Assembly: GCF_023074835.1 (NCBI RefSeq)
Contig: NZ_JALLGW010000001.1
Location: 1,550,001 to 1,614,000 of the forward strand
DNA length: 64,000 nucleotides
Source of the DNA: Halomarina salina
Lineage (GTDB): Archaea > Halobacteriota > Halobacteria > Halobacteriales > Haloarculaceae
Direction: 5' to 3'
In this document: positions 1-64,000 of the stretch, piece by piece
How the letters are laid out: each line of letters starts with the position of its first letter
Position numbering within the stretch: the first letter of the stretch is position 1
Made by a program: the position numbers and the translations under genes
Notes under the pieces: generated by a model
The model's database searches: none
The model's input: only the letters and a program-made list of their open reading frames with translations
What the model was told of the DNA's origin: nothing

Positions 1-1275
1 CTCGGCGGGGACGGTCCGGAACAGCGGCCACCACGAGTGGCCGTCCAGCCCGTCGCCACCGGGACGTGCGGGAATCCCGCCGTAGAGGATCTCGAGCATC
101 TGGAACTGGTTCCCGTCCGAGTCCGTCCCGGCGTACACGAGGTTCGGCGAGGTGCCGTAGCTCCCGGCGACGGAGAACTGGTCGATGAGCTTCGAGAACG
201 TCGCCTGGAGCACGTCGAACTGCCGCGCCATCATCGGCAGGCGGTTGCCGAGCGCGGCTGGGTACTCCGGTTGGACGACGGTCCCCTCGGGGAGCGTCAC
301 CTCGAACAGGTCGTAGTACCCGTCGTTGAACGTCAACAGCGGGTCGAACGCCATGATGAGGAAGACGCCGGTGAACATCTTGAACATCTTCTCGTTGAGC
401 AGGAAGTTGACCGTCCCCGGCACCTGCTCGTCGGTGCCCGTCCAGTCGAGGTACACCGTCTCTCCCTCGCGGTAGATCTCCAGGTGGAGTTTGATGGGGC
501 CGTTGCCCATCCCGTCGTCGTCGACGTAGTCCTCGAACGTGTAGCGCTCGCCTTCGGGGACGAACTCCTCGATGAGGTCTATCATCCCGTCGCGCGTCCG
601 GTCGAGGATGGCGTCACACGCGTCGAGATACGTCTCCCTCCCGAAGCGGTCGCAGAGTTCCTGGACACGCTCTTCGGCCGTCTTCGTGCCCGCGGCGAGC
701 GCCTTGATGTCGGCCTCGGCGTGCTCCGGGAGGCGGGTGTTGTGCGCGAACGTCGCCAGCAGTTCCTCGTCCAGGTCGCCGGCCTCGTACAGTTTCACCG
801 GTGGGAGGCGCACCCCCTCCTCGAACACCGTCGTCGCCTGGACGGGCATGCTCCCGGGGGTCTTCCCGCCGACGTCCATCAGGTTCCCCCACTGACTGGA
901 GAAGCCCACGCGCTCGCCCTCGTAGAAGATGGGACGGAGCAACAGCATGTCCGGGGTGTGCGAGACGGCACCCGCACAGGAGTACGGGTCGTTGGTGGCG
1001 ACGACGTCGCCCTCCTCCAGGTCGTCCCAGTCGAACGATGCGTTCTCGATGATGGTGTCGATGGCCGACCCGAACTGTCCCATCACCATCCGGCCGTGGC
1101 GGTCGGCGATGAGCGGGAACTGGTCGGACTGCTCGCGGATGACCGGCGAGATGGCCGTCGTCTCCAGCACGCGGTCCATCTCGTAGCGGGTGTTCTCCAG
1201 CGTGCTCTCGATGATGTCGAGCGTCGTCGGGTCGACGTCGTGGTCGCCGACGAACTCGGGCGTCTCGGAACTCAT
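1..1275 (-). CDS. hyuB: Hydantoinase B/oxoprolinase family protein, partial (C-terminus outside window)
   Basis: This is the beta-type subunit of an ATP-dependent hydantoinase/5-oxoprolinase-type amidohydrolase, expected to act in the cytoplasm with HyuA on a cyclic amide. About 425 residues are visible and the reading frame runs open through the left edge, so the 3' end is missing; full-length family members are usually 500-600 residues. The N-terminal part is typical of the family: start MSSETPEFV, then IESTLENTRYEMDR, DRHGRMVMGQ and ATNDPYSCAGAVSHTPDM. The ATG at 1275 overlaps the hyuA stop codon as ATGA, so the two are translationally coupled and hyuA is upstream. The true substrate (hydantoin, oxoproline, acetone carboxylase-like) cannot be read from sequence. 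Confidence 0.9.
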   Translation of the reverse strand, partial: MSSETPEFVGDHDVDPTTLDIIESTLENTRYEMDRVLETTAISPVIREQSDQFPLIADRHGRMVMGQFGSAIDTIIENASFDWDDLEEGDVVATNDPYSCAGAVSHTPDMLLLRPIFYEGERVGFSSQWGNLMDVGGKTPGSMPVQATTVFEEGVRLPPVKLYEAGDLDEELLATFAHNTRLPEHAEADIKALAAGTKTAEERVQELCDRFGRETYLDACDAILDRTRDGMIDLIEEFVPEGERYTFEDYVDDDGMGNGPIKLHLEIYREGETVYLDWTGTDEQVPGTVNFLLNEKMFKMFTGVFLIMAFDPLLTFNDGYYDLFEVTLPEGTVVQPEYPAALGNRLPMMARQFDVLQATFSKLIDQFSVAGSYGTSPNLVYAGTDSDGNQFQMLEILYGGIPARPGGDGLDGHSWWPLFRTVPAE

Positions 1276-3335
1276 CGTCCCTCACCTCGTTCGACCGCGA
1301 GGTTGCCGTAGCGGTCGACGGTCGCCACGTGGTCGGGTTGGACCACGACCGTCGAGTCGTCGCCAGTGACGATGGCGGGACCCGGTACCTCGTTCCCCGG
1401 TCGCAACGCCGTCCGGTCGTAGATGGTCGTGTCGCGGTAGGCGTCGTCGAAGTAGACGTCGTGGCTCCCGGTGACGGCGTCGCTAGCGTCGGCCTCACCC
1501 GGTTCCTCCGCTTCGATTTCGACGCCCTGTACCGCCCCCTTGCCGACGACCCGCAGGTTGGCTATCTCGAGGGGCGCGTCGAGCGAGAAGCCGAACTGCT
1601 GGTCGTGCCTCGCCTCGAAGTCGCCCTTTATCTCGGCCAGACCGGTCTCCCGTCGGAGTTCGTCGGCGTCGACCGGGATGGACATCTGGATGTCCTGGCG
1701 GTAGTACCGGCAGTCGGCGTAGTAGTCGAACGTGCGGTCCGCCTCGTCGACGCCCTCCGAGGCCAGCCAGTCGGCGGCCGCCTCGCGAATCGTCTCCAGT
1801 TCCTCGAAGACGTCCTCGCCGGTCACCTCGTCGTCGGTCCGGAGGTACGTCTCGGAGAACTCGTTCTGGACGTCCGAGGTGAGGAAGCCGAACGCCGACA
1901 TCACGCCCGGGCCGGGCGGGACGATGAGCGGGTAGGCGCCCATCACGTCTGCGAGGGCGTTGGCGTGCATCGGGCCCGCCCCACCGAAGGCGACGAGACC
2001 GAACTCGCGGGGGTCGTACCCGCGTTCGACCGACACCACCCGCAGCGCGCTGTACATGTTCTCGTTGACGATGTCGAGGATCGCCTGTGCCGCCTCCTCG
2101 ACGGACGTGCCGCGTTCCTCGGCGATACTCTCGACGACGTCGCGGGCGGCCTCTCGGTCGAGTTCCATCCGGCCACCTAGCTGGACCGACGGCGGGATGC
2201 GCCCGAGGGCGACGTTAGCGTCGGTCACCGTCGGCTCCTCGCCGCCGAGGCCGTAACAGGCGGGCCCGGGGTCCGCCCCCGCGCTCTCGGGACCCACCTG
2301 CAACGACCCGCTGAGCTGGACGCGGGCGATGGAGCCCCCGCCCGCGCCGACCGTGTTGACGTCGACGGCGCGGGACTTGAACTCCCGATAGCCGACCTTC
2401 GTCTGGCGCGTCGTCCCCGGTTCCCCGCCCTCGACGAGCGAGACGTCCGTCGAGGTCCCACCCATGTCGAGGGTCAGGACGTCCGGGACGCCCGCCGCCT
2501 CGGCGATGGTCGCTGCCCCGACGACGCCGCCGCTCGGTCCGGACAGTGCGAGTTCGACCGGTCGGTGTTTCGCCGCCTCGGTACTCATCAGGCCGCCGTC
2601 AGAGCGCACCACGTTCATCGTCGCCGTCGACCCCGCCGATTCGAGCGACGACCGCAGGTCGTCGAGGTAGCCGATGACCTGCGGCCGGGCGTAGTCGTTG
2701 ATGACCGTCGTCAGCGTCCGTTCGTACTCGCCGTACTCCGGGACGATTTCGGACGATATCGACACCGGGAGGTCCGGGGCCTCCTCGGCGACGATGTCGC
2801 GAATCCGCCGTTCGTGCGTCGGGTTGAGATACGAGTTGAGCAGGGCGACGGTCAGCGCCTCCACTCCCGCGTCGCGCAACTCGCCGACCGCCTCGCGGAC
2901 GCCGGCCTCGTCGAGCGGTTCTGCGACAGTCCCGTCCGGTGCGCTGATGGCTCCGTCGACGCCACGCGTGTCGACGAGGTCGGCCAGCGGGTCGGGTTTC
3001 TCCATGCCCATCCACCCGTAGAGCGGGCCGGGCGTCCAGGCCCGTGCGAGGTGGAGGACGTCCTCGTGTCCGGCCGTCGTGAGGAGTCCCACTCGCGACC
3101 CGGTCTCTTCGAGGAGCATGTTCGTCACCACCGTCGTCCCGTGGAACAGCAGGTCGAGCGCCGCCACGTCGGTCCCCGCCTTCTCCACCGCCGATTCGAT
3201 GCCGTCGACGACGCCCGTCGACGGGTTCTCCGGCGTCGACAGGACCTTGTCGACCGTGAGTTCGTTCGTGGCCTCGTCGAACACGACGACGTCCGTGAAG
3301 GTCCCACCGACGTCTACTCCGAGATTATGTGTCAT
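1272..3335 (-). CDS. hyuA: Hydantoinase A/oxoprolinase family protein (ATP-dependent)
   Basis: This is the 687-residue ATP-binding partner of HyuB. Actin-fold phosphate loops are visible: DVGGTFTD at residues 8-15, HGTT at 65-68, SGPSGGV near 265 and DMGGTSTD at 290-297. Family knowledge: HyuA phosphorylates the lactam before ring opening with HyuB. I chose the ATG at 3335 because the first glycine loop then lies at residue 8 as in homologues; the frame stays open for 27 further codons, but these are Arg-rich and unlike family N-termini. It is the first gene of a two-gene minus-strand operon, with a 4-nt ATGA overlap into hyuB. Substrate specificity is not determined. Confidence 0.92.
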   Translation of the reverse strand: MTHNLGVDVGGTFTDVVVFDEATNELTVDKVLSTPENPSTGVVDGIESAVEKAGTDVAALDLLFHGTTVVTNMLLEETGSRVGLLTTAGHEDVLHLARAWTPGPLYGWMGMEKPDPLADLVDTRGVDGAISAPDGTVAEPLDEAGVREAVGELRDAGVEALTVALLNSYLNPTHERRIRDIVAEEAPDLPVSISSEIVPEYGEYERTLTTVINDYARPQVIGYLDDLRSSLESAGSTATMNVVRSDGGLMSTEAAKHRPVELALSGPSGGVVGAATIAEAAGVPDVLTLDMGGTSTDVSLVEGGEPGTTRQTKVGYREFKSRAVDVNTVGAGGGSIARVQLSGSLQVGPESAGADPGPACYGLGGEEPTVTDANVALGRIPPSVQLGGRMELDREAARDVVESIAEERGTSVEEAAQAILDIVNENMYSALRVVSVERGYDPREFGLVAFGGAGPMHANALADVMGAYPLIVPPGPGVMSAFGFLTSDVQNEFSETYLRTDDEVTGEDVFEELETIREAAADWLASEGVDEADRTFDYYADCRYYRQDIQMSIPVDADELRRETGLAEIKGDFEARHDQQFGFSLDAPLEIANLRVVGKGAVQGVEIEAEEPGEADASDAVTGSHDVYFDDAYRDTTIYDRTALRPGNEVPGPAIVTGDDSTVVVQPDHVATVDRYGNLAVERGEGR

Positions 3336-3796
3336 ATGGTATCGTATGGCTAGACGCTCCACGTCCCTCGGCGTAAGCGTTCTCCCAACTTCTGTCGGGG
3401 GTTTATGTGCCCTCACCGGTGGGCTCCGTCCCGTCGACCCGAGATCCGCCAGTCAGGACCCGGTGACGCGCCCGACGCCCGACCGCTCGCCCTCGCGTTC
3501 GACGGGTCGGCAGTGACGTCGCTGGTGGACTGCCTCCCGCAGCGGTCGGCGTCTCGACGGCGTTCTCCATCGTCCGGTGGTCACTCCCGTCTGCTCCCGG
3601 CCGGATGCGCTCTCGCTCGGCGGACGGTGGCGAACGGAGGGACGGGATGACTGTCCGCGAAGTCGTGTCGGATTCCGGCGTTCTCTGCCGGACCTACGGA
3701 TGACTGTCTGCCCCTCGGCGGGGTAATCGTCCCTTTTCCGACTATGTACTCGCTACTGCGAGAGTAACTAACGGCGTTCGACGACCTGTCCCTACG
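3336..3796. other. Intergenic region between divergent hyuA and P-loop gene
   Basis: No convincing gene is seen in these 461 nt; the short frames that cross it are Arg/Ser/Pro-rich with no start near a promoter. It must hold the divergent promoters of hyuA (minus) and of the gene starting at 3797 (plus). A small stem-loop (CTCGC, TACT, GCGAG) lies around 3748-3761, some 35 nt before the plus-strand start. Confidence 0.5.
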
Positions 3797-4987
3797 ATGA
3801 CATCTGAACTCCCGGGTAGTCCTACTGCCCGGACCGTACCGGACGCTCGTCGCGACGGGCCGAGGCGGAGTTTCTACGACCTGTTCGGAACGCTCCGGTT
3901 CGAGGTGCGGGGCGAGGGCGGCCGGTCGACCGCACAGTTTCGCGAGATGTTCCGGGCGTTCGAGACTCCTGCGCCGACTCGGCCGCCGGACGTCGTCGTC
4001 GAACGGACGACCGAGGAGGTGGACTGCACGTCGATACTGGGTGGACCGACCGACCACTACGGCTGGACCGGGGACGCGTTCGTCGTCCGGAACGGAGACG
4101 AGCACATGCGCGTCGAACCGGGATGGGACCACATCTGGGTCACGCCGGACTGGGAACCGTTCTACGCGGTCTATCCCGTCGAGTTCCGACTCAGGCAGCG
4201 ACTGGTCGAGGAGGGTCGCGCGCTGGTCCACGCCGCCGGGGTAAGACACGACGGGCGGACGACGCTGTTTCCCGCGTGGCGTGGCGCGGGGAAGACGAAC
4301 ACCACGTTCGCCTTGCTCCGAGAGGGGGCCGAGTTCCTCGCCGACGACCGGCTCTGGGTCGGCGCGGACGGTACCGCACGGGGCTACCCGCTCGCGGTCA
4401 ACCTCCACCCCCGGAACGCGCGGTCGTTCTCGGGCGTCGAACTGCAGTACGACGGCCTCCAGAGCCGACTGCGGGCGTCCGTCGACCAGCGGATACAGAA
4501 TCGGTTCGGAGACGGCGACGCCCTGGTCGACACCGCGCTCAGCTATCTCAGCAGCCGATTCGTGGGGGAGTCGGTTCGATACCTCCGCGACGTGCGGTCC
4601 CTGTTCCCGCGAGCGACGTCCGTCGACGAGGCGCCTATCGACGATACGGTGCTCCTCGCGACCGACCCGAACGCGAGCGACGTCACCGTCGAACGCGTCT
4701 CCGACCGGGAGATGCTGGCGGCGCTACGGGCTATCGCCTACTACGAGTGGAACGAGCGCCTGGGGGAGTACTTCCACGCCTACGACGCGCTGGTCCCGGG
4801 TGGGTCGGCCGTGGACGAACTCCACCGGGTCGTCGACGCCGAGACGCGTGTGCTCCAGGAGTCGCTCGACGGCGTCGGGACCTACCGCGTGACGCTTCCC
4901 CGGGCGGCGGACTGGAGCGAGAACGACCTCGGCCGGGCGGTGGTGCGCGCGGTCGAGTCGCTCGGTCGGCCGACGGCGACGCCCTGA
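3797..4987 (+). CDS. HPr kinase-like P-loop protein, function unknown
   Basis: The protein has 396 residues. A central block resembles the HPr kinase/PEP-carboxykinase-type P-loop fold: LVHAAGVRHDGRTTLF (143-158), a Walker-A-like AWRGAGKTNTT (160-170), then FLADDRLWV (180-188) followed by a YPLAVNLHPRN strand. In bacterial and archaeal relatives this arrangement occurs in small-molecule or peptide-tailoring kinases, but no PqqD, asparagine synthase or peptide precursor gene is next to it here, and no HPr is present. The N-terminal 60 residues are poorly structured. The gene stands alone between a divergent operon and a convergent coiled-coil gene. Function unknown; a nucleotide-binding role is the most that the motifs support. 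Confidence 0.7.
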   Translation: MTSELPGSPTARTVPDARRDGPRRSFYDLFGTLRFEVRGEGGRSTAQFREMFRAFETPAPTRPPDVVVERTTEEVDCTSILGGPTDHYGWTGDAFVVRNGDEHMRVEPGWDHIWVTPDWEPFYAVYPVEFRLRQRLVEEGRALVHAAGVRHDGRTTLFPAWRGAGKTNTTFALLREGAEFLADDRLWVGADGTARGYPLAVNLHPRNARSFSGVELQYDGLQSRLRASVDQRIQNRFGDGDALVDTALSYLSSRFVGESVRYLRDVRSLFPRATSVDEAPIDDTVLLATDPNASDVTVERVSDREMLAALRAIAYYEWNERLGEYFHAYDALVPGGSAVDELHRVVDAETRVLQESLDGVGTYRVTLPRAADWSENDLGRAVVRAVESLGRPTATP

Positions 4988-5086
4988 TTTGGGGGTCGTC
5001 CCGGCGAATCGTCCGGCCGTGCCGAGGGAACGAGCCGGTTCGCTCGCGGTCGATCGGCAAGCCGCGTGCCCCGGCTACCGGAACGT

Positions 5087-5575
5087 TCAGCCGTCGTCGG
5101 ACCCGCGTTCGACGACCTCGTAGAGCGTCTCCCGGTCGTCGAAGTACGCTGGCGCGTCGTGCTCGGCCTCGAAGCGGACCACTCGCTCCAGGGCATCCTG
5201 CGGGTCGTTCTCTCCCTCCCGGAGGTCCTCGGCGAGTTCGGTGTAACCCGACGCGAGCCGCTGGAACAGTCGAATCCGCGTTTCGGTCGCCTCGACCTCC
5301 GCCTGCCGCTCTTCGAGGCGGGCCTCGTGGCGTTCGACGCTCCCGACGTCGACCGCGTCGTTTCCGGGACTGTCCGTCGAGTTCGGTCCCGTCGGACCGT
5401 CCGTCTCGTCGGCCGGCCGCCCGAGACGCGACCTGATGTCCGCCATCTCGTCGTCGATGTCGTCGAGCAGCGCGTCGGCCTCCTCGGTCATCGTCTCGAC
5501 CGACCCGAACAGCAGTCCGGCCTGTATCCGGCAGTACTCGACGACCTCCTCGACGGCTGGCGAGGACCGGTTCAT
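5087..5575 (-). CDS. Coiled-coil protein, function unknown
   Basis: This is a 162-residue, highly acidic protein with no membrane segment. Residues about 1-50 and 78-160 are predicted helix with heptad-like spacing (EADALLDDIDDEMADIRSRL; ERHEARLEERQAEVEATETR), separated by a Ser/Asp/Pro-rich hinge at about 52-75. This looks like a small haloarchaeal helical protein that may oligomerise through coiled coils. It converges with the P-loop gene ending at 4987 and is unlikely to share a transcript with it. I do not recognise a named family. Confidence 0.6.
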   Translation of the reverse strand: MNRSSPAVEEVVEYCRIQAGLLFGSVETMTEEADALLDDIDDEMADIRSRLGRPADETDGPTGPNSTDSPGNDAVDVGSVERHEARLEERQAEVEATETRIRLFQRLASGYTELAEDLREGENDPQDALERVVRFEAEHDAPAYFDDRETLYEVVERGSDDG

Positions 5576-5701
5576 ACCGACCGACCGGCCCCGCCGCGGA
5601 AGTCAGTTCCGTCGGCGGCCGAGGCGTCGGGTCGACGCGACCGCCGGCGCGGCCTCCTCGCTCCCGCGACTACGGAGCAGCGACCAGGAGAACGTCTCGC
5701 G

Positions 5702-5944
5702 TTACGCGGCGTCTACGGACGAGGTCGCCGTTCCACCAGGCGTTGCCGCCTGTCGCCGTCGCCTTCGCCGCCGTCGGAGCGCCCAGAGGACGATGACCAC
5801 TCCCTCGATGCGGGCGACGGTGTACACCCACGGTTTTATCTCCACGTCCTCGCCGTCCTCGACGGCGTAGCCCATCCAGAAGTCCACCATCTTCCGGGGG
5901 AACAGTACCCCGACGAGACCGAACAGCACCCAGAGCCCCATCAT
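5702..5944 (-). CDS. Small membrane protein with two hydrophobic segments
   Basis: The protein is 80 residues long. It starts MMGLWVLFGLVGVLFP, has a second hydrophobic stretch VYTVARIEGVVIVLWAL at about 40-56, and is then followed by a run of nine or ten Arg residues, a cytoplasmic positive-inside anchor. The ATG at 5944 gives the hydrophobic N-terminus; the frame continues upstream but that sequence is low-complexity. This type of two-helix protein (FPRKMVDFWMG, ARIEGVVIVLW) is common in haloarchaea, where function is unknown. It is divergent from the aldehyde dehydrogenase at 6157, sharing a 212-nt upstream region. Confidence 0.65.
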   Translation of the reverse strand: MMGLWVLFGLVGVLFPRKMVDFWMGYAVEDGEDVEIKPWVYTVARIEGVVIVLWALRRRRRRRRQAATPGGTATSSVDAA

Positions 5945-6056
5945 CGAGACCGCTTCGCCGGCGACCCGATTAACTGTTGCCCGACCGTCACTACTGCTGG
6001 TCAGTCGGCGGTTCCGAGGTGCCGTCGTGTCGTGGCCACGTTCCGGCACGGACGGG

Positions 6057-6096
6057 CACTGTAAACCACCGGGTATCCCCGTGGTCACTGTTAACC
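6057..6096 (+). promoter_or_regulatory. Candidate regulator site: 11-bp direct repeat with internal inverted repeat
   Basis: Two near-identical 11-mers, CACTGTAAACC at 6057-6067 and CACTGTTAACC at 6086-6096, are 29 nt apart start-to-start. Between them lies an imperfect inverted repeat (CCACCGGG, TAT, CCCCGTGG). The block is 60-100 nt before the aldehyde dehydrogenase start and 110-150 nt before the divergent membrane-protein start, a position suited to a transcription factor. Operator role is inference. Confidence 0.35.
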
Positions 6097-6156
6097 CCGA
6101 ACCGGCCGAGGCTCCGCCAGCTACGTGGGCACGCGCCCCGTTGTCGGACCACAGCC

Positions 6157-7710
6157 ATGTCACGTGAACACGAGGCAGACGGGAGCGAAGGGGTAGCGTC
6201 GGACATCGTCGAGAAACACCGGTCGACCGCCGAAGCGGCCGTCCCGGAGGAGGAGTACGGCCTCCTCGTCGGGGGCGAGTGGCGGCAGTCGGCCGACACC
6301 GAGACGATGGAGACACTCGACGCGACGACCGGCGAGGTGCTCGCCCGCATCCAGCGCGGGACGGCCGAGGACGTCGACCGGGCGGTGGCGGCCGCCCGCG
6401 AGGCGTTCGAGGGCCGCTGGGGCCAGCAGTCGCCCAGACAGCGCTCGGACCTGCTGTTCGAGGTGGCCGACGCGCTGGACGAGGAGAAGCTTCGAATCGC
6501 CCGCATCGACAGCCTGGAGATGGGCAAGCCCAACCAGCACTCGGCGTTCGTGGACGCGGAGATCATGGTCGAGCAGTTCCGCTTCTTCGCGAGTCTCGTC
6601 CGCAGCGCCGACGAGGGCGGGCTTCCGCCGATGGGAAGCGACAAACTCGCGTACACGAAACGGGAGCCACACGGCGTCGTCGGCCAGATCAGCGCGTGGA
6701 ACTTCCCCGCGATGTTCGTCGGCTGGAAGATGGCTCCGGCGCTCGCCGCCGGCAACACGGTCGTGTTCAAACCCTCCTCGCGGGCGGCGCTCTCGACGCT
6801 CGAAATCGCCTCCGTCGTCGACTCGGTGCTCCCGGCCGGGACGGTCAACGTCGTCACCGGGCCGGGGAGCGAGGTGGGCGACGCCATCACCTCCCACGAG
6901 GACGTCGACAAGGCGTCGCTCACCGGGTCGACGCAGGCCGGGACGTACGTGATGCAGAACGCCGCCGAGACCATCACGCCCGTCTCGCTCGAACTCGGCG
7001 GGAAGAGCCCGAACGTCGTCTTCCCGGACGCCGACCTGGAGAAGGCCGTCGAGGGCACGGTCCTCAGCATCTGGTTCAACCAGGGCGAGCAGTGTACCGC
7101 CGGGTCCCGACTGTTCCTCCACGAGGACGTCTACGACGAGTTCCTCGACCGGTTCGTCGAGCGGACCGAGAACCTCGCGGTGGGCGACCCGCTCGACGCG
7201 ACGACCGACGTCGGCCCGCTCGTCGACCACGACCACCGCGAGGAGGTGCTCTCGTACGTCGACACGGCGGAGGCGGAGGGGGCGACGGTGCGCTACGGTG
7301 GCGGGACCCCCGACGACTCGTCGCTCGACGGCGCGCCGTTCGTCGAACCGACCGTCCTCGAAGGCGTCGAGAACGACGACACGGTGGCGTGCGAGGAGGT
7401 GTTCGGTCCGGTCCTCTCGGTCATCCGATGGTCCGACGAGGAGGAGATGATCGAACAGGCGAACGACACGCGGTACGGCCTGGCGTCGGGCGTCTGGACC
7501 GAGAACGTGGAGACGGCCCACCGGGTCGCGGACCGACTGGAGGCCGGGACGGTGTGGGTCAACACCTACAACGACCTGTTCGAACCGGTCCCCCACGGCG
7601 GGTTCAAGCAGTCGGGGCTCGGCCGCGAACTCGCCCGAGAGACGTTCGAGGAGTACACGCAGACGAAGTCCGTGATGATGAACTTCGGGGACCTCCCCCG
7701 GATGGGCTGA
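6157..7710 (+). CDS. NAD(P)-dependent aldehyde dehydrogenase
   Basis: This is a 517-residue member of the aldehyde dehydrogenase superfamily, which oxidises an aldehyde to the acid with NAD(P)+. The catalytic set is intact: the cofactor/oxyanion Asn in WNFP (Asn182), the general base Glu279 in SLELGGK, and the nucleophile Cys313 in NQGEQCTAGSR; LTGSTQAG forms the Rossmann turn. The C-terminal oligomerisation region with GGFKQSGLGRE is present. I chose the ATG at 6157; the frame stays open for 60 codons upstream through non-coding-looking sequence. About 35 extra N-terminal residues precede the conserved start of the domain. The substrate (betaine aldehyde, semialdehyde, acetaldehyde) cannot be decided. 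It is transcribed alone. Confidence 0.93.
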   Translation: MSREHEADGSEGVASDIVEKHRSTAEAAVPEEEYGLLVGGEWRQSADTETMETLDATTGEVLARIQRGTAEDVDRAVAAAREAFEGRWGQQSPRQRSDLLFEVADALDEEKLRIARIDSLEMGKPNQHSAFVDAEIMVEQFRFFASLVRSADEGGLPPMGSDKLAYTKREPHGVVGQISAWNFPAMFVGWKMAPALAAGNTVVFKPSSRAALSTLEIASVVDSVLPAGTVNVVTGPGSEVGDAITSHEDVDKASLTGSTQAGTYVMQNAAETITPVSLELGGKSPNVVFPDADLEKAVEGTVLSIWFNQGEQCTAGSRLFLHEDVYDEFLDRFVERTENLAVGDPLDATTDVGPLVDHDHREEVLSYVDTAEAEGATVRYGGGTPDDSSLDGAPFVEPTVLEGVENDDTVACEEVFGPVLSVIRWSDEEEMIEQANDTRYGLASGVWTENVETAHRVADRLEAGTVWVNTYNDLFEPVPHGGFKQSGLGRELARETFEEYTQTKSVMMNFGDLPRMG

Positions 7711-7822
7711 CCGCACTCGCACGGTTCCCGTAGTGGCTCGTCGGTCGCCGTCGGTGACGTGACACTCGCCACCGAGTTCTAGCGATGCGAATACTTTTCC
7801 CGGTGAGTGTCTAGCAGTTCCC

Positions 7823-7969
7823 ATGGTTCACAGCCGAACACTCGCCGCCCTGGTCGTTCTCTCGGTTCTCCTGACGTTCCGGCTGGACAGGCGCTCGTGG
7901 TGTCCGGACTGTGAGCAGACCTACGTGCAGTCGGCGGTCAGGCAACGGTGCGGATTCTGTCGGTTCTGA
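7823..7969 (+). CDS. 48-residue membrane/zinc-ribbon miniprotein
   Basis: This small protein has an N-terminal hydrophobic helix (LAALVVLSVLL, residues 7-17) followed by two Cys pairs, CPDC at 27-30 and CGFC at 43-46, separated by 12 residues. That pattern can bind one zinc in a ribbon. An AT-rich box (GCGAATACTTTTCC, about 7787-7800) lies 23-36 nt before the ATG, fitting a leaderless haloarchaeal transcript. Haloarchaea carry many such CPxCG-type miniproteins, but one tethered by a membrane helix is less usual. Function unknown. It sits alone between the aldehyde dehydrogenase and the TMEM175-like gene. Confidence 0.55.
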   Translation: MVHSRTLAALVVLSVLLTFRLDRRSWCPDCEQTYVQSAVRQRCGFCRF

Positions 7970-8056
7970 CGGGCGTCATCGGTCCGGTCCTCGACCCGAA
8001 CGAAATCGGACGTGAGGAGGCGTTTTACGCACGCTCGTCGTACTCTACCCGGTGGG

Positions 8057-8695
8057 ATGGCGACCGACGACTACCGACCGGACACCCGACGACTCGCAGC
8101 CCTGAGCGACGGCGTGTTCGCCATCGCCATCACGATACTCGTCCTGAGTATCGACCTCCCGTCCGGCTCGGACGCGGGCCCGGTGACGGTCGAGATGGTC
8201 GCCCGCGAGTGGCGCGACGCGGTCAGCTACGTCCTCAGTTTCCTCGTCGTCGGTAACTTCTGGACCGAACACCGGCACGTCTTCGACCACGCTACGCACC
8301 ACACGCGCGACGTCGAGTGGCTCAACATCCTGTTCCTCATGGCGATCGCCTTCCTCCCGTTTCCGACGTCGCTGCTGGGCGACTACGGCGGGCTGGTGCC
8401 GGTCGTGTTCTACGCTGCGGTGATGACGACGACGGGACTCCTCCTCTACGCGCTCTGGTGGGTCGTCGCCCGCAACGAGGCGTTCTTCGAGGAGGAGCTG
8501 GCCCCCGAACGCGTCCGCTACGACAGGCTCCGCTTCCTCCTCTACCCGTCCGTGTTCGGCGTCTCCATCCCGGTGGCGCTGTTCGTCTCGCTGGACCTCG
8601 TCTACGTCTGCTGGGGGTCGCTGTTCGTGTTGACGCCGCTGTTACAGCGCCGACTGCTCGCAGACGGCGGTGAGACGCTCCCGGGCGGGCGATAA
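8057..8695 (+). CDS. TMEM175/DUF1211 family membrane protein (putative potassium channel)
   Basis: This 212-residue integral membrane protein has about six hydrophobic segments. The first helix carries the family signature: RRLAALSDGVFAIAITIL, where canonical TMEM175 has FSDGVFAIAIT; the Phe of the FSD triad is Leu here. Family knowledge: prokaryotic TMEM175 proteins form tetrameric potassium-selective channels with the filter in the first helix. The short spacer DLPS after helix 1, the polar NFWTEHRHVF loop and EWLNILFLMAIAFLPFPTSLLG all match the family. The ATG at 8057 places the signature at residue 17; a TTTTAC element lies about 30 nt upstream. Ion selectivity is inferred from family only. 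Confidence 0.85.
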   Translation: MATDDYRPDTRRLAALSDGVFAIAITILVLSIDLPSGSDAGPVTVEMVAREWRDAVSYVLSFLVVGNFWTEHRHVFDHATHHTRDVEWLNILFLMAIAFLPFPTSLLGDYGGLVPVVFYAAVMTTTGLLLYALWWVVARNEAFFEEELAPERVRYDRLRFLLYPSVFGVSIPVALFVSLDLVYVCWGSLFVLTPLLQRRLLADGGETLPGGR

Positions 8696-8750
8696 CTGGG
8701 GTGTACGCTCTCGGCGGAACGCTCGAACCCTCGATAGTTAGGCTCGGGGT

Positions 8751-9124
8751 CTATTGACGTGCCCGTCGTCGACCAATCCGGCACGCAGGCGGTGATGGTC
8801 GGCCTTCCCGTTCATCACGACTGCCTGTAGCCGCTTCCGGCAGGGGGATACAGCGGCGCGCTGACGGTACCGATGGACGGGGCTTCACGTCGGTATTCGG
8901 TGTCCATCGACCCGTTTCACCTCGCCGCGTCCCCCTGTCTTCGACATCGCCCACGAGCGGCGCGTGGGATTCAGTCCCGGCAGGTCCAGTGCCGGCAGGT
9001 CCGGCCTCGACGGGTCGGGGTGTGACGGGGAGCAGCGTGACGAACCACACGATGACGAACGGTATCGCGACGAAAAGGGCGAGTGGACCTCTGTCGGTGG
9101 TCGAGGGGCTTCGCGAGAGGCCAT
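8751..9124 (-). pseudogene. Possible frameshifted small membrane protein
   Basis: On the minus strand an ATG at 9124 begins MASREAPRPPTE and lies 27-36 nt after a TATA-like GTATTTTTGC (9151-9160), the usual leaderless geometry. That frame then becomes Ser/Arg-rich, while the next frame continues with a clear membrane helix, LALFVAIPFVIVWFVTLLPV, at about 9015-9080. A single-base shift near 9085-9100 would join them into a small anchored protein. The coding frame after the helix is also poor, so decay, a sequencing error or chance are all possible. Confidence 0.3.
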
Positions 9125-9150
9125 CACCCGGTCCAGACGTTCGAGTGAAC

Positions 9151-9160
9151 GCAAAAATAC
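9151..9160 (-). promoter_or_regulatory. TATA-like element of the frameshifted gene
   Basis: GTATTTTTGC on the minus strand is an AT island in GC-rich DNA, 27-36 nt before the ATG at 9124. This spacing fits a leaderless archaeal promoter and is the main reason to think a gene once began here. Confidence 0.35.
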
Positions 9161-9438
9161 CTGATGGCCGTGGCGTCCGTGGTACGCGTGACCGCACGCG
9201 GCGCGTCCCGGTGCCGGTCCGCTCACCGCGCCGTGTCGTACTCCCGTGGCTACACGTGTAGTGACAAGGACTGTATCGTCAGTGGCACAGTATCGAACTG
9301 CGGGCTTCGTGAAGGGCTCGCAGAGCGTGTGGCACTACGGACCCCGCTGACACTCTTACAGCGGGCCTCTCTTTCGTGTGGTCTCTCACGGTGAGTCGCT
9401 ACGAGCAGGTTCCCGTTACCGAACGTTACCCTCGCTCG

Positions 9439-9822
9439 CTACGGGACGCGGCGGTCGTCGCGTTCCTGGCTCCCAACGCCCTGGCGCGGCGGTCCGTCGT
9501 AGAGGCAGGAGAAGTGTTCGTCGCAGAGCCGGAGCGTCGCCTCGTCGACCCGGTAGTCGACCTTGCAGACCCGTCTGCCGTCGACATCCTCGCAGTACGG
9601 TTTCCACTCCGGGAGTGCGTAGAACCCGTCGCGGTCGCAGAACGCACAGCCAACCGTCGTCTCCCAGTTTCCGCGGCCGAGGCTGCGGCCGAACTCCCGC
9701 TCCTCACAGCGGAAACACAGCCCACCGAGTTCCCTGCCCAGCGCCGTGTCGACGACGGCCCGGTTGTAGCCCGCCTGCAGTCCGCAGTCGATACACTCCG
9801 TCACCGACTCGTCCCCTAGCAT
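9439..9822 (-). CDS. Multi-zinc-ribbon protein, haloarchaeal, function unknown
   Basis: The 127-residue soluble protein has several Cys pairs: CIDC (10-13), CFRC (about 36-39), CAFC (about 59-62), then single Cys at the EDVDGRRVC region, and a final LCDEHFSC. These can form two or three zinc ribbons or treble-clef fingers. The first two pairs (CIDCGLQAG ... GLCFRCEE) form one unit, and CAFC ... LCDEHF the second. Such proteins are frequent in haloarchaea and are often nucleic-acid or protein binding; no specific role can be assigned. It diverges from the regulator gene at 10108. Confidence 0.65.
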   Translation of the reverse strand: MLGDESVTECIDCGLQAGYNRAVVDTALGRELGGLCFRCEEREFGRSLGRGNWETTVGCAFCDRDGFYALPEWKPYCEDVDGRRVCKVDYRVDEATLRLCDEHFSCLYDGPPRQGVGSQERDDRRVP

Positions 9823-10019
9823 CCCACCGCCTCGCTCGTGTGCCCGCTCATTCTGCCTCGGGAGAACTACTACGACGGATTAACGTTGCGGGCTTCACTC
9901 ATTGAGTCGGGAGAAGAGGCGGTCGAGGGGACCTGCTCCACCGTTCCGACGGTCCCGGTCGCACTCGTCCTCGGAAAGCGGCGTCTGCCGAACGTCCGAC
10001 TCTCGTCAGACTCCCCTAG

Positions 10020-10042
10020 AAACCCCTCTATTTCCACTGGAG
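10020..10042 (-). other. ORB-like element (Orc1/Cdc6 recognition-type sequence)
   Basis: The minus strand reads TCCAGTGGAAATAGAGGGGT within this 23-nt block. It has the layout of archaeal origin recognition boxes: an inverted TCCA/TGGA core followed by a G-string (TCCASTGGAAAC..GGGG type). It lies in the 285-nt gap between the zinc-ribbon gene and the regulator at 10108. It is a single copy, so a working origin here is not implied. Confidence 0.4.
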
Positions 10043-10107
10043 ATACACGTACGGCGTGGGTGGTCGGAGACGGCCCGATTGATATCGTCGGGTCGCCAGT
10101 TCCCGAC

Positions 10108-10974
10108 ATGGACGACTCCGCGCCCGAGTTCGTGAGCGACCCCGACGCCGCGTTCGCGGCCGTCGCCGACCCGACGCGCGTCGACGTCCTCCGGGCGCTG
10201 GCCGAACACGTCCGGGAGACGGGCGAGCAGGTCTGCCGGTTCTCGACGCTCCGGAAGCGTGCGGGCGTCGAGGACCCCGGTCGCTTCCGCTACCACCTCG
10301 AGGAACTCCGCGGCCACTTCGTCGAGAAGGTCGACGACGGCTACCGATTCACCTACGCGGGCGGCGAGATCGTGGGTGCCATCCTCGCCGGTCGCTACAC
10401 CGACCACGAGCGCCTGGGACCGACGCCGCTCGACGGCCAGTGCAGCGTCTGCGGCGAGGACATCGCCGGGCGGTACGAGCAGGGCCGCATCGAGGTCGAC
10501 TGCGAGGCGGGGCACCAACTGTTGAGCTGGCCGCTGCCGCCGAACGCGGCCACCCACGCGACCGTCGCCGAACTCGCCGGGGTGGCGACGAGCCTCGTCC
10601 TCCACGCGGTCGACCTGTCGCTGCAGGGCCACTGCCCCCGGTGCTACGGGCCGACGACGGCGCGAATCGAACCGTCCGACGAGGGGGAGATGCCACAGTT
10701 CCGGGCCGCCTGTGACACCTGTGCGGGACTGGTCGTCGGCCCCGCCTGGTTCGCGCTCACCGTCCATCCGACGGTCGAGGCGTTCTACCACGACCACGAC
10801 CGGCCCATCCGCGAGGCGATGCTGTGGGAACTCGCGCACGTCGACTACGAGGCGACGCCCGCCGACGGCGAGGGCGTGGTCCGTCTCTCCGCACGACTGG
10901 ACGACGAGGTGCTCCACGCCGTCCTCGCCGAGACGGGTGCGGTGCTCTCGACGCGGGTCGAGCCCGTCGAGTAG
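10108..10974 (+). CDS. Winged-HTH transcriptional regulator with C-terminal zinc ribbons
   Basis: This is a 288-residue protein. Residues 8-80 form an ArsR-like winged helix (DPDAAFAAVADPTRVDVLRAL; STLRKRAGVEDPGRFRYHLEEL), where the FRYHL recognition helix is typical of haloarchaeal HTH-20 regulators. Two Cys clusters follow: CSVCGEDI near 112-119 and CPRCYGP with CDTC about 30 residues later. The C-terminus (VDYEATPADGEGVVRLSARL) is the usual end domain of this family, which occurs in many copies in haloarchaea. The ATG at 10108 gives the canonical N-terminus; upstream codons to 9838 are not coding-like. The regulated genes are unknown; the next gene downstream is the M23 peptidase. Confidence 0.85.
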   Translation: MDDSAPEFVSDPDAAFAAVADPTRVDVLRALAEHVRETGEQVCRFSTLRKRAGVEDPGRFRYHLEELRGHFVEKVDDGYRFTYAGGEIVGAILAGRYTDHERLGPTPLDGQCSVCGEDIAGRYEQGRIEVDCEAGHQLLSWPLPPNAATHATVAELAGVATSLVLHAVDLSLQGHCPRCYGPTTARIEPSDEGEMPQFRAACDTCAGLVVGPAWFALTVHPTVEAFYHDHDRPIREAMLWELAHVDYEATPADGEGVVRLSARLDDEVLHAVLAETGAVLSTRVEPVE

Positions 10975-11040
10975 GTGACAGTCCGTTTATAGAAGAGCCG
11001 TTCGCCAAACCCTCATCTACCGGTCCGTGCATCTGGTGGT

Positions 11041-12150
11041 ATGCTGTCGAAGCTCCTCTCTGACGCCTCCGGCGGCGACGGTCGGCCCTCCCCCAGCGAC
11101 CCCGGACCGGCCGACGGCGACCGGGCCGCCACCGAGGGCTCCCGACCACCGACAGAGACGCCCGACGAGCAGGAGTCCGGCTGGCGGCTCCCCGACCCGA
11201 CCAACCTCGCGCTGCTCGGCGTGCTCTCGATTCCGGGGTTCCTCGTCCCGGACCTCGACCAGTTGCGCGGGTTCGCGCTATTCTTCCTGTTCGGCTTCTG
11301 GCCGCTCGTGGCGATGCTGCTCCCGTCCCGCGAGGAGTCGGGGACGGACTGGGTGCGGACCGGCGACCGCTGGACCACCGCCCGGTTCCTGCTGTCGACG
11401 CTGGCGCTGCAGGTCAACCCGTGGGTCCAGACCCAGGCCCTCCGGCAGCTCGCCGGGCACGGGGCCATCTACCTCCGGTACCGGTTCGACCTGCCCGCCC
11501 CGGACTCCTTCGACCAGCGGACGACCTACCGCCTGCCCGTCGAGGGCGAGTGGACCGTCGTCAACGGGAGCCACGACCGCTCCGCGTCCCACTCGTGGAG
11601 TATCCTCGGCCAGCGCTACGCCTACGACCTCGTGCAGACCGACGCCGAAGGGCGGACCTACACCGGCGACGGCGACGACCCGGCGGACTACTACTGCTGG
11701 GACGAACCGGTCGTCGCGCCCGCAGACGGCGTCGTCGTCGCGGCGAACGACGGCCACCGCGATACGCCGCGGACGAAGGGCTGGCTGGACCTGCGCCAGC
11801 GCGACATCCGGGGCAACTACGTCGTGGTCGAACACGCGGGCGGCGAACACTCCGTCCTCGCCCACCTCCGTGAGGGGAGCGTCGCCGTCGCGGCGGGCGA
11901 CCGCGTCGTCGCCGGCCAGCGGGTCGGTCGCTGTGGCCACTCGGGCAACTCGACGGAGCCACACCTCCACTTCCACGTCCAGGACGACGCGTCGTTCTAC
12001 CGCGGGATGGGCCTCCCGGTGACGTTCTCGCACGTCGCGGTGGCGAGCGGTCCGAAGGAGGAAGTAATCCGGCACGACGAGGCGGCCGTCGCGGTCGGCC
12101 AGCGCGTCATCCACGCTCCCGAAGCGGCGTCCGTCGAGACGACGGACTGA
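11041..12150 (+). CDS. Membrane-anchored M23 (LytM-type) metallopeptidase-fold protein
   Basis: The protein has 369 residues. After an acidic disordered N-terminus (about 1-50) come two membrane helices (about 55-72 and 78-97; FALFFLFGFWPLVAMLL). The C-terminal half is a LytM beta-barrel: ASHSW...GQRYAYDLV, EPVVAPADGVVVAANDG, NYVVVEHAGGEHSVLAHL, then the ligand motif HLHFH at about 308-312. Family knowledge: M23 enzymes cleave peptide cross-links in peptidoglycan, which haloarchaea lack, so the substrate here is unclear (S-layer or other cell-surface protein is inference). The first zinc His is probably in ASHSW, as in related divergent members. It follows the regulator gene by 66 nt on the same strand. 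Confidence 0.8.
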   Translation: MLSKLLSDASGGDGRPSPSDPGPADGDRAATEGSRPPTETPDEQESGWRLPDPTNLALLGVLSIPGFLVPDLDQLRGFALFFLFGFWPLVAMLLPSREESGTDWVRTGDRWTTARFLLSTLALQVNPWVQTQALRQLAGHGAIYLRYRFDLPAPDSFDQRTTYRLPVEGEWTVVNGSHDRSASHSWSILGQRYAYDLVQTDAEGRTYTGDGDDPADYYCWDEPVVAPADGVVVAANDGHRDTPRTKGWLDLRQRDIRGNYVVVEHAGGEHSVLAHLREGSVAVAAGDRVVAGQRVGRCGHSGNSTEPHLHFHVQDDASFYRGMGLPVTFSHVAVASGPKEEVIRHDEAAVAVGQRVIHAPEAASVETTD

Positions 12151-12369
12151 GCGACGGGTCCTCGGCGGCGCCCACCGGCCGCACCACAGCTATTTCGCGT
12201 CCGGTTCGAGACCTGGGGACTGCGATAGCAGTTCTCGAACGACGGTGTCGAGGGGACCCAGACAACCGGTGAGCCTCGCAGCTCCAGCGACCACCGACGA
12301 GAGGAGGGCACGGCGGTTCACGTCCGATAGTTCAGATACGCTGACAAATCCTTTCGGGTGCTCGTCGCT

Positions 12370-14043
12370 CTACAGGCGAGCGACGAGCGTGTCGGTGTCC
12401 TCGATGCCCTCGATGACGTACTCCATGAACTGGTTCGCCGTCGCGCCGTCGACGAGGCGGTGGTCGAACGAGAGGCTGAGGTCGACCCGCGGTTGCACCT
12501 CGACCCGGTCGTCCTCGGTGGCGACCGGCTTCTTCCCGACCCGGCCGATGCCCATGATGGCCGCCTCGGGGTGGTTGACGATGGGCGTGCCGTAGGTACG
12601 GTGCTCGCCGAACGTCGCCTGGTTCGTCACGGTGAACGTCCCGCCCCGCAGGTCCGCGGCGTCGATGGAGCGGTCGCGGGCCTGCTCGGCGAGGTCGTTC
12701 ATCTCGCGGGCCACCTCGACGATGGACTTCCGGTCCACGTCCTGAATGACCGGGACGATGAGTCCCTCCTCGGTGTGGGTGGCGAACCCGACGTTGTAGT
12801 AGTGCTTCTCGACGATCTCGTCGGTCGTGTCGTCGATGCTCGCGTTGACGATCGGGAACTCCTTGAGCGCCGGCACGACCGCCTTCAGCAGGATGGGCGA
12901 GTACGTGATGTGGACGTCGTGTTTCTCGTCGAGTCGCTCCTTCAGGTCCACGAGGTCGGTCGCGTCCGCCTCGAACCCCGAGGTGACCTGCGGGACGACC
13001 GACGCCGACCGGGCCATGTTCTCGGCGATGCGGCCACGGAGTCCGGACAGCGGGCGGCGCTCGGAGCGCTCCTCGTCCTCGTCGACGGCGACAGCCTCTA
13101 TCTCGGTGGTCGGGTGCTCGATGGTGTACGCCGACCCCTCCTCGGCCGCGGCGCTCGCTGGCTGGTCGCCCTCGTCTGTACTCGCTTCGCTGGCACGCTC
13201 GCTCTCGTCGCCGCTGGTCTCTGTCTCCCCTGCGCTCTCGGAGAGTCGCTCGTCGATGTCCGCCTGCAGGACGCGCCCGTTCGGCCCCGACCCGTCGATG
13301 TCGGAGATATCCACACCCTCCTCGCGGGCGTACGTCCGCGTTCGCGGGGCGGCGAACACCCGCTCTTCGTCCGACCCGGGCGTCTCACTGGTCTCGCCCT
13401 CTGCGTCGCCCTCCTCGTCGGACTCTGATTCGGACTCGGAATCGGCCGCCTCGGCCGACTCGTCGGCGTCTGCTGCCGACTCGTCTGCTGTTTCCTCCTC
13501 GTGCTTCTCGGGTTCCTCTTCCTCCGTCTGTTCGACGGCCTGCTCTACGTCCTCGCCCTCACCACGCTCGGCATCATCCTCCACATCTTCGTCTTCGGCC
13601 GCTTCCTCGTCGGTCTCTGCCTCCTCTGCTTCGGCCCCGTCACCTTCGGCCGCGTCCTCGTCGGACTGCGCCTCCGACTCGTCGGCGTCCACGTCGTCCT
13701 CCGCATCCGCTTCCTCGCTCTCGCGTTCGACGTCCTCCTCGTCTTCGGACCGTTCGTCCGCCTCCGCGGCGGCCTCGGCCTCGTCACCGCCGCTCGGCGG
13801 CGAGTCGGTCTCGATGACGACGAACACCTCCCCGACCTGCACGGTATCGCCAGCGTCGGCCAGCAGTTCGTCGACGGTGCCCGGACACGGCGAGGGGACC
13901 TCCGTCACGGCCTTGTCGGTCTCGACCTCGCAGAGCACGTCGTGCTCCTCGACCTCGTCGCCGGACTCGACGTGCCACTCGACGATCTCCGCCTCGGTCA
14001 ACCCTTCGCCGGGGTCGGGCAGTTCGAACTCGTACCTCGTCAT
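12370..14043 (-). CDS. 2-oxo acid dehydrogenase E2 (dihydrolipoamide acyltransferase) with long acidic linker
   Basis: This is the 557-residue E2 core of a pyruvate/branched-chain-type dehydrogenase complex. Residues 1-80 are a lipoyl domain with the attachment Lys44 in [10 protein letters not shown]. Residues 84-228 are an extreme acidic linker rich in Glu, Asp and Ala. Residues 229-267 are the peripheral-subunit-binding domain ([20 protein letters not shown]...GPNGRV). A second acidic linker runs to about 325. The rest is the CAT-like acyltransferase domain with catalytic FDHRLVDG (His528, Asp532). The linker is far longer than the usual 30-60 residues. It lies 66 nt downstream of the fused E1 gene and is almost certainly cotranscribed. 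No E3 gene is seen in the window. Confidence 0.92.
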
Positions 14044-14109
14044 CGGCGTCCCTCCGCGTCGCGCGGGTCGCCGCCGGTCGATACCGCTCTCTCGGGTGTG
14101 GTGGGTCGG

Positions 14110-16302
14110 TCAGAACTCATAGCTCATCACCGCCTCGATGGCGTCTGCGGCGCGGTTCGCGTCCGTCAGGTAATCGTCCTCCGCGTCGTTGCCCGGGAAG
14201 TGAACGTCGTAGCCCGTCGCCCGCTTGACCGGGGCCTTCAGTCGGTCGAGCGCGTACTCGTTGACGAGTGCCGAGAGTTCGGCCCCGAGGCCGAGCGTCC
14301 GGCGGGCCTCGTGGACGACCACGCAGCGACCGGTCTTCTTCACGGACTCCAGAATCGTCTCGACGTCGAGCGGCGAGAGCGTGACGAGGTCCACGACCTC
14401 GACGTCGGCGTCCACCTCGTCGGCCGCTCGCTCGGCCTGCGGGACCATCGCCCCCCAGGTGAGTACCGTCACGTCCTCGCCTTCCCGGACGGTCCGGGCC
14501 TCGTCGAGCGGGACGGTGTACTCGTCGGTCGGCACCTCCTCCTCGATGCCCCGGTAGATGGACTTCGGCTCCATGAACACGACCGGGTCGTCCGAGCGGA
14601 TGCTCGACGCCAGCAGCCCCTTCGTCTGGTAGGGGCTGCTCGGACAGACCACCCGGACGCCCGGCGCGTGTATCTCGAACGTCTCGGTCGACTCCTGGTG
14701 GTACTCCAGGGCCTTGATGCCGCCGCCGTACGGCATCCGGATGGTCATCGGCATCTCGACCTCCCCACCCGTCCGCTTGTTCATCTTCGCGACGGCGTAC
14801 ATGAACTGGCCGAACGCGGGGTAGAAGAAGCCCATGAACTCGATTTCGGGCACCGGCCGGTCGTCGCGCATCGCCATCCCGGCGGCCGCCCCGACGATGC
14901 CGTTCTCCGACAGCGGGGTGTCGATGACGCGGTCACTCCCGTACTCGTCGAGCAGGTCGTCGGTCGCCCGGAACACGCCCCCGAGCGGTCCGATGTCGTA
15001 TCCGAGCACCCGGACGTCGTCGTCGCGGTCCATCTCCTGGTGGAGCGCCCGGTTGACCGCCGTCACGACGTCCATCGACTGCGCCTCCACGTCGTCGTCG
15101 CCGGGGTCCCGCGGCGAGAACTCGACGTCGAGACCCGGACCGTGGTCGGCCCACTGCTCGGTGTCGAACGCGTCGCCCGTGAAGTCGGTGAACGGGTTCT
15201 CGCCCGCCTGTTCGCGCTGGAACTCCGTGCGCTGGTGGGCCTCGCGCCAGGAGGTGCCGTGGAGGTGGTTGTCGAACATCGTCGCCGGGTCGGACTCGCC
15301 GACCGACCGCGCCTCGTCGAGGGCCTCGTCGATGTCGGCGTCGACGTCCTCCTCGATCTCTTCGCGTCGGTCGTCGTCGAGCAGGTTGCGGTGGCCGAGA
15401 TACGTCGAGAACCGGTCGATGGGGTCGCGTTCGGCCCACTCCTCCTTCTGTTCCTCCTCGTCGCGGTAGAGGCTCGCGTTGTCGGAGGTGTTGTGGTTGC
15501 CCATCCGGTAGGTGACGGCCTCGATGAGCGTCGCGCCGCCGCCCTCGCGGGCGCGCTCGACGGCCCGACTCGCCGCGTCGTACATCGCGAGCACGTCGTT
15601 GCCGTCGACGCGTTCGTGGGGGACGCCGTACGCCTCGGCCTTCTGGGCGAACGTCTCCGACCCCGTCTGTCGCTTCGAGGGTTCGGAGATGGCCCACTGG
15701 TTGTTCTGGACGACGACGACCACCGGGGCGTCGAACACGCCCGCGAAGTTCATCCCGTCGTGGAACGACCCCTCGCTGGTCGACCCGTCGCCGATGAACG
15801 CCATCGAGACGGTGTCGCGGTCACGGAACCGGTCGGTCATCGCCGACCCGGCCGCGTTGGTCACGTTCACGCCGACCGGCGTGTAATCGGGCGAGAAGTT
15901 GACCGGCGACTCCCAGTCGTCCAGTCCCTCGGCGACCGTCTCGGGTTCCTGCCCGGTCGTCCCGGCGATTATCTTCGCCATCGGGACGTCCCAGTGGACC
16001 AGCGCCGAGTTCTGTCGGTAGGTGTAGAACACCCAGTCGTCCTCCTGCAGGGGCGCTGCGGCACCGAGCGCCACGGCCTCCTCGCCGCGCGAGCGGGCGA
16101 CGAGGCTCGCCTCGCCGCTGCGCTGGATGTCGAGCATCGTGTCCTCCAGCGACCGGGTGGCGACCAGCGTCCGGTAGAGGTCGACGAGTTCGTCGTCGTC
16201 GAGCGACGGGACGTCCGCGCCGTCGAGGACGCCGCCGTCGTCGTCGAGCACCTGGTGGTAGTCGGGCGGCGGGTCGCGCTCCGACCAGGTCTCGTCAGCC
16301 AT
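14110..16302 (-). CDS. Fused E1 alpha-beta subunit of 2-oxo acid dehydrogenase
   Basis: This 730-residue protein carries both halves of a thiamine-diphosphate-dependent E1 in one chain. Residues about 35-370 are the alpha part, with LYRTLVATRSLEDTML, the ThDP motif GDGSTSEGS (171-179) ending in QNN (199-201), and EAVTYRMGNHNTSDN. A linker of about 35 residues follows. Residues about 408-725 are the beta part (MDVVTAVNRALHQEM, GGVFRATDDLLDEYG, DTPLSENGIVGAAAG, RMPYGGG). Reaction: decarboxylation of a 2-oxo acid and transfer to lipoyl-E2. Haloarchaeal E1 is usually two genes, so the fusion is notable; the sequence across the joint is continuous and not a frameshift. The ATG at 16302 begins MADETWSE. 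The E2 gene follows. Confidence 0.9.
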   Translation of the reverse strand: MADETWSERDPPPDYHQVLDDDGGVLDGADVPSLDDDELVDLYRTLVATRSLEDTMLDIQRSGEASLVARSRGEEAVALGAAAPLQEDDWVFYTYRQNSALVHWDVPMAKIIAGTTGQEPETVAEGLDDWESPVNFSPDYTPVGVNVTNAAGSAMTDRFRDRDTVSMAFIGDGSTSEGSFHDGMNFAGVFDAPVVVVVQNNQWAISEPSKRQTGSETFAQKAEAYGVPHERVDGNDVLAMYDAASRAVERAREGGGATLIEAVTYRMGNHNTSDNASLYRDEEEQKEEWAERDPIDRFSTYLGHRNLLDDDRREEIEEDVDADIDEALDEARSVGESDPATMFDNHLHGTSWREAHQRTEFQREQAGENPFTDFTGDAFDTEQWADHGPGLDVEFSPRDPGDDDVEAQSMDVVTAVNRALHQEMDRDDDVRVLGYDIGPLGGVFRATDDLLDEYGSDRVIDTPLSENGIVGAAAGMAMRDDRPVPEIEFMGFFYPAFGQFMYAVAKMNKRTGGEVEMPMTIRMPYGGGIKALEYHQESTETFEIHAPGVRVVCPSSPYQTKGLLASSIRSDDPVVFMEPKSIYRGIEEEVPTDEYTVPLDEARTVREGEDVTVLTWGAMVPQAERAADEVDADVEVVDLVTLSPLDVETILESVKKTGRCVVVHEARRTLGLGAELSALVNEYALDRLKAPVKRATGYDVHFPGNDAEDDYLTDANRAADAIEAVMSYEF

Positions 16303-16932
16303 CGCTCCCCCCTCGCACTCGGTGGCCGCGACTCGTCGGTGGTTCCGTGCCGGTACCCCCCGCGACAGTCCTCGGTGGTACAGTCGGTGTGGTCATGGTC
16401 AGTTCGACCGCCGCTGGTGCGCACCAGTCGTCGAGTGTGTCCCGAACACGCAACCGGGACTGTTGCCGTCAGTCGTTGCGTACGCAAGCGTCGCCCGTGG
16501 TGCGGCCGAACGGTGGCGCGTCGATGCGCCTCACGCTCCTTCGGTGTCTCTCACGCCGGGTCGAGCAGAACTCTCCGTTGACCAACTTCCCCACAATGAG
16601 CGCCCGCTCTCGCATCACGTTCTCACCGCCGTCGGGTGACGCATGAGGTGGACGGACGGGACGGACTCGTCTGCACCCGTACCGGCTCGGCCGTCCCGGA
16701 CGGGGCAGTGGATGCCAACAGCGTGTCCGACCGTCGCTCGCCCACGCTCGCTCGAAGGAGGGCCGCTCGACCCAAAAGCGATTCCTGAAACTCGTTTCAG
16801 CAAGCGTTCAGTCCTGTTGTTTCCCCCCCGACGGAACTCCCCGGGCTGGACGCTCACCACGGCGGAACGGTCTGTGGTAGCGGAATATTGATGCTCCAGT
16901 CCTCGCTACGTGGGGGCAAGCGAACTCCACCG
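16303..16932. other. Intergenic region with a perfect palindrome
   Basis: These 630 nt separate the divergent E1 operon and the FilR1-type regulator. No frame here looks coding. The only clear structure is the perfect inverted repeat at 16785-16800 (separate entry). Promoters for both flanking genes must lie within. Confidence 0.5.
16785..16800. promoter_or_regulatory. Perfect inverted repeat, candidate operator
   Basis: CTGAAACTCGTTTCAG has two 7-nt arms (CTGAAAC and GTTTCAG) around TC. It lies 133-148 nt before the regulator start at 16933 and about 480 nt before the E1 start. Its AT content stands out locally. Autoregulation by the neighbouring FilR1-type regulator is a reasonable inference; nothing shows it directly. 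Confidence 0.4.
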
Positions 16933-17724
16933 ATGTCGTCGCCCCTCTCGGACCTCGAATTCCTCGCCCGCTCGGAGAACCGGGTAGCGGTGCTGGCGGC
17001 GCTCCGGGAGGGGGCGGCGACGCGGCGGGACCTCAGAGAGACGCTCGACGTCGAGCGGGTGACGCTCGGGCGCATCCTCGCCGACTTCGAGGAGCGGTCG
17101 TGGGCGGTCGACGCCGACGGGACGTACCGCCTCACGGTCGTCGGAGAGATCGTCGCGGATACGCTTGCGGAGGCGGTCGACGCCATCGAGTCGGCGCGCA
17201 CGCTGGAACCGCTGGTCGGCCTGCTCCCGTTCGAGGAGTTCGACGTCGAGCCGACCCGATTTCAGGGGGCGACGGTGACCGAGGCAACCGTCGGCGACCC
17301 GTACCGACCGGTCCGGCGGTTCATGGAACTGCTCGACGGGTCGTCGTCGCTCCGGGGGTACGACACGACGACCATCGCGCCGCTCTACGTCGACGACGTG
17401 CGCGAGAACGTCCTCGGCGGGATGACGACGGACGTCGTCTACCTGCCGACCGTCGCCGAACAGCTCGTCGAGGACTACCGCGACGCGGTCGCGGCCGCCG
17501 TCGAGGCCGGGCACCTGCGGCTCCGTGTCGACGACTCGCTGCCGTTCGGCCTCGCGGTGTTCGACGACCGCGTCGGCGTCGGCGTCTACGACGACGCGAA
17601 CGGGATGCTCTCGGTGTTCGTCGACACCGACGACCCAGCCGTCCGCGAGTGGGCCGTCGAGAGCTTCGCTACCCACTGGTCGCGGGCGACTCCGCTCGAC
17701 GCGTGGGCCGCCGAGTCGTCGTGA
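16933..17724 (+). CDS. Winged-HTH regulator with FilR1/DUF1724-type effector domain
   Basis: The protein has 263 residues. The N-terminus is a winged helix (LEFLARSENRVAVLAALREG; ATRRDLRETLDVERVTLGRIL), followed by the family's middle domain (LEPLVGLLPFEEFDVEPTRF, GATVTEATVGDPYRPVRRFM) and an effector-like end (DSLPFGLAVFDDRVGVGVYDD). I chose the ATG at 16933 because it starts just before the helix; 15 more codons are open upstream. A second protein of the same architecture is at 38897-39694, so this genome has several paralogues. The target is unknown. It lies divergent from the E1-E2 operon. Confidence 0.85.
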   Translation: MSSPLSDLEFLARSENRVAVLAALREGAATRRDLRETLDVERVTLGRILADFEERSWAVDADGTYRLTVVGEIVADTLAEAVDAIESARTLEPLVGLLPFEEFDVEPTRFQGATVTEATVGDPYRPVRRFMELLDGSSSLRGYDTTTIAPLYVDDVRENVLGGMTTDVVYLPTVAEQLVEDYRDAVAAAVEAGHLRLRVDDSLPFGLAVFDDRVGVGVYDDANGMLSVFVDTDDPAVREWAVESFATHWSRATPLDAWAAESS

Positions 17725-17943
17725 GCCTGGCGGGACGCTCACCGACTCCCGCCGTTGGGTCTCCACCGACTACCGCGGCCGGGTCTCGACCGACTCCCAT
17801 CGTCGTGTGACCCGGACCGAACACGGCGTGAACACCGCTCGTGTCATGAACGCAGTATCTTTATCGTGACTCACAGCCTGCGAGTGGTATCGGTCGGAAC
17901 GCGGGTGCCAGTTCCTGTGTGGCCGCGTCTCGACGATTCGACC

Positions 17944-18027
17944 ATGAGTGACGACCACGACTCCCCGACGGTTGTATCGACCTTCCCACACCTCTCGCGT
18001 CCGGTGGTCGCGGAGGGCTGGCGATGA
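17944..18027 (+). CDS. Possible 27-codon upstream ORF coupled to the lipoprotein gene
   Basis: A short frame, MSDDHDSPTVVSTFPHLS and on, of 27 codons ends in TGA at 18025-18027, overlapping the lipoprotein ATG at 18024 as ATGA. An AT-rich TATCTTTATCG at about 17858-17868 is a candidate promoter 75 nt before it. The acidic N-terminus is haloarchaeal in style. It could be a leader peptide that couples translation, or a chance frame; length gives little power to decide. Confidence 0.3.
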   Translation: MSDDHDSPTVVSTFPHLSRPVVAEGWR

Positions 18028-18839
18028 CCCGCTCTCGACTGCTCGCCCTGGTGCTGTGTCTCTCGCTCGTCCTCGCCGGCTGTGCGGGGACGGGTGGGTC
18101 TGCCGACGACGGCGCGGACCCGTCGACCACCGGCAGCGACGACGGCGCGGACGCCTCCTCGGGGGGCGACGGGAGCGGTGATAGCGGGAACGACGGGAGC
18201 AGTGAGAGCGGGAGCGGCGACGGCGACACCGTCACCGCCTGGGAGCGCTTCTCGTTCGCCGAGGGCGAGTTCTACCAGTTCCGCGTGAACGACGTGCGGA
18301 ACGACCGCGACGTGCTCCTCACCTGGGACGTCGTCGCCGTCGACGGGAGCGAGGTCACGGCGGACGTCACCTACGACGACGGGACCGCCAGCTACACGTA
18401 CACCCTGACCGGCGAGAACGCGACTATCAGCACGCAGTTGATACAGGCGGCGATGCAGGAGAACCCCGAGGACGAGGCGGCGATGGAGGCGGCGACCAGC
18501 GCCTACGGCTACCTCACGCTCGGTCCGTTCAACCCCATCTCCAGCTACTTCGCGGCTCGGGACCTCGCCGTGGGTAACAGCTGGAACCTCGCTGGCAGCG
18601 CGACGGACGGTTTCATGACGGCGAACGTCGAGGGCCGCGACGAGTACGCGGGCAAGGAGTGCTACGTCTCGACCATCCGCGTCCCGGACAACGAGGCCTG
18701 GGCGGAGTCGGACTCGAACGAGTGGGTCTCCTGCATCGCCCCCGACGTCGGCCTGTCGCTGTACTCGGCGTACTACGACGCCGAGACCGGCGAACTGACG
18801 GCCGAAATCACGCTCGAGACGTACCGCTCTGGGGAGTGA
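18024..18839 (+). CDS. Secreted lipoprotein, function unknown
   Basis: The 271-residue protein has a signal peptide ending in a lipobox (LVLAGC, Cys20). It is followed by a Gly/Ser/Asp-rich tether (about 21-70), as common in haloarchaeal surface lipoproteins. The folded part (about 70-271) has a YQFRVNDV...VLLTWDVVAVDGSEVTADVTYDDG pattern of beta strands and two Cys (in KECYVST and VSCIAPD) that may form a disulfide. No catalytic motif is seen. It should be anchored on the outer face of the membrane. The start overlaps a short upstream frame by 4 nt. Confidence 0.75.
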   Translation: MTRSRLLALVLCLSLVLAGCAGTGGSADDGADPSTTGSDDGADASSGGDGSGDSGNDGSSESGSGDGDTVTAWERFSFAEGEFYQFRVNDVRNDRDVLLTWDVVAVDGSEVTADVTYDDGTASYTYTLTGENATISTQLIQAAMQENPEDEAAMEAATSAYGYLTLGPFNPISSYFAARDLAVGNSWNLAGSATDGFMTANVEGRDEYAGKECYVSTIRVPDNEAWAESDSNEWVSCIAPDVGLSLYSAYYDAETGELTAEITLETYRSGE

Positions 18840-19377
18840 ACTCGCCCCGGAGCGTGAACTGGCCGGTCGGGTGAGTTTTCCGACGGACGAGTGTCCCACC
18901 GCGAGTCGTTCGTCGCAGCGGTGTCGATGGAACGACCGGGTGATTCGGCCGATGGCTGGGCCTCGATTCAGCTAGGCAAGCACGGCGACATCGACACCGG
19001 CCTGCTGGCCGGGTTCGAAACGACTCCGGACACCTCACGCGCTCTCGGTACCGACCGTCCGTTCTGGCGGTTATCTGGTCCGTTCCAGTCGAAACGAGGG
19101 GGTTGTGAAGAACCGTTATATACTGTTGCGGTGACGGACTGTCGCACACCGACGACACTCCACGGGGACGATGTATCGCGCTGGACGCTCGCCACGTTTC
19201 ACGTCGGTCGCGTGTCTCCTCCGAGACGACGGCCGCCGCTCTCCCGCGGGCCGTCTCCCGTCGGTGCCGGTGCGGTGCGTTCGACGCGCTGTCGAGGCCC
19301 ACCGCGAGCGATACGGGTCGCTTCACGACGCTGGCGCTCCGGTTCGCACGCGAGGTTCGACTCCTCGGGCCGACCTG
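18840..19377. other. Intergenic region with an ORB-like element and a TATA box
   Basis: These 538 nt lie between the lipoprotein and a small gene at 19378. An ORB-like sequence is at 19082-19104, followed 12 nt later by GTTATATACTG (19115-19125), a good archaeal TATA box. If transcription starts about 25 nt after it (near 19146), the small gene at 19378 would have an unusually long leader of about 230 nt. The frame upstream of 19378 is open from an ATG at 19171 but is Arg-rich and not haloarchaeal-like. A T-arm-like hairpin occurs at 19351-19367, but no tRNA can be folded. Confidence 0.45.
19082..19104 (+). other. ORB-like element (Orc1/Cdc6 recognition-type sequence)
   Basis: GTTCCAGTCGAAACGAGGGG with a further GTT matches the archaeal ORB layout: a TTCCA/TCGAAAC half-dyad followed by a G-string. 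It shares TCCAGT, a GAAA core and a GGGGT end with the block at 10020-10042. It lies 3.1 kb from the 5' end of the orc1/cdc6-type gene (22227), immediately before a strong TATA box. Only one copy is seen locally. Confidence 0.45.
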
Positions 19378-19644
19378 ATGGACGCGACCACCTTCGCGGT
19401 CACGTACGACGTGACCGCCGACCACCCGGTGACCGCTATCGACCGCGCGACCGACCGCCTCGCTCGCGCACTCCCTGCCGACGTCGAGTACGTCGTTCGA
19501 GGCGAGCGCGTGAACTCGCTGGAGGCGGACGGGGGGGAGTTCGCGGTGACGCTCCTCGTCAGTCTCACCCGCGTCGCGCCGCGCATCCGGACGAATCTCG
19601 CCTTCCACGCGTTCTTCCCGAACGCCGATATCGAGGCCGTGTGA
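19378..19644 (+). CDS. Small conserved-type protein, function unknown
   Basis: The 88-residue protein alternates strands and helices: FAVTYDVTADHPVTAIDRATDRLARALPAD, VEYVVRGERVNSLE and GEFAVTLLVSLTRVAPRIR. This could be a ferredoxin-like alpha/beta fold. It has no Cys and no membrane segment. The ATG at 19378 is preferred over 19171 because composition turns acidic and coding-like only there. It precedes the MATE exporter by 75 nt on the same strand, so they may be cotranscribed. I do not recognise the family. Confidence 0.6.
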   Translation: MDATTFAVTYDVTADHPVTAIDRATDRLARALPADVEYVVRGERVNSLEADGGEFAVTLLVSLTRVAPRIRTNLAFHAFFPNADIEAV

Positions 19645-19719
19645 GCCTCACACGCATACTTTCCGACCGTACTGACCGACAAGGATATCCGTGCCCACTC
19701 ACGACACCTGACAACTTCC

Positions 19720-21165
19720 GTGCCCTCCCTCCCGAACCCTATCAGACTCCTCGTCGCCTTCGTCGGCCGTCTCCTCGTCCGGCTGGGCCTCCTCGACCAC
19801 GAACGCGCCCGCCGAACGACCGACCTCGCCTGGCCCCGCATCGTCACCGGGCTCGCCCGGATGTCCCGGAGCGCCGTCGACGTGGCGATGGTCGGCGTCG
19901 CCCTCGGCGGGACGGCCATCGGCGGCGTCGGTCTCGCCAGCCCGTTCTGGGGGCTCGCGTTCGCCCTCGGCGGCGGCATCGCGGCGGGGTCCATCGCCCT
20001 CGTCTCCCAGCGCTACGGCGGCCACTCGCTCGACGGCGTCGGCCAGGCCGTCCGCTCCAGCGCCGCGCTCGTCGTCCTGCTCACCGTCCCGCTCGTCGCC
20101 GTCCTCTGGACGTTCTCCGTCGACCTCGTCGCCCTGCTGAGCGACGACGCGGCCACGATTCGCTACGGTGCTGACTACCTCCGCGTCGTCTCGCTGGGCG
20201 TCCCGTTCGCGGCGCTCAACCTCATCGGCAGCCGCGTCTTCATCGGCGTCGACGACGCGTGGACGCCGATGGTGTTCCGGTCGGGCGGCGCGCTCCTGAA
20301 CATCGCCATCAACGCGGTCCTCATCTTCGGGTTCGGGATGGGCGTCGTCGGCGCGGCGCTCGGAACCGTGCTCTCGAACGTCGTCGTCACGGCGGTGTTC
20401 GCGGGCACGCTCGTCAACGGCGGGTTGCCCGGTTTCACCGCGTTCCCCGTCAGCGTCGACCCGTTCGGGCGCTACCTCGACCGGGACGTCCTCGGCCAGC
20501 TCCTCGACATCGGCCTGCCCGTCATCGGCCGGAGCGGCGTCTGGACCGTCGCCGAGTTCCCCATGCTCGCCATCGTGGGGCTGTACGGTCCTGGCGTGCT
20601 GCCCGCGTACGTCATCGCGCGGCGCATCTGGGGGCTGATGAACACCCCCGGCTGGGGGTTCGGGCTGGCCTCCAGCAGCCTCGTCGGGCAGGAACTCGGT
20701 CGCGGCGACGAGCGCAGCGCCGAGGCGTACGGCCGCGAGATAATCCGTTTCGCCGTCGCGGTCTACCTGCTGTCGGCCGTCATCGTGTTCGCGTTCGCCG
20801 ACCCCATCGTCCTCGCGTTCAGCGACGACCCGACCGCCCCGTCGGTCCCCATCGCCGTCTCGCTGGTGTCGGTCGCCTGCGGAGCCGTCGTCTTCCAGGG
20901 CGTCTCCGGCGGGGCGGCGGGACCGCTCGACGCCAGCGGCGACACCCGCTGGCCGTTCGTCAGCCAGTTCGTCGGCATGTTCTGCTGTTCGATACCGCTG
21001 GCGTACCTCGGCACGACCACCGCACTCGGCATCACCGGCCTCTACCTCGCGTTCGTGGCCGAGACGTCGATTCCGGCCCTCCTCAACTACTACCGCTTCC
21101 GCTCGAACACGTGGAAGCGCGTCAGTCGGAGCTACCGGCCGAGCGCCGCGCCCGCCGACGACTGA
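19720..21165 (+). CDS. MATE family efflux transporter
   Basis: This 481-residue membrane protein has about 12 hydrophobic helices in two halves. Its segments are typical of MATE exporters: ARMSRSAVDVAMVGVALG, GLAFALGGGIAAGSIALVSQRYG, then DVLGQLLDIGLPVIGRSG at the start of the second half, and NTPGWGFGLASSSLVGQELGRGD. Family knowledge: these export cationic drugs or metabolites using Na+ or H+. The start is GTG at 19720, just before the first hydrophobic segment; no ATG is nearer. The substrate cannot be predicted. It is followed, converging, by the orc1/cdc6-type gene. Confidence 0.9.
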   Translation: MPSLPNPIRLLVAFVGRLLVRLGLLDHERARRTTDLAWPRIVTGLARMSRSAVDVAMVGVALGGTAIGGVGLASPFWGLAFALGGGIAAGSIALVSQRYGGHSLDGVGQAVRSSAALVVLLTVPLVAVLWTFSVDLVALLSDDAATIRYGADYLRVVSLGVPFAALNLIGSRVFIGVDDAWTPMVFRSGGALLNIAINAVLIFGFGMGVVGAALGTVLSNVVVTAVFAGTLVNGGLPGFTAFPVSVDPFGRYLDRDVLGQLLDIGLPVIGRSGVWTVAEFPMLAIVGLYGPGVLPAYVIARRIWGLMNTPGWGFGLASSSLVGQELGRGDERSAEAYGREIIRFAVAVYLLSAVIVFAFADPIVLAFSDDPTAPSVPIAVSLVSVACGAVVFQGVSGGAAGPLDASGDTRWPFVSQFVGMFCCSIPLAYLGTTTALGITGLYLAFVAETSIPALLNYYRFRSNTWKRVSRSYRPSAAPADD

Positions 21166-21222
21166 CACTGCACCGCCGCCGACCGCGGCTCGTCGCTGGT
21201 CCACGTCGACGGGGGTCCGACC

Positions 21223-22227
21223 TCAACGGGTGAGTCGGTACGTTCGCGCCCGGTTCTCGCCCTCACTGGCGACGAGGTCGTACTGGATCATCTTCTGGAG
21301 GTAGTTTCGGACCGTCCGTCTCGTCATCGGGTCGTCGACGCGCTCTTCGTAGCGGGCGTACAGTTCACCCGCCTGCTGGCGGCCGAACTCGTCGAGCACG
21401 TCGTACAGCGTGCGCTGGTGTGGCGTCAGCGTCTCGACGGTCTTCTGGTGGATCTCCTGGCGGGTGTCGGGAATCGCGTCGTCGACCACCGTGTCCTCGA
21501 TGCTGTCCGCGCCCGCCCTGGTCGCGTCGCGGGCGGCGTTGCGCAGGATGCCGAGAGCGACGCGGGCGTCCCCGGCGGCCGCGTCCGCGATGCGCCTGAG
21601 CAGGTCGTCGGTGACGGCCCCCGGTTCCAGTCCCCAGTCCACCCGGTCGCGCATGATGGCGACGAGTTCGTCCTCGCCGTAGTGGTCGAACCGGATGCGA
21701 CGGGCGCTCTGGAGGCGACTCACGACTCGGTCGTCCAGGTCGACGAACAGCTCCTCCTCGCGGTTGGCGACCAGGATCATCGACAGGTTCGGAACGCGGT
21801 AGAGGTCGTACAGCACCGCCGAGTCCTGTAGCTGGTCCACCTCGTCGAGGACGACCACGTAGGGCGGTCCCTCGTACTCGCGCAGTCGGGCGAGCAGTTC
21901 GTCGTGTGGCGTCGAGCGCCGGTGGACGTCGATGGTCTGGTTCAGCCCTTCGAGGATGCGGTAGAGCGCCCGGAACCGCGAGTAGTTCTGCCAGCAGTTG
22001 ACGTACTGGTACTCGATGTCGACGACCGCCTCCCGGAGCTGTTCGACGGTGTACTGGGCGATACAGGTCTTGCCGACGCCGGAGGGGCCGAACAGGAACG
22101 CCGTGTCGCCGCGCTCCCCGTCGACGATGGGGTCGAGCGCGTTGGTCAACTGGTTGACCTCGGCGTCGCGATGCTGGACCTCTCGGGGGACGAACTCCGG
22201 TTGCAGGACCCGGGCATCGCGTATCAT
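21223..22227 (-). CDS. cdc6: Orc1/Cdc6-type AAA+ ATPase (replication initiator family)
   Basis: The 334-residue protein has an AAA+ module: Walker A GPSGVGKT (47-54), Walker B VVVLDEVDQL (124-133), a sensor-1 region LVANREE, and the arginine-containing SARRIRFDHY/GDARVALGIL sensor-2 region. It ends in a winged helix (TRRTVRNYLQKMIQYDLV). Haloarchaea carry many Orc1/Cdc6 paralogues; those that fire origins sit beside clusters of ORB repeats. Here the 403 nt upstream shows no convincing ORB array, and the protein is shorter than usual (about 400), so it may be an orphan paralogue. The ATG at 22227 begins MIRDARVLQPEFVPRE, typical of the family. Confidence 0.88.
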   Translation of the reverse strand: MIRDARVLQPEFVPREVQHRDAEVNQLTNALDPIVDGERGDTAFLFGPSGVGKTCIAQYTVEQLREAVVDIEYQYVNCWQNYSRFRALYRILEGLNQTIDVHRRSTPHDELLARLREYEGPPYVVVLDEVDQLQDSAVLYDLYRVPNLSMILVANREEELFVDLDDRVVSRLQSARRIRFDHYGEDELVAIMRDRVDWGLEPGAVTDDLLRRIADAAAGDARVALGILRNAARDATRAGADSIEDTVVDDAIPDTRQEIHQKTVETLTPHQRTLYDVLDEFGRQQAGELYARYEERVDDPMTRRTVRNYLQKMIQYDLVASEGENRARTYRLTR

Positions 22228-22630
22228 GTCCTACAGGTTCCACAGCGACCGGGATAAACGAAACGGGGTCGGTTCCGATTCTTCCGATTCCCTCGACGCT
22301 CGCCACGCCTCCCGGACCGTCCGGGTCGGGCCGTCCGGGTCGGACTGCACCGTCCGGTCGTCACGAGTCGCTACTGTGCACGCCAGTCTGTACCGCTCGG
22401 TCTGTCCGCTCCCGCCTGCACCTCTGGTCGTGTCCACCGTGCCGACGGGTCCGTCCGGACGCACCGACCGTCGGTTCCTCGACGTTCGTGCAACAACGAT
22501 GAGTCGACCGTCGCAGCGACGGGTCCTCGGTGCCCGGTGCGCCGTCCACGTCGCCGTCTCGACACCGGACTGCGGGGCGAGGTCCGAATCCACGTCACGG
22601 CTCGTCCCGGACGAAAGCCCGAGCGACCGC
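22228..22630. other. Upstream region of the orc1/cdc6-type gene with short GC repeats
   Basis: No gene is seen in these 403 nt. At about 22315-22355 the unit CCGTCCGGGTCGG is repeated twice exactly and a third time in part (GACCGTCCGGGTCGG, GCCGTCCGGGTCGG, CACCGTCCGGTCG). The stretch 22238-22265 (GTTCCACAGCGACCGGG followed by AAACGAAACGGGG) faintly recalls an ORB split by an insertion, but I do not call it one. Confidence 0.4.
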
Positions 22631-22774
22631 TCAGCCGTCCGGTGCCACCAGTTCGACCTCGTGACCAGCGGCGTCGGTGTGGACGGCGGCGAGTCGTTCC
22701 GCGAGGTCGCGTTCGGCGGCGCGTCCGCGAAACTCACACTGGGTGCAGACGAGGCGCCACCAACCCTCGTCCAT
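22631..22774 (-). CDS. Small single-zinc-finger-like protein, 47 residues
   Basis: The protein begins MDEGWWRLVCTQCEFRGRAA, with a CTQC pair at residues 10-13, and continues with two His (AAVHTDAAGH) about 21 and 27 residues later, a CCHH-type spacing able to bind one metal. The start at 22774 is chosen because this family begins with an acidic residue run before WWRLVCT. Haloarchaea have numerous small proteins with this CxxCxF...H...GH layout; function is unknown. It diverges from the HalOD1 gene at 22871 with only 96 nt between them. Confidence 0.6.
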   Translation of the reverse strand: MDEGWWRLVCTQCEFRGRAAERDLAERLAAVHTDAAGHEVELVAPDG

Positions 22775-22870
22775 ACCGGGTAGTGACCACCGACGGTGAT
22801 TACTCTTTACCAATCGTCCGCTTCTCCGCTTCCAATCGTTCTTTATCGGACGCCCGTGCAGTGGGTGCGC

Positions 22871-23194
22871 ATGGGTCGGGAGCAGCGTGCGCCGGACGGA
22901 CCCGCAGCGGGGGGCCGCCGAACGCTACGTCATCGGTCGACGTTCGACCCCACGGGGGAGGAGTCGCTGCTGGGGGCGGTCACCGACGGGCTGTCCGAGG
23001 TCGTCGGGACGGATCCGAAGTCGCTCGACCCACCACTCGCGACCGTCGCGGCGTGGGAGGCCCTCGAACGGCTCGTCGAACGACACGCCGACGCCGACCC
23101 CGCACCGATCCACTACGTCCAGTTCGACTACCGCGAGTTCGTCGTCGCCGTGAGCGGCGACGGCGAGATCGTCATCTACGACGCCGAGCAGTGA
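22871..23194 (+). CDS. HalOD1 output-domain protein
   Basis: The 107-residue protein is covered from about residue 28 on by the haloarchaeal output domain HalOD1: ESLLGAVTDGLSEVVGTDPKSLDPPL, AAWEALERLVE, HYVQFDYREFVVAVSGDGEIVIYD. HalOD1 domains occur alone or at the ends of two-component proteins and are thought to act in signalling, without a known ligand. The ATG at 22871 precedes a basic, probably disordered N-terminus. No kinase or receiver gene is next to it. Confidence 0.8.
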   Translation: MGREQRAPDGPAAGGRRTLRHRSTFDPTGEESLLGAVTDGLSEVVGTDPKSLDPPLATVAAWEALERLVERHADADPAPIHYVQFDYREFVVAVSGDGEIVIYDAEQ

Positions 23195-23453
23195 CCGGTC
23201 CGGGGTCCTCTCGGCGGTGTCTGGGACGCGACCGGCCGGACTCCGACAGGCACAACTCACACCACGGCCGAGTGTCGGCCGGCCGATGACGACCCACTCC
23301 GTCCGAACCGGACTCGGCACCCGGTGATGACGACCCCTATGAGTGCCGAGGCCACGTCTCTCTCCACGTAACCTGGAGCGAGCGACGGCGTCACAGTACC
23401 TACCGTACTACTCGCGTCGAGACACCCCGAAGCCACAGTCGACGCCGTCTCGC

Positions 23454-23624
23454 TCAGTAGTCGAGTTCGTCGTAGATACCCGCACCGAGACCGCAGCAGC
23501 CGACGACGACGAGGACGACACCGAGCAGCCAGAGCGGTGCCCATCGCTCGACGAGGGACACGACCCAGAGGCCGGCGAGGAGTGTGAGGCCGCCGGCGAC
23601 GAGGACGCGGACGAACCGTTCCAT
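23454..23624 (-). CDS. 56-residue two-helix membrane protein
   Basis: The protein starts MERFVRVLVAGGLTLLAGLW, has a first helix at about 5-24 and, after VERWAP, a second helix LWLLGVVLVVVGCCGLGAG at about 31-49. It ends in the polar IYDELDY. The composition is fully coding-like in this frame only. Haloarchaea encode many such two-helix miniproteins; none of the motifs points to a role. It precedes the LMF-like gene's 3' end region in antiparallel context and is probably transcribed alone. Confidence 0.55.
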   Translation of the reverse strand: MERFVRVLVAGGLTLLAGLWVVSLVERWAPLWLLGVVLVVVGCCGLGAGIYDELDY

Positions 23625-23726
23625 GTCGGGCTCGTCTGCCGCCGCGCGGATGGATGTACCGACGGCCAGCGCTCAGACCGACGAACGGCGTGGGTCACGG
23701 TGCGGTCCTGTGCCTCCGAGCGGCTC

Positions 23727-25205
23727 TCAGACCGTGGTCGACCGACGATCGGGTTCGCCGCCCGACTGGAGGTCCGCCAGCGTGACGGGCGGGACGTAGG
23801 TACCGATTCGCTCGCGCGTCCACCACTCGCCGGTCTCGGCTCGCTCTTCAGGCGTCGTGAACGCGTAGCGATAGCGGCTCACCCGGACTCGCTCGGGCGG
23901 GTCGTCCGGGAACGGGTTCTCCCCGAGCAGGGAGCAGGTGCCGTCGTCGCCACGCAGGAGGTCGGCGAGGAACGCGAGGAACCACCGCTGGCGCGGCCCC
24001 GGCCGCGGGCGCATCGCCGCGAACCAGAGCTGCCAGTCCAGCCGGAGGTGGTACGGTGCCCACTGCGGTGGTCGCTCGTCCGTCCTCACGGGCTGGCCAG
24101 CGAACTCGTAGGCGGTCCAGTCGCCCTCCTCGGGTCGCTCCGCGTCGGTCCCTTCGACGACGAGCTGGTATCGGGTCCGCGTGATGGAGCCGAACGCGCC
24201 GTACGTGTTGACGAGGTTGAGCGGGTCGTACGAGGAGTTCATCCGCTGGGTCGTCGAGAGCATGTTCCGGACCGGTCGGATACTCAGCGCCACGACGACG
24301 ACGGCGACGACCACCGCCAGCACCTCCTGAGGGAGCGGTGTCGGCGTCGTCGCAGGGGCGTCGACGGGCAAGACGGCGGTGAGGACGCCGTCGCTGAACG
24401 TCGCGATGGCCTGCACGATGGTGAGCGCGTTCAGCCACGAGAAGTTCCCGGTGAGCATGAGCCACGCCTGGAACAGTATCGTCGCCGTGCCGCCGATGGC
24501 GGCGTACGGCTGGGGGGCGAAGTAGAGGAACGGGACGGCCAGTTCGACGACGTGGTTGCCGAGCGTCTCGAACCGGTGGAAGCGCTTCGGCAGGTTGTGG
24601 GCGACCCAGCTGCCGGGGTTCGGCATCGGCTGGGTCTCGTAGTGGTAGTCCATGCTGGTCAGGTCCCGCCAGCAGTCGTCGCCGCGGATCTTGATGAGGC
24701 CCGCACCGAACATGTTGCGGAACAGCAGCCACGCGAACAGCCAGACGACGACCGTCGGCGGCGCGGCCGACCCGGCCCCGAGGAAGATAGCGAGGAAGCC
24801 CGTCTCCAGCAGCATCGACTCCCAGCCGAAGCCGTAGAACAGCTGTCCGGCGTTGACGAACGACTGGTAGAGCGCCCACAGCACCGCCCAGAGGCACATC
24901 GACGCCGGAAGCGCCGCCCGGTCCGGGAGCCAGTACGGGACGGCCAGCAGCGCCACGATGGAGAGACCGACGCCGGTCCAGGCGCTCGCGCCGACCACCC
25001 GGTCGTCGGGGACGAGGTAGAACAGGCTGGGGCGCTCGCGGAACGAGGCCCGCTCCACGTAGTCGCCGAGGGGGAGGAGACCGTCCTCCCCCGAGAGCGG
25101 TCGGAACTGCCGCGCCGCGACGAGGAACGCCGCGAGGTAGACGACCGCGAGCCCACGCTGGAGGAGGAAGCGAACGAGCCAGTAGGATTCGTCCGTCGGC
25201 AACAC
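23727..25205 (-). CDS. Lipase maturation factor (LMF)-family membrane protein
   Basis: The 492-residue polytopic protein has about nine or ten hydrophobic helices. Residues typical of LMF1/LMF2 proteins are visible: YWLVRFLLQRGLAVVYLAAF, NAGQLFYGFGWESMLLETGF, FRNMFGAGLIKIRGDDCWRD, TQPMPNPGSWVAH, and the C-terminal RLDWQLWFAAM with a soluble tail. In animals LMF1 assists folding of secreted lipases; in archaea and bacteria the role is unknown. The start is GTG at 25205. It diverges from the sulfite-oxidase-family gene at 25368 with a 162-nt shared upstream region. Confidence 0.85.
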   Translation of the reverse strand: MLPTDESYWLVRFLLQRGLAVVYLAAFLVAARQFRPLSGEDGLLPLGDYVERASFRERPSLFYLVPDDRVVGASAWTGVGLSIVALLAVPYWLPDRAALPASMCLWAVLWALYQSFVNAGQLFYGFGWESMLLETGFLAIFLGAGSAAPPTVVVWLFAWLLFRNMFGAGLIKIRGDDCWRDLTSMDYHYETQPMPNPGSWVAHNLPKRFHRFETLGNHVVELAVPFLYFAPQPYAAIGGTATILFQAWLMLTGNFSWLNALTIVQAIATFSDGVLTAVLPVDAPATTPTPLPQEVLAVVVAVVVVALSIRPVRNMLSTTQRMNSSYDPLNLVNTYGAFGSITRTRYQLVVEGTDAERPEEGDWTAYEFAGQPVRTDERPPQWAPYHLRLDWQLWFAAMRPRPGPRQRWFLAFLADLLRGDDGTCSLLGENPFPDDPPERVRVSRYRYAFTTPEERAETGEWWTRERIGTYVPPVTLADLQSGGEPDRRSTTV

Positions 25206-25367
25206 GAACCGGGGTGACTCGCGGGTTCGTGAAAGGGATGTCGAGAGACTGCGGTCGACGCCGACAGCGGCGTCGCCACGCTGTCGGGCGTCGGGCTCGC
25301 GTCACGGCGCGACCCTGGTTGCTGAGGCAGGGTGCAGTCGCTTCCGTCTCCCAGTCGATGAGACCCC

Positions 25368-26615
25368 ATGAGCGAGAGACCACACGGCCGGTCGGCCCCC
25401 GAGGACCGTCCCGCTCGACTCGTCGACCGCGAGTCGTTCGACGGTCGGTTCCCGGGCCTCCAGGTGCTCACCGAGGACCCGGAGAACGCCGAGATGGCCG
25501 ACCGCGCGTTCGACCAGTTGCTGACGACCCGTGCGTCCCACTACGTCCGGAGCCACTACCCGGTGCCGGACCTCGACGGCGAGGACTGGACCGTCTCGCT
25601 GACCGGCACGCTCGAGGAGGCAGACCTGTCGATGCGGGCGCTCCGCGAGGAGTACCCGACCGAGACGGTCGCCCACACGATGGAGTGTTCGGGCAACGGG
25701 CGCTCGGCGTTCGAGCCCGACGCCGAGGGGCACCAGTGGACCGTCGGGGCGGTCGGGACCGCGCTCTGGACCGGGACGCCGGTCTCGGCCGTGCTGGAAG
25801 CACACGACGCGGACACGAGCGACGGGATGTGGCTCTCGGTCGTCGGTGCGGACGCCCCCGAGGGCGAGGACGCCTACTGCCGGTCGGTGCCCGTCGAGAA
25901 GGTGGCTGACGACGCGCTCCTCGCCTACGAGATGAACGGGCTCCCGCTGACCCCCGAACACGGCTACCCGGTTCGGCTGCTCGTCCCCGGCTGGTTCGGC
26001 AACAACAGCGTGAAGTGGGTCGAACGGCTCCACCTCATGGATTCGATGGTCACGGGCGACGAACTCCCGCCGGGGCACGCCCACTACCAGCAGGAGTCCT
26101 ACCGCATCCGCCCCGACTCCGACGAGGAGGTGACGTACCACGAGACGCTCTCGACGTACGACACGCAGGCGCAACTCGACGGCGACGAGGTGCGCCACGC
26201 CTACCTGCTCGACCAGTTGCCGAAGGCGGCCATCGGCACCCCCGCCGACGGCGCGAGCGTCCCGCCCGGCCAGACAACGATTCGCGGCGTCGCATGGGGT
26301 GGCGAGGACCCCGTCGAGCGCGTCGAGGTCTCGACCGACGGTGGCGCGTCCTGGGACGCGGCCTCGCTCGCCGACCCGGCGCTCGGCCGGTACGCGTGGC
26401 GTCGGTTCCGCTACCGGTGGGACGCCACGCCGGGCGACCACGACCTGCTGGCCCGTGCCGTCACCGCCGACGGCCGGGGCCAGCCGGAACGCGTCGCCGC
26501 GCCCGACGAGGGGCCGCTCGCCATCACCGACGAGACCTACCCCTGGAACTACAAAGGGTACGGGAACAACGCGTACCGGACGTACGGCGTCCGGGTGACG
26601 GTCGAAGACGACTGA
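25368..26615 (+). CDS. Sulfite oxidase-family molybdopterin-dependent oxidoreductase
   Basis: This 415-residue protein has two domains. Residues about 45-250 are the molybdopterin domain with the molybdenum-ligand Cys107 in TMECSGNGRSAF, followed by the GALWTG-like loop AVGTALWTGTPVSAVL and pterin-binding RLLVPGWFGNNSVKW. Residues about 285-415 are the Mo-co dimerisation domain (VRGVAWGG-like TTIRGVAWGGEDPVERVEVSTD, ending WNYKGYGNNAYRTYGVRV). No Tat or Sec signal peptide is seen, so it is cytoplasmic unless a partner exports it. It lacks a heme domain. The substrate could be sulfite or another oxo-acceptor. It is transcribed alone. Confidence 0.9.
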   Translation: MSERPHGRSAPEDRPARLVDRESFDGRFPGLQVLTEDPENAEMADRAFDQLLTTRASHYVRSHYPVPDLDGEDWTVSLTGTLEEADLSMRALREEYPTETVAHTMECSGNGRSAFEPDAEGHQWTVGAVGTALWTGTPVSAVLEAHDADTSDGMWLSVVGADAPEGEDAYCRSVPVEKVADDALLAYEMNGLPLTPEHGYPVRLLVPGWFGNNSVKWVERLHLMDSMVTGDELPPGHAHYQQESYRIRPDSDEEVTYHETLSTYDTQAQLDGDEVRHAYLLDQLPKAAIGTPADGASVPPGQTTIRGVAWGGEDPVERVEVSTDGGASWDAASLADPALGRYAWRRFRYRWDATPGDHDLLARAVTADGRGQPERVAAPDEGPLAITDETYPWNYKGYGNNAYRTYGVRVTVEDD

Positions 26616-26740
26616 CCCGGCTGACTCGGAGTGTCGTCTCCGGTCGTCTCGTCTCCTCCCGGTCGGGTAACCCGTGGTGAGAACGCGTCGTCGCGGCGAC
26701 TGGCGCGACTGGTTCGCGCCGGCACGCGGACCGGGCCCGA

Positions 26741-27163
26741 CTACCCCGAGACGAACTCACGCCAGTGGCTCAGTCCCCAGTAGACGATGCCGGTCCAGAC
26801 GAGGCCGATGGAGAGCAAGTAGAGCACGAGCTGGGTCGAGAACACCTCCTCGTAGTACGTCAGCACGTACACCGTCCCCTCGCCGACGAGGAACAGCAGC
26901 GTCCCGCCGACCAGCGTCAGGCCGAGCGTCGAGGTGATGATGCGCCGGCCGTCGAACCCCCGACGCTCGAACGTGAACACGAGCGCGACGAACACCACCG
27001 ACGACCCGAACAGGTAGATGGGCAGTCGGCCGCCCTGCCCGACGACCTGGCCCCTGAGAATCGCGACGATGCCGAGCAGGGCCAGCGTCACCAGCACCGT
27101 CGACCCGACGACGAGCGCCACCGCTCGCTGCCTGACGAGCGACGGCACCGAGGGGGCTTCCAT
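26741..27163 (-). CDS. Four-helix membrane protein, function unknown
   Basis: The 140-residue protein has four hydrophobic helices (VALVVGSTVLVTLALLGIVAI; LPIYLFGSSVVFVALVFTF; IITSTLGLTLVGGTLLFLVGEG; TQLVLYLLSIGLVWTGIVYW). I chose the ATG at 27163, two codons inside the longest frame, because a TATA-like CTTTATCAT (minus strand, about 27187-27197) lies 24-34 nt upstream, the normal leaderless spacing. It is divergent from the HerA-like gene, with a large inverted repeat between them. Confidence 0.65.
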   Translation of the reverse strand: MEAPSVPSLVRQRAVALVVGSTVLVTLALLGIVAILRGQVVGQGGRLPIYLFGSSVVFVALVFTFERRGFDGRRIITSTLGLTLVGGTLLFLVGEGTVYVLTYYEEVFSTQLVLYLLSIGLVWTGIVYWGLSHWREFVSG

Positions 27164-27186
27164 TAGCAACTCTCATCGATGACGAA

Positions 27187-27197
27187 ATGATAAAGAT
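27187..27197 (-). promoter_or_regulatory. TATA box for the four-helix membrane protein
   Basis: On the minus strand ATCTTTATCAT lies in an AT-rich patch 24-34 nt before the ATG at 27163, the spacing of a leaderless haloarchaeal promoter. It decides the start choice at 27163. Confidence 0.55.
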
Positions 27198-27208
27198 TCG
27201 GTATCAGA

Positions 27209-27232
27209 GTTCCGTCACGCTCGTGACAGAAC
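27209..27232. promoter_or_regulatory. 24-bp inverted repeat between divergent genes, candidate operator
   Basis: Arms GTTCCGTCAC and GTGACAGAAC flank GCTC; nine of ten arm positions pair. It sits directly upstream of the minus-strand TATA box (27187-27197) and about 20 nt before the plus-strand ACTATACG box (27255-27262). A bound dimer could control both the membrane protein and the HerA-like ATPase. No regulator gene is adjacent. Confidence 0.5.
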
Positions 27233-27317
27233 GAATCAACCTTTCGAACGGGAGACTATACGCTTCGACAGAAAGCATTTGTCAGTCGATTCGGAAGGTG
27301 TGGTAGACTGGCCGCCC

Positions 27318-28589
27318 ATGGAATCGCTCCCGAAGACCATCCAGGTGTCCGACGACGGCTACTCGCTCCCCATCGCCGACCTGATGACGGGTCGGGGTGC
27401 GGCGTTCGGGAAGTCGGGGAGTGGCAAGTCCAACTCCGTCAGCGTCGTCGCCGAGGAACTGCTCTCGCTCGGCCTCCCCATCGTCGTCGTCGACATCGAA
27501 GGCGAGTACTGGGGGCTCACCGAGCGGTTCGACGTCACCTACGCAGGGACGCGAGCGGAGGCCGACGTCGCACCGTCGATGGACGTGGTCGACGACCTGG
27601 TCGAGAGCGTCCTCGTCGACAACGAGCCACTCGTCCTCGACGTGTCGGGCATCACCGACGCCGACGAGATAGACGCCCTCCTCACGGCGTTCGTCACCCG
27701 ACTGTTCGAGCGCGAACTGCAGGCACAGAAGCCGTGCCTCCTGTTCGTCGAGGAGATACACGAGTTCCTCCCCCAGTCCGGCGGGTCGGGTAACCTCTCC
27801 GAGATGCTCATCACCGTCGCGAAACGCGGGCGGAAGCGTGGACTGGGGCTGTGTGGCATCTCACAGCGCCCGGCCGCGGTGGACAAGGAGTTCATCACGC
27901 AGTGCGAGTGGATCGCCTGGCACCGCCTCACCTGGGAGAACGACACGAAGGTCGTCGAGAAGATACTGGGACGCGACGCGGCCGACCGAATCACGACGCT
28001 CGACACCGGCGAAGCGCTGCTGATGTCCGACTGGGACGAGTCGCTCCAGCGCGTCACGTTCCGCAAGAAGCGGACGTTCGACGCCGGCGCGACGCCCGAC
28101 CTCTCGGCCTTCTCCGACGACGACCTGCAGTCCTCCGAGCGAGCGGCGGGGGAAACGCCCAGCACGGCCGCGGCCAGCACGACCACGACCACCACGACGG
28201 AGACGGGCGACGGTACGGGACGGTCGACGGAGACGCGGTCGTCCGGCGGGTCGACCGGTTCCGCCACGTCGTCCGCGTCCGGCAGCGACGCCTCGGCGTC
28301 GTCGAGGAGCGCGCCGAGCGGCCCGCCCGGGGACGCGTACGAGTTCCTCGACGAGGCGGCGTCGTTCCTGTTGTACCTCGGTGGGGCGATCCGCCGCTCC
28401 CTCGGCGGCGGGGTTCGGCGGGCCAGGTCGGCGGTCTCCGAGCGGCAGGACGTGGCTCACGGCGGGCGACGGGAGTCACGGACCGAGGGCGGTCCCGACG
28501 ATACCGGGGACTACCGGTACGGGACGCTGCTGCTCGTGACGCTGCTCGGTCTCCTGCTGTGCCTTGCGTACGTACTCGGCGGGTTCTGA
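27318..28589 (+). CDS. HerA/VirB4-like (DUF87) ATPase with C-terminal membrane anchor
   Basis: This 423-residue protein has a HerA-type RecA-fold core in residues about 1-260: Walker A GKSGSGKS (31-38), IVVVDIEGEYWGL, Walker B LLFVEEIHEF (141-150), KRGRKRGLGLCGISQRPAAVD as motif III/sensor and LDTGEALL. A Thr/Ser/Gly-rich disordered stretch (about 285-345) follows, then an amphipathic region and a final hydrophobic helix LLLVTLLGLLLCLAYVLGGF at the extreme C-terminus. HerA proteins translocate on DNA; tethering to the membrane suggests a DNA- or protein-pumping role there. The ATG at 27318 matches the family start; a TTG at 27279 is less likely. No NurA is adjacent. Confidence 0.85.
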   Translation: MESLPKTIQVSDDGYSLPIADLMTGRGAAFGKSGSGKSNSVSVVAEELLSLGLPIVVVDIEGEYWGLTERFDVTYAGTRAEADVAPSMDVVDDLVESVLVDNEPLVLDVSGITDADEIDALLTAFVTRLFERELQAQKPCLLFVEEIHEFLPQSGGSGNLSEMLITVAKRGRKRGLGLCGISQRPAAVDKEFITQCEWIAWHRLTWENDTKVVEKILGRDAADRITTLDTGEALLMSDWDESLQRVTFRKKRTFDAGATPDLSAFSDDDLQSSERAAGETPSTAAASTTTTTTTETGDGTGRSTETRSSGGSTGSATSSASGSDASASSRSAPSGPPGDAYEFLDEAASFLLYLGGAIRRSLGGGVRRARSAVSERQDVAHGGRRESRTEGGPDDTGDYRYGTLLLVTLLGLLLCLAYVLGGF

Positions 28590-28653
28590 CCGACCTCGAC
28601 CCGCTGGTCCGGCCATGCTCGACGGCGCAATCGTCGCGTGACGGAGCGGCGAG

Positions 28654-29166
28654 TCAGGAGTCTCGGTGACGGTACTGGGTCAGTACGAACAGAGGGCCGG
28701 CGACGACGGAGGAGAGGACCAGCGAGGCAGCGACGGCGGCGAACAGCAGTTGGTACCGCTCGACCGACCGGGTCGTCCCACTGGAGAGCGTCTCCAGCAG
28801 CAGTATCGAGACGAGCGACACGACGACCCAGCCGACGAGGACGAAGTACTCGGGACGAACCCCACGGTCGGGACGCCACTCTCGGCCGTCTCCCGCGTGG
28901 TCGAAGAGCCGGAACGCGACCCGCAGACAGGCCCAGGTCAACGCGAGGGCGCCCACGCAGACGGCCAGGTTCCGTACCCCCGCCGAGACGGTCACGCCGC
29001 CGACCGACACTCCCGCTGCGACGACGGCGAAGCACACCAGCAGGCAGAGCGGTGACAGTGCGACCCAGTCGACGGCTTCGTGCTGGCCGTCTGCGTCGTC
29101 CGCTCGTCGCTCCTGCTGCCTCGACTCGGCCGCGCTCCGCCGACGGTCTCCGTTGCTGTCGTTCAC
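28654..29166 (-). CDS. Four-helix membrane protein, function unknown
   Basis: The 170-residue protein has a polar, charged N-terminus (1-33) and then four hydrophobic helices (LSPLCLLVCFAVVAAGV; VRNLAVCVGALALTWAC; YFVLVGWVVVSLVSILLLE; LLFAAVAASLVLSSVVAGPLF). The best start is GTG at 29166. A GGTATAAGCC element on the minus strand at about 29258-29268 may be its promoter. It converges with the HerA-like gene ending at 28589. I do not recognise the family. Confidence 0.6.
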   Translation of the reverse strand: MNDSNGDRRRSAAESRQQERRADDADGQHEAVDWVALSPLCLLVCFAVVAAGVSVGGVTVSAGVRNLAVCVGALALTWACLRVAFRLFDHAGDGREWRPDRGVRPEYFVLVGWVVVSLVSILLLETLSSGTTRSVERYQLLFAAVAASLVLSSVVAGPLFVLTQYRHRDS

Positions 29167-29454
29167 TGTGGTTCACCATCGCTAACCGGGCGGGAGTCCG
29201 GGCCAGTTCCACCCACGCACCGCAGTTCGACGGACAGCGATGCCACTGGGCGACGCAAGGCTTATACCGGCGTATGGAGAAACTTCGAGTGTCCTACCAC
29301 TTCGGTTCTCCGTTGGGCTCCTGATTAGCCTCTGGAGATTTCTCAGAACACCTAATAGTGTTTTTGACAAGGGTGAATGCTGTCGTCTCAATCCCAGAAC
29401 GTCGACTCTCTCGCTCACGAGGCCCCTGCTCGCCAGATTCGTACCTTCCCGCGG

Positions 29455-30303
29455 TTACCGCTCCGATAGCCGTGCCAGGTGCGTGCAGGTTCCACACGCC
29501 GAGAGCGACGCCCGGTCGAGCAGGTCGCCGACCGACGGTCGATCGACGGGCGTGGCGGAGAGGTCCGGGAGGCGATAGCGGTACAGACCACGACGCTCGC
29601 AGTCGTCGAACTGCATCAGGAGGCGAGGGTCACGCCCGTTCACCGGTGGATACGGACGGCCACACCGGTTGGCCTCGAAGTCGAACTGCTCGCGTCGGAC
29701 CGGGCCGGAGGCCCACGCGTAGCCGCTGACCATCGGGCTGACGACCGCCGCGGTGTCCGCCTCGCGGATGCTGCCGTGGTCGTGGCGGAGGCCGAGCGCG
29801 TGCCCGCACTCGTGGAGGAGTATCTGGACCGTCCGCGTCGAGAGTCGGTCCGGGACGACGGCGTCGCTCTCGTCGGGGTCCGGTGCGCGAACGATGTGAC
29901 GCGCGCCGCCGACGGCCGCGACGTAGGGGATGCCCGCGCCGGTCGGTGCGCGGCGCATCGAACTGTCGGTGACGAGCAGGTTGACGCCGTCGACGGGGTC
30001 GACGGTGCCGTCGGTGACGCTCGAGAGGAGACGACGCGGCCACGCACCGCCGGTGACGAGTCGGTAGGCGTTCTCGGTGGGGAACGACGTGACACCGCCG
30101 TACGAGACGTCCATCGAGAGCCTGCCGTCGTCGAAGCCGTGTTCGAGGTAGGCCTCGACGCGCCGACGGAGTCCCGAGTGCTGTGCGGCCTTCGGGGTCG
30201 CCCACCAGCGGACCTCGATGTCACCGACGAGGGTGGCAGCGACGCCGGCCGACCCGACCGCGCCCGCCGCGCCGAGTTTGAGGAGGAGGCTACGCCGCCG
30301 CAT
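29455..30303 (-). CDS. Tat-exported metzincin-type zinc metalloprotease
   Basis: The 282-residue protein begins MRRRSLLLKLGAAGAVG, a twin-arginine signal with a hydrophobic segment, so it is exported folded. Residues 164-174 carry the metzincin zinc site HECGHALGLRH (His164, Glu165, His168, His174), followed by an Asp and a Met-turn-like SPMVSGY (Met191). A Cys pair SACGTCTH is near the C-terminus. The protein is probably a secreted or wall-associated peptidase; haloarchaea secrete many. No lipobox is seen. It is transcribed alone. Confidence 0.8.
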   Translation of the reverse strand: MRRRSLLLKLGAAGAVGSAGVAATLVGDIEVRWWATPKAAQHSGLRRRVEAYLEHGFDDGRLSMDVSYGGVTSFPTENAYRLVTGGAWPRRLLSSVTDGTVDPVDGVNLLVTDSSMRRAPTGAGIPYVAAVGGARHIVRAPDPDESDAVVPDRLSTRTVQILLHECGHALGLRHDHGSIREADTAAVVSPMVSGYAWASGPVRREQFDFEANRCGRPYPPVNGRDPRLLMQFDDCERRGLYRYRLPDLSATPVDRPSVGDLLDRASLSACGTCTHLARLSER

Positions 30304-30505
30304 CCCGCCACGACTGGCGGCCGCCGTGGCGACGGCCGCAGGCCTGGGTCCACCTCCTCGCTCTAATCATACCGACCGTCCGAACGACGGTGACTTGATT
30401 CTGGTGGAGGGGACTCTCAGGGCGTCCCGACACTCCTCGCCGGCAGAATCGAGGTTCGGGAGCCGTCGCTCGCCGTGAGGCGGTCAGCTACGAAAACGTG
30501 CTACG

Positions 30506-30742
30506 TCAGGTCGTTCGACCGGCCCTCGCCGGTTCGTACACCGGGAGCTGTCCCCCGCCGACCTGGACCCACTCCAGTCGGAGTCCCTCGGAGTCGACCA
30601 GTTGCTGGACGAGCTCCTCGACCTCGCGCGTCCCGAACGGGACCGCGCCCTCTATCTGCTCGAACGAGGGGGCGACCGGCTCCCGTTCGCAGTGTCGTTC
30701 GACGAATCGTCTCACCATCGCCGCGTCGGTACGTGCCTCCAT
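30506..30742 (-). CDS. Small possible winged-helix protein, 78 residues
   Basis: Sequence reads as alpha-alpha-alpha-beta-beta: AMVRRFVERHCEREPV, SFEQIEGAVPFGTREVEELVQQLV, then DSEGLRLEWVQVGGGQLPVYEP. This resembles a minimal winged helix with a wing at LRLEWVQVGGGQLPVY. It has no Cys cluster or membrane helix. The ATG at 30742 begins MEARTDAAMV. It diverges from the GyrI-like gene at 30915. Function unknown. Confidence 0.6.
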   Translation of the reverse strand: MEARTDAAMVRRFVERHCEREPVAPSFEQIEGAVPFGTREVEELVQQLVDSEGLRLEWVQVGGGQLPVYEPARAGRTT

Positions 30743-30914
30743 GTCTTACCCATCCCCCCGATGCTCTCGGGTGGTTGGTTGTTCACGAGGAGTCATCGGT
30801 AATGACTCTCACGGTTCCGGCGCGGCGTGTGGTGTCGACTCGCCGAACAGTCCGGAGCGTTCAGTTCCGCACCGCTCGGCGGACGTTCTTGGTCTCCCGG
30901 CCCACGTGGTCGGT

Positions 30915-31373
30915 ATGGACGAACCAGCGATGCGGTCGAGAGACGCGTTCACCGTCGTCGGGCTGGGGTATCGCGGGGCCAACGAGGACGGCGAGATATC
31001 GGCGCTCTGGGCGCGCGTGACCGACTACACCGACGAGTTCGCGGCGCTCGCGACCGGAGACGAGTGGTACGGCGTCTGTACGGAGGTCGACGAGTCGTCG
31101 GGGACAGTCTCCTACGTCGCGGGCGTCGCGGCGGGCCCGGACGCGACGGTCCCGGCGGAGATGGAGGCGGCCGACGTTCCGGCCAACGAGTACGCGGTGT
31201 TCCCGGTGACGCTGGCCGACCTGGAGTCGGACCTCGACGCTATCTACGGCGAGTGGCTCCCCGAGGCGGCGTACCGCCGGGCCGACGGTCCCGAGTTCGA
31301 GTGCTACGGGAGCGCGTTCGACGGGACGCCCGAATCGGAGTTCGAGTACTTCCTCCCGGTCGTCGAGGGGTGA
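30915..31373 (+). CDS. GyrI-like/AraC effector-binding domain protein
   Basis: The 152-residue protein matches the small-molecule-binding domain of the GyrI/SOUL-like superfamily: AFTVVGLGYRGANEDGEISALWARV, EWYGVCTEVDESSGTVSYVAGVAA, NEYAVFPVTLADLESDLDAIYGEWLPEAAY, and the final FECYGSAFDGTPESEFEYFLPV with the conserved acidic ligand site and EYFLPV ending. Stand-alone members bind drugs or act in regulation; some hydrolyse toxins. The ATG at 30915 is a good start. It is not obviously in an operon. Confidence 0.8.
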   Translation: MDEPAMRSRDAFTVVGLGYRGANEDGEISALWARVTDYTDEFAALATGDEWYGVCTEVDESSGTVSYVAGVAAGPDATVPAEMEAADVPANEYAVFPVTLADLESDLDAIYGEWLPEAAYRRADGPEFECYGSAFDGTPESEFEYFLPVVEG

Positions 31374-31508
31374 CCGGCCGCGACGGCGAGCCCCTGGCGA
31401 ACCCACGGGTCGTGCGGGCACGTCGTCCACCAGGCGTTCGACGCCCGGCGGTGAGAAGCGGTTCGGGGTGGTCGGCGAGACGGCGAGGTGTCGGTTCGAC
31501 GGCCGCGT

Positions 31509-32696
31509 TCAGTCGCTCTCCGCTCCCTGCTGTTCGGGTTCCGTGGAGACGCCCTCCAGTCCGTGGAGGATGGCGTCTCCCGACTCGTCGAACAGGTGGA
31601 CGCGTTCGCGGTCCATTCGGAGTCGGTGCGTATCGCCCTGGATGTCCTTCGTCAGGCCGGTGTCCGGCGGCGCGCTCAGCAGCAGTTGCGTGCCGCCCGA
31701 ACTGGTCTTGCCGGCGGCGCTGACCTCCTCCGACCGGTCGCCGAGGACGTAGTAGATGAACACCTCGTCGCCGACCGGTTCGACGACGTCAACCGTCGCC
31801 TCGAACGGGTCGGTCGGCGCGGCGAGCGACGCTTCGTTGTCGGCCATCGCCAGGTCCTCGGGTCGGATACCGAGCGTGATAGGATCCCCCTCGGTGACGT
31901 CGTATCCGGCGGGGTCGAACGCGACGTCGAGGAACTCGGTGTGGACCGTGTCTCCGGAAATCTCTCCGTCGAAGAAGTTCATGCTCGGCGAACCGATGAA
32001 CCCGGCCACGAACCGGTTCGCCGGACGGTTGTAACACTCCAGCGGCCCGGCGAACTGCTGGACCTCGCCCTCGTTCATCACCGCCAGGCGGTTCGACATA
32101 GTCATCGCCTCCTCCTGGTCGTGGGTGACGTAGACGACGGTGGTGCCGAGTTCCTTGTGGAGGCGCTGGAGCTCCGTCCGCATGTGGACCCGGAGTGCGG
32201 CGTCCAGGTTCGCCAGCGGTTCGTCCATCAGGAACACCGCCGGTTCGCGGACGATGGCCCGCGCGATGGCGATGCGCTGGCGCTGCCCGCCGGACAGTTC
32301 GTCGGGCATCCGGTCGAGCGTCCCCTCCATCTGGACCGTCTCGGCGGCGCGCTCGACTCGGTCGTCTATCTCCTCGTCGTCGTAGTCGCGCAGTTCGAGG
32401 CCGAAGCTGATGTTCTCGCGCACGCTCAGGTGCGGGAACAGCGCGATGTTCTGGAACACCATCGCGATGTTCCGGTCCTTCGGCGGGAGGCGCGTCACCT
32501 CCTCGCCGGCGATAGACACTTTCCCCTCCGAGGGAGTGGTGAGCCCCGCTATCATCTCGAGGGTCGTGGACTTCCCACACCCCGAGGGACCGACGAGCGT
32601 CACGAACTCGCCGTCCTCGATGTCGAGGCTCACGTCGTTCACTGCCGTTACGTCGTCGTACCGTTTGATCAGGTGTTCGAGTGTTACGTCTCCCAT
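31509..32696 (-). CDS. ABC transporter ATP-binding protein (CUT1, MalK/UgpC type)
   Basis: The 395-residue ATPase energises the sugar importer encoded with it. Walker A GPSGCGKST, signature LSGGQRQRIAIARA, Walker B AVFLMDEPLANLD and switch His in VTHDQEEAMT are all intact. The C-terminal TOBE-type regulatory domain (about 245-360, DPITLGIRPEDL) is typical of MalK. It is the last gene of the operon, three nt after the second permease. It probably faces the cytoplasm on the permease pair. The Glu-rich tail is usual for haloarchaea. Substrate cannot be told from this subunit. Confidence 0.93.
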   Translation of the reverse strand: MGDVTLEHLIKRYDDVTAVNDVSLDIEDGEFVTLVGPSGCGKSTTLEMIAGLTTPSEGKVSIAGEEVTRLPPKDRNIAMVFQNIALFPHLSVRENISFGLELRDYDDEEIDDRVERAAETVQMEGTLDRMPDELSGGQRQRIAIARAIVREPAVFLMDEPLANLDAALRVHMRTELQRLHKELGTTVVYVTHDQEEAMTMSNRLAVMNEGEVQQFAGPLECYNRPANRFVAGFIGSPSMNFFDGEISGDTVHTEFLDVAFDPAGYDVTEGDPITLGIRPEDLAMADNEASLAAPTDPFEATVDVVEPVGDEVFIYYVLGDRSEEVSAAGKTSSGGTQLLLSAPPDTGLTKDIQGDTHRLRMDRERVHLFDESGDAILHGLEGVSTEPEQQGAESD

Positions 32697-32699
32697 GAG

Positions 32700-33626
32700 T
32701 TACTCCTTGAGCGCCCCCGAGGTGAGGCCGCTGACGATCTTCTCCTGTGCGATGACGACGAGTATCGCGATGGGGAGCACCCCGATGATACTCGCCGCGG
32801 CCATGAGGTTGTACAGGTCGGCGTACTGTCCCTGAAACTGCAGGATACCCCAGACGACGGGGGCCCAGTTCTGAGCCTGACCGTCGGTCATCAGGTAGCC
32901 GAAGAAGAACTCGTTGTAGACCGAGATGAACGTCAGCACGCCCGCCGTGGCGACGCCGGGCGCCGACAGCGGCATGATGACGCGGAACAGCGCGCCCAGT
33001 CGGGTCGTCCCCTCGACGCGCGCCGCCTTCTCCAGGCCGTCCGGAATCTGGCTGTAGAACGTCGTCAGGATGAAGATAGAGAGGGGTAAGAACAGCGCGC
33101 TGTAGGGCATCACGAGCGCTCCCGGCGTGTTGAACAGCATCGGACTGGAGACCTCGCCGCCCCCTGGTAGCGTCAGGAACGTGATGTTCCCCGTGAACAG
33201 GCGGAACAGCGGCAGCAGGAACGCCGCTGGTGGGAAGTACGACACCGCCAGCAGCAGCAACATCAGCGGTGTGCGTCCCGGGAACTCCAGTCGACCGAAC
33301 ACGTAGCCGGCGAGGCTCGCGAGCACGAGTACGATGACGGTCGTAATCAGTCCGAGCACGATGCTGTTGAGCACGTAGACGTGGAACGGCACCCGTTCGA
33401 AGACGGTGACGAACGCTCCCGGGTTGAACCCGTTCGGAAGCAGCCCCACGTTCGAGAGCGCGTCCTGCGGGGTGAGCGCGAGGACGACGAGCCAGTAGAG
33501 GGGGAACAGCGTCGTCAGCAGGAAGAAGATCATCGCGACGACGAACATCGCGCGGTAGACCTTCTCGGGGTTGGTGATGGAGTCGTCGACCCAGCGCTGG
33601 AACGGACTGGAGGAGTCGGTCGACAT
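32700..33626 (-). CDS. ABC transporter permease (CUT1, MalG type)
   Basis: The 308-residue protein has six hydrophobic helices and the coupling-helix motif at EKAARVEGTTRLGALFRVIMPLS, which contacts the ATPase. MFVVAMIFFLLTTLFPLYWL is the first helix. I start it at ATG 33626 rather than five codons upstream because this leaves one nucleotide after the preceding permease stop. It is the MalG-like partner of the permease encoded just upstream. Confidence 0.9.
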   Translation of the reverse strand: MSTDSSSPFQRWVDDSITNPEKVYRAMFVVAMIFFLLTTLFPLYWLVVLALTPQDALSNVGLLPNGFNPGAFVTVFERVPFHVYVLNSIVLGLITTVIVLVLASLAGYVFGRLEFPGRTPLMLLLLAVSYFPPAAFLLPLFRLFTGNITFLTLPGGGEVSSPMLFNTPGALVMPYSALFLPLSIFILTTFYSQIPDGLEKAARVEGTTRLGALFRVIMPLSAPGVATAGVLTFISVYNEFFFGYLMTDGQAQNWAPVVWGILQFQGQYADLYNLMAAASIIGVLPIAILVVIAQEKIVSGLTSGALKE

Positions 33627-33627
33627 C

Positions 33628-34602
33628 TCAGAACCCCCCACTATCCGCGTCCGCGTACTTGATGACGTACACCGAGACGACCAGTGCGATGATACCCGCC
33701 GTCACGAACGCGATGGCGGCCGAGGTGCCGTACTGCCGGGCGCTGAACGTCGTGACGACGAGACACGACAGCGACGGCACCGTACTGCAGCTGGAGACGG
33801 TCTCGATGAGGCCGTAGACCCGCATCGACTGGATGGTCCGGAACAGCATCGCGATGATGACCGTCGGCAGGACGATGGGGAGCGTCACCTTCCGGAACAT
33901 CTGGAAGCGAGAGGCTCCCTCGACGCGCGCCACGTCGTAGAGGCTCCGGTCGACGCTCTGGAGGCCCGCCAGAATGAGCAGCGCCATGAACGCCGACGTC
34001 TTCCACACGTCGGCGACGATGATGATGATGGTCGAGTCCACGCTGTTGACCGTCGGCGTCGCCGAGAACACGCCGAGGTTCTGCAGCGGTTCGACGAGGA
34101 AGCTGATACCGGGCTGGAACAGCAGGAAGAAGATCATCCCCTGGATGACGATGGGGATGGCCCACGGCAAGATGATGGCCACTCGAACCCACCGCCGTCC
34201 GGTGAACTCCTTGTCGAGCACCAGCGCCTGGCCGAAGCCGATGGCCGTCTCCAGGAGGACGCTCACGACCGTGAAGATGAGCGTCACCGTCAGCGCGCTC
34301 GTGAACGGCTGGTTCAGGTCGAAGAACGGCCTGGTGAGTTCGGCGTTGATGTCGCCGGTCAGGAGCGCGACGTAGTGGTCGAGGCCTACGAACGCGCCGA
34401 GCGGGTCCGCCCCGTACAGGGCGTCCGCGTGCAGCGACATCCAGAACGTGCTCGCCAGCGGCCAGAACGCGATGACCGTCATCAGGAGCAGCATCGGCAA
34501 CAACAGGAGATACGCGAACTGTGCCTCGCTCAGGTTCTCGAGCCAGCGACTGGAGCGCGTGATGACACCCGTTCGGCCGCTGGTCTGGGATTTCGTAGCC
34601 AT
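33628..34602 (-). CDS. ABC transporter permease (CUT1, MalF type)
   Basis: The 324-residue protein has about six hydrophobic helices. FAYLLLLPMLLLMTVIAFWPL starts the membrane part, and YDVARVEGASRFQMFRKVTLP is the EAA loop that docks on the ATPase. It begins with a basic N-terminus MATKSQTSGRTG. It lies three nt after the binding-protein gene and one nt before the second permease. Confidence 0.9.
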   Translation of the reverse strand: MATKSQTSGRTGVITRSSRWLENLSEAQFAYLLLLPMLLLMTVIAFWPLASTFWMSLHADALYGADPLGAFVGLDHYVALLTGDINAELTRPFFDLNQPFTSALTVTLIFTVVSVLLETAIGFGQALVLDKEFTGRRWVRVAIILPWAIPIVIQGMIFFLLFQPGISFLVEPLQNLGVFSATPTVNSVDSTIIIIVADVWKTSAFMALLILAGLQSVDRSLYDVARVEGASRFQMFRKVTLPIVLPTVIIAMLFRTIQSMRVYGLIETVSSCSTVPSLSCLVVTTFSARQYGTSAAIAFVTAGIIALVVSVYVIKYADADSGGF

Positions 34603-34605
34603 CTC

Positions 34606-36048
34606 TCAGTTCTGCCTCCGTGTCTCCGCGGCGCTGTTCTCGATGTCGACGAGCGTCCGCTTCAGGTCCTGCAGCGCCGGGCCGGGTGCCTGCTCGCCGC
34701 TGATGGTCGCACTGACGCTCTGGGAGATGCGCGGCGACTCCCGCGGCCAGACGACGCTCACCGGTCGCGGCACCGCGTGCTCACCGGCGTACTTCAGCGT
34801 GTCGACGTACCGGCTGACCACGTCGATGCTCTTCGCCTGCTGTGACGTGACCAGGTTCGGCTTCGGCGGGACGTAGCCCATCTCCTCCATCATCCGGAGG
34901 TAGAAGCTGTCGGTGCTCATCGCCCGCAGCACCTCCTTGGCCGCGTCGGGATGCTTCGCGTTCGGGTTGAGCGTGACGTTCCATCCGCCGAGCGCCGAGC
35001 AGGACCCGCCCATCCCGTCGAACTGTGCCTCCTCCGGCGAGACGCCGTAGGGCATCGGCATGACCCCGAGGTTCTCGCCGAACGCCTCCTCCGCGCCGGC
35101 CGCCAGCACCGAGTACGGCCAGTTGCGGTGGGTGACCGCGTCGCCGTCCATGAACGCGCTCAGCGAGGACTGGTAGTTCCACCCCAGCACCGCCTGCGGG
35201 GCGATGTTGCCCGGCATCCCGTCGAGGGCGTGCGGGTCGTCCTCGCCGAGGATGAACGTCCGGGCCATCCGACTCGCCGTGACCGACGGTTCGGCGTCGA
35301 CGGTGACCGGCCGCTCGCCGACGTTGTTGACGAGGTTCTCCTTCGCGCCGAAGTACGACCCGCCCCACGTCGTCATCCACTCGTTGAACGTACAGCAGGA
35401 CAGCGCCTCGGCGACGGGGGCCTGGAAACTGAAGCCGTACGTGGTCCCCGCCTGCTCTTTCGTCCGTTTGGTCACCTGCGCGAACTCCTTCCAGGATATC
35501 GGGCTGGTCGCCCACCCGCTCGGGTCGAAGCCCGCCTGCTCCACGAGGTCCTTGCGGTACAGGATGAGCCCGAAGTCCGAGAAGAACGGGATACCGTGTA
35601 TGCCGCCGTCCCGGCCGGTCAGTGTCTCCATGCTCGCCTGGAAGAAGTTCTCCTCGGCTCTGCTCGCCAGGTCGGGCATCTCCTCGCTCAGGTTCACCAC
35701 CTGGTCGCGGACGATGAACGGGATGGTCCACCCGCTGTCCATCCGGAACAGCGAGGGCTGCTCCAGTCCCGCCGCCAGCCACTGGGAGTACTGTTGCTGT
35801 GCCGTCGTCGACGGCACTGCCAGTATCTCGACGCTGATGTCTCCCGGAAGCCCCGCGTTGTGGAGTGCGTCGTTGATAGCGTCGGACACGCCCTTCGCCC
35901 CCGAGTCGGCGACGAACTGGACGACGGTCCCGCTCCCGCTGGGGCCGGTCACCTGGCCGAGGGTACACCCGGCCAGGCTGGTGGCGACTCCCGTCGCCGC
36001 CGCTCCCTTCAGGAACGAGCGCCGCGAACGTCGACCAGTAGAGCTCAT
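34606..36048 (-). CDS. ABC sugar-binding lipoprotein (CUT1), Tat-exported
   Basis: The 480-residue protein begins MSSTGRRSRRSFLKGAAATG, a twin-arginine signal, and has a lipobox LAGC about residue 27, so it is exported folded and anchored in the membrane. The mature part matches extracellular solute-binding family 1: FVADSGAKGVSDAINDAL, SLFRMDSGWTIPFIVRDQVV, GIPFFSDFGLILYRKDLVEQAG, MDGDAVTHRNWPYSVL, with family-typical KHPDAAKEVLRAM. It heads a four-gene operon with 1-3 nt spacing. The substrate is probably a sugar or oligosaccharide by family; neither catabolic enzymes nor a regulator are adjacent to narrow it. Confidence 0.92.
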   Translation of the reverse strand: MSSTGRRSRRSFLKGAAATGVATSLAGCTLGQVTGPSGSGTVVQFVADSGAKGVSDAINDALHNAGLPGDISVEILAVPSTTAQQQYSQWLAAGLEQPSLFRMDSGWTIPFIVRDQVVNLSEEMPDLASRAEENFFQASMETLTGRDGGIHGIPFFSDFGLILYRKDLVEQAGFDPSGWATSPISWKEFAQVTKRTKEQAGTTYGFSFQAPVAEALSCCTFNEWMTTWGGSYFGAKENLVNNVGERPVTVDAEPSVTASRMARTFILGEDDPHALDGMPGNIAPQAVLGWNYQSSLSAFMDGDAVTHRNWPYSVLAAGAEEAFGENLGVMPMPYGVSPEEAQFDGMGGSCSALGGWNVTLNPNAKHPDAAKEVLRAMSTDSFYLRMMEEMGYVPPKPNLVTSQQAKSIDVVSRYVDTLKYAGEHAVPRPVSVVWPRESPRISQSVSATISGEQAPGPALQDLKRTLVDIENSAAETRRQN

Positions 36049-36326
36049 CTCAGCCCGTTCCCACGCAGTGTTCTGGGACCGTGGGAGCGTGCCGACAACC
36101 GTTCGACGGGGATCGACCGACTCTCTCGCCGGTCCGGTTCCGTCCGACCGACTGTCGAGTCACGGCGTCCCCGGTGAGCGATAGGCATCTCCTCCGTGGT
36201 GCTCGACCCGTGCGAATAATCATGACCCTTGCGTGTGAAGGCCGCCACGTCGGTTTCGGGCCGTCTACTGCGACGGCTCCGGCTCCACCGGCCGGGCGAG
36301 TTGGGGAGCGTCCGAACCGTCGCACT

Positions 36327-37112
36327 TCACCCGCCGTACGCGTCGAACGACCGGACCTCGCCGACGGAGGCGGCCGGGTCGGCGTCGAGGTCGTCGGTGT
36401 AGACGACGGCAACGTCGGCGTCGGGTCCGAGGGTCACGTGTTCGCCGACGACGGTCTCGGCGTCCGTCGCGTCCAGAGCGACCGTCCCTCCCTCGACGGT
36501 ACCGACGGTGAACGTCCCGTCGTCCGACCCGACGAACCGTGCGAGGAGCGAAGGGTCGTGGTCGCCACGGCGGACACGAATCTCGGCACCGCTGACGGTC
36601 TCGGCGGTCGAGTCGTCGTGGACGTCGAACTCGAACGAGTCGGCGGCGACGTCGCCCGCATGGAGCGCGCCGTCGACCGTGAACGCGTCCGCGTTCACGT
36701 CGTCGAACCGTCCCACGCCGTCGACGGTCAGCGTCGTTACGTCCGTCAGGCCGCCGACCGCGACTGTACCGTCGAAGCGTGCCCCGGACGCGACGAGGCT
36801 CCCGGCGATCTCGGTCGCACCGTCGCCGTCGACCTCGTGTACGTCGAGGTTCCCTCCGACCTCGGTCGCGCCGTCGAGGTGGACCACGTCGACGTGGACG
36901 ACACCGGCGACGGTGAGCGACCCGTCGGCGTCGAGTTCGCGGGCGTCCACCCGGCCGCCGACGTCCGTCGCGCCGTCCACCAGTACGCGGTCGGCGAGGA
37001 CGTCGCCCGCCACGCTACAGGTCCCGTCGACGTCGAACGTCTCGCAGTCGACGTCGTCGAAGCTCCCGATACCGTCCACGCTGACACGCTCGCCACGGTC
37101 GAGTTCTGTCAT
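36327..37112 (-). CDS. Bactofilin-like beta-helix repeat protein
   Basis: The 261-residue acidic protein consists, in residues about 8-170, of roughly nine tandem units of 16-18 residues, each with a DG and a VGG or VAG turn (for example LDGATEVGGNLDVHEVD, GDGATEIAGSLVASGAR, FDGTVAVGGLTDVTTLT). This is the layout of polymer-forming bactofilins and right-handed beta-solenoids. The C-terminal 90 residues form a separate domain (ARFVGSDDGTFTVGTVEGG). There is no membrane segment. Start ATG 37112. It is divergent from the RHH/His-rich gene, with mirrored TATA-like elements. Cytoskeletal or scaffold function is inference; no structural proof. Confidence 0.65.
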   Translation of the reverse strand: MTELDRGERVSVDGIGSFDDVDCETFDVDGTCSVAGDVLADRVLVDGATDVGGRVDARELDADGSLTVAGVVHVDVVHLDGATEVGGNLDVHEVDGDGATEIAGSLVASGARFDGTVAVGGLTDVTTLTVDGVGRFDDVNADAFTVDGALHAGDVAADSFEFDVHDDSTAETVSGAEIRVRRGDHDPSLLARFVGSDDGTFTVGTVEGGTVALDATDAETVVGEHVTLGPDADVAVVYTDDLDADPAASVGEVRSFDAYGG

Positions 37113-37130
37113 GCTCACACGTGAGTCAGC

Positions 37131-37195
37131 ATATACCTTGAATCTTCGCGCTAGTGTGCGTCGAGCATGAGTATACACGCACAGTTAAGGTATAT
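37131..37195. promoter_or_regulatory. Mirror-image TATA-like elements of a divergent promoter
   Basis: ATATACCTT at 37131-37139 and AAGGTATAT at 37187-37195 are exact reverse complements, placed 19-27 nt from the two start codons (37112 minus, 37213 plus). Each can be a TATA box for its own leaderless transcript, and the symmetry would also suit a shared regulator. A short inverted repeat CTCAC, AC, GTGAG is at 37114-37125. Confidence 0.55.
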
Positions 37196-37212
37196 CGGAC
37201 GCAACCGGTGGT

Positions 37213-38055
37213 ATGAGCAGGCAGATCCGTATCAGTATCGAGGACGACGAAGTGTTCGAGCGGCTGAAGCGCCGGAAGGACGCGCTGGACCTCTCGTGGG
37301 AGGACGTGCTGCGACGGGGTCTCCGGGATAGCTCCGAACCGCCGCGCGGACCGAATCGACCGACCCCACCCAACCGGACGGACCGCGCGAACCGGAGCCG
37401 TGACTCCGAGGAGGGCCGGGACGACCACGGCTCCCGTCGAGGTCCGCGACACCCCCACGGGGGGTACCGGGGCCGCTCACACGCACACGGCTCGCACCGT
37501 AGTCGGGGACGTCGTCACGGCCGCGAGCACACGCGAGACGAGGTACACGCACACCATGCCCACTCGCCGTTCGCCCCCGAGTTCGGGGAGCGACTCGCCG
37601 AGAACATCCGGTCGTCGCTGGAGAGCGCACTCGGTGGGGGGGCGACCGTCGGGTCGTCGGGCGAGTCCCCGCTGTTCGGCGCGATGGGTTCGATAGACGA
37701 CGAGATAGACCGGCTGGAGGAGGCCGAGGACGCAGTGCTGGTCCTCGGTGAGGACCGGGCCGCGAGCGTCCCGCTCCGTGTCGAACTGCACATCGGTGCC
37801 GACGGGATGGACGTCGACGTCGTCGCCGTCCGTACCGGGAAGGACACGGGAGAGATGAACCGGTTCGGCGACGGCGCGCGTGCGGTCGTCGCCAAGCGCC
37901 TGGCACGCGGTGACACGGCGCGACTGGAACTCGCCGACGGTGACGAGACGTACGACGTCCGGCCGGACCTCACGTGGGCGCGTGGCCCGGACGGCGTCCC
38001 CGTCGTCGCGGACGCGGCCATCCGGAGCGTCGTCTTCGACGAATCCGAGGACTGA
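37213..38055 (+). CDS. Ribbon-helix-helix protein with His/Arg-rich linker, paired with beta-helix protein
   Basis: The 280-residue protein has three parts. Residues 1-38 resemble a ribbon-helix-helix DNA-binding unit (RQIRISIEDDEVFERLKRRKDALDLSWEDVLRRG). Residues about 72-118 are strikingly rich in His, Arg and Gly (for example HPHGGYRGRSHAHGSHRSRG), which may bind metal or nucleic acid. Residues about 120-280 form an acidic domain with GERLAENIRSSLESAL, then strands VPLRVELHIGADGMDVDVVAV and TARLELADGDETYDVRPDLTWA. I do not recognise the family. Its divergent partner is the bactofilin-like gene at 37112; the shared mirrored promoter suggests joint regulation. Confidence 0.65.
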   Translation: MSRQIRISIEDDEVFERLKRRKDALDLSWEDVLRRGLRDSSEPPRGPNRPTPPNRTDRANRSRDSEEGRDDHGSRRGPRHPHGGYRGRSHAHGSHRSRGRRHGREHTRDEVHAHHAHSPFAPEFGERLAENIRSSLESALGGGATVGSSGESPLFGAMGSIDDEIDRLEEAEDAVLVLGEDRAASVPLRVELHIGADGMDVDVVAVRTGKDTGEMNRFGDGARAVVAKRLARGDTARLELADGDETYDVRPDLTWARGPDGVPVVADAAIRSVVFDESED

Positions 38056-38214
38056 CCATCCGCGTCCCTCGCGACACCGTCCGCACGGAGAGTCCGTCGT
38101 CGGTCACTCCCGTGGTGTCCGCGCGATGGTCTCCGGCGTCGTCACTGTCGAGTCACGTCGTAGAAGCGCCTGCGTCGTCACTCGGGGGAGTGCGACGCGG
38201 ATGTGAGAACGGTG

Positions 38215-38499
38215 TCAGTCGATGTGGCCTTCGCGGCGGAGCTGGTCGGCGTCCTGTCCGGAGTAGCGCCACTCGATGTTCGCCTTCTCGTCCTGCCAGT
38301 CCCACGGCTCGACGATGACGACGTCGCCCTCGTTGATCCAGGTCCGGTACTTCATCCGACCGGGGATGCGGCCCATTCGGTTCTGGCCGTCCTCGCAGCG
38401 CACGCGGACGTGGTTCCCACCGTTGTGTTCGGTGACGACCGCGAACAGTTCGTCGTCGTTGGGCATGCGGAGGTTCCGACGCCCTGACTCCTCGCTCAT
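38215..38499 (-). CDS. eif1a: Translation initiation factor aIF-1A
   Basis: The 94-residue protein is the archaeal homologue of eIF1A/IF1, with an S1-type OB fold that occupies the A site of the small ribosomal subunit during start-codon selection. Conserved features: [57 protein letters not shown], and NIEWRY. Length and start ([10 protein letters not shown]) are normal. The minus strand has GACTTACCC about 18-26 nt before the ATG as a candidate TATA box. Single-copy essential gene in most archaea, a good marker for orthology. Confidence 0.96.
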
Positions 38500-38693
38500 A
38501 CAGGTACTACGTGCCGGTACGGGTAAGTCATCTGATACACATGGTAACGAGACTCACGTGAGGTGTTGGCACTCTCTCGGGCAGCGTCCCTCCTTCTCGG
38601 ACCCGCGAGAGCGTGCTGTCGGTGAGCAGCCGTGGCCCGACGACCCTCGCGTATGACACCTTCGGCGGTGGCTCGACGGCCCCAACGCGGAGA

Positions 38694-38703
38694 GGTTATT
38701 ACC
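38694..38703 (+). promoter_or_regulatory. TATA box of the DUF1059 gene
   Basis: GGTTATTACC lies 22-31 nt before the ATG at 38725. It supports this start and a leaderless transcript. Confidence 0.5.
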
Positions 38704-38724
38704 ACACCCCTCATTACCGAATGC

Positions 38725-38883
38725 ATGCCACACGAGTTCGAATGCTTTCAGGACGGCTGTAACTTCGGTGTCCGCGCCGACAGCGAGGACGAGGTGGTCC
38801 ACCTCGTCAAAGAACACGCCGAGTACGTCCACGACCTCGACATCGACCGGGGCGCGATCGTGAGCGAGATCGAGACCACGTGA
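38725..38883 (+). CDS. DUF1059-family small zinc-finger-like protein, 52 residues
   Basis: The protein begins MPHEFECFQDGCNFGVRADS, with Cys at 7 and 12, and continues with VVHLVKEHAEYVHD, giving a C-x4-C...H...H pattern as in DUF1059 and other small zinc fingers. This family is usually a stand-alone protein of 50-60 residues. The start at 38725 is backed by a TATA box 22-31 nt upstream. A second regulator gene follows after 13 nt, so they may share a transcript. Confidence 0.75.
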   Translation: MPHEFECFQDGCNFGVRADSEDEVVHLVKEHAEYVHDLDIDRGAIVSEIETT

Positions 38884-38896
38884 CCGCATCGGCGCG

Positions 38897-39694
38897 ATGA
38901 GCGACGACGCCTCCGACGACGCTCCCGCCGACGCTCCGGATATCGATGGCCTCGCCGTCGAGGCGGTGACTCGGCCCGACCTCCTCGACGCGCTGCGAGA
39001 AGGTGCGATGACCACCGGTGACCTGGAACGGATGCTCGACTGCTCTCGATCGACTGTCCACCGGGCGGTGTCGCTGCTCCGGGAGAGCGGGGCCGCCGTC
39101 CAGACCGACGACGGGTACGCGCTCACGGGCGTCGGGCGGAGTGTCGCAGCGGAGACGAGGCGGTACCGGGACCGACTCGGGACGGCGGCGCGTCTCGGCC
39201 CGTTCCTCAACGCGCTCCCGGTCGACGCCCCGGAACCGCCGCTCGACGCGTTCGCCGACGCGACCGTGACCGAACCGGACGGTCGCCGACTCCACCCGTC
39301 GCTGTCCCGCCTGCGTGACCTCGTCGCGGACTCCGACCGGGTCCGGTTGCTGTCGAGCGTCATCTCGCCGGTGTACGTCGACCTGCTCCACGAGGCCGTC
39401 CTCGACGGCGCACGGGTCCAGGCGGTCTTCGACCCGGCAGTGGTCGAGATAATCTTCGAGGAGTACGCCGGCGACGTCCGTGATGCGGCCGACACCGGGA
39501 CGTTCGAGGTGCGCATCGGCGACGACTGTCCGTTCGAACTGTTCGTCTTCGAGCAGCGGGTCGCGCTCGCCGTCCACGACGAGGCCGGGCACCTCCGGGC
39601 GTTCGTCGAGTCGAGCGACGACGACGCGTACGCGTGGTGCGAGCGACTGTTCGACCGGTACCACGACGCCGCCGACTACGCGACGGTCATCTGA
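38897..39694 (+). CDS. Winged-HTH regulator with FilR1/DUF1724-type effector domain (second paralogue)
   Basis: The 265-residue protein has the same layout as the regulator at 16933-17724: a winged helix (DALREGAMTTGDLERMLDCSRSTVHRAVSLL), a middle domain LNALPVDAPEPPLDAFADATVTEPDG, and an effector-like end (DDCPFELFVFEQRVALAVHDEAGH). The recognition helix is CSRSTVHRAVSLL. An acidic N-terminal tail (1-22) is extra. It starts 13 nt after the DUF1059 gene. Targets are unknown. Confidence 0.85.
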   Translation: MSDDASDDAPADAPDIDGLAVEAVTRPDLLDALREGAMTTGDLERMLDCSRSTVHRAVSLLRESGAAVQTDDGYALTGVGRSVAAETRRYRDRLGTAARLGPFLNALPVDAPEPPLDAFADATVTEPDGRRLHPSLSRLRDLVADSDRVRLLSSVISPVYVDLLHEAVLDGARVQAVFDPAVVEIIFEEYAGDVRDAADTGTFEVRIGDDCPFELFVFEQRVALAVHDEAGHLRAFVESSDDDAYAWCERLFDRYHDAADYATVI

Positions 39695-39879
39695 GGCGTC
39701 CCACCGGCCCACGGTCGCCTCCACCGTTCGCCACGCGAGGGCCGTTCGACGAATCGAACGCGTCCCACGAAAGGAACAGAATCGGCGGTAGAGGCTCCAG
39801 CAATGGCTTTTTCAGTATGCAGGCGATATGAACGAATAGGTAGCCGGGCCCCGGAGACGCCCGGCGACGAACTCCCACA

Positions 39880-40236
39880 ATGAGCGCACGCTATCCCGAC
39901 GACCCGAACGACCAGAACGGCGCCGGCGGTCCCGCCGACAACGACACCACGGTCGACGGCAGGGTCTCGAACGACTCGGACAGCACCGGGGACGAGGCAC
40001 CGACGAACGTCTGTCAGGTCCGCTACGGCGACGACGTGGGCCGAGCCCTCTGCGTCGCCATCGACGACGCTATCGTCGGTGTCGGCGCCGAGGAGGCCCG
40101 GTTCCAGGTCGCGGCGGTCATCGACGTCGAACGAGTGGAACAGCTGACCGACGGGACGCCGTTCATGGTCGCCGTCCCACTCGCTGGGGGTACGCTCGAG
40201 ATAACCGAACAGACGGTGGTGTACGACCGGCGGTGA
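39880..40236 (+). CDS. Small protein, function unknown
   Basis: The 118-residue protein has an acidic disordered N-terminus (1-42) followed by a compact beta-rich part (VCQVRYGDDVGRALCVAIDDAIV, RFQVAAVIDVERVEQLTDGTPFMVAVPLAGG, LEITEQTVVYDRR). The two Cys are at about 45 and 58. No family is recognised. A TTTTTCAGTATGC patch lies about 65 nt upstream. It converges with the gene ending at 40326. Confidence 0.55.
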   Translation: MSARYPDDPNDQNGAGGPADNDTTVDGRVSNDSDSTGDEAPTNVCQVRYGDDVGRALCVAIDDAIVGVGAEEARFQVAAVIDVERVEQLTDGTPFMVAVPLAGGTLEITEQTVVYDRR

Positions 40237-40325
40237 CCGGCCGGTCGTCACCTCGCTTGCTCTGACTCCGATCCCGTCGACTGCCGACCGACCGGGTTCG
40301 GTCGGTCACCCGGCTGCTCCCGGAC

Positions 40326-40766
40326 TCACTCCTCGTCGTCGGGGGTGTCGATGTCGATGGTCGTCGGTTCCTCGTCTACCACCGTCCCCGCCTGCTCGTT
40401 CGTCAACTCCTGCAGTGACGTCACTATCGTCTCCGGGTCGACCGTCTCCACCAGATACTCGACCAGCGACGCGCCGACGCGTCCGGCTATCTCGCGGCCG
40501 ACGAGGCCCGTAACGCCGCCTCCGACCACGCGGTCGGCCAGTCGTCGCGCGACGACCTTCCCGACCGGGCCACCGAGCGCCTCGTGGAGTTGCGCCTCGT
40601 CGACCGCCTCCTCGTAGGCGACCCCGTTCTGGAGCGCCTCGAAGTCGACGGCCTCGAACAGCTCTCGCACGACGTCGACGAGCGCCAGCGCGTCGAGCCC
40701 CGTGTCGAGGCTGTCGAGCGCGTCGTCGGACCCGGAGTCGTGGCTGCCGGCTGCGTCCTCGCTCAT
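40326..40766 (-). CDS. Small helical protein with glycine-zipper-like middle, function unknown
   Basis: The 146-residue acidic protein has mostly helices. A Gly-rich stretch, GGPVGKVVARRLADRVVGGG (about 76-95), then VTGLVGREIAGRVGASLVEYLV, could insert in or lie on a membrane as an amphipathic helix pair. It starts with an Asp/Ser tail. I do not recognise the family. It lies 195 nt from the DUF5789 gene on the same strand. Confidence 0.55.
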   Translation of the reverse strand: MSEDAAGSHDSGSDDALDSLDTGLDALALVDVVRELFEAVDFEALQNGVAYEEAVDEAQLHEALGGPVGKVVARRLADRVVGGGVTGLVGREIAGRVGASLVEYLVETVDPETIVTSLQELTNEQAGTVVDEEPTTIDIDTPDDEE

Positions 40767-40961
40767 CGGACGTCCACCTCGCTGTGTCGTTCCATGCGGG
40801 ACACGACCAGCGCGCGACGGATGGGGGCGCGGCTTGCGTCAGCATCCTCCAGAACTGTGCCCGCGTCGGGGGCTCCGCTCCCGCCGCCAGACGGCCGTTC
40901 GACGTCGAACGCGGGGCGTGTGTGACTCTCGGGGCACCGACTGCTGTTACAGAGACTGTCG

Positions 40962-41318
40962 CTACAGCGACTCCGTCTCCTCGACGTCCTCGGCTATCTC
41001 GTCGAGGTTCCGCTCCTCGTTCGCCTCCGACTTCCCCTCGGTTCTGCCGGAGAGTTCGCCGTACAGCGCCTCTCGGACCTCCTCGGGCGTATCGTACTCG
41101 TCGCGCTGGCTCATGCGGTCGAAGACGCTGCCGAGCGACTCCGTCTCGTTGGGCATGTCGAGTGGCTGGTCGGCGTACTGTTCGGCGAGCTCCTCGTTGC
41201 GGACGGGGTACTCCTGCTCGCCGAGGTCGCGCTCGACGTCCTCCATGATGCGCTCGACGCTCTCCGCGCGGTCGTGCTTGCGCTGCTCTGACCGGTCCTG
41301 AACGTCGTCTCGGGACAT
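40962..41318 (-). CDS. DUF5789 family protein
   Basis: The 118-residue charged protein contains the family core: ERDLGEQEYPVRNEELAEQYADQPLDMPNETESLGSVF, then DEYDTPEEVREALYGEL. Related haloarchaeal proteins share the FP/YPV-EEL and LxxPNGxETLGEVF-like motif found in small proteins of unknown role. No membrane helix or Cys. The ATG at 41318 is the natural start. Confidence 0.75.
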   Translation of the reverse strand: MSRDDVQDRSEQRKHDRAESVERIMEDVERDLGEQEYPVRNEELAEQYADQPLDMPNETESLGSVFDRMSQRDEYDTPEEVREALYGELSGRTEGKSEANEERNLDEIAEDVEETESL

Positions 41319-41431
41319 GCCCTCGGCTACGGGTCAGCGACTGAAAGCCGTGTGGGCTGCCTGCACGCGGTGTGTTGAGGGGGAGCACCGACGGTCCCGT
41401 CCGAAGAGGGCGACGTGGCGAGTCGAGGTGG

Positions 41432-42625
41432 TCAGTTCGTCGAGACGATCTCGACGACGTCGCGGTGGTTCAGGTGGTGGCCGGAGCCGATCTGCCGTTT
41501 CGAGCGGCAGTCGACGCCGTGGAGGAGGCCCTCGCCGATGTCCGAGTGCAGGAAGTACGCGAAGTCCTCCGTCGTCGCCTCCGGGGGGAGAAGGAAGCAG
41601 TCGCGGAGCACCTTCCCCTCGTCGGTGACGACGCCGTTCGAACTGCCGGGGAAGATGGCCTTAACGCCGAGCTCGTCGAACAGCGCCGTCTCCAGCGCCG
41701 CCTGCACGCCCGTCTGACCGAACGCGTCCAGGAAGTCTCGTATCTGTTCGAGCCCCTGTTTCTGCTCCATCGAGCAGTCCGCGAGGATGTCGAAGTCGGC
41801 CTCGCCGGGCGTGTAGTCGACGACGCCCTGGTCGTCGGCGCTCTTGAGCGCCTTCTCCGCGTGTGCGCTCGCGGGGACGATTTCGAGGTGTTCGTACTCG
41901 GGGTCGCTGGTTATCTCCTCGAAGTTCGCCTGCGCCGCGGGCGTGTCCATCTTGTTCGCTGCAACGACCATCGGCTTCGTCCGGATGCGCATCTCGCGGG
42001 CGAGTGCGAGGCGGTCGTCGGCGTCCCAGGTCGCCGGGTCGAGGTCCAGGCCGAGTGCGAGAATCACCTGTTTGACCTGGTCCTTGTTCGTCCCGAACGC
42101 GTTCATCTGGTCGGCGACGTACTCCTCGATGGCGGGTTCCGTGCCCGCGTACGCGTTCTCGAACTTGTCGACGGCCTTCTCCAGGATGCCGAGGTACCAC
42201 TGGTCGAGCTCCTCTTCGAGGAAGTCGATGTCGACGCGCGGGTCGTGGCCCTCCGTCGCCTCGCCCTCGATGTCGGTCGTCCCCGAGAAGTCGACGACGT
42301 GGACGAGCACGTCGGCCTCGTTGAGGTCCGAGAGGAACTGGTTGCCGAGGCCCTTCCCCTCGTGCGCACCCGGAATCAGGCCCGCAACGTCGACGAGTTT
42401 GACGGGGACGAACCGCGTCCCGTCGTCGCAGTAGCCCGTCTCGGGCGTGCAGGTCTCGCCGAACTCGGGGGCGGCGCAGTCGACGCGGACGTACGCCTCG
42501 CCGACGCTCGGGTCGATGGTCGTGAACGGGTACGCGCCCTCCGGTACGTCGTTCATCGTCGCGGCGTTGAAGAAGGAGGATTTCCCCACCGACGGTTTGC
42601 CGACGAGGCCGATCTTGTAACTCAT
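41432..42625 (-). CDS. YchF/Obg-family GTPase (redox-regulated ATPase type)
   Basis: The 397-residue P-loop protein has G1 GKPSVGKS (9-16), a G3-like DVAGLIPGAHEGKGLGNQFL and G4 NKMD, followed by a coiled-coil insert and a C-terminal TGS domain (VKAIFPGSSN... DFAYFLHSDIGEGLLHGVDCRSKRQIGSG). This is the archaeal YchF branch; family knowledge: YchF binds ATP or GTP and associates with ribosomes. Conserved and usually single copy. The start at 42625 is canonical (MSYKIGLVGKP). Confidence 0.93.
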   Translation of the reverse strand: MSYKIGLVGKPSVGKSSFFNAATMNDVPEGAYPFTTIDPSVGEAYVRVDCAAPEFGETCTPETGYCDDGTRFVPVKLVDVAGLIPGAHEGKGLGNQFLSDLNEADVLVHVVDFSGTTDIEGEATEGHDPRVDIDFLEEELDQWYLGILEKAVDKFENAYAGTEPAIEEYVADQMNAFGTNKDQVKQVILALGLDLDPATWDADDRLALAREMRIRTKPMVVAANKMDTPAAQANFEEITSDPEYEHLEIVPASAHAEKALKSADDQGVVDYTPGEADFDILADCSMEQKQGLEQIRDFLDAFGQTGVQAALETALFDELGVKAIFPGSSNGVVTDEGKVLRDCFLLPPEATTEDFAYFLHSDIGEGLLHGVDCRSKRQIGSGHHLNHRDVVEIVSTN

Positions 42626-43063
42626 TGGGCGGGTTCGGCGAGCGGGGTGCTAAGGGGTTGCGACTCCGACTCGCTTCGGTCCGTGTGAACGCGGCGCTCT
42701 ATTCTGGTGGAGACGCACCAGATGGTCGTCGCCGACGCCCGCCCGACTCGGTCGGACACTCGCCACACAAAATAACTACAGAAGAATCTATATAGAAGAA
42801 ATCATTCCAAGTCATTTCGGACAGATATTATCAGACCTGTCGGAATACGTCACGGTCGTTGTTGAGATAGACACGTTGGCATGGTACTTCTTACAGGGTG
42901 GTTCAGGGCGTGAGAATCGCAATCACTCGTCACGTGTGTCAACACTTCTCAATTCTTATCACATACACGAAATGTTTTTAGTACCTGGGGCTCGTTCTAC
43001 AGAGTGTGGTCGGGTCGCTCCTGGTGGCCCGGCCCAAGTTGGCACCGAACGGCTCCCCCAACC
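42626..43063. other. AT-rich island upstream of a small membrane protein
   Basis: From about 42770 to 42985 the base composition drops sharply to clearly AT-rich, in contrast to the rest of the window (for example CAAAATAACTACAG, TCTATATAGAAGAAATC). No gene, repeat array or transposon end is recognisable. A candidate TATA box TTTTTAGTAC (42974-42983) lies near its right end, 80-90 nt before the ATG at 43064. Confidence 0.5.
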
Positions 43064-43354
43064 ATGTCACGACAACTCCACATCGACGGCTGGACCGACC
43101 CTCGAACGCCCTGCGACACGACGTCGCTCCTGACGACGTTCGCGCTGAGCGCGGTCGTCCCCATCGCCCTCCTGGCGGTGGAGTTCCCCGCGCTCACCGC
43201 GCTCGTCGGTGCGACACTGCTCGCGCTGCTGCTCGCCGCCCGGTACGCCGTCCCCGCCGCCGCACGACGGATGGACGGCCGTACGGCCGCCTTCCGCCTG
43301 CCCGGTCTCGACACGCAGGTCGAGGTCCGACTCGCGGCGCGACCGAACCGGTAG
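43064..43354 (+). CDS. Small two-helix membrane protein, 96 residues
   Basis: After a polar N-terminus (1-20) come two closely spaced helices (LLTTFALSAVVPIALLAVEF and ALTALVGATLLALLLAARYA) and an Arg-rich cytoplasmic tail. The ATG at 43064 gives this; it lies 3' to an AT-rich region with a TATA-like box. Function unknown, common type in haloarchaea. Confidence 0.6.
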   Translation: MSRQLHIDGWTDPRTPCDTTSLLTTFALSAVVPIALLAVEFPALTALVGATLLALLLAARYAVPAAARRMDGRTAAFRLPGLDTQVEVRLAARPNR

Positions 43355-43576
43355 ACCGAGCGACCGCACGACTGCACCGCAGGCGTTCGACGCGCGAGGC
43401 GGCCGTCGCTTCGTCGTCGGCAGCGTCGTGACACAGTCCCTCTCGCACGCGACCGGGGCACCCGCTACTGTCATTCCCCGTTCCGGTCGCGCTCGCTTCT
43501 CACCCGCCGAGCGATGCGACTCCCGTGTACTCCCACCGACCGCCAGTCTTCGTTGGGCGGCGTCGAGCAGGACCGT

Positions 43577-44383
43577 TCAGCGCGCGAGCAGTCGCTCGAC
43601 GAGCGCACGCCCGACGCGGTAGGCGTTCTCGGCCGCGTCGTGGTTGGCGTGGTCGCCCGTCTCGAGGTCGAGGTTCTCCAGGGCCGCCCGGTCGACGGGC
43701 GGCCGGTCGTAGTTCGCCACCCCTCGAACCACCGTGTACCGGTCGAGCGCGTCGAACCGGTCCACGGCGACGGCCGTCCCCGCGGCCTCCATCTCGGTGA
43801 CGCGGTACTCGCCCGCGTCGTAGGCGTCGACCAGCCACTCGGCCTGTTCGGCGAGCCGGTCCCCGTGCCAGAACTCGTCGCCCGAGACCACCGTCCCCCG
43901 CGTGACCCGTGGCGGGTCGTCGGCGACGGGCCGGAGGTCGGTCCCCTCGGCGACGTCGACGGCGAGGTCGGCGAGCGTCGGGTCGAGGTCGTAGACGTAG
44001 TCGCGCTCGCGCCAGTACAGCAGGTCGATGGGCTGGTCGTCGTCGCTGACCCGGTGTTTCTTGTCCCAGTCGACCACGCAGTCGCCGACACACACCGACC
44101 CGAACGGACCGCTGTCGGGTGGCCCGCCGGCGATGCCGACCGTCAGGACGAACGCGTCCGAGCAGTCGACGCGTGGCGAGGTGAACAGCGCGGTGAGCGT
44201 CGTCGCGGCGTCGGCCTTCCCGATACCGGTCGGGACGACGCCGACGCCGTCGTCGGTGACGCGGAGCGGAGCGCTCAGGCCGGGGAGCGTGCGCTCGTCG
44301 GTGAACTCCAGCCCGTCGAGCCAGGGGCGAAGTTCGAGGCCGATGGCCGGGAGGACGACGACGCGGAGCGAGAGAGGGGCCAT
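43577..44383 (-). CDS. Nucleoside phosphorylase-superfamily protein (purine nucleoside permease type)
   Basis: The 268-residue protein has a phosphorylase-type fold: VVLPAIGLELRPWL, TGIGKADAATTLTALF, LTVGIAGGPPDSGPFGSVCVGDCVVDWDKKH, SGDEFWHG, and RVTEMEAAGTAVAVDRF, with a Glu-containing TEMEAAG base site as in MTA/AdoHcy phosphorylases and NUP family members. Substrate is probably a nucleoside; NUP members of fungi bind but may not cleave. It is the last gene of a minus-strand run after the HAD gene (46 nt gap). Confidence 0.75.
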   Translation of the reverse strand: MAPLSLRVVVLPAIGLELRPWLDGLEFTDERTLPGLSAPLRVTDDGVGVVPTGIGKADAATTLTALFTSPRVDCSDAFVLTVGIAGGPPDSGPFGSVCVGDCVVDWDKKHRVSDDDQPIDLLYWRERDYVYDLDPTLADLAVDVAEGTDLRPVADDPPRVTRGTVVSGDEFWHGDRLAEQAEWLVDAYDAGEYRVTEMEAAGTAVAVDRFDALDRYTVVRGVANYDRPPVDRAALENLDLETGDHANHDAAENAYRVGRALVERLLAR

Positions 44384-44429
44384 ACTCGTCGTCGCGCACG
44401 GACCGAGAAAACCGTTCGTGGCTCGCCGC

Positions 44430-45080
44430 TCAGACGAGGTCCGTCAGCGGGTGGAGCGTCTCGAACTCGTAGGTGGGGTCGACCGAGAGGGTGAGGTCGG
44501 ACCGGTGCTCTCGGCGGAGGAACACCGAGTCGACGCCCGCGGCGTGGGCCGCTTCGACGTCGGTCTCGCTGTCGCCGACGTAGACGGCGTTCTCCGTCCC
44601 CACGTCGGCCAGCGCCCGCTCGACGAAGTGTGGGTCCGGTTTCTTGCGCCGGACGTCCTCGACGGTCGGCTGACGGCCGTAGTAGGTGACGAACTCCTCG
44701 CGCAGGTCGTAGTGGTCGAGGATGTACTCGATGGTCGCGTGCTGGTTCGAACTGACGATACCCAGGGGCACGTCGAGGTCGCGGACCACGTCGGCGTCCT
44801 CGTACATGGGTTTGCGTCCCTCGCGGACCTCGCGTTGCTGGACGGTCGTGTAGTTCGTGTCCCGGCGGTGCCAGAAGTCGGCCGGGTCGAGGCCGTGACG
44901 TGCGCACGTCGCCTCCAGTCCGTCGACGGTGACGCGCGAGGCCACCGCCGAGAGGTCGTCGTCGCTCGGGTCGACGTCGAAGTGCGAGAAGGCGTCGCGG
45001 GCGGCCCCTCGGAGCACGTCCCAGTCGGTTATCTCGGTGAGCACCCCGTCGTTGTCGAAGACGACCGCGTCGTAGGTCAC
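44430..45080 (-). CDS. HAD-superfamily hydrolase (phosphatase)
   Basis: The 216-residue protein has the HAD signature VVFDNDGVLTE near the start (nucleophile Asp in DNDG), LGIVSSNQHATIEYIL (motif II) and KPDPHFVERALADVG...YVGDSETDVEAAHAAG (motifs III-IV). It is a phosphoglycolate-phosphatase/beta-phosphoglucomutase-like subfamily. The start GTG at 45080 (GTG ACC TAC GAC) is preferred over the TTG at 45110, as it puts the catalytic Asp near residue 8. It follows the M24 gene by 31 nt. Confidence 0.85.
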   Translation of the reverse strand: MTYDAVVFDNDGVLTEITDWDVLRGAARDAFSHFDVDPSDDDLSAVASRVTVDGLEATCARHGLDPADFWHRRDTNYTTVQQREVREGRKPMYEDADVVRDLDVPLGIVSSNQHATIEYILDHYDLREEFVTYYGRQPTVEDVRRKKPDPHFVERALADVGTENAVYVGDSETDVEAAHAAGVDSVFLRREHRSDLTLSVDPTYEFETLHPLTDLV

Positions 45081-45111
45081 GCCCGGCTCTCGCCGTGGAC
45101 TGACAGTCAAC

Positions 45112-46311
45112 CTATCGGATGACGTTCGATTCGAGGTCCCGCGGGAAGTACGTCAGCACCTCGGAGCCGTCCTCGGTGACGACGACGGTGTCGGAGTGGC
45201 GGTAGCCCGCGTCGTCGGTGTAGAGGCCCGGTTCGATGGTGTAGATGTGCCCCGGCTCCATGCGGGCGTCCGCCTCGTCGTACTCGGTCGACTCGGACTC
45301 GCAGTGGGCGGTCCAGCCACGGTCGACGTACGGCGGTTCGTGGCCGTCCATCCCGATGTTGTGCCCGACGTGGTGCTGTGCGAGGTCGGCGACGCCCTGT
45401 TCCTCGAAGTAGTCCGACACCGCCCGGTCCACGTCCGCGAGGAGGACGTCGGGGCCGAGGGCCTCAATGGCGATGGTCTGCGCTTCGAGCATCACGCCGA
45501 AGTAGTGGACCTGCTCGTCGGTCGGTTCGCCGACGAACATCGTCCGTTCGAGTTCGGAGTGGTAGCCGTCGACGTTCGCCGACGCGCCCGTGACGAGCAC
45601 GTCGCCCTCCCGGAGTCGCTGGTTGGGCGTGTGGCCGTGCGGGAGGCGGGTCTCGTGGGCACTGATGAATCCCGCCGTCACCGGCCCGTCACCCCGAACG
45701 CGCTCGACGTAGCGACTCCCCAGCGTGTCGAGCATCGCCCGCGAGGCGTCCGTCGACGCCCGCTGGCTCACCGTCGCCGGGTGCGCGCCCGGTTCGGCGA
45801 GGTCCGCGAGGTAGCGATGGCCGAGGTTCGCCCACTTCGCCGACTCGCGAACCAGCGCCACCTCGTCGTCCGTTTTCGCCCAGCGCATCCGCGGGACCCA
45901 CGACTGCGTCTCGACGTCGAGGAACTCGCTCAGCGGCGGGCCGGTGTAGCCCATCGTCCCCGGCGCGCCGTCGGCGTCTGCGAGGACGGATTCCGCGCCC
46001 ATCTCGCGGACCATCGACGCGGCCGCCTCGACGGGTCGCCCGCCGGGGTAGTCGAAGTAGTGGTGGACCGCGTCGACGCGCGGGTTGTCCTGCACGCGGT
46101 CGACCTCCAGTCGCGGGACGGTCAGTTCGCAACGCTCGGGCGTGACGCCGAGGACGACCGGTCGCTCGGTCTGGATGTGCGCGAACCCGGTGAGGTACTC
46201 GATGCTCGTCGCGCCGAACCAGACGCCCGCGTCCGCGTCGCTCGCCGCGATGCGCTCGCGGACGGCCGCGAGACGGTCGTCGTACGCCGATTCGGGGAGC
46301 CGTGTTGCCAT
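45112..46311 (-). CDS. M24 family (creatinase/aminopeptidase P-like) hydrolase, degenerate metal site
   Basis: The 399-residue protein has an N-terminal creatinase domain (1-160) and a pita-bread catalytic domain (about 165-399). HHVGHNIGMDGHEPP has the conserved His and MEPGHIYTIEPGLY the Glu. But where metal enzymes have Asp, here VTGASANVDGYHSELERT carries Gly and Glu in place of the two Asp, and AGYRHSDTVVVTE has Ser in place of the final Glu. So three of five metal ligands are altered, as in metal-free creatinase-type M24 members. An amidinohydrolase or other metal-independent activity is inference. It lies between a phosphoesterase and an HAD gene on the same strand. Confidence 0.8.
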   Translation of the reverse strand: MATRLPESAYDDRLAAVRERIAASDADAGVWFGATSIEYLTGFAHIQTERPVVLGVTPERCELTVPRLEVDRVQDNPRVDAVHHYFDYPGGRPVEAAASMVREMGAESVLADADGAPGTMGYTGPPLSEFLDVETQSWVPRMRWAKTDDEVALVRESAKWANLGHRYLADLAEPGAHPATVSQRASTDASRAMLDTLGSRYVERVRGDGPVTAGFISAHETRLPHGHTPNQRLREGDVLVTGASANVDGYHSELERTMFVGEPTDEQVHYFGVMLEAQTIAIEALGPDVLLADVDRAVSDYFEEQGVADLAQHHVGHNIGMDGHEPPYVDRGWTAHCESESTEYDEADARMEPGHIYTIEPGLYTDDAGYRHSDTVVVTEDGSEVLTYFPRDLESNVIR

Positions 46312-46368
46312 GAGGGAGCGACCCGCGCCCCCGACAAAAGCGTTCCCGCGGACGGTCGTTCCCGGCAG

Positions 46369-47712
46369 TCAGTCCGCCTCCGCGGTCGCCGACTCGGCAC
46401 CGACCGACCGGTCGACGACCGTCCGCTCGGGAATCGGTTCGGGGGACTTCGCACCGACCGAGAACAGTCGCTCGAGCCAGGAGAGTTCCTTCGGGTTCGC
46501 CTTCGGGACGACGTGGTAGTCGACGGCGAACTCGCCGTCGGTCTCGTGGAGGTGGAAGTAGTTCAGCCGGAACCGCGGTCGATACACGCGAGGGAGGAAG
46601 GTGAACGGCGTCCGCACGCGCTGGAGTATCTTCAGCCACGTTCCCGTGTTCAGCACGTATCGGCCGTCGAGTTCGGTCAGCGACGCGCGGTGGGTGTGGC
46701 CGTAGACGAACGCGACGACCCGCGGGTGCTCGGCGAACACCTCGCGGGCGGCGTCGAGGTACCGTTCGTCGGGACCCTCCTCCTCGTCGAGCTCCTCGTC
46801 CTCGTCGGGGATGAACCGGAACCGTCTGAGCGTCCTCCGAGCGTCCCGCGCGAAGAAGAACAGGGGGACGGCGAACACGAGCGACAGCAGCACGAACAGG
46901 ATGTTGATGCCGATGACGACGTTCACCGCGTCGCCGACGACACCGAGCGCGGTGAGGTACGTCTCCAGTTCGAGCGCGCGGATGCCCGTGACCGTGGCGG
47001 CGACGTCCGAGGCCAGCACGAGCAGACTGACGTAGAACGTCACCAGGAACGGCACCGAGGCGTAGCGGAGCAACGGACTCATCTCCCGGTAGTAGTAGTT
47101 CGACGCCATCCACCGGGGAATCTCGGTCATCGGCTGGACCGACTGGATGTCCTTCAGCCAGTTGTACCGCCCCCGGTCCGACAGTCGACCGGCGGTGCTC
47201 GTGACGTGCCGGTTGACGAAGTAGCCCGCCGGGTTCGCGTACGGGTTGCCGAAGTCCGGGATGTGGTTGTTCGGGTCCTGTTGCATCCCGTGTTCGATCC
47301 AGATCTGTCGGCCGTCGAGGTCACGCACCAGGTGGAGTTCCTGTTCGAGCGTGACGTTGTACGCCGCGAGACGGTCCACCCACGCCGGGTCGCAGGCCAG
47401 TTCGTAGTCGTGGTTACCGGGGATGAACGTCACCTCGATGCGCTCGCCGGTCGTCCGCAACTGGTCGAAGAGCTCCGGGTACGACTCCACCAGCACGTCG
47501 AACTTCGCGAGTCCGTCGACCTCCGTGAACTCCCAGAGACCGAACGCGTCCCCGAGGACGACGAGTTCCGTCGTCTCGTCCGCGGGGGCCGCCGCGGCGC
47601 TCGCTTCGAGGCCCCGGAGGAAGGCGACGAACTCCGACTCGAACTCGCAGTGGCGCAACTGCTCGTCGCCGCCGATGTGCAGGTCGCTGACGAGGTAGTA
47701 GTCGGTCGCCAT
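46369..47712 (-). CDS. Metallophosphoesterase with internal membrane segments
   Basis: The 447-residue protein has a calcineurin-like phosphoesterase: SDLHIGGDE at about 9-17, VVLGDAFGLWEF, IPGNHDYEL, and the C-terminal GHTHRASL (metal-binding). Between residues about 220 and 330 it holds two to three hydrophobic helices (LLRYASVPFLVTFYVSLLVLA, AVNVVIGINILFVLLSLVFAVPLFFF), so the catalytic part is split by a membrane insert. The start ATG 47712 removes 14 unlikely residues. Substrate (nucleotide, lipid phosphate) is unknown. It begins a run with the M24, HAD and phosphorylase genes. Confidence 0.8.
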   Translation of the reverse strand: MATDYYLVSDLHIGGDEQLRHCEFESEFVAFLRGLEASAAAAPADETTELVVLGDAFGLWEFTEVDGLAKFDVLVESYPELFDQLRTTGERIEVTFIPGNHDYELACDPAWVDRLAAYNVTLEQELHLVRDLDGRQIWIEHGMQQDPNNHIPDFGNPYANPAGYFVNRHVTSTAGRLSDRGRYNWLKDIQSVQPMTEIPRWMASNYYYREMSPLLRYASVPFLVTFYVSLLVLASDVAATVTGIRALELETYLTALGVVGDAVNVVIGINILFVLLSLVFAVPLFFFARDARRTLRRFRFIPDEDEELDEEEGPDERYLDAAREVFAEHPRVVAFVYGHTHRASLTELDGRYVLNTGTWLKILQRVRTPFTFLPRVYRPRFRLNYFHLHETDGEFAVDYHVVPKANPKELSWLERLFSVGAKSPEPIPERTVVDRSVGAESATAEAD

Positions 47713-47798
47713 CCCTTCTGACTGCCAGAGGGGTTGGCGCGCCCGGAGCATCAATCTCGCGCGGGAGCCACCGAACCGTGACTCACCGTCCCGCGTGA

Positions 47799-48515
47799 CT
47801 ACTCGACGACGGTGTTCCGGAGCGTCCCCACGCCCTCGTAGGTGATCTCGACCTCGTCGCCCGGTTCGAGCAGACCGGGGTTCGCGGGACTGCCGAACGA
47901 GACCACGTCGCCGGGTTTGAACGTGAACCGCTGGGAGAGGTGGGCGACGAGTTCCTGCGGCGTGAAGAACATCTGTGCGGTGGTCGCCTCCTGTCGCTGC
48001 TCGCCCGCGACGTACGTCTCCATCGCCATGTCGCTCACGTCGGCGTCCGTCTCGACGTACGGGCCGAGCGGCGCGGACCCGTCGAACGCCTTCCGGGCGG
48101 TGCGGCCCACCTGGTCGAGACAGTCGAGGTCGTTCATGACGGTGTACCCGCGGAGCACGTCGTCGACCTCACGCTCGTCGAGTTCGTGGCACTCCTCGTC
48201 GATGACGGCGGCGAGTTCGCCGGCGTAGGTGAACTCGTCGGTGAACTTCGGGTACTCGATGGGCGCACCGGGGGCGAGCACCGACACCGGCGGCTTGATG
48301 AAGAAGTCCGGTTCGTCGGGCGTGTCGTAGCCCATCTGCTCGACCTTCTCGCCGAAGTTCCGCCCGACGCAGTAGCAGGCCGTCGGTTCACAGGGTGCGA
48401 GCAGGTCGTACTCCGACTCCTCGTACCGGTCGCCGTCGTCGGTCGTAACGCCGCCGTCCTCGTAGCGCCCCGTCCGGACGCCGTCGTCCGTCGAGATGCG
48501 GGCGAGTTTCGCCAT
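47799..48515 (-). CDS. Fumarylacetoacetate hydrolase-family protein
   Basis: This 238-residue member of the FAH/HpcE superfamily has PTACYCVGRNFGEKVEQMG, FIKPPVSVLAPG, EFTYAGELAAVIDEEC with the metal-binding Glu, GYTVMNDLDCLDQVGR, and the terminal GDVVSFGSPANPGLLEPGDEVEITYEGVGTL. Such enzymes cleave C-C bonds or decarboxylate oxo acids, for example oxaloacetate or catechol-cleavage products. The ATG at 48515 is preferred, removing 50 Arg-rich codons. Inverted repeats lie just upstream. Confidence 0.87.
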   Translation of the reverse strand: MAKLARISTDDGVRTGRYEDGGVTTDDGDRYEESEYDLLAPCEPTACYCVGRNFGEKVEQMGYDTPDEPDFFIKPPVSVLAPGAPIEYPKFTDEFTYAGELAAVIDEECHELDEREVDDVLRGYTVMNDLDCLDQVGRTARKAFDGSAPLGPYVETDADVSDMAMETYVAGEQRQEATTAQMFFTPQELVAHLSQRFTFKPGDVVSFGSPANPGLLEPGDEVEITYEGVGTLRNTVVE

Positions 48516-48551
48516 GGTCGGGTCTCTCGTGGGTGTGTGGTAGGTGTTGTG

Positions 48552-48682
48552 TACGCGGTTCGGAGCGAGCGAGCGAAGCGAGCGCGTGAGAACCGCGGAA
48601 CGGCGAGCGGTGAACGAAGTGAACCGCGAGCAGCACGCCGTGAGCGAGCGCGGGGCCCGTCGCAAGGAACGGGCCGCGCCCG
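48552..48682. repeat. Cluster of inverted repeats in the FAH/dehydrogenase gap
   Basis: Three hairpin-forming blocks follow one another: CGCGGTTC near 48552 with GAACCGCG near 48589, enclosing repeats of GCGAGCG; CGGTGAAC...GTGAACCG at about 48609-48629; and GGCCCGT with ACGGGCC at about 48654-48675. Together with the motif GAGCGAGCGAAGCGAGCG, this resembles the intergenic repeats at 50.3 kb. They lie after the dehydrogenase and before the FAH gene, on the strand that reads into both, so termination or RNA structure is possible. Confidence 0.4.
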
Positions 48683-48695
48683 TCCGCGACAGCCC

Positions 48696-49649
48696 TCAGT
48701 TGGCGAGGTTCCGGAGGTGGGCCTTCGTGCCGCCGTTCTCGTACAGTGTGCGGTAGTTCGCGGCGACGATGGTGGCGGCGCGCTCCATGTACTTCGGCGA
48801 CGACCCCGCCATGTGCGGCGTCAGGATGACGTTCGACAGGTCCCACAGCGGCGAGTCGGCGGGCAGCGGTTCGGTGGCGAACACGTCGAGCGCAGCGCCG
48901 CCGACGACGTGGTACTGGAGCGCGCTGACCAGCGCGTCCTGGTCGACCACCTCCCCGCGGGCGACGTTGACGAGCACGCCGTCCTCGCCGAGCAGTCGGA
49001 GCTCCTCGCGGCCGACCAGCCCCCGTGTCTCGTCGGTGAGCGGGCAGGCGAGCAGGAGGTAGTCCGAGCGCTCGCAGACCTCGGCCAGTCCGTCGGGGCC
49101 GAAGCACTCGTCGACGACGCCGTGGTTCGTCGACGGGTCGCGCTTGACGCCGAGCAGGTTCATCTCGAACGCGTCCGCGAGTTCGGTGACGCGCGTCCCG
49201 ATGGCACCGAGGCCGACGATGCCGAGGGTCTTCTTCATCAGTTCGCCGCCCGAGTAGCGCTCCCAGACGGTGCGGTGTTGCTGGTGCATCCCGGTGAGCA
49301 GGCCGCGTTCGAACGCCAGCAGGTAGCCGACGACCTGCTCTGCGACGGGTTCGGAGTGGACGCCCGATAGCGTCGTCAGCGCCACGTCCCGCTCCGCCAG
49401 CGCGTCGCGGGGGTAGCTGTCGACGCCGGCCGAGAGCGCCTGTACCCACTCCAGCTCGGGAGCGTCGTCCAGCAGCTCCTCGGGGAACCGGGCGGAGACC
49501 ACGGCTTCGGCGTCGCGTAGCGACTCGCGGAACGCGTCTTCGGTACGTGGGTGCTCGACCGTCACGGCGGGCAACGCCTCGGCGAGCGCCTCGCGGAGTT
49601 CGTCAGCCGCGGACCGCGAGACGGTGTGTGTGAGCAAGAGCCGATTCAT
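48696..49649 (-). CDS. D-2-hydroxyacid dehydrogenase (NAD-binding)
   Basis: The 317-residue enzyme has the Rossmann motif GLGAIG (146-151) in KTLGIVGLGAIGTRVTELA, the catalytic Arg in NVARGEVVD, the Glu in the following part and the His in ILTPHMAGSSP. It reduces a 2-oxo acid to a D-2-hydroxy acid or the reverse. Substrate pocket is typical but not specific. The ATG at 49649 is preferred over upstream codons. It diverges from the carbonic-anhydrase-like gene at 49731. Confidence 0.9.
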   Translation of the reverse strand: MNRLLLTHTVSRSAADELREALAEALPAVTVEHPRTEDAFRESLRDAEAVVSARFPEELLDDAPELEWVQALSAGVDSYPRDALAERDVALTTLSGVHSEPVAEQVVGYLLAFERGLLTGMHQQHRTVWERYSGGELMKKTLGIVGLGAIGTRVTELADAFEMNLLGVKRDPSTNHGVVDECFGPDGLAEVCERSDYLLLACPLTDETRGLVGREELRLLGEDGVLVNVARGEVVDQDALVSALQYHVVGGAALDVFATEPLPADSPLWDLSNVILTPHMAGSSPKYMERAATIVAANYRTLYENGGTKAHLRNLAN

Positions 49650-49730
49650 AGCGTCGGGTCGCGGTCCCCCACCAAGAGTACTCGGGATAGGGGCCGCCAA
49701 CGCTTTGACTGTGGGAGCTAGTCACACAGT

Positions 49731-50243
49731 ATGGACAGCCGACACTACCCGTTCGGTGGGAAGCGGCCGACCGTCGACGACACGGCCCACGTCAGTCGGG
49801 AGTCGACGCTCGTCGGCGACGTGCGCGTCGGCGCGCACGCGAGCGTCTGGCCGGGGGTCGTCCTCCGGGGTGACGTCGGGCCGGTCGTCGTCGGGCGCGA
49901 ATCGCACGTCGGCGACAACGCGACGCTCCACGCCTCGACGCTCGGCGAGCGAGTGATGGTCGGTCACGGCGCGGTGCTGAACGAGTCGACCGTCGACGAC
50001 GGGGCGCTCGTCGGGTTCAACGCCGCCGTCTCGGAGGCGACCGTCGGCGCGGACAGCATCGTCGCGATGGGGACGGTCGTCCTGCCCGGTACCGAGATAC
50101 CCCCTGGGTCGTTCGCGTTCGGCACGCCCGCGAGCTACGTCCCGCTCTCCGAGTCGGGCGTCGACCCGGAAGCGGTGTTCGAGGACTACTCCTCGGGCGG
50201 GTACGCGGACCTCGCCGACCGCCATACCGAACTGTTCGATTGA
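49731..50243 (+). CDS. Gamma-carbonic-anhydrase-like left-handed beta-helix protein, one zinc-ligand His replaced
   Basis: The 170-residue hexapeptide-repeat protein has the gamma-CA layout: ASVWPGVVLRGDVGPVVVG, GDNATLHAS with the first ligand His, RVMVGHGAVLNES with the second His, but the usual third His of the GHGAxLH motif is Asn (AAC at 49980-49982). A single base change would give His. Family knowledge: three His from two subunits hold the metal, so activity is doubtful as read. The C-terminal helix ending in YADLADRHTELFD is normal. It precedes an intergenic repeat block. Confidence 0.85.
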   Translation: MDSRHYPFGGKRPTVDDTAHVSRESTLVGDVRVGAHASVWPGVVLRGDVGPVVVGRESHVGDNATLHASTLGERVMVGHGAVLNESTVDDGALVGFNAAVSEATVGADSIVAMGTVVLPGTEIPPGSFAFGTPASYVPLSESGVDPEAVFEDYSSGGYADLADRHTELFD

Positions 50244-50283
50244 ACGAAGCGCAATCGAGCGGGGAGCAACTCGTTGCGATCGA

Positions 50284-50365
50284 GTTCGAGTGAGCGGAGC
50301 GAGGTCGAGCCAGTGAATTCTCGATTCACGCTGTTCGAGTGAGGGGAGCGAGGTCGAGCCAGTGA
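50284..50365 (+). repeat. 33-nt direct repeat, two copies
   Basis: Copies at 50284-50316 and 50333-50365 match at 32 of 33 positions; they begin GTTCGAGTGAG and end GGTCGAGCCAGTGA, and are separated by 16 nt containing GAATTCTCGATTCACG. They lie between the 3' end of the carbonic-anhydrase-like gene and the convergent SRAP gene. A weaker related stretch (TTCGATTGAACGAAGCGCAATCGAG) lies just before them. The role is unknown. Confidence 0.6.
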
Positions 50366-50374
50366 CTCGGCGAC

Positions 50375-51061
50375 TCAGCCCAGCTCCTCGACGACTTCCG
50401 GCGAGTCGTTCGAGGGGTCGTTCACCGCCGTCGACACCGGGTACGCCCGGAACGCGTCGTCGTCGGGGACCGACACCTCGTCGACGCTCGCGCCGTCGAG
50501 CCACGCAGTCTCGTCGTCGCGGTCGAGGACGAGCGCCATCCGGTGGTGGTAGTCGGCCATGAACGGCGTCGGCTCGCGGGTGACGACGGTGAACGTCTCG
50601 ATGGGGTCGGCCTCGCCGTCGGGGCTCCCGCTCGCGAACTCGTCCAGGCCGGTCTGTTGCTGTTTCGGCGTCCACTCCTGGTACAGACCGGCGAGCGCGA
50701 ACGCCTCGCCGTCGCGGCGGGTGATACGGTAGGGCTGCTTCCCGTTCGCTCCCTGTTTCCACTCGTAGAACCCGTCGGCGGGGACGAGACAGCGACGCTC
50801 GCGGTAGGCGTCGCGGAACGCCGGCTTCTCGGCGAGCGTCTCCGCGCGGGCGTTGATGATGCCGTCGTTCTCGTCGTCTGCCCACGGCGGGAGCAGGCCC
50901 CAGCGCGACTCGGTGATCTGGTCGGCCGAGACGTCCCGGACGACCGGGAGCGACTGGCTGGGGGCGGCGTTGTACCGGGGGCGGTACTCGAACGTCAGGT
51001 TCGCGCCGAACCGGTCTTCGAGGTCGTCGGGGGCGACGAAGAGGCTGTAGCGACCACACAT
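50375..51061 (-). CDS. SRAP-domain protein (HMCES/YedK family)
   Basis: The 228-residue protein is a DNA-protein cross-link sensor family member. Cys2 (after Met1 is removed) forms a thiazolidine with abasic sites. Conserved residues are seen: MCGRYSL, Asn70 in IINARAET, Glu100 in DGFYEWK and the His in DYHHRMALVL. Family members shield abasic sites in single-stranded DNA. Size and start are normal. The acidic C-terminal tail (DPSNDSPEVVEELG) is haloarchaeal. It converges with the carbonic-anhydrase-like gene. Confidence 0.92.
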   Translation of the reverse strand: MCGRYSLFVAPDDLEDRFGANLTFEYRPRYNAAPSQSLPVVRDVSADQITESRWGLLPPWADDENDGIINARAETLAEKPAFRDAYRERRCLVPADGFYEWKQGANGKQPYRITRRDGEAFALAGLYQEWTPKQQQTGLDEFASGSPDGEADPIETFTVVTREPTPFMADYHHRMALVLDRDDETAWLDGASVDEVSVPDDDAFRAYPVSTAVNDPSNDSPEVVEELG

Positions 51062-51194
51062 GTGTGCTCAGAGGGGCGAGACGGACAAGAGCGTTCGCTC
51101 ACCGAGACGAGTCTACCACCGGCGAGGAGTGGTCCGGTCGGTCGCGGGCGGGCGCGGTGAGCCGTTCCCCCCGAGAGCGCTCGCCCGGCGTTCG

Positions 51195-51686
51195 TCAGAG
51201 TCGCCGTCCGCCGTCCGCCCGTCGACCGCGTGGCGTCCGCGCTCCCCCTCGTAGTCCGCCGGTCCGCTTCGCCGGGACGACGACGGTGCCGGCGACGAGG
51301 TCGCCGAGGCGCTGACGGCGGCGGCCGACCGTGACGACCGAGCCGACGAGGTTGAGCGACAGCAGGTCACCGACACGGACCAGTTCGCGGAGCGCGGCCC
51401 GTCGGTAGCTACACGCGCTGCCGTCGGTCGTCGCCACGACGACGCCGACGAGGTGTTTCCCCACGGTCTGGCCGAACCGTCCCTGTGCTGCGACCACGTA
51501 CGTGAACCACGCGACGACCCAGAACACGGCCGCCGGGGCGACGTTCATCTGCTCTACCGAGAGCGCCACCGCGACGACGACGGCCGCCAGCGTCACGAGG
51601 GCCACGTCGACGAAGAACGCGACGACGCGGTCCCGCAGCCCGGCGTCGGTTCTGACGTCCGGTATCGCTCGTTCGATCCCCTCCAT
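51195..51686 (-). CDS. RDD-family membrane protein
   Basis: The 163-residue protein has the RDD layout: LRDRVVAFFVDVALVTLAAVVV as the first helix with Arg-Asp-Asp-like LRDRVVAFFVD, APAAVFWVVAWFTYVVAAQGRFGQTVGKHLVGVVV, and RRAALRELVRVGD. It has about three helices and an Arg-rich tail. RDD proteins are small membrane proteins of unclear function, some implicated in Na+/H+ or stress. The ATG at 51686 leaves out 36 unlikely codons. Confidence 0.75.
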   Translation of the reverse strand: MEGIERAIPDVRTDAGLRDRVVAFFVDVALVTLAAVVVAVALSVEQMNVAPAAVFWVVAWFTYVVAAQGRFGQTVGKHLVGVVVATTDGSACSYRRAALRELVRVGDLLSLNLVGSVVTVGRRRQRLGDLVAGTVVVPAKRTGGLRGGARTPRGRRADGGRRL

Positions 51687-51824
51687 GGTCAGTCCGGGAG
51701 AGGTGGATGGCCAAAAACGCTCGGGAGATGTCAGACGGGGGACTGACGCGTGGCGGTCGAGGCTCGGCGTCGACACCCGTCCCGTCCCCGACACTGGCGG
51801 CGGGTCGGGACTGTTCAGCCCGCG

Positions 51825-51833
51825 AACTTATCC
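51825..51833 (+). promoter_or_regulatory. TATA box supporting the GTG start at 51857
   Basis: AACTTATCC lies 24-32 nt before the GTG at 51857, the spacing of a leaderless transcript, and argues against using the upstream ATG codons. Confidence 0.5.
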
Positions 51834-51856
51834 CGGATGACGAGCAACGAGGGCAC

Positions 51857-52249
51857 GTGTCACACGACCCGTCGTTCGAGCTACCGGCCCGTCCCACCCG
51901 CAACTACTCGCGGACCACCGTCGAGTACGAGGGGTCGGTCGTGTTCGCCCTCTCCCCGGACGGCCGCGAGGTGTCCGACGACGTCCTCGACGGCCTCCTG
52001 CTCGACGTCCTCGACGACGGGCCGTACCGCTACGGCGACTGGTTCGACCTCCCGATGCCGCTGTACACCGTCCACGACGACGCGACGGGCGACACGTTCC
52101 GCGTGTCGGTCCGCGACGGCACCGTCGAACTGCACGTCCTCCCGGCGACCGAACCGCCCGGACTGGCGGCGCTGTACGACCGCCTCGTCGCCGCGACGGA
52201 CCACGAGTGGACGGTCGACTGCCGGGCGGAGGACTGTCCCGAGGAGTGA
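51857..52249 (+). CDS. Haloarchaeal protein of unknown function, 130 residues
   Basis: The acidic protein reads SHDPSFELPARPTRNYSRTTVEYEGSVVFALSPDGREVSDDVLDGLLLDVLDDGPYRYGDWFDLPMPLYTVHDD in outline, beta-rich, with no membrane helix and a terminal Cys pair (CRAEDC, about 123-128). The start is GTG at 51857, chosen because a TATA box lies 24-32 nt upstream. I do not assign a function. It precedes the TIGR00300 gene by 103 nt on the same strand and might be cotranscribed. Confidence 0.6.
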   Translation: MSHDPSFELPARPTRNYSRTTVEYEGSVVFALSPDGREVSDDVLDGLLLDVLDDGPYRYGDWFDLPMPLYTVHDDATGDTFRVSVRDGTVELHVLPATEPPGLAALYDRLVAATDHEWTVDCRAEDCPEE

Positions 52250-52352
52250 GGCTCGGTCGCCGCGTCGGGCGACGGTCTCCGCGCGGAGGGTCAGGGTGGC
52301 GAGAAGAACCGCGACCAGCAACCCCTTTCTCCCCCCGCGTCGACTCGCGTGT

Positions 52353-53594
52353 ATGACTGTCTCTCGCGTGGTCGAACTGGAGGGCCACATCATCGACTCC
52401 GGGATGATGCAGGCCTGTTTCGGTATCGTGATGGACCTCGGCGGGGCGTTCGACGTCGAGGAGTTCAGCGTCGGGCGCTCGAAGACCGAGGAGTCGTACT
52501 GTCGGATGACCGTCTCCGCGGACTCAGAGGCGACGCTCCGCTCCATCGTCCACGAACTCCACCAGCACGGGGCGAACCCCACCGACCCGAAGGACGCCGA
52601 GTTGACCCCCGCTCCCGGCGACCGGGAGGTCCCCGAGGGGTTCTACTCGACGACCAACCACCCCACCGAGATACGCTTCGAGGGCGAGTGGCTGGCCGTC
52701 GAGCGCATCGAGATGGACTGTGCGGTCGTCGTCCACCCCGGTGACGATTCGTCGAACGACGGCTCCTGGGCCGAGACAAAGGTGCTCAACGCCGTCGAGG
52801 CGGGCGACCTCGTCGTCACCGGCGAGACGGGAATCCGCGTCCATCCGCCCGAACGCCCCCGTGAACGGCGGGCCTTCGGGTTCATGCAGGGTGGCGTTTC
52901 CGCCGAACGCCCCTCCGAGTCGACCATCGCGCGCATCGCCTCGGAACTCCAGGAGGTCAAGGACGAGGGCGGGAAGGTGCTGGTCGTCACCGGCCCCGCC
53001 GTCATCCACACCGGGGCGCGCGAGGCGCTGGCCGAACTCGTCCGCGAGGGGTACGTCGACATGCTCTCGGCGGGCAACGGCTTCGCCGTCCACGACATCG
53101 AACGCGACCGGTACGGCACCTCGCTCGGGATGGACACGGAGACGCTCGACCACCCGCGAAAGGGACACAAACACCACATCTACACCATCAGCGAGGTCAT
53201 CCGGGCGGGCGGCATCCGCGCGGCCGTCGACGAGGGTCTCGTCGGGTCGGGCGTCATGTACGAGTGCGTCGAGAACGACGTGGACTACGTCCTCGCCGGG
53301 TCCATCCGGGACGACGGGCCGCTGCCCGACACCATCACGGACGCCATCGAGGCGCAGAACGCGCTCCGCGAGCAGGCCCACGAGGCGGACATGGTGATGA
53401 TGCTCTCGACGCTGCTGCACTCCGTCGCGGTCGGCAACTGCCTCCCATCGACGACGCGCGTCGTCTGCGTCGACATCAACCCCGCGACGGTGACGCAACT
53501 GCTCGACCGCGGGAGCGCGCAGGCGGTCGGGATGGTGACGGACGTCGGGACGTTCCTGCCGACGCTTGCCGACTACGTGCTGACGCGCTCGTAG
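52353..53594 (+). CDS. TIGR00300 family protein (archaeal ornithine cyclodeaminase / LOR-SDH-like)
   Basis: The 413-residue protein is recognised by its length and family blocks: RVVELEGHIIDSGMMQACFGIVMDLGGAFDVEEF, STTNHPTEIRF, GKVLVVTGPAVIHTGAREALAELV, DVDYVLAGSIRDDGPLPDTITDAIEAQNAL, and MLSTLLHSVAVGNCLPS. Family knowledge: related archaeal proteins convert ornithine to proline, and the C-terminal Rossmann part is found in bacterial lysine-oxoglutarate reductase domains. This makes arginine/ornithine catabolism likely. The 3' end overlaps the convergent small gene by 22 nt. Confidence 0.87.
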   Translation: MTVSRVVELEGHIIDSGMMQACFGIVMDLGGAFDVEEFSVGRSKTEESYCRMTVSADSEATLRSIVHELHQHGANPTDPKDAELTPAPGDREVPEGFYSTTNHPTEIRFEGEWLAVERIEMDCAVVVHPGDDSSNDGSWAETKVLNAVEAGDLVVTGETGIRVHPPERPRERRAFGFMQGGVSAERPSESTIARIASELQEVKDEGGKVLVVTGPAVIHTGAREALAELVREGYVDMLSAGNGFAVHDIERDRYGTSLGMDTETLDHPRKGHKHHIYTISEVIRAGGIRAAVDEGLVGSGVMYECVENDVDYVLAGSIRDDGPLPDTITDAIEAQNALREQAHEADMVMMLSTLLHSVAVGNCLPSTTRVVCVDINPATVTQLLDRGSAQAVGMVTDVGTFLPTLADYVLTRS

Positions 53595-53836
53595 CGGTCG
53601 AGGCTCCGCTGGGCCTGCCGCACCGACGCCACGGCCGACCCCGAGAGCCTGCGCTCCAGTGTCCCGAGCGTCCGCCGGAACCGCTCCACGTCGGTCTGTC
53701 CCCCGTCTCTGGCCACGTCGGCGAGTTCGCTCGCGAGGAACGAGAGCGTCGACCGCGTGCCCACGTCGCGGACGACGTCGGCGCTCGTGTCCAGTTGCTC
53801 GCTCGCCTGCCGCAGATAGTGACGGGTGTCCTCCAT
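53573..53836 (-). CDS. Small helical protein, 87 residues, function unknown
   Basis: Sequence is amphipathic and helical: MEDTRHYLRQASEQLDTSADV, DVGTRSTLSFLASELADVA, FRRTLGTLERRLSGSAVASVRQAQRSL. The ATG at 53836 is preferred over GTG at 53857. Its 3' end overlaps the TIGR00300 gene's end by 22 nt on the opposite strand. It might be cotranscribed after the UspA gene (40 nt gap). No family recognised. Confidence 0.5.
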   Translation of the reverse strand: MEDTRHYLRQASEQLDTSADVVRDVGTRSTLSFLASELADVARDGGQTDVERFRRTLGTLERRLSGSAVASVRQAQRSLDRYERVST

Positions 53837-53876
53837 GTCCGTCACAAAATTTGCCACCGAGTTAGGTAGGCGGTGC

Positions 53877-54275
53877 TTACCGCTCGGTGTCGAGGGGGAC
53901 GGCGACGACCGGCCGGTCGGTCGAGAGCAGGACGTCCTGGGCGACCGACCCGAACACGATCTTCCCGGTCGGGTTGCGTTTCCGGACGGCGATGCAGATC
54001 TCGTCGGCGTCGTACTCGTCGGCCGCCGCGAGGATGTCCTCGGCGGGGCTGTTGCCGCGGACGAACTGGTGGGTCTCGACCGGAACGTCGATGCCCTCGG
54101 TCAGGACGTCGAGCGCGTCGGTCCCGCTCCGAATCTCGTCGGCGTCCGAGTCGTCCCCGCCTTCCTGGGAGTTGACGACGTACACCTCGTCACCGTCGGT
54201 CAGGCGACCGCGGAGGTACTCGTTGATCGGTTCGCTCGTTTCGACGCTCTTCGTCGCGACGACGAACGTTGTCAT
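53877..54275 (-). CDS. UspA-type universal stress protein
   Basis: The 132-residue protein has the Usp fold: MTTFVVATKSVETSEPINEYL, DEVYVVNSQEG, ILAAADEYDADEICIAVRKRN, then the ATP-binding GxxxG-SxxxxVL signature in TGKIVFGSVAQDVLLSTDRPVVAVPL. Start is ATG 54275; long frames upstream on this strand are antisense to the ATP-grasp gene and not real. It shares a bidirectional TATA element with that gene. Role in stress is family-level only. Confidence 0.88.
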   Translation of the reverse strand: MTTFVVATKSVETSEPINEYLRGRLTDGDEVYVVNSQEGGDDSDADEIRSGTDALDVLTEGIDVPVETHQFVRGNSPAEDILAAADEYDADEICIAVRKRNPTGKIVFGSVAQDVLLSTDRPVVAVPLDTER

Positions 54276-54298
54276 ACTCCCCACAACATCCCCTATGG

Positions 54299-54306
54299 TC
54301 ATAAAC
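54299..54306. promoter_or_regulatory. Shared TATA-like box between divergent UspA and ATP-grasp genes
   Basis: TCATAAAC on the plus strand (GTTTATGA on the minus) lies 21-28 nt before the ATG at 54327 and 24-31 nt before the ATG at 54275. One AT-rich element thus fits both leaderless starts, which are only 51 nt apart. Confidence 0.5.
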
Positions 54307-54326
54307 GTCCCCGCCAACGCCGGGGT

Positions 54327-55718
54327 ATGAACGTACTGTTCGCCTCGAAGGACGGACTGGTCGGAGACGTCGCGTGGCGGGTCCAGCGCGAGGGTCACGA
54401 CGTCCGGTACTGCATCGAGAGCGAGAGCGAGGCCCGAATCGCCGACGGGTTCGTCGAGAAGGTCGAGGACTGGCACGACCACGAGTCGTGGGCCGACCTC
54501 GTCGTCTTCGACGACGTCTGGGGGTTCGGCGCGGAGGCCGAACGACTCCGCGGCGACGGCGTCCCCGTCGTCGGCGGGACCGAACTGACCGACCGGCTGG
54601 AGGACGACCGCGGGTTCGCACAGGAGGTGCTCGCCGAGGCGGGCGCGGACGTGCTCCCACACCGCGAGTTCACGTCGTTCGAGGCGGCCCGCGACTGGGT
54701 CCGCGAGACGCCCGCGCCGTACGTCGTCAAACCGTCTGGCGAGGTCCAGAACGTGAAACGCCTCGTCTACGTCGGCCGCGAGGAGGACGGTAGCGACGTG
54801 CTGGACGTCCTCGACGCCTACGAGACGGCGTGGGGCGACCGGATTCGAGGGTTCCAGCTTCAGCGCCGGGCGACGGGCGTCGAGGTGGCCGTCAGCGCGT
54901 TCTTCGACGGCGAGCGGTTCGTCGAACCGGTCTGCGTCAACTTCGAGCACAAGAAGCTGTTCCCTGGCAACGTCGGCCCCTCGACGGGCGAGATGGGGAC
55001 GAGCGCGTTCTGGACCGAGCGCGTCGAACTGTTCGACCGGACGCTCGGGCGCTGTGCGGACCTGCTCGCCGACGAGGGCTACGTGGGTAGCATCGACCTG
55101 AACTGCATCGCCACGCCCGACGACATCTACCCGCTGGAGTTCACGCCCCGCTTCGGTTACCCGACCATCTTCGTCCAGGCGGAGTCGATGGAGACGCCCC
55201 TCGGCGAGTTCTTCTACGGCCTCGCGACGGGTGACGCGCCCCACCTGACGGTCGAATCGGGCTACCAGGTCGGCGTCCGGGTCTGCGTCCCGCCGTTCCC
55301 GTTCGACGACGAGACGACGTTCCGCGAGACGTCCTACGACGCCGCCATCACCTGGGAGGGCGGCCGGTCGGCGGGCACCGCCGACGCGACGAGCATCGAC
55401 GCCCGCCCCGACGGCCTGCACGTTGAGGACGTGAAGCGCGTCCGCCCGGACGGGACGCCGACGGCCCCCGGCGAGCGTGGGCAGTGGCGCGTCGAGGGGA
55501 CGTCCGGCGTGGTGCTCACCGTCGCCGGCTGTGGCGAGACGATGCGGGCCGCACAGCGCGAGGCGTACGAACGCGTCTCGAAGGTGGTGCTCCCGTCGAT
55601 GTACTTCCGCGACGACATCGGCGACCGCTGGTTCGACGGTGGCGGAACGCCGCGAGCGCTCAACACCGAGCGCGCGGGAGACGGGGACCGACTCGCGGCG
55701 TGGGGGTATCTGCGGTAG
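54327..55718 (+). CDS. ATP-grasp ligase, PurD-like, substrate unknown
   Basis: The 463-residue protein has an N-terminal Rossmann-like domain (FASKDGLVGDVAWRVQREGHDVRY) and an ATP-grasp part with DRGFAQEVLAEAGADVLP, PAPYVVKPSGEVQNVKRLVYVG, VEVAVSAFFDG, GEMGTSAFW and the metal-binding IDLNCIATPDDIYPLEFTPRFGYP. This is related to phosphoribosylamine-glycine ligase, but the usual PurD motifs are altered, so it probably joins another carboxylate and amine. The ATG at 54327 follows the shared TATA box. Confidence 0.8.
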   Translation: MNVLFASKDGLVGDVAWRVQREGHDVRYCIESESEARIADGFVEKVEDWHDHESWADLVVFDDVWGFGAEAERLRGDGVPVVGGTELTDRLEDDRGFAQEVLAEAGADVLPHREFTSFEAARDWVRETPAPYVVKPSGEVQNVKRLVYVGREEDGSDVLDVLDAYETAWGDRIRGFQLQRRATGVEVAVSAFFDGERFVEPVCVNFEHKKLFPGNVGPSTGEMGTSAFWTERVELFDRTLGRCADLLADEGYVGSIDLNCIATPDDIYPLEFTPRFGYPTIFVQAESMETPLGEFFYGLATGDAPHLTVESGYQVGVRVCVPPFPFDDETTFRETSYDAAITWEGGRSAGTADATSIDARPDGLHVEDVKRVRPDGTPTAPGERGQWRVEGTSGVVLTVAGCGETMRAAQREAYERVSKVVLPSMYFRDDIGDRWFDGGGTPRALNTERAGDGDRLAAWGYLR

Positions 55719-55973
55719 GCCCAGTGACGTAGCGAGTCGCGAGCCTCGCGGCGGGTTCGGTCGTCGTCGTGCTGTCGCTCTGGCACGTCGTCGACGCCGT
55801 GTCGGGTGATGTGTTGCGGTGAGCCACTCGACCGGGCGAGAACGGCCGACCGGACCGTTCTGTCAGTCGGATTCTGAAACTCGCCGACAGCAACGCACCC
55901 CGGTTCGTAATCCGTCTCCGGCGCACAAAGGCATAAGCCGGTCCCGGCCCTAGTTTACATCCTACGAGGCCCC

Positions 55974-56936
55974 ATGGTCAACAAATCGCAGCTAGCCCAG
56001 AGCAAGTCGATTCACCGGCGGACTGGGAAGACCTTCTACTTCGCGACGAGGGTCCTGCCAGAACGGGTCCGACGGTCGACCTACGTCCTCTACGCGTTCT
56101 TCCGCATTGCCGACGAGGTGGTGGACGACGAGGACAACGCTCTGACTCCAGACGAGCAACGAGAGCGCCTCGAAGCCATCCGGGCGGCTGCGCTCGGCCA
56201 CGAGGAGACCGACGACCCCGTGCTCGCGGCGTTCTGCGACCTCCGCGAGGAAACGGGCATCAGCGACGAGGAGGTGAACACCTTCGTCGACGCCATGCTC
56301 ACCGACGTCGAGAAGACGCGCTACGCCGACTACGGGGAACTGGAGTCGTACATGCGCGGGTCGGCGGCCGCCGTCGGACAGATGATGACGACGCTCATGG
56401 ACCCCGACCCGGAGGACGAGGAACGTGCTCGACCACGGGCGAGCGCCCTCGGCGAGGCGTTCCAGTTGACCAACTTCGTGCGGGACGTGCGAGAGGACAT
56501 CCGCGACCGGGGCCGCATCTACCTCCCGCAGACGACGCTCGACCGCCACGACGTCACCGACGAGCAGATCGCGAACGCCGAGTTCGACGACGACGTCCGG
56601 GCGGTCGTCGAGGAGGAGCTCCGCCGCGCCGAGGCGCTCTACCGCGAGGGCGTCGCGGGCATCAAGTACCTCCCGGAGGACTGCCAGTTCGCCGTCCTCC
56701 TCGCCGCCGTCCTCTACGCGGACCACCACCGGGCCATCCGCCACCACGACTACGACGTGCTCTCGACGACGCCGCAGTTGAGCACGCGCCGGAAGCTCTC
56801 GCTCGTCGTCCGTACACGCGCCTACTGGGCGTTCTCGAAGGACCCGGAAGCGGTGTTCGCGCGCGTCAGCGCCGTCCCGATGACCGACGAGCGCCGGTCG
56901 GGCCACGAGGCCGGCGGCCCCCACCCGGTCCAGTAA
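55974..56936 (+). CDS. crtB: Phytoene synthase
   Basis: The 320-residue enzyme condenses two geranylgeranyl diphosphates to phytoene, first committed step to C40 carotenoids. Both aspartate-rich diphosphate-Mg motifs are present: DEVVD at 47-51 and NFVRDVRED at 167-175. Other family residues: TFYFATRVLP, YVLYAFFRIAD, SYMRGSAAAVGQMM, GRIYLPQTTL. Length is usual. A candidate TATA GCATAAGCC lies about 36-44 nt upstream. The other carotenoid genes cruF, lyeJ and crtD lie 0.6-3.9 kb downstream on the opposite strand. Confidence 0.93.
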   Translation: MVNKSQLAQSKSIHRRTGKTFYFATRVLPERVRRSTYVLYAFFRIADEVVDDEDNALTPDEQRERLEAIRAAALGHEETDDPVLAAFCDLREETGISDEEVNTFVDAMLTDVEKTRYADYGELESYMRGSAAAVGQMMTTLMDPDPEDEERARPRASALGEAFQLTNFVRDVREDIRDRGRIYLPQTTLDRHDVTDEQIANAEFDDDVRAVVEEELRRAEALYREGVAGIKYLPEDCQFAVLLAAVLYADHHRAIRHHDYDVLSTTPQLSTRRKLSLVVRTRAYWAFSKDPEAVFARVSAVPMTDERRSGHEAGGPHPVQ

Positions 56937-56953
56937 GCAGCGTTTTCTGCCGC

Positions 56954-57439
56954 TCAGACGCCGCGGCGCTCGTCGCGCAGTGCACCGATGACGTCCTCCC
57001 GCGTCACGATACCGACCAGGGTCCCCTCGTCGAGCACCGGCAGGCGGTTTATCGTTCCCGAGAGCAGGTCGAGCAGGCGGTCGACGTCGTCCTCCGGCAC
57101 GACGGTGACGACGTCCGTCGTCATCACCTCGCGAATCGGTTTGTCGACGTTACGGGCGAAGTCGACGCCGAGGTCGAGGTCCTCCCACGAGACGTCGACG
57201 GCGTAGGTCACCGTCTCGGTGAACGGCGGGAGACCGATGGGAATCCAGAGGACGTGTTCGTCGGTCTGGAACAGGCGCACGAGGTCGCCCTGCGTGACGA
57301 TGCCGACCAGTTCGTCCCCGTCGAGCACCGGGAACCCGTTGAACTCCGCCTTCGCCAGTTTCGAAAGCACGTCGCCCACGTCGTCGTCCGGTGCGACCGT
57401 CTCGACGTCTCGCGTCATCACGTCGCGTGCGGTGAGCAT
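56954..57439 (-). CDS. Two-CBS-domain protein
   Basis: The 161-residue protein is a Bateman pair: VMTRDVETVAPDDDVGDVLSKLAKAEFNGFPVLDGDELVGIVTQGDLVRL and a second REVMTTDVVTVVPEDDVDRLLDLL...RLPVLDEGTLVGIVTREDVIGAL. CBS pairs bind adenosine nucleotides or metal and sense energy state. It stands alone between crtB (3' ends 17 nt apart, converging) and cruF. No partner domain. Confidence 0.9.
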   Translation of the reverse strand: MLTARDVMTRDVETVAPDDDVGDVLSKLAKAEFNGFPVLDGDELVGIVTQGDLVRLFQTDEHVLWIPIGLPPFTETVTYAVDVSWEDLDLGVDFARNVDKPIREVMTTDVVTVVPEDDVDRLLDLLSGTINRLPVLDEGTLVGIVTREDVIGALRDERRGV

Positions 57440-57545
57440 GGTCGCCGTTGGTCGTGGCGTCGGGTATCCCTTCTGGTGGGTCTCACGGACCGAGAGCTAG
57501 CACGACGGTGGCGCGAAGGGCAGGGGTGGTACGGGGTGACTCGAC

Positions 57546-58403
57546 TCACCGGGTCGGAATCGAGTCGCGCACGTCGAAGTCGAAGCGGTCGGTCCGGACC
57601 AGACCCAGGCCGAACAGGGCCGCGACGAGCGCCGCGACCCAGTTCGCGTAGAACAGGTTCACCGCACCCCAGAGGATGACGAAGCTCACCAGGTCGTCGA
57701 GCATGAACTCGCAGTCCCGGACCCGACGGAGGAGGCCCGCCCGCGAGAACCCCCAGTCGAACGCGAGCACCGACACGGCCGCCGAGACGACCCAGCCGAG
57801 GTAGTTCGAGACGGGGACGCCGTAGTACGGCCCTGGCGGGTCGTACGCCCAGAACTGGACCGAGACGGCCGCCGGGTCGAGGACGAGGTCCATCGCGACG
57901 ACGGCCGCGACGGCGACGGGCAGGCGGACCAGCGCGCGGTTCGCCCGGTCGCCGAGCAACAGCAGGCAGAGGAGGTAGCTGTTGAGCACCAGCGGGAAGA
58001 AGAACACCGGCAGGGCGACGGGAATCACGCCGAACAGCATCGGTCCCAGGTCGATGGTGTACTCGAAGCTGCCGTAGGGCTGGCCCGTCGTCACGCCGAG
58101 GTACTCGATACCGTATGCGTAGGCGGTCAGCGCGAGCAGTGCGACGGTCGCCTTCCGGTCGACCAGCGGCGCGACGCCCGCCACGAGGGGCAGGCGCATC
58201 ACGCAGACGCCGACGAGGATGAGGTAGGGGTTGAACCCGAACGGCGGCGGGAGCAGGCCCTCCGCGCTGGCGACGAGCAGGACGGCACCGACGACGGGGA
58301 ACACCACCGAGATGGTGAAGCGGTTCTCGCGGACGAGCTGGTCCAGCCGGTCCTCGACCCGGTCGCGGGTCCACTCCCGGTTCGCGGTCGCGCCCTCGGT
58401 CAT
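57546..58403 (-). CDS. cruF: Bisanhydrobacterioruberin hydratase
   Basis: The 285-residue polytopic membrane protein has about seven or eight helices and CruF-type residues: YAYGIEYLGVTTGQPYGSFEY, VPVSNYLGWVVSAAVSVL, MDLVLDPAAVSVQFWAYDPPGPYYGVP, and FVILWGAVNLFYANW. It hydrates the terminal double bonds of bisanhydrobacterioruberin in bacterioruberin formation. The start at 58403 overlaps the lyeJ stop as ATGA. The order crtD-lyeJ-cruF is as studied in Haloarcula japonica. Confidence 0.9.
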   Translation of the reverse strand: MTEGATANREWTRDRVEDRLDQLVRENRFTISVVFPVVGAVLLVASAEGLLPPPFGFNPYLILVGVCVMRLPLVAGVAPLVDRKATVALLALTAYAYGIEYLGVTTGQPYGSFEYTIDLGPMLFGVIPVALPVFFFPLVLNSYLLCLLLLGDRANRALVRLPVAVAAVVAMDLVLDPAAVSVQFWAYDPPGPYYGVPVSNYLGWVVSAAVSVLAFDWGFSRAGLLRRVRDCEFMLDDLVSFVILWGAVNLFYANWVAALVAALFGLGLVRTDRFDFDVRDSIPTR

Positions 58404-59275
58404 GGATAGATAAGCACCCACAACCCAGCGAGCGTGATGGCCATCCCGACGAGCGTGTTGATGGCGGGGTACCACCAGTACGCCTCGCTCGCGTCGACGC
58501 CCGACCACGCGATGCCGAAGACGACCAGCGGGTAGACGCCGAGCACCGCGGCGAAGAACGGGTGGACGAACCAGAACGCGACGGCCGCCGCCAGCCAGCA
58601 GAGCGCGCAGTAGGCGTAGGTGCGGCGCTCGCCGAGCACCGTCGCCGTCGTCCGGATACCCGCTCTCCTGTCGGGGACGATGTCCGGGATGGCGGAGAAC
58701 GTGTGCATCCCCATCGTCCACAGCCACCCTCCCAGCACTGCTTCCCACGGCGGGAACTCGCCCGCGAGCGCGGCGAACGCGACCACAGCGGGGAGGACGT
58801 AGAGGCCGTTCGACGCAGAGTCGAGCAGCGGTGTTGTCTTGAACCGCAGCGGCGGGGCGCTGTACTCGACCGACAGCAGGCCCCACGCGAGGAAGGCGAC
58901 GAGCGCCTCCGTCGGCAGGACGAACGCGAACGGGAGCGCGAGCAGCGCGCAGACGACGACGCTGGCGACGACGAGTCGCCCGCCCTCGTAGCGGACCTCG
59001 CGGCCCTCCTTCTTCTCGTTGAACGCGTCGACGTCCGCGTCGAACACGTCGTTGACGCCGTAGAGCAGCACGTTCGCGGGAACCAGGAAGTACGCGAACA
59101 GCGCCAGCGCGACGGGCGCGAACAGGTCGGCGGGCGTCGCCGCGGCGTATGTGACGCCGACGACGACGGGTCCGGCGAGGTAGAACCAGAACCGCGGCCG
59201 CGACAGGCGCAGGAGGTAGCCGACGCGCGACTCCTCCGGGGGGAGGACGTCGCGAAGGCCGGGGGCCAGTTCCAT
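58400..59275 (-). CDS. lyeJ: Lycopene elongase/hydratase (UbiA-family prenyltransferase)
   Basis: The 291-residue polytopic protein adds C5 units to lycopene on the way to the C50 carotenoid bacterioruberin. First aspartate motif NDVFDADVDAFN (75-86) and second DIVPDRRAGIRT (198-209) are intact, with 8-9 helices. The ATG at 59275 lies one nt into the crtD stop; a GTG one codon upstream is the alternative. The downstream cruF start overlaps its stop by 4 nt. Confidence 0.92.
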   Translation of the reverse strand: MELAPGLRDVLPPEESRVGYLLRLSRPRFWFYLAGPVVVGVTYAAATPADLFAPVALALFAYFLVPANVLLYGVNDVFDADVDAFNEKKEGREVRYEGGRLVVASVVVCALLALPFAFVLPTEALVAFLAWGLLSVEYSAPPLRFKTTPLLDSASNGLYVLPAVVAFAALAGEFPPWEAVLGGWLWTMGMHTFSAIPDIVPDRRAGIRTTATVLGERRTYAYCALCWLAAAVAFWFVHPFFAAVLGVYPLVVFGIAWSGVDASEAYWWYPAINTLVGMAITLAGLWVLIYP

Positions 59276-60798
59276 CACTCGTCCTCTACGAGCGCTGTCG
59301 CCGTATGCTCACCGCTGATGAGGCACATCGGGACGCCGATGCCGGGCGTGGTGTAGCCTCCGGCGAAGTAGAGGCCGTCGAGGGCCTTCGAGCGGTGACG
59401 CGGACGGAGCAGCGCGGTCTGGCGGAGCGTGTGGGCGATACCGCCCAGCGCGTTCCCTTCGTAGGCGTTGTAGCGGTCCGCGAAGTCGGCGATGGAGAAC
59501 TGCTCCTCGAAGACGACGCGGTCGCGCAGGTCGACGCCGGTGTTCTCCGAGAGGTCGTCGAGGACCATCTCGCGGTACTCCTCGCGGACGGCGGGCGTGT
59601 CGTCCAGCCCCGGCGCGACGGGGACGAGGACGAACAGGTTCGCGTGCCCGTCGGGGGCGACGGTGTCGTCGGTCACGCTCGGCGCACAGACGTAGTACGC
59701 GGGGTCCTCGGGCCAGTCGGGGTCGTCGAAGATTCGCTCGAAGTGCGGGTCCCAGTCGGTCGGCAGGACGAGCGTGTGGTGGGCCAGCGGGTCGATGTCG
59801 CCCTCGACGCCGAGGTAGAGCAGGAACGCCGACGGCGAGTACGTCTTCTGCTCCCAGTAGTCGTCGTCGTACTGGCGCTCGTGTTCGGGGAGCAGTTCGC
59901 GCTCGACGTGGGCGTAGTCGGCGTCGCTCACCACGCGGTCGGGTCGGTAGACGTCGCCGTCGACCGTCTCGACGTGGAGGCCGGACCTGCGCTTCGTTAT
60001 CTCGACCACCTCGCTGTCGGTGACGAACTCGACGCCCAGCTCCTCGGCCAGGTCGACGATGGCGTCCACGACGACGCCGATACCGCCGCCGTCGCGCGGG
60101 TCGTCGTCGCGCCGCCGGGGGTACCAGACGCCCATGTTGAAGTCGACGTGGCTCATGATGTTGTAGAGCGCGGGCGTGTTGGCCGGTTCGCCCCCGAGGA
60201 AGACGAGGGTGTACTGCATCAACTGGCGGAGCTTCGGGCTGTCGAAGTAGTCGGCGACGTAGTCGTCCATCGTCCCGACGAGTTTCAGGCCGATGGGTGC
60301 GGCCTTCATGACGTCCGGGTCCACCCAGTCGCGCAGGCGCGGCCGGTCGGTGTAGACGAAGTCGTCCATCGCCGTCTCGTAGTGGAGCTGGCTCGTGTCG
60401 AGGTAGTCGAGGAGCGCGCCGCCCGCACCCGTCTCGTACTCGTCGAACGTCTCGACCATCGCCTCGACGTCCGGGACGACGTCCATCCGGTCGCCGTCCT
60501 TCCAGAAGATGCGGTAGTGCGGGTCGAGTCGCTCCAGGTCGTAGTAGTCGCTCGGCGTCTTGCCGAACTGCCCGAAGAACCGCTCGAAGACGTCCGGCAT
60601 CAGGTACCACGACGGCCCCATGTCGAAGGTGAACCCGTCCGCTTCGAGGCGGGAGGCGCGGCCGCCGACCTGCTCGTTCTTCTCCAGCAGCGTCACGTCG
60701 GCCCCGTCGCGGGCGAGGAAGCACGCCGCCGACAGTCCGCCGAACCCGCCGCCGACCACGACCACCTCGCGGCCGCGGAGGGCGTCTCGTTCGCTCAT
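59275..60798 (-). CDS. crtD: Carotenoid 3,4-desaturase (CrtI/CrtD-family)
   Basis: The 507-residue FAD enzyme begins with the dinucleotide motif VVGGGFGGLSAACFLARDG (14-32) and ends with the family signature FAGGYTTPGIGVPMCLISG. Between, MGPSWYLMPDVFERFF and the LVFLGGEPANTPALYNIMSHVDF stretch are conserved. Its place upstream of lyeJ, with overlapping codons, marks it as CrtD (3,4-desaturation in bacterioruberin), rather than the phytoene desaturase CrtI, though sequence alone cannot exclude the latter. It diverges from the SDR gene. Confidence 0.88.
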   Translation of the reverse strand: MSERDALRGREVVVVGGGFGGLSAACFLARDGADVTLLEKNEQVGGRASRLEADGFTFDMGPSWYLMPDVFERFFGQFGKTPSDYYDLERLDPHYRIFWKDGDRMDVVPDVEAMVETFDEYETGAGGALLDYLDTSQLHYETAMDDFVYTDRPRLRDWVDPDVMKAAPIGLKLVGTMDDYVADYFDSPKLRQLMQYTLVFLGGEPANTPALYNIMSHVDFNMGVWYPRRRDDDPRDGGGIGVVVDAIVDLAEELGVEFVTDSEVVEITKRRSGLHVETVDGDVYRPDRVVSDADYAHVERELLPEHERQYDDDYWEQKTYSPSAFLLYLGVEGDIDPLAHHTLVLPTDWDPHFERIFDDPDWPEDPAYYVCAPSVTDDTVAPDGHANLFVLVPVAPGLDDTPAVREEYREMVLDDLSENTGVDLRDRVVFEEQFSIADFADRYNAYEGNALGGIAHTLRQTALLRPRHRSKALDGLYFAGGYTTPGIGVPMCLISGEHTATALVEDE

Positions 60799-60952
60799 TG
60801 GAGAATCGACGCCCGGAACCGCCTAAAAGGGACTGTTCGGTCCGTCGTCGAACCACAGGTTCCGTCCGCGAGCAGTCACACCACTCTCCGGCGAACTCAC
60901 CCTACCGACGCCGTTACGTAACGGCCAAGCGACCGCCGCCTCTGACCTGCCC

Positions 60953-61651
60953 ATGGACGGAACCACTGCGGTCGTCACGGGCGCGAGTCGCGGACTCGGC
61001 GCAGCGGTCGCTCGTCGATTCGCCGACGCGGGCGCACACGTCGTCGTCTCCGCACGCGACGCCGACGCCATCGAGTCGGTCGCCGCCGACATCCGCGAGG
61101 GCGGCGGGAGCGCGACGGCGCTCCGCTCGGACGTACGCGACGAGTTCGACGCCGAACGCCTGCTGGAGACGGCCGCCCGCGAGGGCGAGGCGGGTGGCGT
61201 CGACACCGTCGTCGCCAACGCCGGGGTGTACCACGGCGACCCCGGCGACACGCCGCTGGCCGACGACGCCTACAGCGCGTTCGACCAGCACTACCAGACG
61301 AACGCCCGCGGCGTGTTCGCCACGGTGAAGGAGTCGCTCCCGCACCTGACCGCCGACGCGCGTGTCCTCGTCCCGTCGGGGAGCGTCGCCCGCGACGCGA
61401 CGCCGGGGTTCGGCTCCTACGCCGCCTCGAAGGCGTTCGCGGAGGCGCTCGTCCGCCAGTTCGCGGTCGAACTCGACGTCACCGTCGGCGTCGTCGACCC
61501 CGGGCAGGTGGCGACGGAACTCACCGGCGGCGCGGGCCGTGACCCCGCGGACGTCGCCGACCAGTTCCACTGGGCAGCGACCGACGCGCCTGCCGAGGAA
61601 CTGGACGGGCAGGTCCTCGACCTGCGAGCGTGGAGGGGTGCGACACGCTGA
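60953..61651 (+). CDS. Short-chain dehydrogenase/reductase
   Basis: The 232-residue enzyme has the classic cofactor motif TGASRGLG (9-16), VVANAG (86-91), catalytic Ser142 or Ser144, Tyr156 and Lys160 in GSYAASKAF. It is compact, without extra domains, and ends soon after VDPGQVATELTGG. Substrate unknown; closeness to crtD (154 nt, divergent) does not show a carotenoid role. Cytoplasmic. Confidence 0.9.
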   Translation: MDGTTAVVTGASRGLGAAVARRFADAGAHVVVSARDADAIESVAADIREGGGSATALRSDVRDEFDAERLLETAAREGEAGGVDTVVANAGVYHGDPGDTPLADDAYSAFDQHYQTNARGVFATVKESLPHLTADARVLVPSGSVARDATPGFGSYAASKAFAEALVRQFAVELDVTVGVVDPGQVATELTGGAGRDPADVADQFHWAATDAPAEELDGQVLDLRAWRGATR

Positions 61652-61665
61652 GCCGTCTCCGAGGA

Positions 61666-61674
61666 TTTATTAAC
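61666..61674 (+). promoter_or_regulatory. TATA box of the ZIP-like gene
   Basis: TTTATTAAC in a very AT-rich 35-nt patch lies 24-32 nt before the ATG at 61698, supporting this start and a leaderless transcript independent of the SDR gene. Confidence 0.55.
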
Positions 61675-61697
61675 TACGACATTAGAATTAGTAACGA

Positions 61698-62567
61698 ATG
61701 GGTACGACAGAGACGTTCGGTAGCAGGTCGGGGCTCGGTCGACCGTCGTGGGTGGGCGTGCTCGCCGTCGCCCTGCTGGTCGGGGTGTCGGCGCTCGCGG
61801 TGACCGCGGACCTCTGGAAGGTGCTGGTCGTCGCGTGGGTCGCGTTCGCGGCGATGGCGCTAGCCATCCCCCTCGGCGTCGCGTCGGAGGGGTCGGTGGG
61901 CGCACGTCGACTCGTCTGGGGGTACGGCCTCGCCAGCGGCGCGATGCTCACCAGCGCCGCGGCGTTCCTCGTCCCGCAGGCCATCGGTCTGCACCCGAAA
62001 CTCGGCGGGTTCGGCATCGCCGCGGGCGTCGTCGTCGGCTTCGGCGGCCACACGCTCGGTCACCGCCTCTCGCACCTGGACCTCCCGTTCGACAGCACGG
62101 CGGCCCAGCTATCGGCCCACGCGCTGTCGGCGGGCCTCATCATCGGACTCATCTACGGGTCGATGCCGGGCGTCGGCCTCCTCCTCGGCCTCGCGATCGT
62201 CTCGCACAAGGGACCCGCGGGCTACGCCGCCGCCCGGCGACTCGTCCGCTCGGGTCGCTCGCCGTGGGTGATTCTCCTCCCCGCCGCGGGCGTCGGCATC
62301 GCGGCGATTCCGTCGGCGTACGTCGGCCTCCCGAGCGTGGACGCCGTCAACGCGGCCGTCTTCGGCTTCGCCGCTGGCATCTTCCTCCACGTCGCGCTGG
62401 ACTTCCTGCCGCGCTGTGAGGTCGGCAGCGAGGTGTCGGAGGTCGCGGGCATCACCGAACACGACCACGCGCTGCTCGACCAGTTGCGGACGCACGCCGT
62501 CGTCTCGACGACGGTCGGCGCGCTGGTGGTGTTCGTCGCCTGGACGCTCCTCGAAGGCGGGTTCTGA
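61698..62567 (+). CDS. ZIP-like membrane transporter with altered metal-site motifs
   Basis: The 289-residue protein has eight or so helices and overall resembles ZIP family metal transporters: LASGAMLTSAAAFLVPQAI, AAQLSAHALSAGLIIGLIYGS (fourth helix), ALLLGLAIVSHKGPAGYAA-like (fifth), and FGFAAGIFLHVALDFLP. In true ZIPs, the fourth helix has HNxPEG and the fifth HKxPEG; here they are HALSAG and HKGPAG, with both Glu replaced by Ala and the Asn missing. So transport of divalent metal by the usual site is doubtful. Start ATG 61698 is backed by a TATA box. Confidence 0.7.
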   Translation: MGTTETFGSRSGLGRPSWVGVLAVALLVGVSALAVTADLWKVLVVAWVAFAAMALAIPLGVASEGSVGARRLVWGYGLASGAMLTSAAAFLVPQAIGLHPKLGGFGIAAGVVVGFGGHTLGHRLSHLDLPFDSTAAQLSAHALSAGLIIGLIYGSMPGVGLLLGLAIVSHKGPAGYAAARRLVRSGRSPWVILLPAAGVGIAAIPSAYVGLPSVDAVNAAVFGFAAGIFLHVALDFLPRCEVGSEVSEVAGITEHDHALLDQLRTHAVVSTTVGALVVFVAWTLLEGGF

Positions 62568-62669
62568 ACGCGTCACTGGCTCTCGGCTCGGTCTCGTGTC
62601 GCGGCGGTATCCGAGTTCCGCCCAGGCTCACCGCGGTTCGGGTCGACCGCCGCTCGGCTCCACCGCCGC

Positions 62670-64000
62670 TCAGTTCCTCGGCGTCGCCACCCGTTCGCGG
62701 ACGACGAGGTCCAGCCCGTCTCTCGGGCGGAGCGTCGTCCCGAACGCGAGTGCTAGCGGGTCGCCGCTCGCCGGTTCGAACGACACCTGCTGGGCCATCG
62801 TCGCGACGACGAGCGTCAGTTCCTGCATCGCGAACCGCTGCCCGACGTAGTCGCGGGTGCCGCCGCCGAACGGGAAGTACGCGAACGCCGGACCGTCCCA
62901 CGTCGCCCAGCGCTCCGGCCGGAACGTCTTCGGCGCGGTGAACCAGCGCGGGTCGTTGTGGACGACCCACTGGGGGAGGACGACCGTCGCGTCCGGGGGA
63001 ACGCGGTAGCCGGCGAGCTCGGTCTCCTCGGCGGCCCTGCGGACCGTCGCGTACTGGGGTGGATACCGCCTGAGCGACTCCCGGACGACGCGCTCGGTGT
63101 AGCCGAGGTCCGGCAGGTCAGCGGCCGTCGCCGACTCCGTCCCGAGGACGGCGTCGACCTCCGCCTGCAGTCGGTCGGCGACGCCGGGGTGCGTGGCCAG
63201 CGCGTACGCCGTGAACGTCAGCGCGGCCGCCGTCGTCTCGTGCCCGGCGACGAGGAGCCTGACCAGCTGGTCGCGGATGGCCGACTCGTCGAGGTCGACG
63301 TCCGAGTCGTCGGTGTGCAACAGCACCGAGAGCACGTCGTGTCGGTCCTCGACACGTTCCTCGTGTCGCCTGGCGACGAGGTCCGCCACCACGTCGTCGA
63401 ACGCCGACAGGGCCTGCCGGTAGCGGCGGTTCGTCCGCGTCGGCACCCAGTTCGGGACGAGCGGGGTCGCCGACAGCGCCTCCAGCGCCTCGTCGAACGC
63501 GTGAACCGCTTCGCGGATGCGCTCGCTGTCGCCCAGGCGCTCGCTCACACGCTCGCCCCGGTCGCCTCCGTTCTCCAGTTCGGAGCGTCGCTGCTGGTGG
63601 TCCGCGTCCGCCCCGAACAGGGCGTCGACGAGGACGTCCAGCGTCAGTTCGCGCATCGCTTCGTCGACGGGGACCGTCTCGCCGTCGTCCCACAGCGCCG
63701 CCATCGTCTCGGCGTGACGGACCGTCGTGTCGGCGTACGCGGCGACCCGGTCGGCGGTGAACGTCGTCTCCACGACGTTCTGCAGTCGTCGCCAGCGGTC
63801 GACGCCCGCCGTCCGCGGCCCGTCACCGAACAGTCCCACGGTCCGTTCGGAGAGCAGGTCGGGCGTGCGGTAAGTCGCGTCCTCGGAGACGAGCACCTGC
63901 TCGACCAGGTCAGGGTGCGAGACGACGTAGCGCTCGTCGCGGCCCACCTGCGCCCGGACCACGTCGCCGTACTCGGCGCAGGTCTCGTAGAACCCGCCGG
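62670..64000 (-). CDS. Cytochrome P450, partial; heme-thiolate Cys replaced by Tyr
   Basis: About 443 residues are visible; the frame runs open through the right edge, so the N-terminus is missing (a GTG at 63962 is not the start, since GFYETCAEYGDVVRA before it is coding-like). The I-helix AGHETTA, the ExxR helix ESLRRYPP, and the PERW meander are all present. But in the heme-binding loop FPFGGGTRDYVGQRFA the invariant Cys of the FxxGxRxCxG motif is Tyr (TAC, codon at 62847-62849). A T-to-C change at 62848 would restore Cys. The rest of the gene is intact. P450 oxygenation as usual is therefore unlikely as read. Confidence 0.88.
   Translation of the reverse strand, partial: GGFYETCAEYGDVVRAQVGRDERYVVSHPDLVEQVLVSEDATYRTPDLLSERTVGLFGDGPRTAGVDRWRRLQNVVETTFTADRVAAYADTTVRHAETMAALWDDGETVPVDEAMRELTLDVLVDALFGADADHQQRRSELENGGDRGERVSERLGDSERIREAVHAFDEALEALSATPLVPNWVPTRTNRRYRQALSAFDDVVADLVARRHEERVEDRHDVLSVLLHTDDSDVDLDESAIRDQLVRLLVAGHETTAAALTFTAYALATHPGVADRLQAEVDAVLGTESATAADLPDLGYTERVVRESLRRYPPQYATVRRAAEETELAGYRVPPDATVVLPQWVVHNDPRWFTAPKTFRPERWATWDGPAFAYFPFGGGTRDYVGQRFAMQELTLVVATMAQQVSFEPASGDPLALAFGTTLRPRDGLDLVVRERVATPRN

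Follow-up and report, generated by a model that had tools for sequence, protein, structure and literature searches.

The window, by which we mean the whole 64,000-nt stretch of DNA analysed here, contains two divergent genes, P0001 and P0002, which together seem to form a small on/off switch, complete in itself, for the gene of a cytoskeletal protein. P0001 is predicted to encode a bactofilin and P0002 a ribbon-helix-helix (RHH) factor. We consider it probable that the RHH factor acts on phased repeats to control both its own gene and the adjacent bactofilin gene, most likely as an autorepressor. The locus looks self-contained because the repeated motif is found only there in each genome. Little is known about the regulation of archaeal cytoskeletal proteins. 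A linked regulator together with a predicted, sequence-defined operator at a single locus, in genera among which are cultured Halobacterium and Haladaptatus, makes the control of a bactofilin directly testable.

The divergent pair and its relatives

The features of the locus are collected in Table 1. The two start codons are separated by 100 nt (37113–37212) if P0001 starts at ATG 37112, which bears out the divergent arrangement described in an earlier, sequence-only reading of this DNA. The list of open reading frames offers an alternative P0001 start, GTG 37178, in the promoter/operator region; it is unlikely because it falls within the conserved repeats and the relatives do not start there.

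Table 1. Coordinates of the two genes and of the elements between them (positions in the window)
Feature	Position	Strand	Remarks
P0001, bactofilin-type β-helix protein (predicted), 261 aa	36327..37112	minus	ATG at 37112
Palindromic half-sites GCTCACACGTGAGTC directly upstream of P0001 start codon	37113..37127	.	direct reading
P0001 core promoter region AAGATTCAAGGTATAT (minus-strand)	37131..37146	minus	contains left mirror element, 37131–37139
Degenerate putative operator TGTGCGT-N4-CATGAGT (11-bp phase), then inverted ACACGCACA	37155..37183	plus	
P0002 core promoter region TTAAGGTATAT	37185..37195	plus	contains right mirror element AAGGTATAT, 37187–37195
P0002, 280 aa	37213..38055	plus	RHH (predicted) + disordered linker + C-terminal α/β domain

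Judged by its repeat period, its structural model and its family matches, P0001 appears to be a divergent bactofilin-type β-helix protein, as the sequence-only reading had proposed when it described a solenoid of 17-residue units. The period of 17 residues appears in the autocorrelation of glycine (0.40 and 0.45 at lags of 17 and 34 residues), and the AlphaFold2 model, built from seven sequences, is an unbroken β-helix with strands throughout (pLDDT 93.5), comprising about ten coils and a capped C-terminal part. A structure prediction lacking a β-solenoid would have counted against the sequence-only reading, which thus withstood this check. The Pfam model Bactofilin (PF04519) is matched by six of the seven family members (three of four in the first family set, best E 2.4e-14), and is not matched by P0001 itself. 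The top PDB sequence match of the family profile is Bactofilin A, at a weak E of 0.019. Foldseek searches with P0001 gave nothing significant against the PDB and, in a viral library, two matches below 0.001 with TM-scores below 0.3, which are not informative. The relatives range from 228 to 326 aa and differ in coil number. P0001 has no recognisable membrane-anchor N-terminus. Two further Pfam bactofilins are encoded elsewhere in the genome, one of which (L030) has no significant similarity to P0001.

P0002 consists of an N-terminal domain (residues 1–38), a disordered linker (about 42–118), the second half of which is rich in His, Arg and Gly, a helix (122–140) and a C-terminal α/β domain (161–274). 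In the AlphaFold2 model, two helices (12–25 and 29–35) follow a short strand-like segment; the RHH strand itself is not formed in the monomer model. Among the relatives, R3, R6, D11–E13, L25–W29 and R35–L37 are invariant. On this pattern, the secondary structure and the repeats described below, we infer that the N-terminus is an RHH domain, and the RHH partner of the sequence-only reading is thus supported. No family in Pfam or NCBIfam scores above its cut-off with P0002; the N-terminus of the family resembles PF02697 VAPB_antitox weakly, at E 0.015–0.054, which is under the Pfam cut-off. The large C-terminal domain is conserved, and the linker is free to vary in length and composition. Attempts to assign a fold to the C-terminal domain gave weak matches only (PAS/LOV and MrkH; best E 0.026), and no assignment was retained.

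Full relatives of P0001 were searched for in 391 genomes of the class and were found in seven (G000, the window's own, G110, G137, G149, G221, G378 and G420), with G149/L034 and G420/L044 counted as one genome each. Addition of G092 and four Haladaptatus genomes brings the number to 12, and in all 12 the adjacent divergent neighbour is a P0002 relative. Adjacency in other genomes, which the sequence-only reading had named as a check, therefore holds in the 11 other genomes with the pair, namely five Halobacterium, four Haladaptatus, one metagenome-assembled genome (MAG) and one of a further genus. Weaker matches of P0001 in G050, G234, G317, G329 and G421 are other β-helix or bactofilin-type proteins, with no P0002 relative nearby. 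Side observations in two of these genomes are a 124-aa orphan ORF (L090 of G317, 6812-7132), β-helix/bactofilin-like and without an RHH neighbour, and a protein (L091 of G050, around 5831-6235) that has 'EGDVYITNSSIYGRVKAEG' repeat units, begins in a Tat-like manner and ends in a long poly-Asp stretch. An antisense match in L008 was spurious. A viral origin of the pair was rejected, since no relative was found in the viral contigs searched.

Of the 28 RHH proteins in our tree, those paired with a bactofilin are set apart as one clade by a branch with support 99/96, and the two main groups of this tree recur in that of the bactofilins. Other P0002 relatives, from Halosimplex, Halovenus, several MAGs and further genomes, have no bactofilin next to them. 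Most relatives outside the clade are followed by a small gene in the same direction that encodes a DUF7347 helix-turn-helix protein (E 7.8e-30 in L045). The relatives outside the clade have the same repeats and never a bactofilin partner, so that one RHH family appears to regulate different output genes in different lineages. RHH–DUF7347 loci such as L045:6001-7051, L042:6001-6989 and about ten similar ones, in which the two genes often overlap, are possibly two-regulator operons.

The window belongs to a haloarchaeal genome of 4.46 Mb, which shares its GTDB family with Halosimplex and Halovenus. The neighbours of the pair are an operon for a sugar-type ABC transporter on one side and eIF1A (38215-38499) on the other. 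In Halobacterium G110 and G137, eIF1A also adjoins the pair, and a YGR210-like GTPase gene and a HAD gene are nearby; the pair is inverted relative to eIF1A between the window and Halobacterium L024/L025. Congeners of the window's genome retain eIF1A, in some cases together with the GTPase gene and other neighbours, and tblastn found no trace of the pair in them; in one (G001), the transporter gene and eIF1A are separated by a gene that reads, in translation, as TFB-like. Because the congeners keep the neighbours without the pair, the pair would have been gained or lost as a unit. The shared synteny points tentatively to an old locus with later losses.

Repeats and promoters in the intergenic region

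Upstream of P0002 relatives lie direct repeats of TGTGAGT, in two or three copies at 11-bp spacing, which the sequence-only reading had missed. In the bactofilin pairs they sit between both promoters. The TATA-like box of P0002 relatives typically begins about 30 nt before the start codon, with TTA invariant at the TATA position, and roughly 11–14 nt separate the end of the repeats from this box; the distance to the AT-rich box of P0001 is similar. The pair TGTGAGT-N4-TGTGAGT occurs in 15 of 21 upstream regions, against 0.0 expected from shuffles that preserve mononucleotides only. The exceptions include the QH2 MAG, with one exact copy, and the BinSanity MAG and G219, with no clear tandem. 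The full element in the window is degenerate (TGTGCGT-cgag-CATGAGT-at-ACACGCACA), with three mismatches to the exact repeat. DUF7347-type loci carry an additional inverted ACTCACA at the start codon.

When 17 whole genomes were scanned with the exact pattern ACTCACA-N4-ACTCACA, 14 matches were obtained in 12 of them, every one within the RHH locus; the reversed-pattern control gave one match. A composite operator pattern matched once per genome in seven pair genomes, including that of the window, with none in the control. Note that the composite pattern was written from these loci and thus matches them by construction; the only information lies in its being absent elsewhere. When one mismatch was tolerated, five matches lay outside the locus, which does not exceed the 11 of the control, so there is no sign of a wider regulon and this possibility was rejected. 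As a side observation, G378 has an additional exact repeat pair inside the RHH coding region (L061, near 6847-6864; G378:C1:1821846-1821863).

The palindrome directly upstream of the P0001 start codon resembles the start-codon ACTCACA of the DUF7347-type loci, and is possibly a second operator site. The sequence-only reading had also drawn attention to mirror elements in the gap. The elements ATATACCTT/AAGGTATAT are indeed exact reverse complements, and a 9-bp inverted pair arises in 1.1% of shuffles of a 100-nt gap of that composition, where mononucleotides only are preserved. The shared control role did not stand: ATATACCTT is missing in every one of the 11 relatives that have the pair and was rejected as a shared regulatory element. 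The mirror elements lie just on the gene side of the relatives' TATA position, about 7 nt nearer the start codon, and probably belong to the core promoters of the respective genes, or arose by chance.

Proposed regulation and alternatives

We propose that P0002 is most likely a dedicated local autoregulator of itself and of the bactofilin. Its dimers would bind side by side on the 11-bp-phased TGTGAGT repeats, all on the same DNA face, and from this position between two divergent promoters they would control both genes. Autorepression would be relieved by some signal acting via the C-terminal domain, which may have a sensing function. P0001, which is predicted to form filaments and whose presumed role in the cell is that of a soluble scaffold, would be kept at a limited level or produced only in certain conditions. 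Since the C-terminal domain and the repeats are retained across the RHH family while the partner gene changes, P0002 appears to be a regulator first and not a structural subunit of the scaffold. Co-regulation, which the sequence-only reading had suggested, is deduced from the shared gap. That reading had also envisaged a scaffold and a DNA-binding partner acting together; this is possible, but a regulator role is the simpler reading because the same RHH family mostly pairs elsewhere with an unrelated DUF7347 gene. Against the autoregulation proposed here, the window's operator has the mismatches noted above, P0001 misses the Pfam model and has no significant Foldseek match in the PDB, and the RHH match is under the cut-off; moreover, a factor other than P0002 might in principle occupy the repeats. 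DNA binding by P0002 itself is a prediction.

P0002 might instead activate both promoters from the repeats, which lie just upstream of TATA/BRE and not over them; archaeal activators typically bind upstream of promoters (PMC8406309), so that the main site leaves room for activation. However, the inverted ACTCACA at the start codon of DUF7347-type loci is in a position suiting repression, and a similar palindrome is present at the P0001 start in the window; these start-proximal sites favour repression, which we infer to be the mode of control, and we regard activation as unlikely. It is quite improbable that P0002 instead anchors a chromosomal site to a bactofilin scaffold, with the repeats as attachment site and P0001 positioning it, as in SegB or bactofilin–ParABS systems. 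Archaeal RHH proteins do act as site-specific segregation proteins, some SegB orthologues having a β-helix, and bactofilins position ParABS in Myxococcus (PMC12284271); the repeat is also at one locus per genome. Yet there are only two or three repeats, placed beside TATA boxes, and in this RHH family they also occur where a bactofilin is lacking, mostly beside a DUF7347 gene, which means that their presence is independent of the scaffold. In addition, the neighbours examined (ABC transporter genes, eIF1A, DUF1059, FilR1-type, DUF5789 and YGR210-like GTPase genes) include no ParA/SegA-like gene. A combination in which the site-bound RHH protein also binds the bactofilin and tethers the locus to a filament scaffold, as a ParA-free DNA-anchoring device of haloarchaea, strikes us as highly unlikely.

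The sequence-only reading had further suggested a metal-binding partner, and the His fraction of the linker is 0.10 in the window and reaches its highest value, 0.13, in Haladaptatus. A metal-responsive system, in which this linker senses or stores metal, is nevertheless very doubtful: the His fraction spans 0 to 0.13 across the family and is 0–0.03 in several Halobacterium and most DUF7347-type relatives, the linker varies as described above, and P0002 has no Cys. As the His-rich linker is not conserved, a role in metal binding is unsupported. Least credible is a toxin–antitoxin pair with P0002 as a VapB-like antitoxin. The weak N-terminal likeness to VAPB_antitox speaks for it; against it, no PIN or other toxin is adjacent, the partner P0001 is a predicted β-helix protein, and the C-terminal domain of P0002 is large and conserved. 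P0002 was accordingly not assigned to VapB/VapBC.

Comparison with known systems

Our literature search, which covered open-access papers, found no description of such a bactofilin–RHH pair. RHH repressors of the Arc/CopG/MetJ type bind short direct repeats, spaced by about one helical turn, by their own promoter. Judging from sequence, the P0002 family likewise has a phased repeat motif at its own promoter, as expected of an RHH transcription factor, and differs from these repressors in its long disordered linker and extra C-terminal domain.

Among bactofilins (PF04519), the likeness of P0001 lies in the β-helix of about 17-residue coils and in the matches of most family members to the Pfam model; P0001 differs in scoring below the Pfam threshold, in lacking a membrane-anchor N-terminus, and in having a divergent RHH partner and dedicated repeats. 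Haloarchaeal members of this class include the halofilins HalA/HalB of Haloferax volcanii. BacE/BacF of B. subtilis, in a putative operon with yhbD (PMC4627819), are an earlier example of bactofilins accompanied by another gene.

CdrS/CdrL of haloarchaea are also RHH transcription factors beside a cytoskeletal gene, and CdrL reproducibly binds only one site on the chromosome, which lies upstream of cdrS-ftsZ2 (PMC7439475). CdrL, however, has a double zinc ribbon and targets ftsZ2, whereas P0002 has a different C-terminal domain and the bactofilin as its predicted target; with no Cys, no zinc-ribbon match, and a bactofilin and eIF1A in place of cdrS-ftsZ2 as neighbours, P0002 was rejected as a CdrL. 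SegB of Sulfolobales resembles P0002 as an RHH protein with sites upstream of its own cassette and with a link to the β-helix, since Metallosphaera orthologues contain β-helix repeats (PMC12284271). SegB is paired with the ParA-like SegA, whereas here the β-helix is a separate protein; with no ParA-like gene among the neighbours scanned, an assignment to SegB/SegAB was rejected. CdrL and SegB thus come closest among archaeal RHH proteins with a link to the cytoskeleton or to segregation, and neither shares its defining features with P0002.

Follow-up and report, generated by a model that had tools for sequence, protein, structure and literature searches.

A gene in the window (the whole stretch of 64,000 nucleotides of Halomarina salina DNA that was analysed) encodes a protein of the M24 family in which three of the five metal-ligand positions are replaced. 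With moderate confidence, we propose that this protein is a non-peptidase, creatinase-type M24 hydrolase, which would cleave a C-N bond in an N-substituted amino acid that is small and bears a carboxylate, with no dinuclear metal centre taking part. As judged from its residues, it appears to be a creatinase-type M24 variant equipped with a third active-site glutamate.

Domains and active-site residues

The protein belongs to the M24 (pita-bread) fold, as seen from a profile match to PF00557 well over the cut-off (E 1.3e-37, 130 bits vs a cut-off of 23) and from a fold match over the full length. The N-terminal part was recognized by PF01321 at E 3.3e-08. The nearest named relatives found, in a search from which the window's own records were possibly excluded, were those of Halomarina rubra and H. 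oriensis (88-89% identity). The features discussed below are the following:

45112..46311, minus strand: coding sequence of the creatinase-like M24 protein (399 aa, ATG start)
46003..46275, minus strand: Creatinase_N domain match, residues 13-103 (PF01321)
45172..45855, minus strand: M24 catalytic (pita-bread) domain match, residues 153-380 (PF00557; model mean pLDDT 93.4)
46162..46164, minus strand: Arg50, aligned with creatinase Arg64 (alignment and M24 survey)
45637..45639, minus strand: His225, aligned with creatinase His232 (alignment)
45547..45588, minus strand: Gly242 to Glu255, with Asp replaced by Gly242, Asp replaced by Glu253, and the creatinase-type Glu255 (ELERT) (alignment and survey)
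45340..45363, minus strand: His317, a retained metal-ligand position, to His324 (alignment)
45232..45234, minus strand: Glu360, a retained ligand position, aligned with creatinase Glu358 (alignment)
45190..45207, minus strand: GYRHSD motif, with Ser373 at the fifth ligand (Glu) position (alignment and survey)

Replacement of the metal ligands

When the protein was aligned with the prolidase of Pyrococcus (PDB 1pv9), the first region was free of gaps (VIDLGALYNHYNSDITRT against VTGASANVDGYHSELERT), and the two Asp ligands were found to be replaced by Gly242 and Glu253 at the usual 11-residue spacing. His317, within VGHNIG, and Glu360, within TIEPG, were retained, and the fifth ligand was changed from Glu to Ser373 (GVRIEDT against GYRHSDT). 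The five metal-ligand positions read Gly242, Glu253, His317, Glu360 and Ser373 vs the canonical Asp, Asp, His, Glu and Glu. Compared with the prolidase, the loop that joins Glu360 to Ser373 lacks one residue; the register at Ser373 is nevertheless safe, because relatives, such as a Natrialba plasmid protein, have a full-length loop and the same RHSD.

The conservation of these residues was followed in a set of 97 orthologous loci, which gave 95 sequences after two split-frame loci had been left out, and 85 distinct sequences after removal of 10 repeats. Nine of the ten positions checked (H225, G242, E253, E255, H317, H324, E360, H372 and S373) were invariant in all 95 sequences; the tenth, H227, was His in 92, Phe in 2 and Tyr in 1. 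All five ligand positions were identical in 85/85 distinct orthologs, and Arg50 was likewise invariant. Because of this invariance, the G/E/H/E/S pattern was taken to be selected and not noise.

The first-pass annotation had read the Asp, Asp and Glu ligands as changed to Gly, Glu and Ser, with the His and one Glu kept, and both the alignments and the 85 distinct orthologs bear this out. It had also described the protein as lacking three of five ligands; three positions are indeed replaced, but the loss was overstated, because Glu253 is still a carboxylate.

In two orthologs, the coding sequence is divided between two reading frames, through either a frameshift or an assembly error: one in Halegenticoccus tardaugens (L090, 4917-6179) and one in Halorubrum amylolyticum (L100, 4454-6172).

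Glu255 as a mark of the creatinase-type site

The best argument, absent from the first-pass annotation, is Glu255 in the ELERT motif, which by alignment is the counterpart of creatinase Glu262. Residue pairs with creatinase and with the ectoine hydrolase DoeA were read from an alignment that included the PDB sequences 1chm and 6twk. For creatinase, the pairs (window protein first) were R50-R64, H225-H232, G242-N249, E253-A260, E255-E262, H317-H324, E360-E358, H372-E375 and S373-H376.

The occurrence of Glu255 was examined in an M24 survey of 46 rows (tblastn hits and PDB chains selected by hand, not at random), in which 12 rows were ligand-intact (D, D and E at positions 242, 253 and 373) and 34 ligand-altered. 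Glu occupied position 255 in 30 of the 34 ligand-altered rows vs none of the 12 ligand-intact rows, which all carried Thr or Ser there. The four ligand-altered exceptions were two DoeA and two sarcosine-oxidase-associated proteins. Arg50 was tried as a second creatinase mark and rejected, since 10 of the 12 ligand-intact rows have Arg too and the other 2 have a gap. The M24 genes found beside sarcosine oxidase in Roseovarius and Aminobacter were rejected as creatinases, the creatinase residues being absent from them.

Two alphaproteobacterial M24 genes (L113, 5998-7140, and L125, 3998-5143) lie amid annotated ectoine-type ABC transporters and sarcosine oxidase subunits. Their ligand positions are more altered still (Cys, Gly, Arg, Asp, Gly), and by residue pattern they are no creatinases. 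On a plasmid of Acinetobacter pittii, one M24 gene (L124, 3908-5146) has the creatinase residues at all tabulated positions and lies near formaldehyde-detoxification genes, as might be expected downstream of sarcosine oxidation.

Phylogeny and predicted structure

Trees were built without the ten active-site columns; they contain long branches. The window family formed a clade of 23 rows (support 100/99), including haloarchaeal and Deinococcus plasmid relatives, in which E253, E255, H372 and S373 were kept in 22/23 rows; position 242 was Gly in 17 and Ile, Ala or Phe in 6. All 34 ligand-altered rows of the survey fell on one side of the tree (89/86), which requires one change of ligand state. 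In the full tree, the family and creatinase were not a clade, and their forced grouping was not rejected (p-AU 0.125); when eight long-branch rows were removed, they formed one clade (90/89). Forcing the family with the prolidases was weakly rejected (p-AU 0.035), the groups of the AU test having been named after the first tree was seen. With moderate support, these trees suggest that the M24 metal site was lost in one event common to the family and creatinase, and not by isolated decay.

An AlphaFold2 model was computed from 46 sequences (mean pLDDT 93.4). With VIA-align, the top three matches of the model were the creatinases 1chm, 7yto and 1kp0 (Z 40.3, 40.1 and 39.8); the best prolidase (Xanthomonas, 5cde) reached 38.8 and DoeA 35.7, so that the creatinase lead over the best prolidase was small (1.0-1.5). 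Foldseek ranked prolidases first by E-value and, among the 50 matches listed, creatinases highest by TM-score on the query length (0.83-0.84). The predicted fold appears narrowly closest to that of creatinase.

Proposed reaction and the question of the metal

By analogy with creatinase, the substrate would be an amidine, guanidino or amide N-substituted amino acid. Glu255 and Glu360 would bind its cationic or amide group, His225 would serve as acid/base, Arg50 of the partner subunit in a presumed dimer would hold the substrate carboxylate, and catalysis would proceed without a dinuclear metal centre. These putative functions are carried over from those that Coll et al. (1990) reportedly gave to creatinase His232, Glu262, His324, Glu358 and Arg64. 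Metal independence, as read by the first-pass annotation, is plausible for the window protein. One creatinase, according to PMC7568399, kept >80% activity with EDTA, though Mn and Mg enhanced its activity. Against the proposal, it must be mentioned that creatinase Asn249, Ala260, Glu375 and His376 have no matching residues here, that Glu253, a carboxylate which creatinase lacks, could bind a metal, and that prolidases rank first by both sequence and Foldseek E-values.

Glu253, His317 and Glu360 occupy what we take, from the assignment in methionine aminopeptidase, to be three of the four His-side positions of the metal site, and the position of Ser373 is that of the bridging Glu of the canonical site. 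The protein could thus be a mononuclear metallohydrolase (a one-metal peptidase, amidase or lyase), in which the Gly242/Ser373 site would be lost and the His-side Glu253/His317/Glu360 would survive; we consider this alternative unlikely, though it deserves serious weight. The three His-side positions carry Glu, His and Glu in all 85 distinct orthologs, and three papers offer precedents: human prolidase is reported to bind the metal beside the His more tightly than the other (PMC8438212), methionine aminopeptidase is mentioned in a mono-metalated form (PMC4404410), and the M24-fold lyase DddP, first reported as metal-free, binds mainly iron, the usual ligands being intact there (PMC4108388). 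However, creatinase also keeps the counterparts of His317 and Glu360, so that conservation of these two residues needs no metal. Furthermore, one member of the 23-row clade (L111) has lost Glu253 yet kept Glu255.

SPT16-type M24 proteins have a non-peptidase role, and they were found among the structural matches at Z 30.2-32.5. With this precedent, the window protein might be a pseudoenzyme or a binding protein with a dead peptidase site, and LmaPA2G4 is called a non-peptidase M24 pseudoenzyme in PMC3888471. Such a role is improbable, because the residues invariant in 85/85 distinct orthologs are those of the active site and not of the fold core alone, and they are mostly held in the Deinococcus and plasmid relatives; if the site were dead, its residues should have drifted.

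Lastly, the protein could be an ordinary dinuclear Xaa-Pro dipeptidase or aminopeptidase tolerating the substitutions, as prolidases are its best sequence matches by E-value and NCBI gives its relatives that name. This is extremely unlikely: of the canonical ligands, neither the first Asp nor the last Glu remains, Glu replaces the second Asp, and the D, D, H, E, E ligands of Xaa-Pro peptidases (M24B) were found neither in the window protein nor in any of the 85 distinct orthologs. Moreover, the scores with the Xaa-Pro peptidase equivalogs stayed under their cut-offs (NF040821 PepQ, 102.3 vs 630 bits; PRK09795, 77.1 vs 393; PRK10879, 42.6 vs 465), and the host genome also encodes ligand-intact M24 proteins (L001 and L002). 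The view of the first-pass annotation, that the protein is creatinase-like and not an aminopeptidase, is upheld by the shared His225, Glu255, His317 and Glu360, by the top structural Z, by the trees and by the fact that no peptidase equivalog cut-off was reached.

Distribution and genomic neighbourhood

A match at E <= 1e-60 was present in 116 of 292 Halobacteria genomes (45 of 77 genera), a count in which paralogs (44-62% identity) are included; in 9 of the 116, the best match was of the paralog kind. Upstream of the gene in the window are metallophosphoesterase, FAA hydrolase and D-2-hydroxyacid dehydrogenase genes. Downstream, on the same strand, come a HAD hydrolase gene and then a purine-nucleoside-permease-like gene:

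44430..45110, minus strand: HAD-family hydrolase, directly downstream (the listed TTG start leaves one base to the M24 gene)

The full neighbour set is kept only in H. rubra and H. oriensis, and partly in Halomarina halobia (L057). As the full set is limited to the two nearest species, the window neighbourhood was dropped as a clue to function. The downstream HAD gene, which is kept in place only in these two species, is not claimed as part of the system; in 8 Halorubrum loci, a 46-48% identical HAD is encoded on the other strand, about 2.5-3 kb off. The M24 core gene was seen upstream of a same-strand HAD-cbiB-cobS row at L093 (5001-11167) and at 32 further loci.

The gene is often upstream of a HAD-cbiB-cobS-cobY row, and its product might be a late enzyme of cobalamin synthesis (nucleotide-loop or corrinoid-salvage). 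A same-strand HAD of the cobalamin row was downstream in 33 of the 68 named-record loci, within 300 bp in 22 of them and accompanied by cbiB in 28; at L093, the genes that follow have matches to CobD_Cbib, CobS and an NTP-transferase. Gene order suggests that the HAD of the row would be HVO_0586 and the M24 gene possibly HVO_0585. HVO_0586, next to cbiB (HVO_0587), is listed as the predicted phosphatase of the pathway in PMC8305020.

Attractive as it was from synteny, a B12 enzyme is very unlikely, and is kept as a rival reading only after being weakened by genomes that have the gene without cbiB. Such genomes, in which no cbiB match was found, amount to 23 of the 116 with the gene; its occurrence does not follow that of the pathway, which makes a B12 role doubtful. 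In all 23, the best match has an E-value of 1e-174 or better, so that the core gene itself is present and none of them is a case of a paralog alone. The gene was rarer in genomes with cbiB (93/258) than in those without (23/34; odds ratio 0.27, p 0.0006, uncorrected for kinship). In addition, 32 of the 65 loci having at least 800 bases downstream showed no such HAD, and in the host genome the HAD and cbiB genes are together but about 1.4 Mb from the M24 gene.

A broader reading, speculative and of low probability, would make the proteins a distinct enzyme family of haloarchaea and some bacteria, in which the prolidase metal pocket was rebuilt as a site with three carboxylates (Glu253, Glu255, Glu360) and several histidines. 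Its reaction would be new to M24 proteins, and would touch corrinoid or aminopropanol metabolism in the many haloarchaea where the gene heads the HAD-cbiB-cobS row.

Plasmid relatives and candidate substrates

The plasmid relatives (haloarchaeal, Deinococcus and others) are 34-58% identical to the window protein. Most of the copies examined lie near transporter genes, whereas the window gene does not. One plasmid setting, in which hydantoinase and creatininase-family genes are accompanied by those of an amidase and a Zn-dependent hydrolase, counts for the proposed creatinase-type hydrolase, as does another where an N-methyltryptophan-oxidase-like gene is the neighbour and a sodium/proline symporter lies at a greater distance. 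Others contain a sodium:solute symporter, or ABC transporters of other kinds, beyond which diol dehydratase genes were seen in one instance, and a further one holds amidohydrolase and alpha/beta hydrolase genes, with dipeptide-type transporter genes further off. The Deinococcus relatives adjoin peptide or unspecified ABC transporters. Against the proposal, some plasmid relatives have as neighbours a ligand-intact M24 gene and ABC transporters of the oligopeptide/dipeptide type; one of these relatives is also near proline dehydrogenase, so that a peptide-related substrate would fit as well. Uptake and breakdown of small nitrogen compounds is a frequent theme of these loci; the settings vary, and no single substrate is named by them.

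In the host genome, profile searches gave no urease alpha subunit, no monomeric sarcosine oxidase over the cut-off (weak matches lay below it) and no DoeB over the cut-off (three weak TIGR02994 matches); 5 matches to the creatininase family, a broad one, were obtained. Since urease alpha, DoeB and monomeric sarcosine oxidase were not found over cut-off, creatine or ectoine is unlikely to be the substrate in this host, and these pathways were rejected as a source of the substrate, not as a model of the chemistry.

Two contigs of the host assembly (G000, C1, 7601-9387, and C2, 679920-681706) carry creatininase-family and oxidase-like matches whose scores and spacing are equal. One copy is within 10 kb of a contig start, which suggests a repeated stretch in the assembly.

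A Haladaptatus plasmid (L129, 7986-12603) carries three M24 genes close together, along with an amidohydrolase gene: one of the RHSD type, one EEERT variant and one of the ligand-intact prolidase type. On three other haloarchaeal plasmids (L104, 7986-10388; L105, 11986-14377; L107, 7992-10351), a ligand-altered M24 gene lies beside a ligand-intact one. This side-by-side arrangement might point to a paired action.

Annotation of the family

Database records, read by region, name the plasmid relatives 'Xaa-Pro peptidase family protein' and assign them the GO term proteolysis. For the window protein, this label is probably wrong, as judged from its residues. The warning of the first-pass annotation against a default Xaa-Pro peptidase label was justified insofar as the label is misleading: relatives do bear this name, and the ligands and equivalog scores do not agree with it. 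Among the matches listed in searches of open-licence papers, none dealt with this M24 subfamily. The group is labelled as proteolytic, which its active site argues against, and a corrected label would stop it from being counted as prolidase. Metal loss in the M24 fold can also be examined compactly in this family.

Comparison with known M24 enzymes

Archaeal prolidase/PepQ (PDB 1pv9, 1wy2) shares with the window protein the two-domain architecture and the fold, and gives the best or near-best sequence E-values. The two differ in that three of the five metal-ligand positions are replaced in the window protein, and in that 1pv9 has Thr at position 255 where the window protein has Glu.

DoeA/EutD (PDB 6twk, 6twj, 6yo9) is an M24 fold which also lacks the canonical metal ligands (Z up to 35.7). 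In contrast to the window protein, it has Ser, Tyr and Met at the positions of Glu255, His317 and Glu360, and Glu at that of Gly242. The DoeA models scored below their cut-offs (TIGR02993, 50.7 vs 613 bits; NF038259, 41.9 vs 575 bits). Ectoine hydrolase, which the first-pass annotation had named for comparison, is not supported as a relative or a model, given these three residues and the score of 50.7 against 613.

With creatinase (PDB 1chm, 7yto, 1kp0), the fold is shared along almost the entire chain (Z about 40, rmsd 2.2-2.5 A), all of the positions His232, Glu262, His324, Glu358 and Arg64 are matched, the first Asp and last Glu metal ligands are lost in both, and the C-termini are similar, ending in IR. 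However, only 88 of 367 aligned residues are identical. The window protein has Glu253, Gly242 and Ser373 where creatinase has Ala260, Asn249 and His376; creatinase Glu375 is not kept, H372 being found there, and Arg331, the counterpart of Arg335, is Arg in only 63 of 85 distinct orthologs. Because the signature formed by Asn249, Ala260, Glu375, His376 and Arg335 is not that of the window protein, we classify it as creatinase-like, and not as a creatinase.
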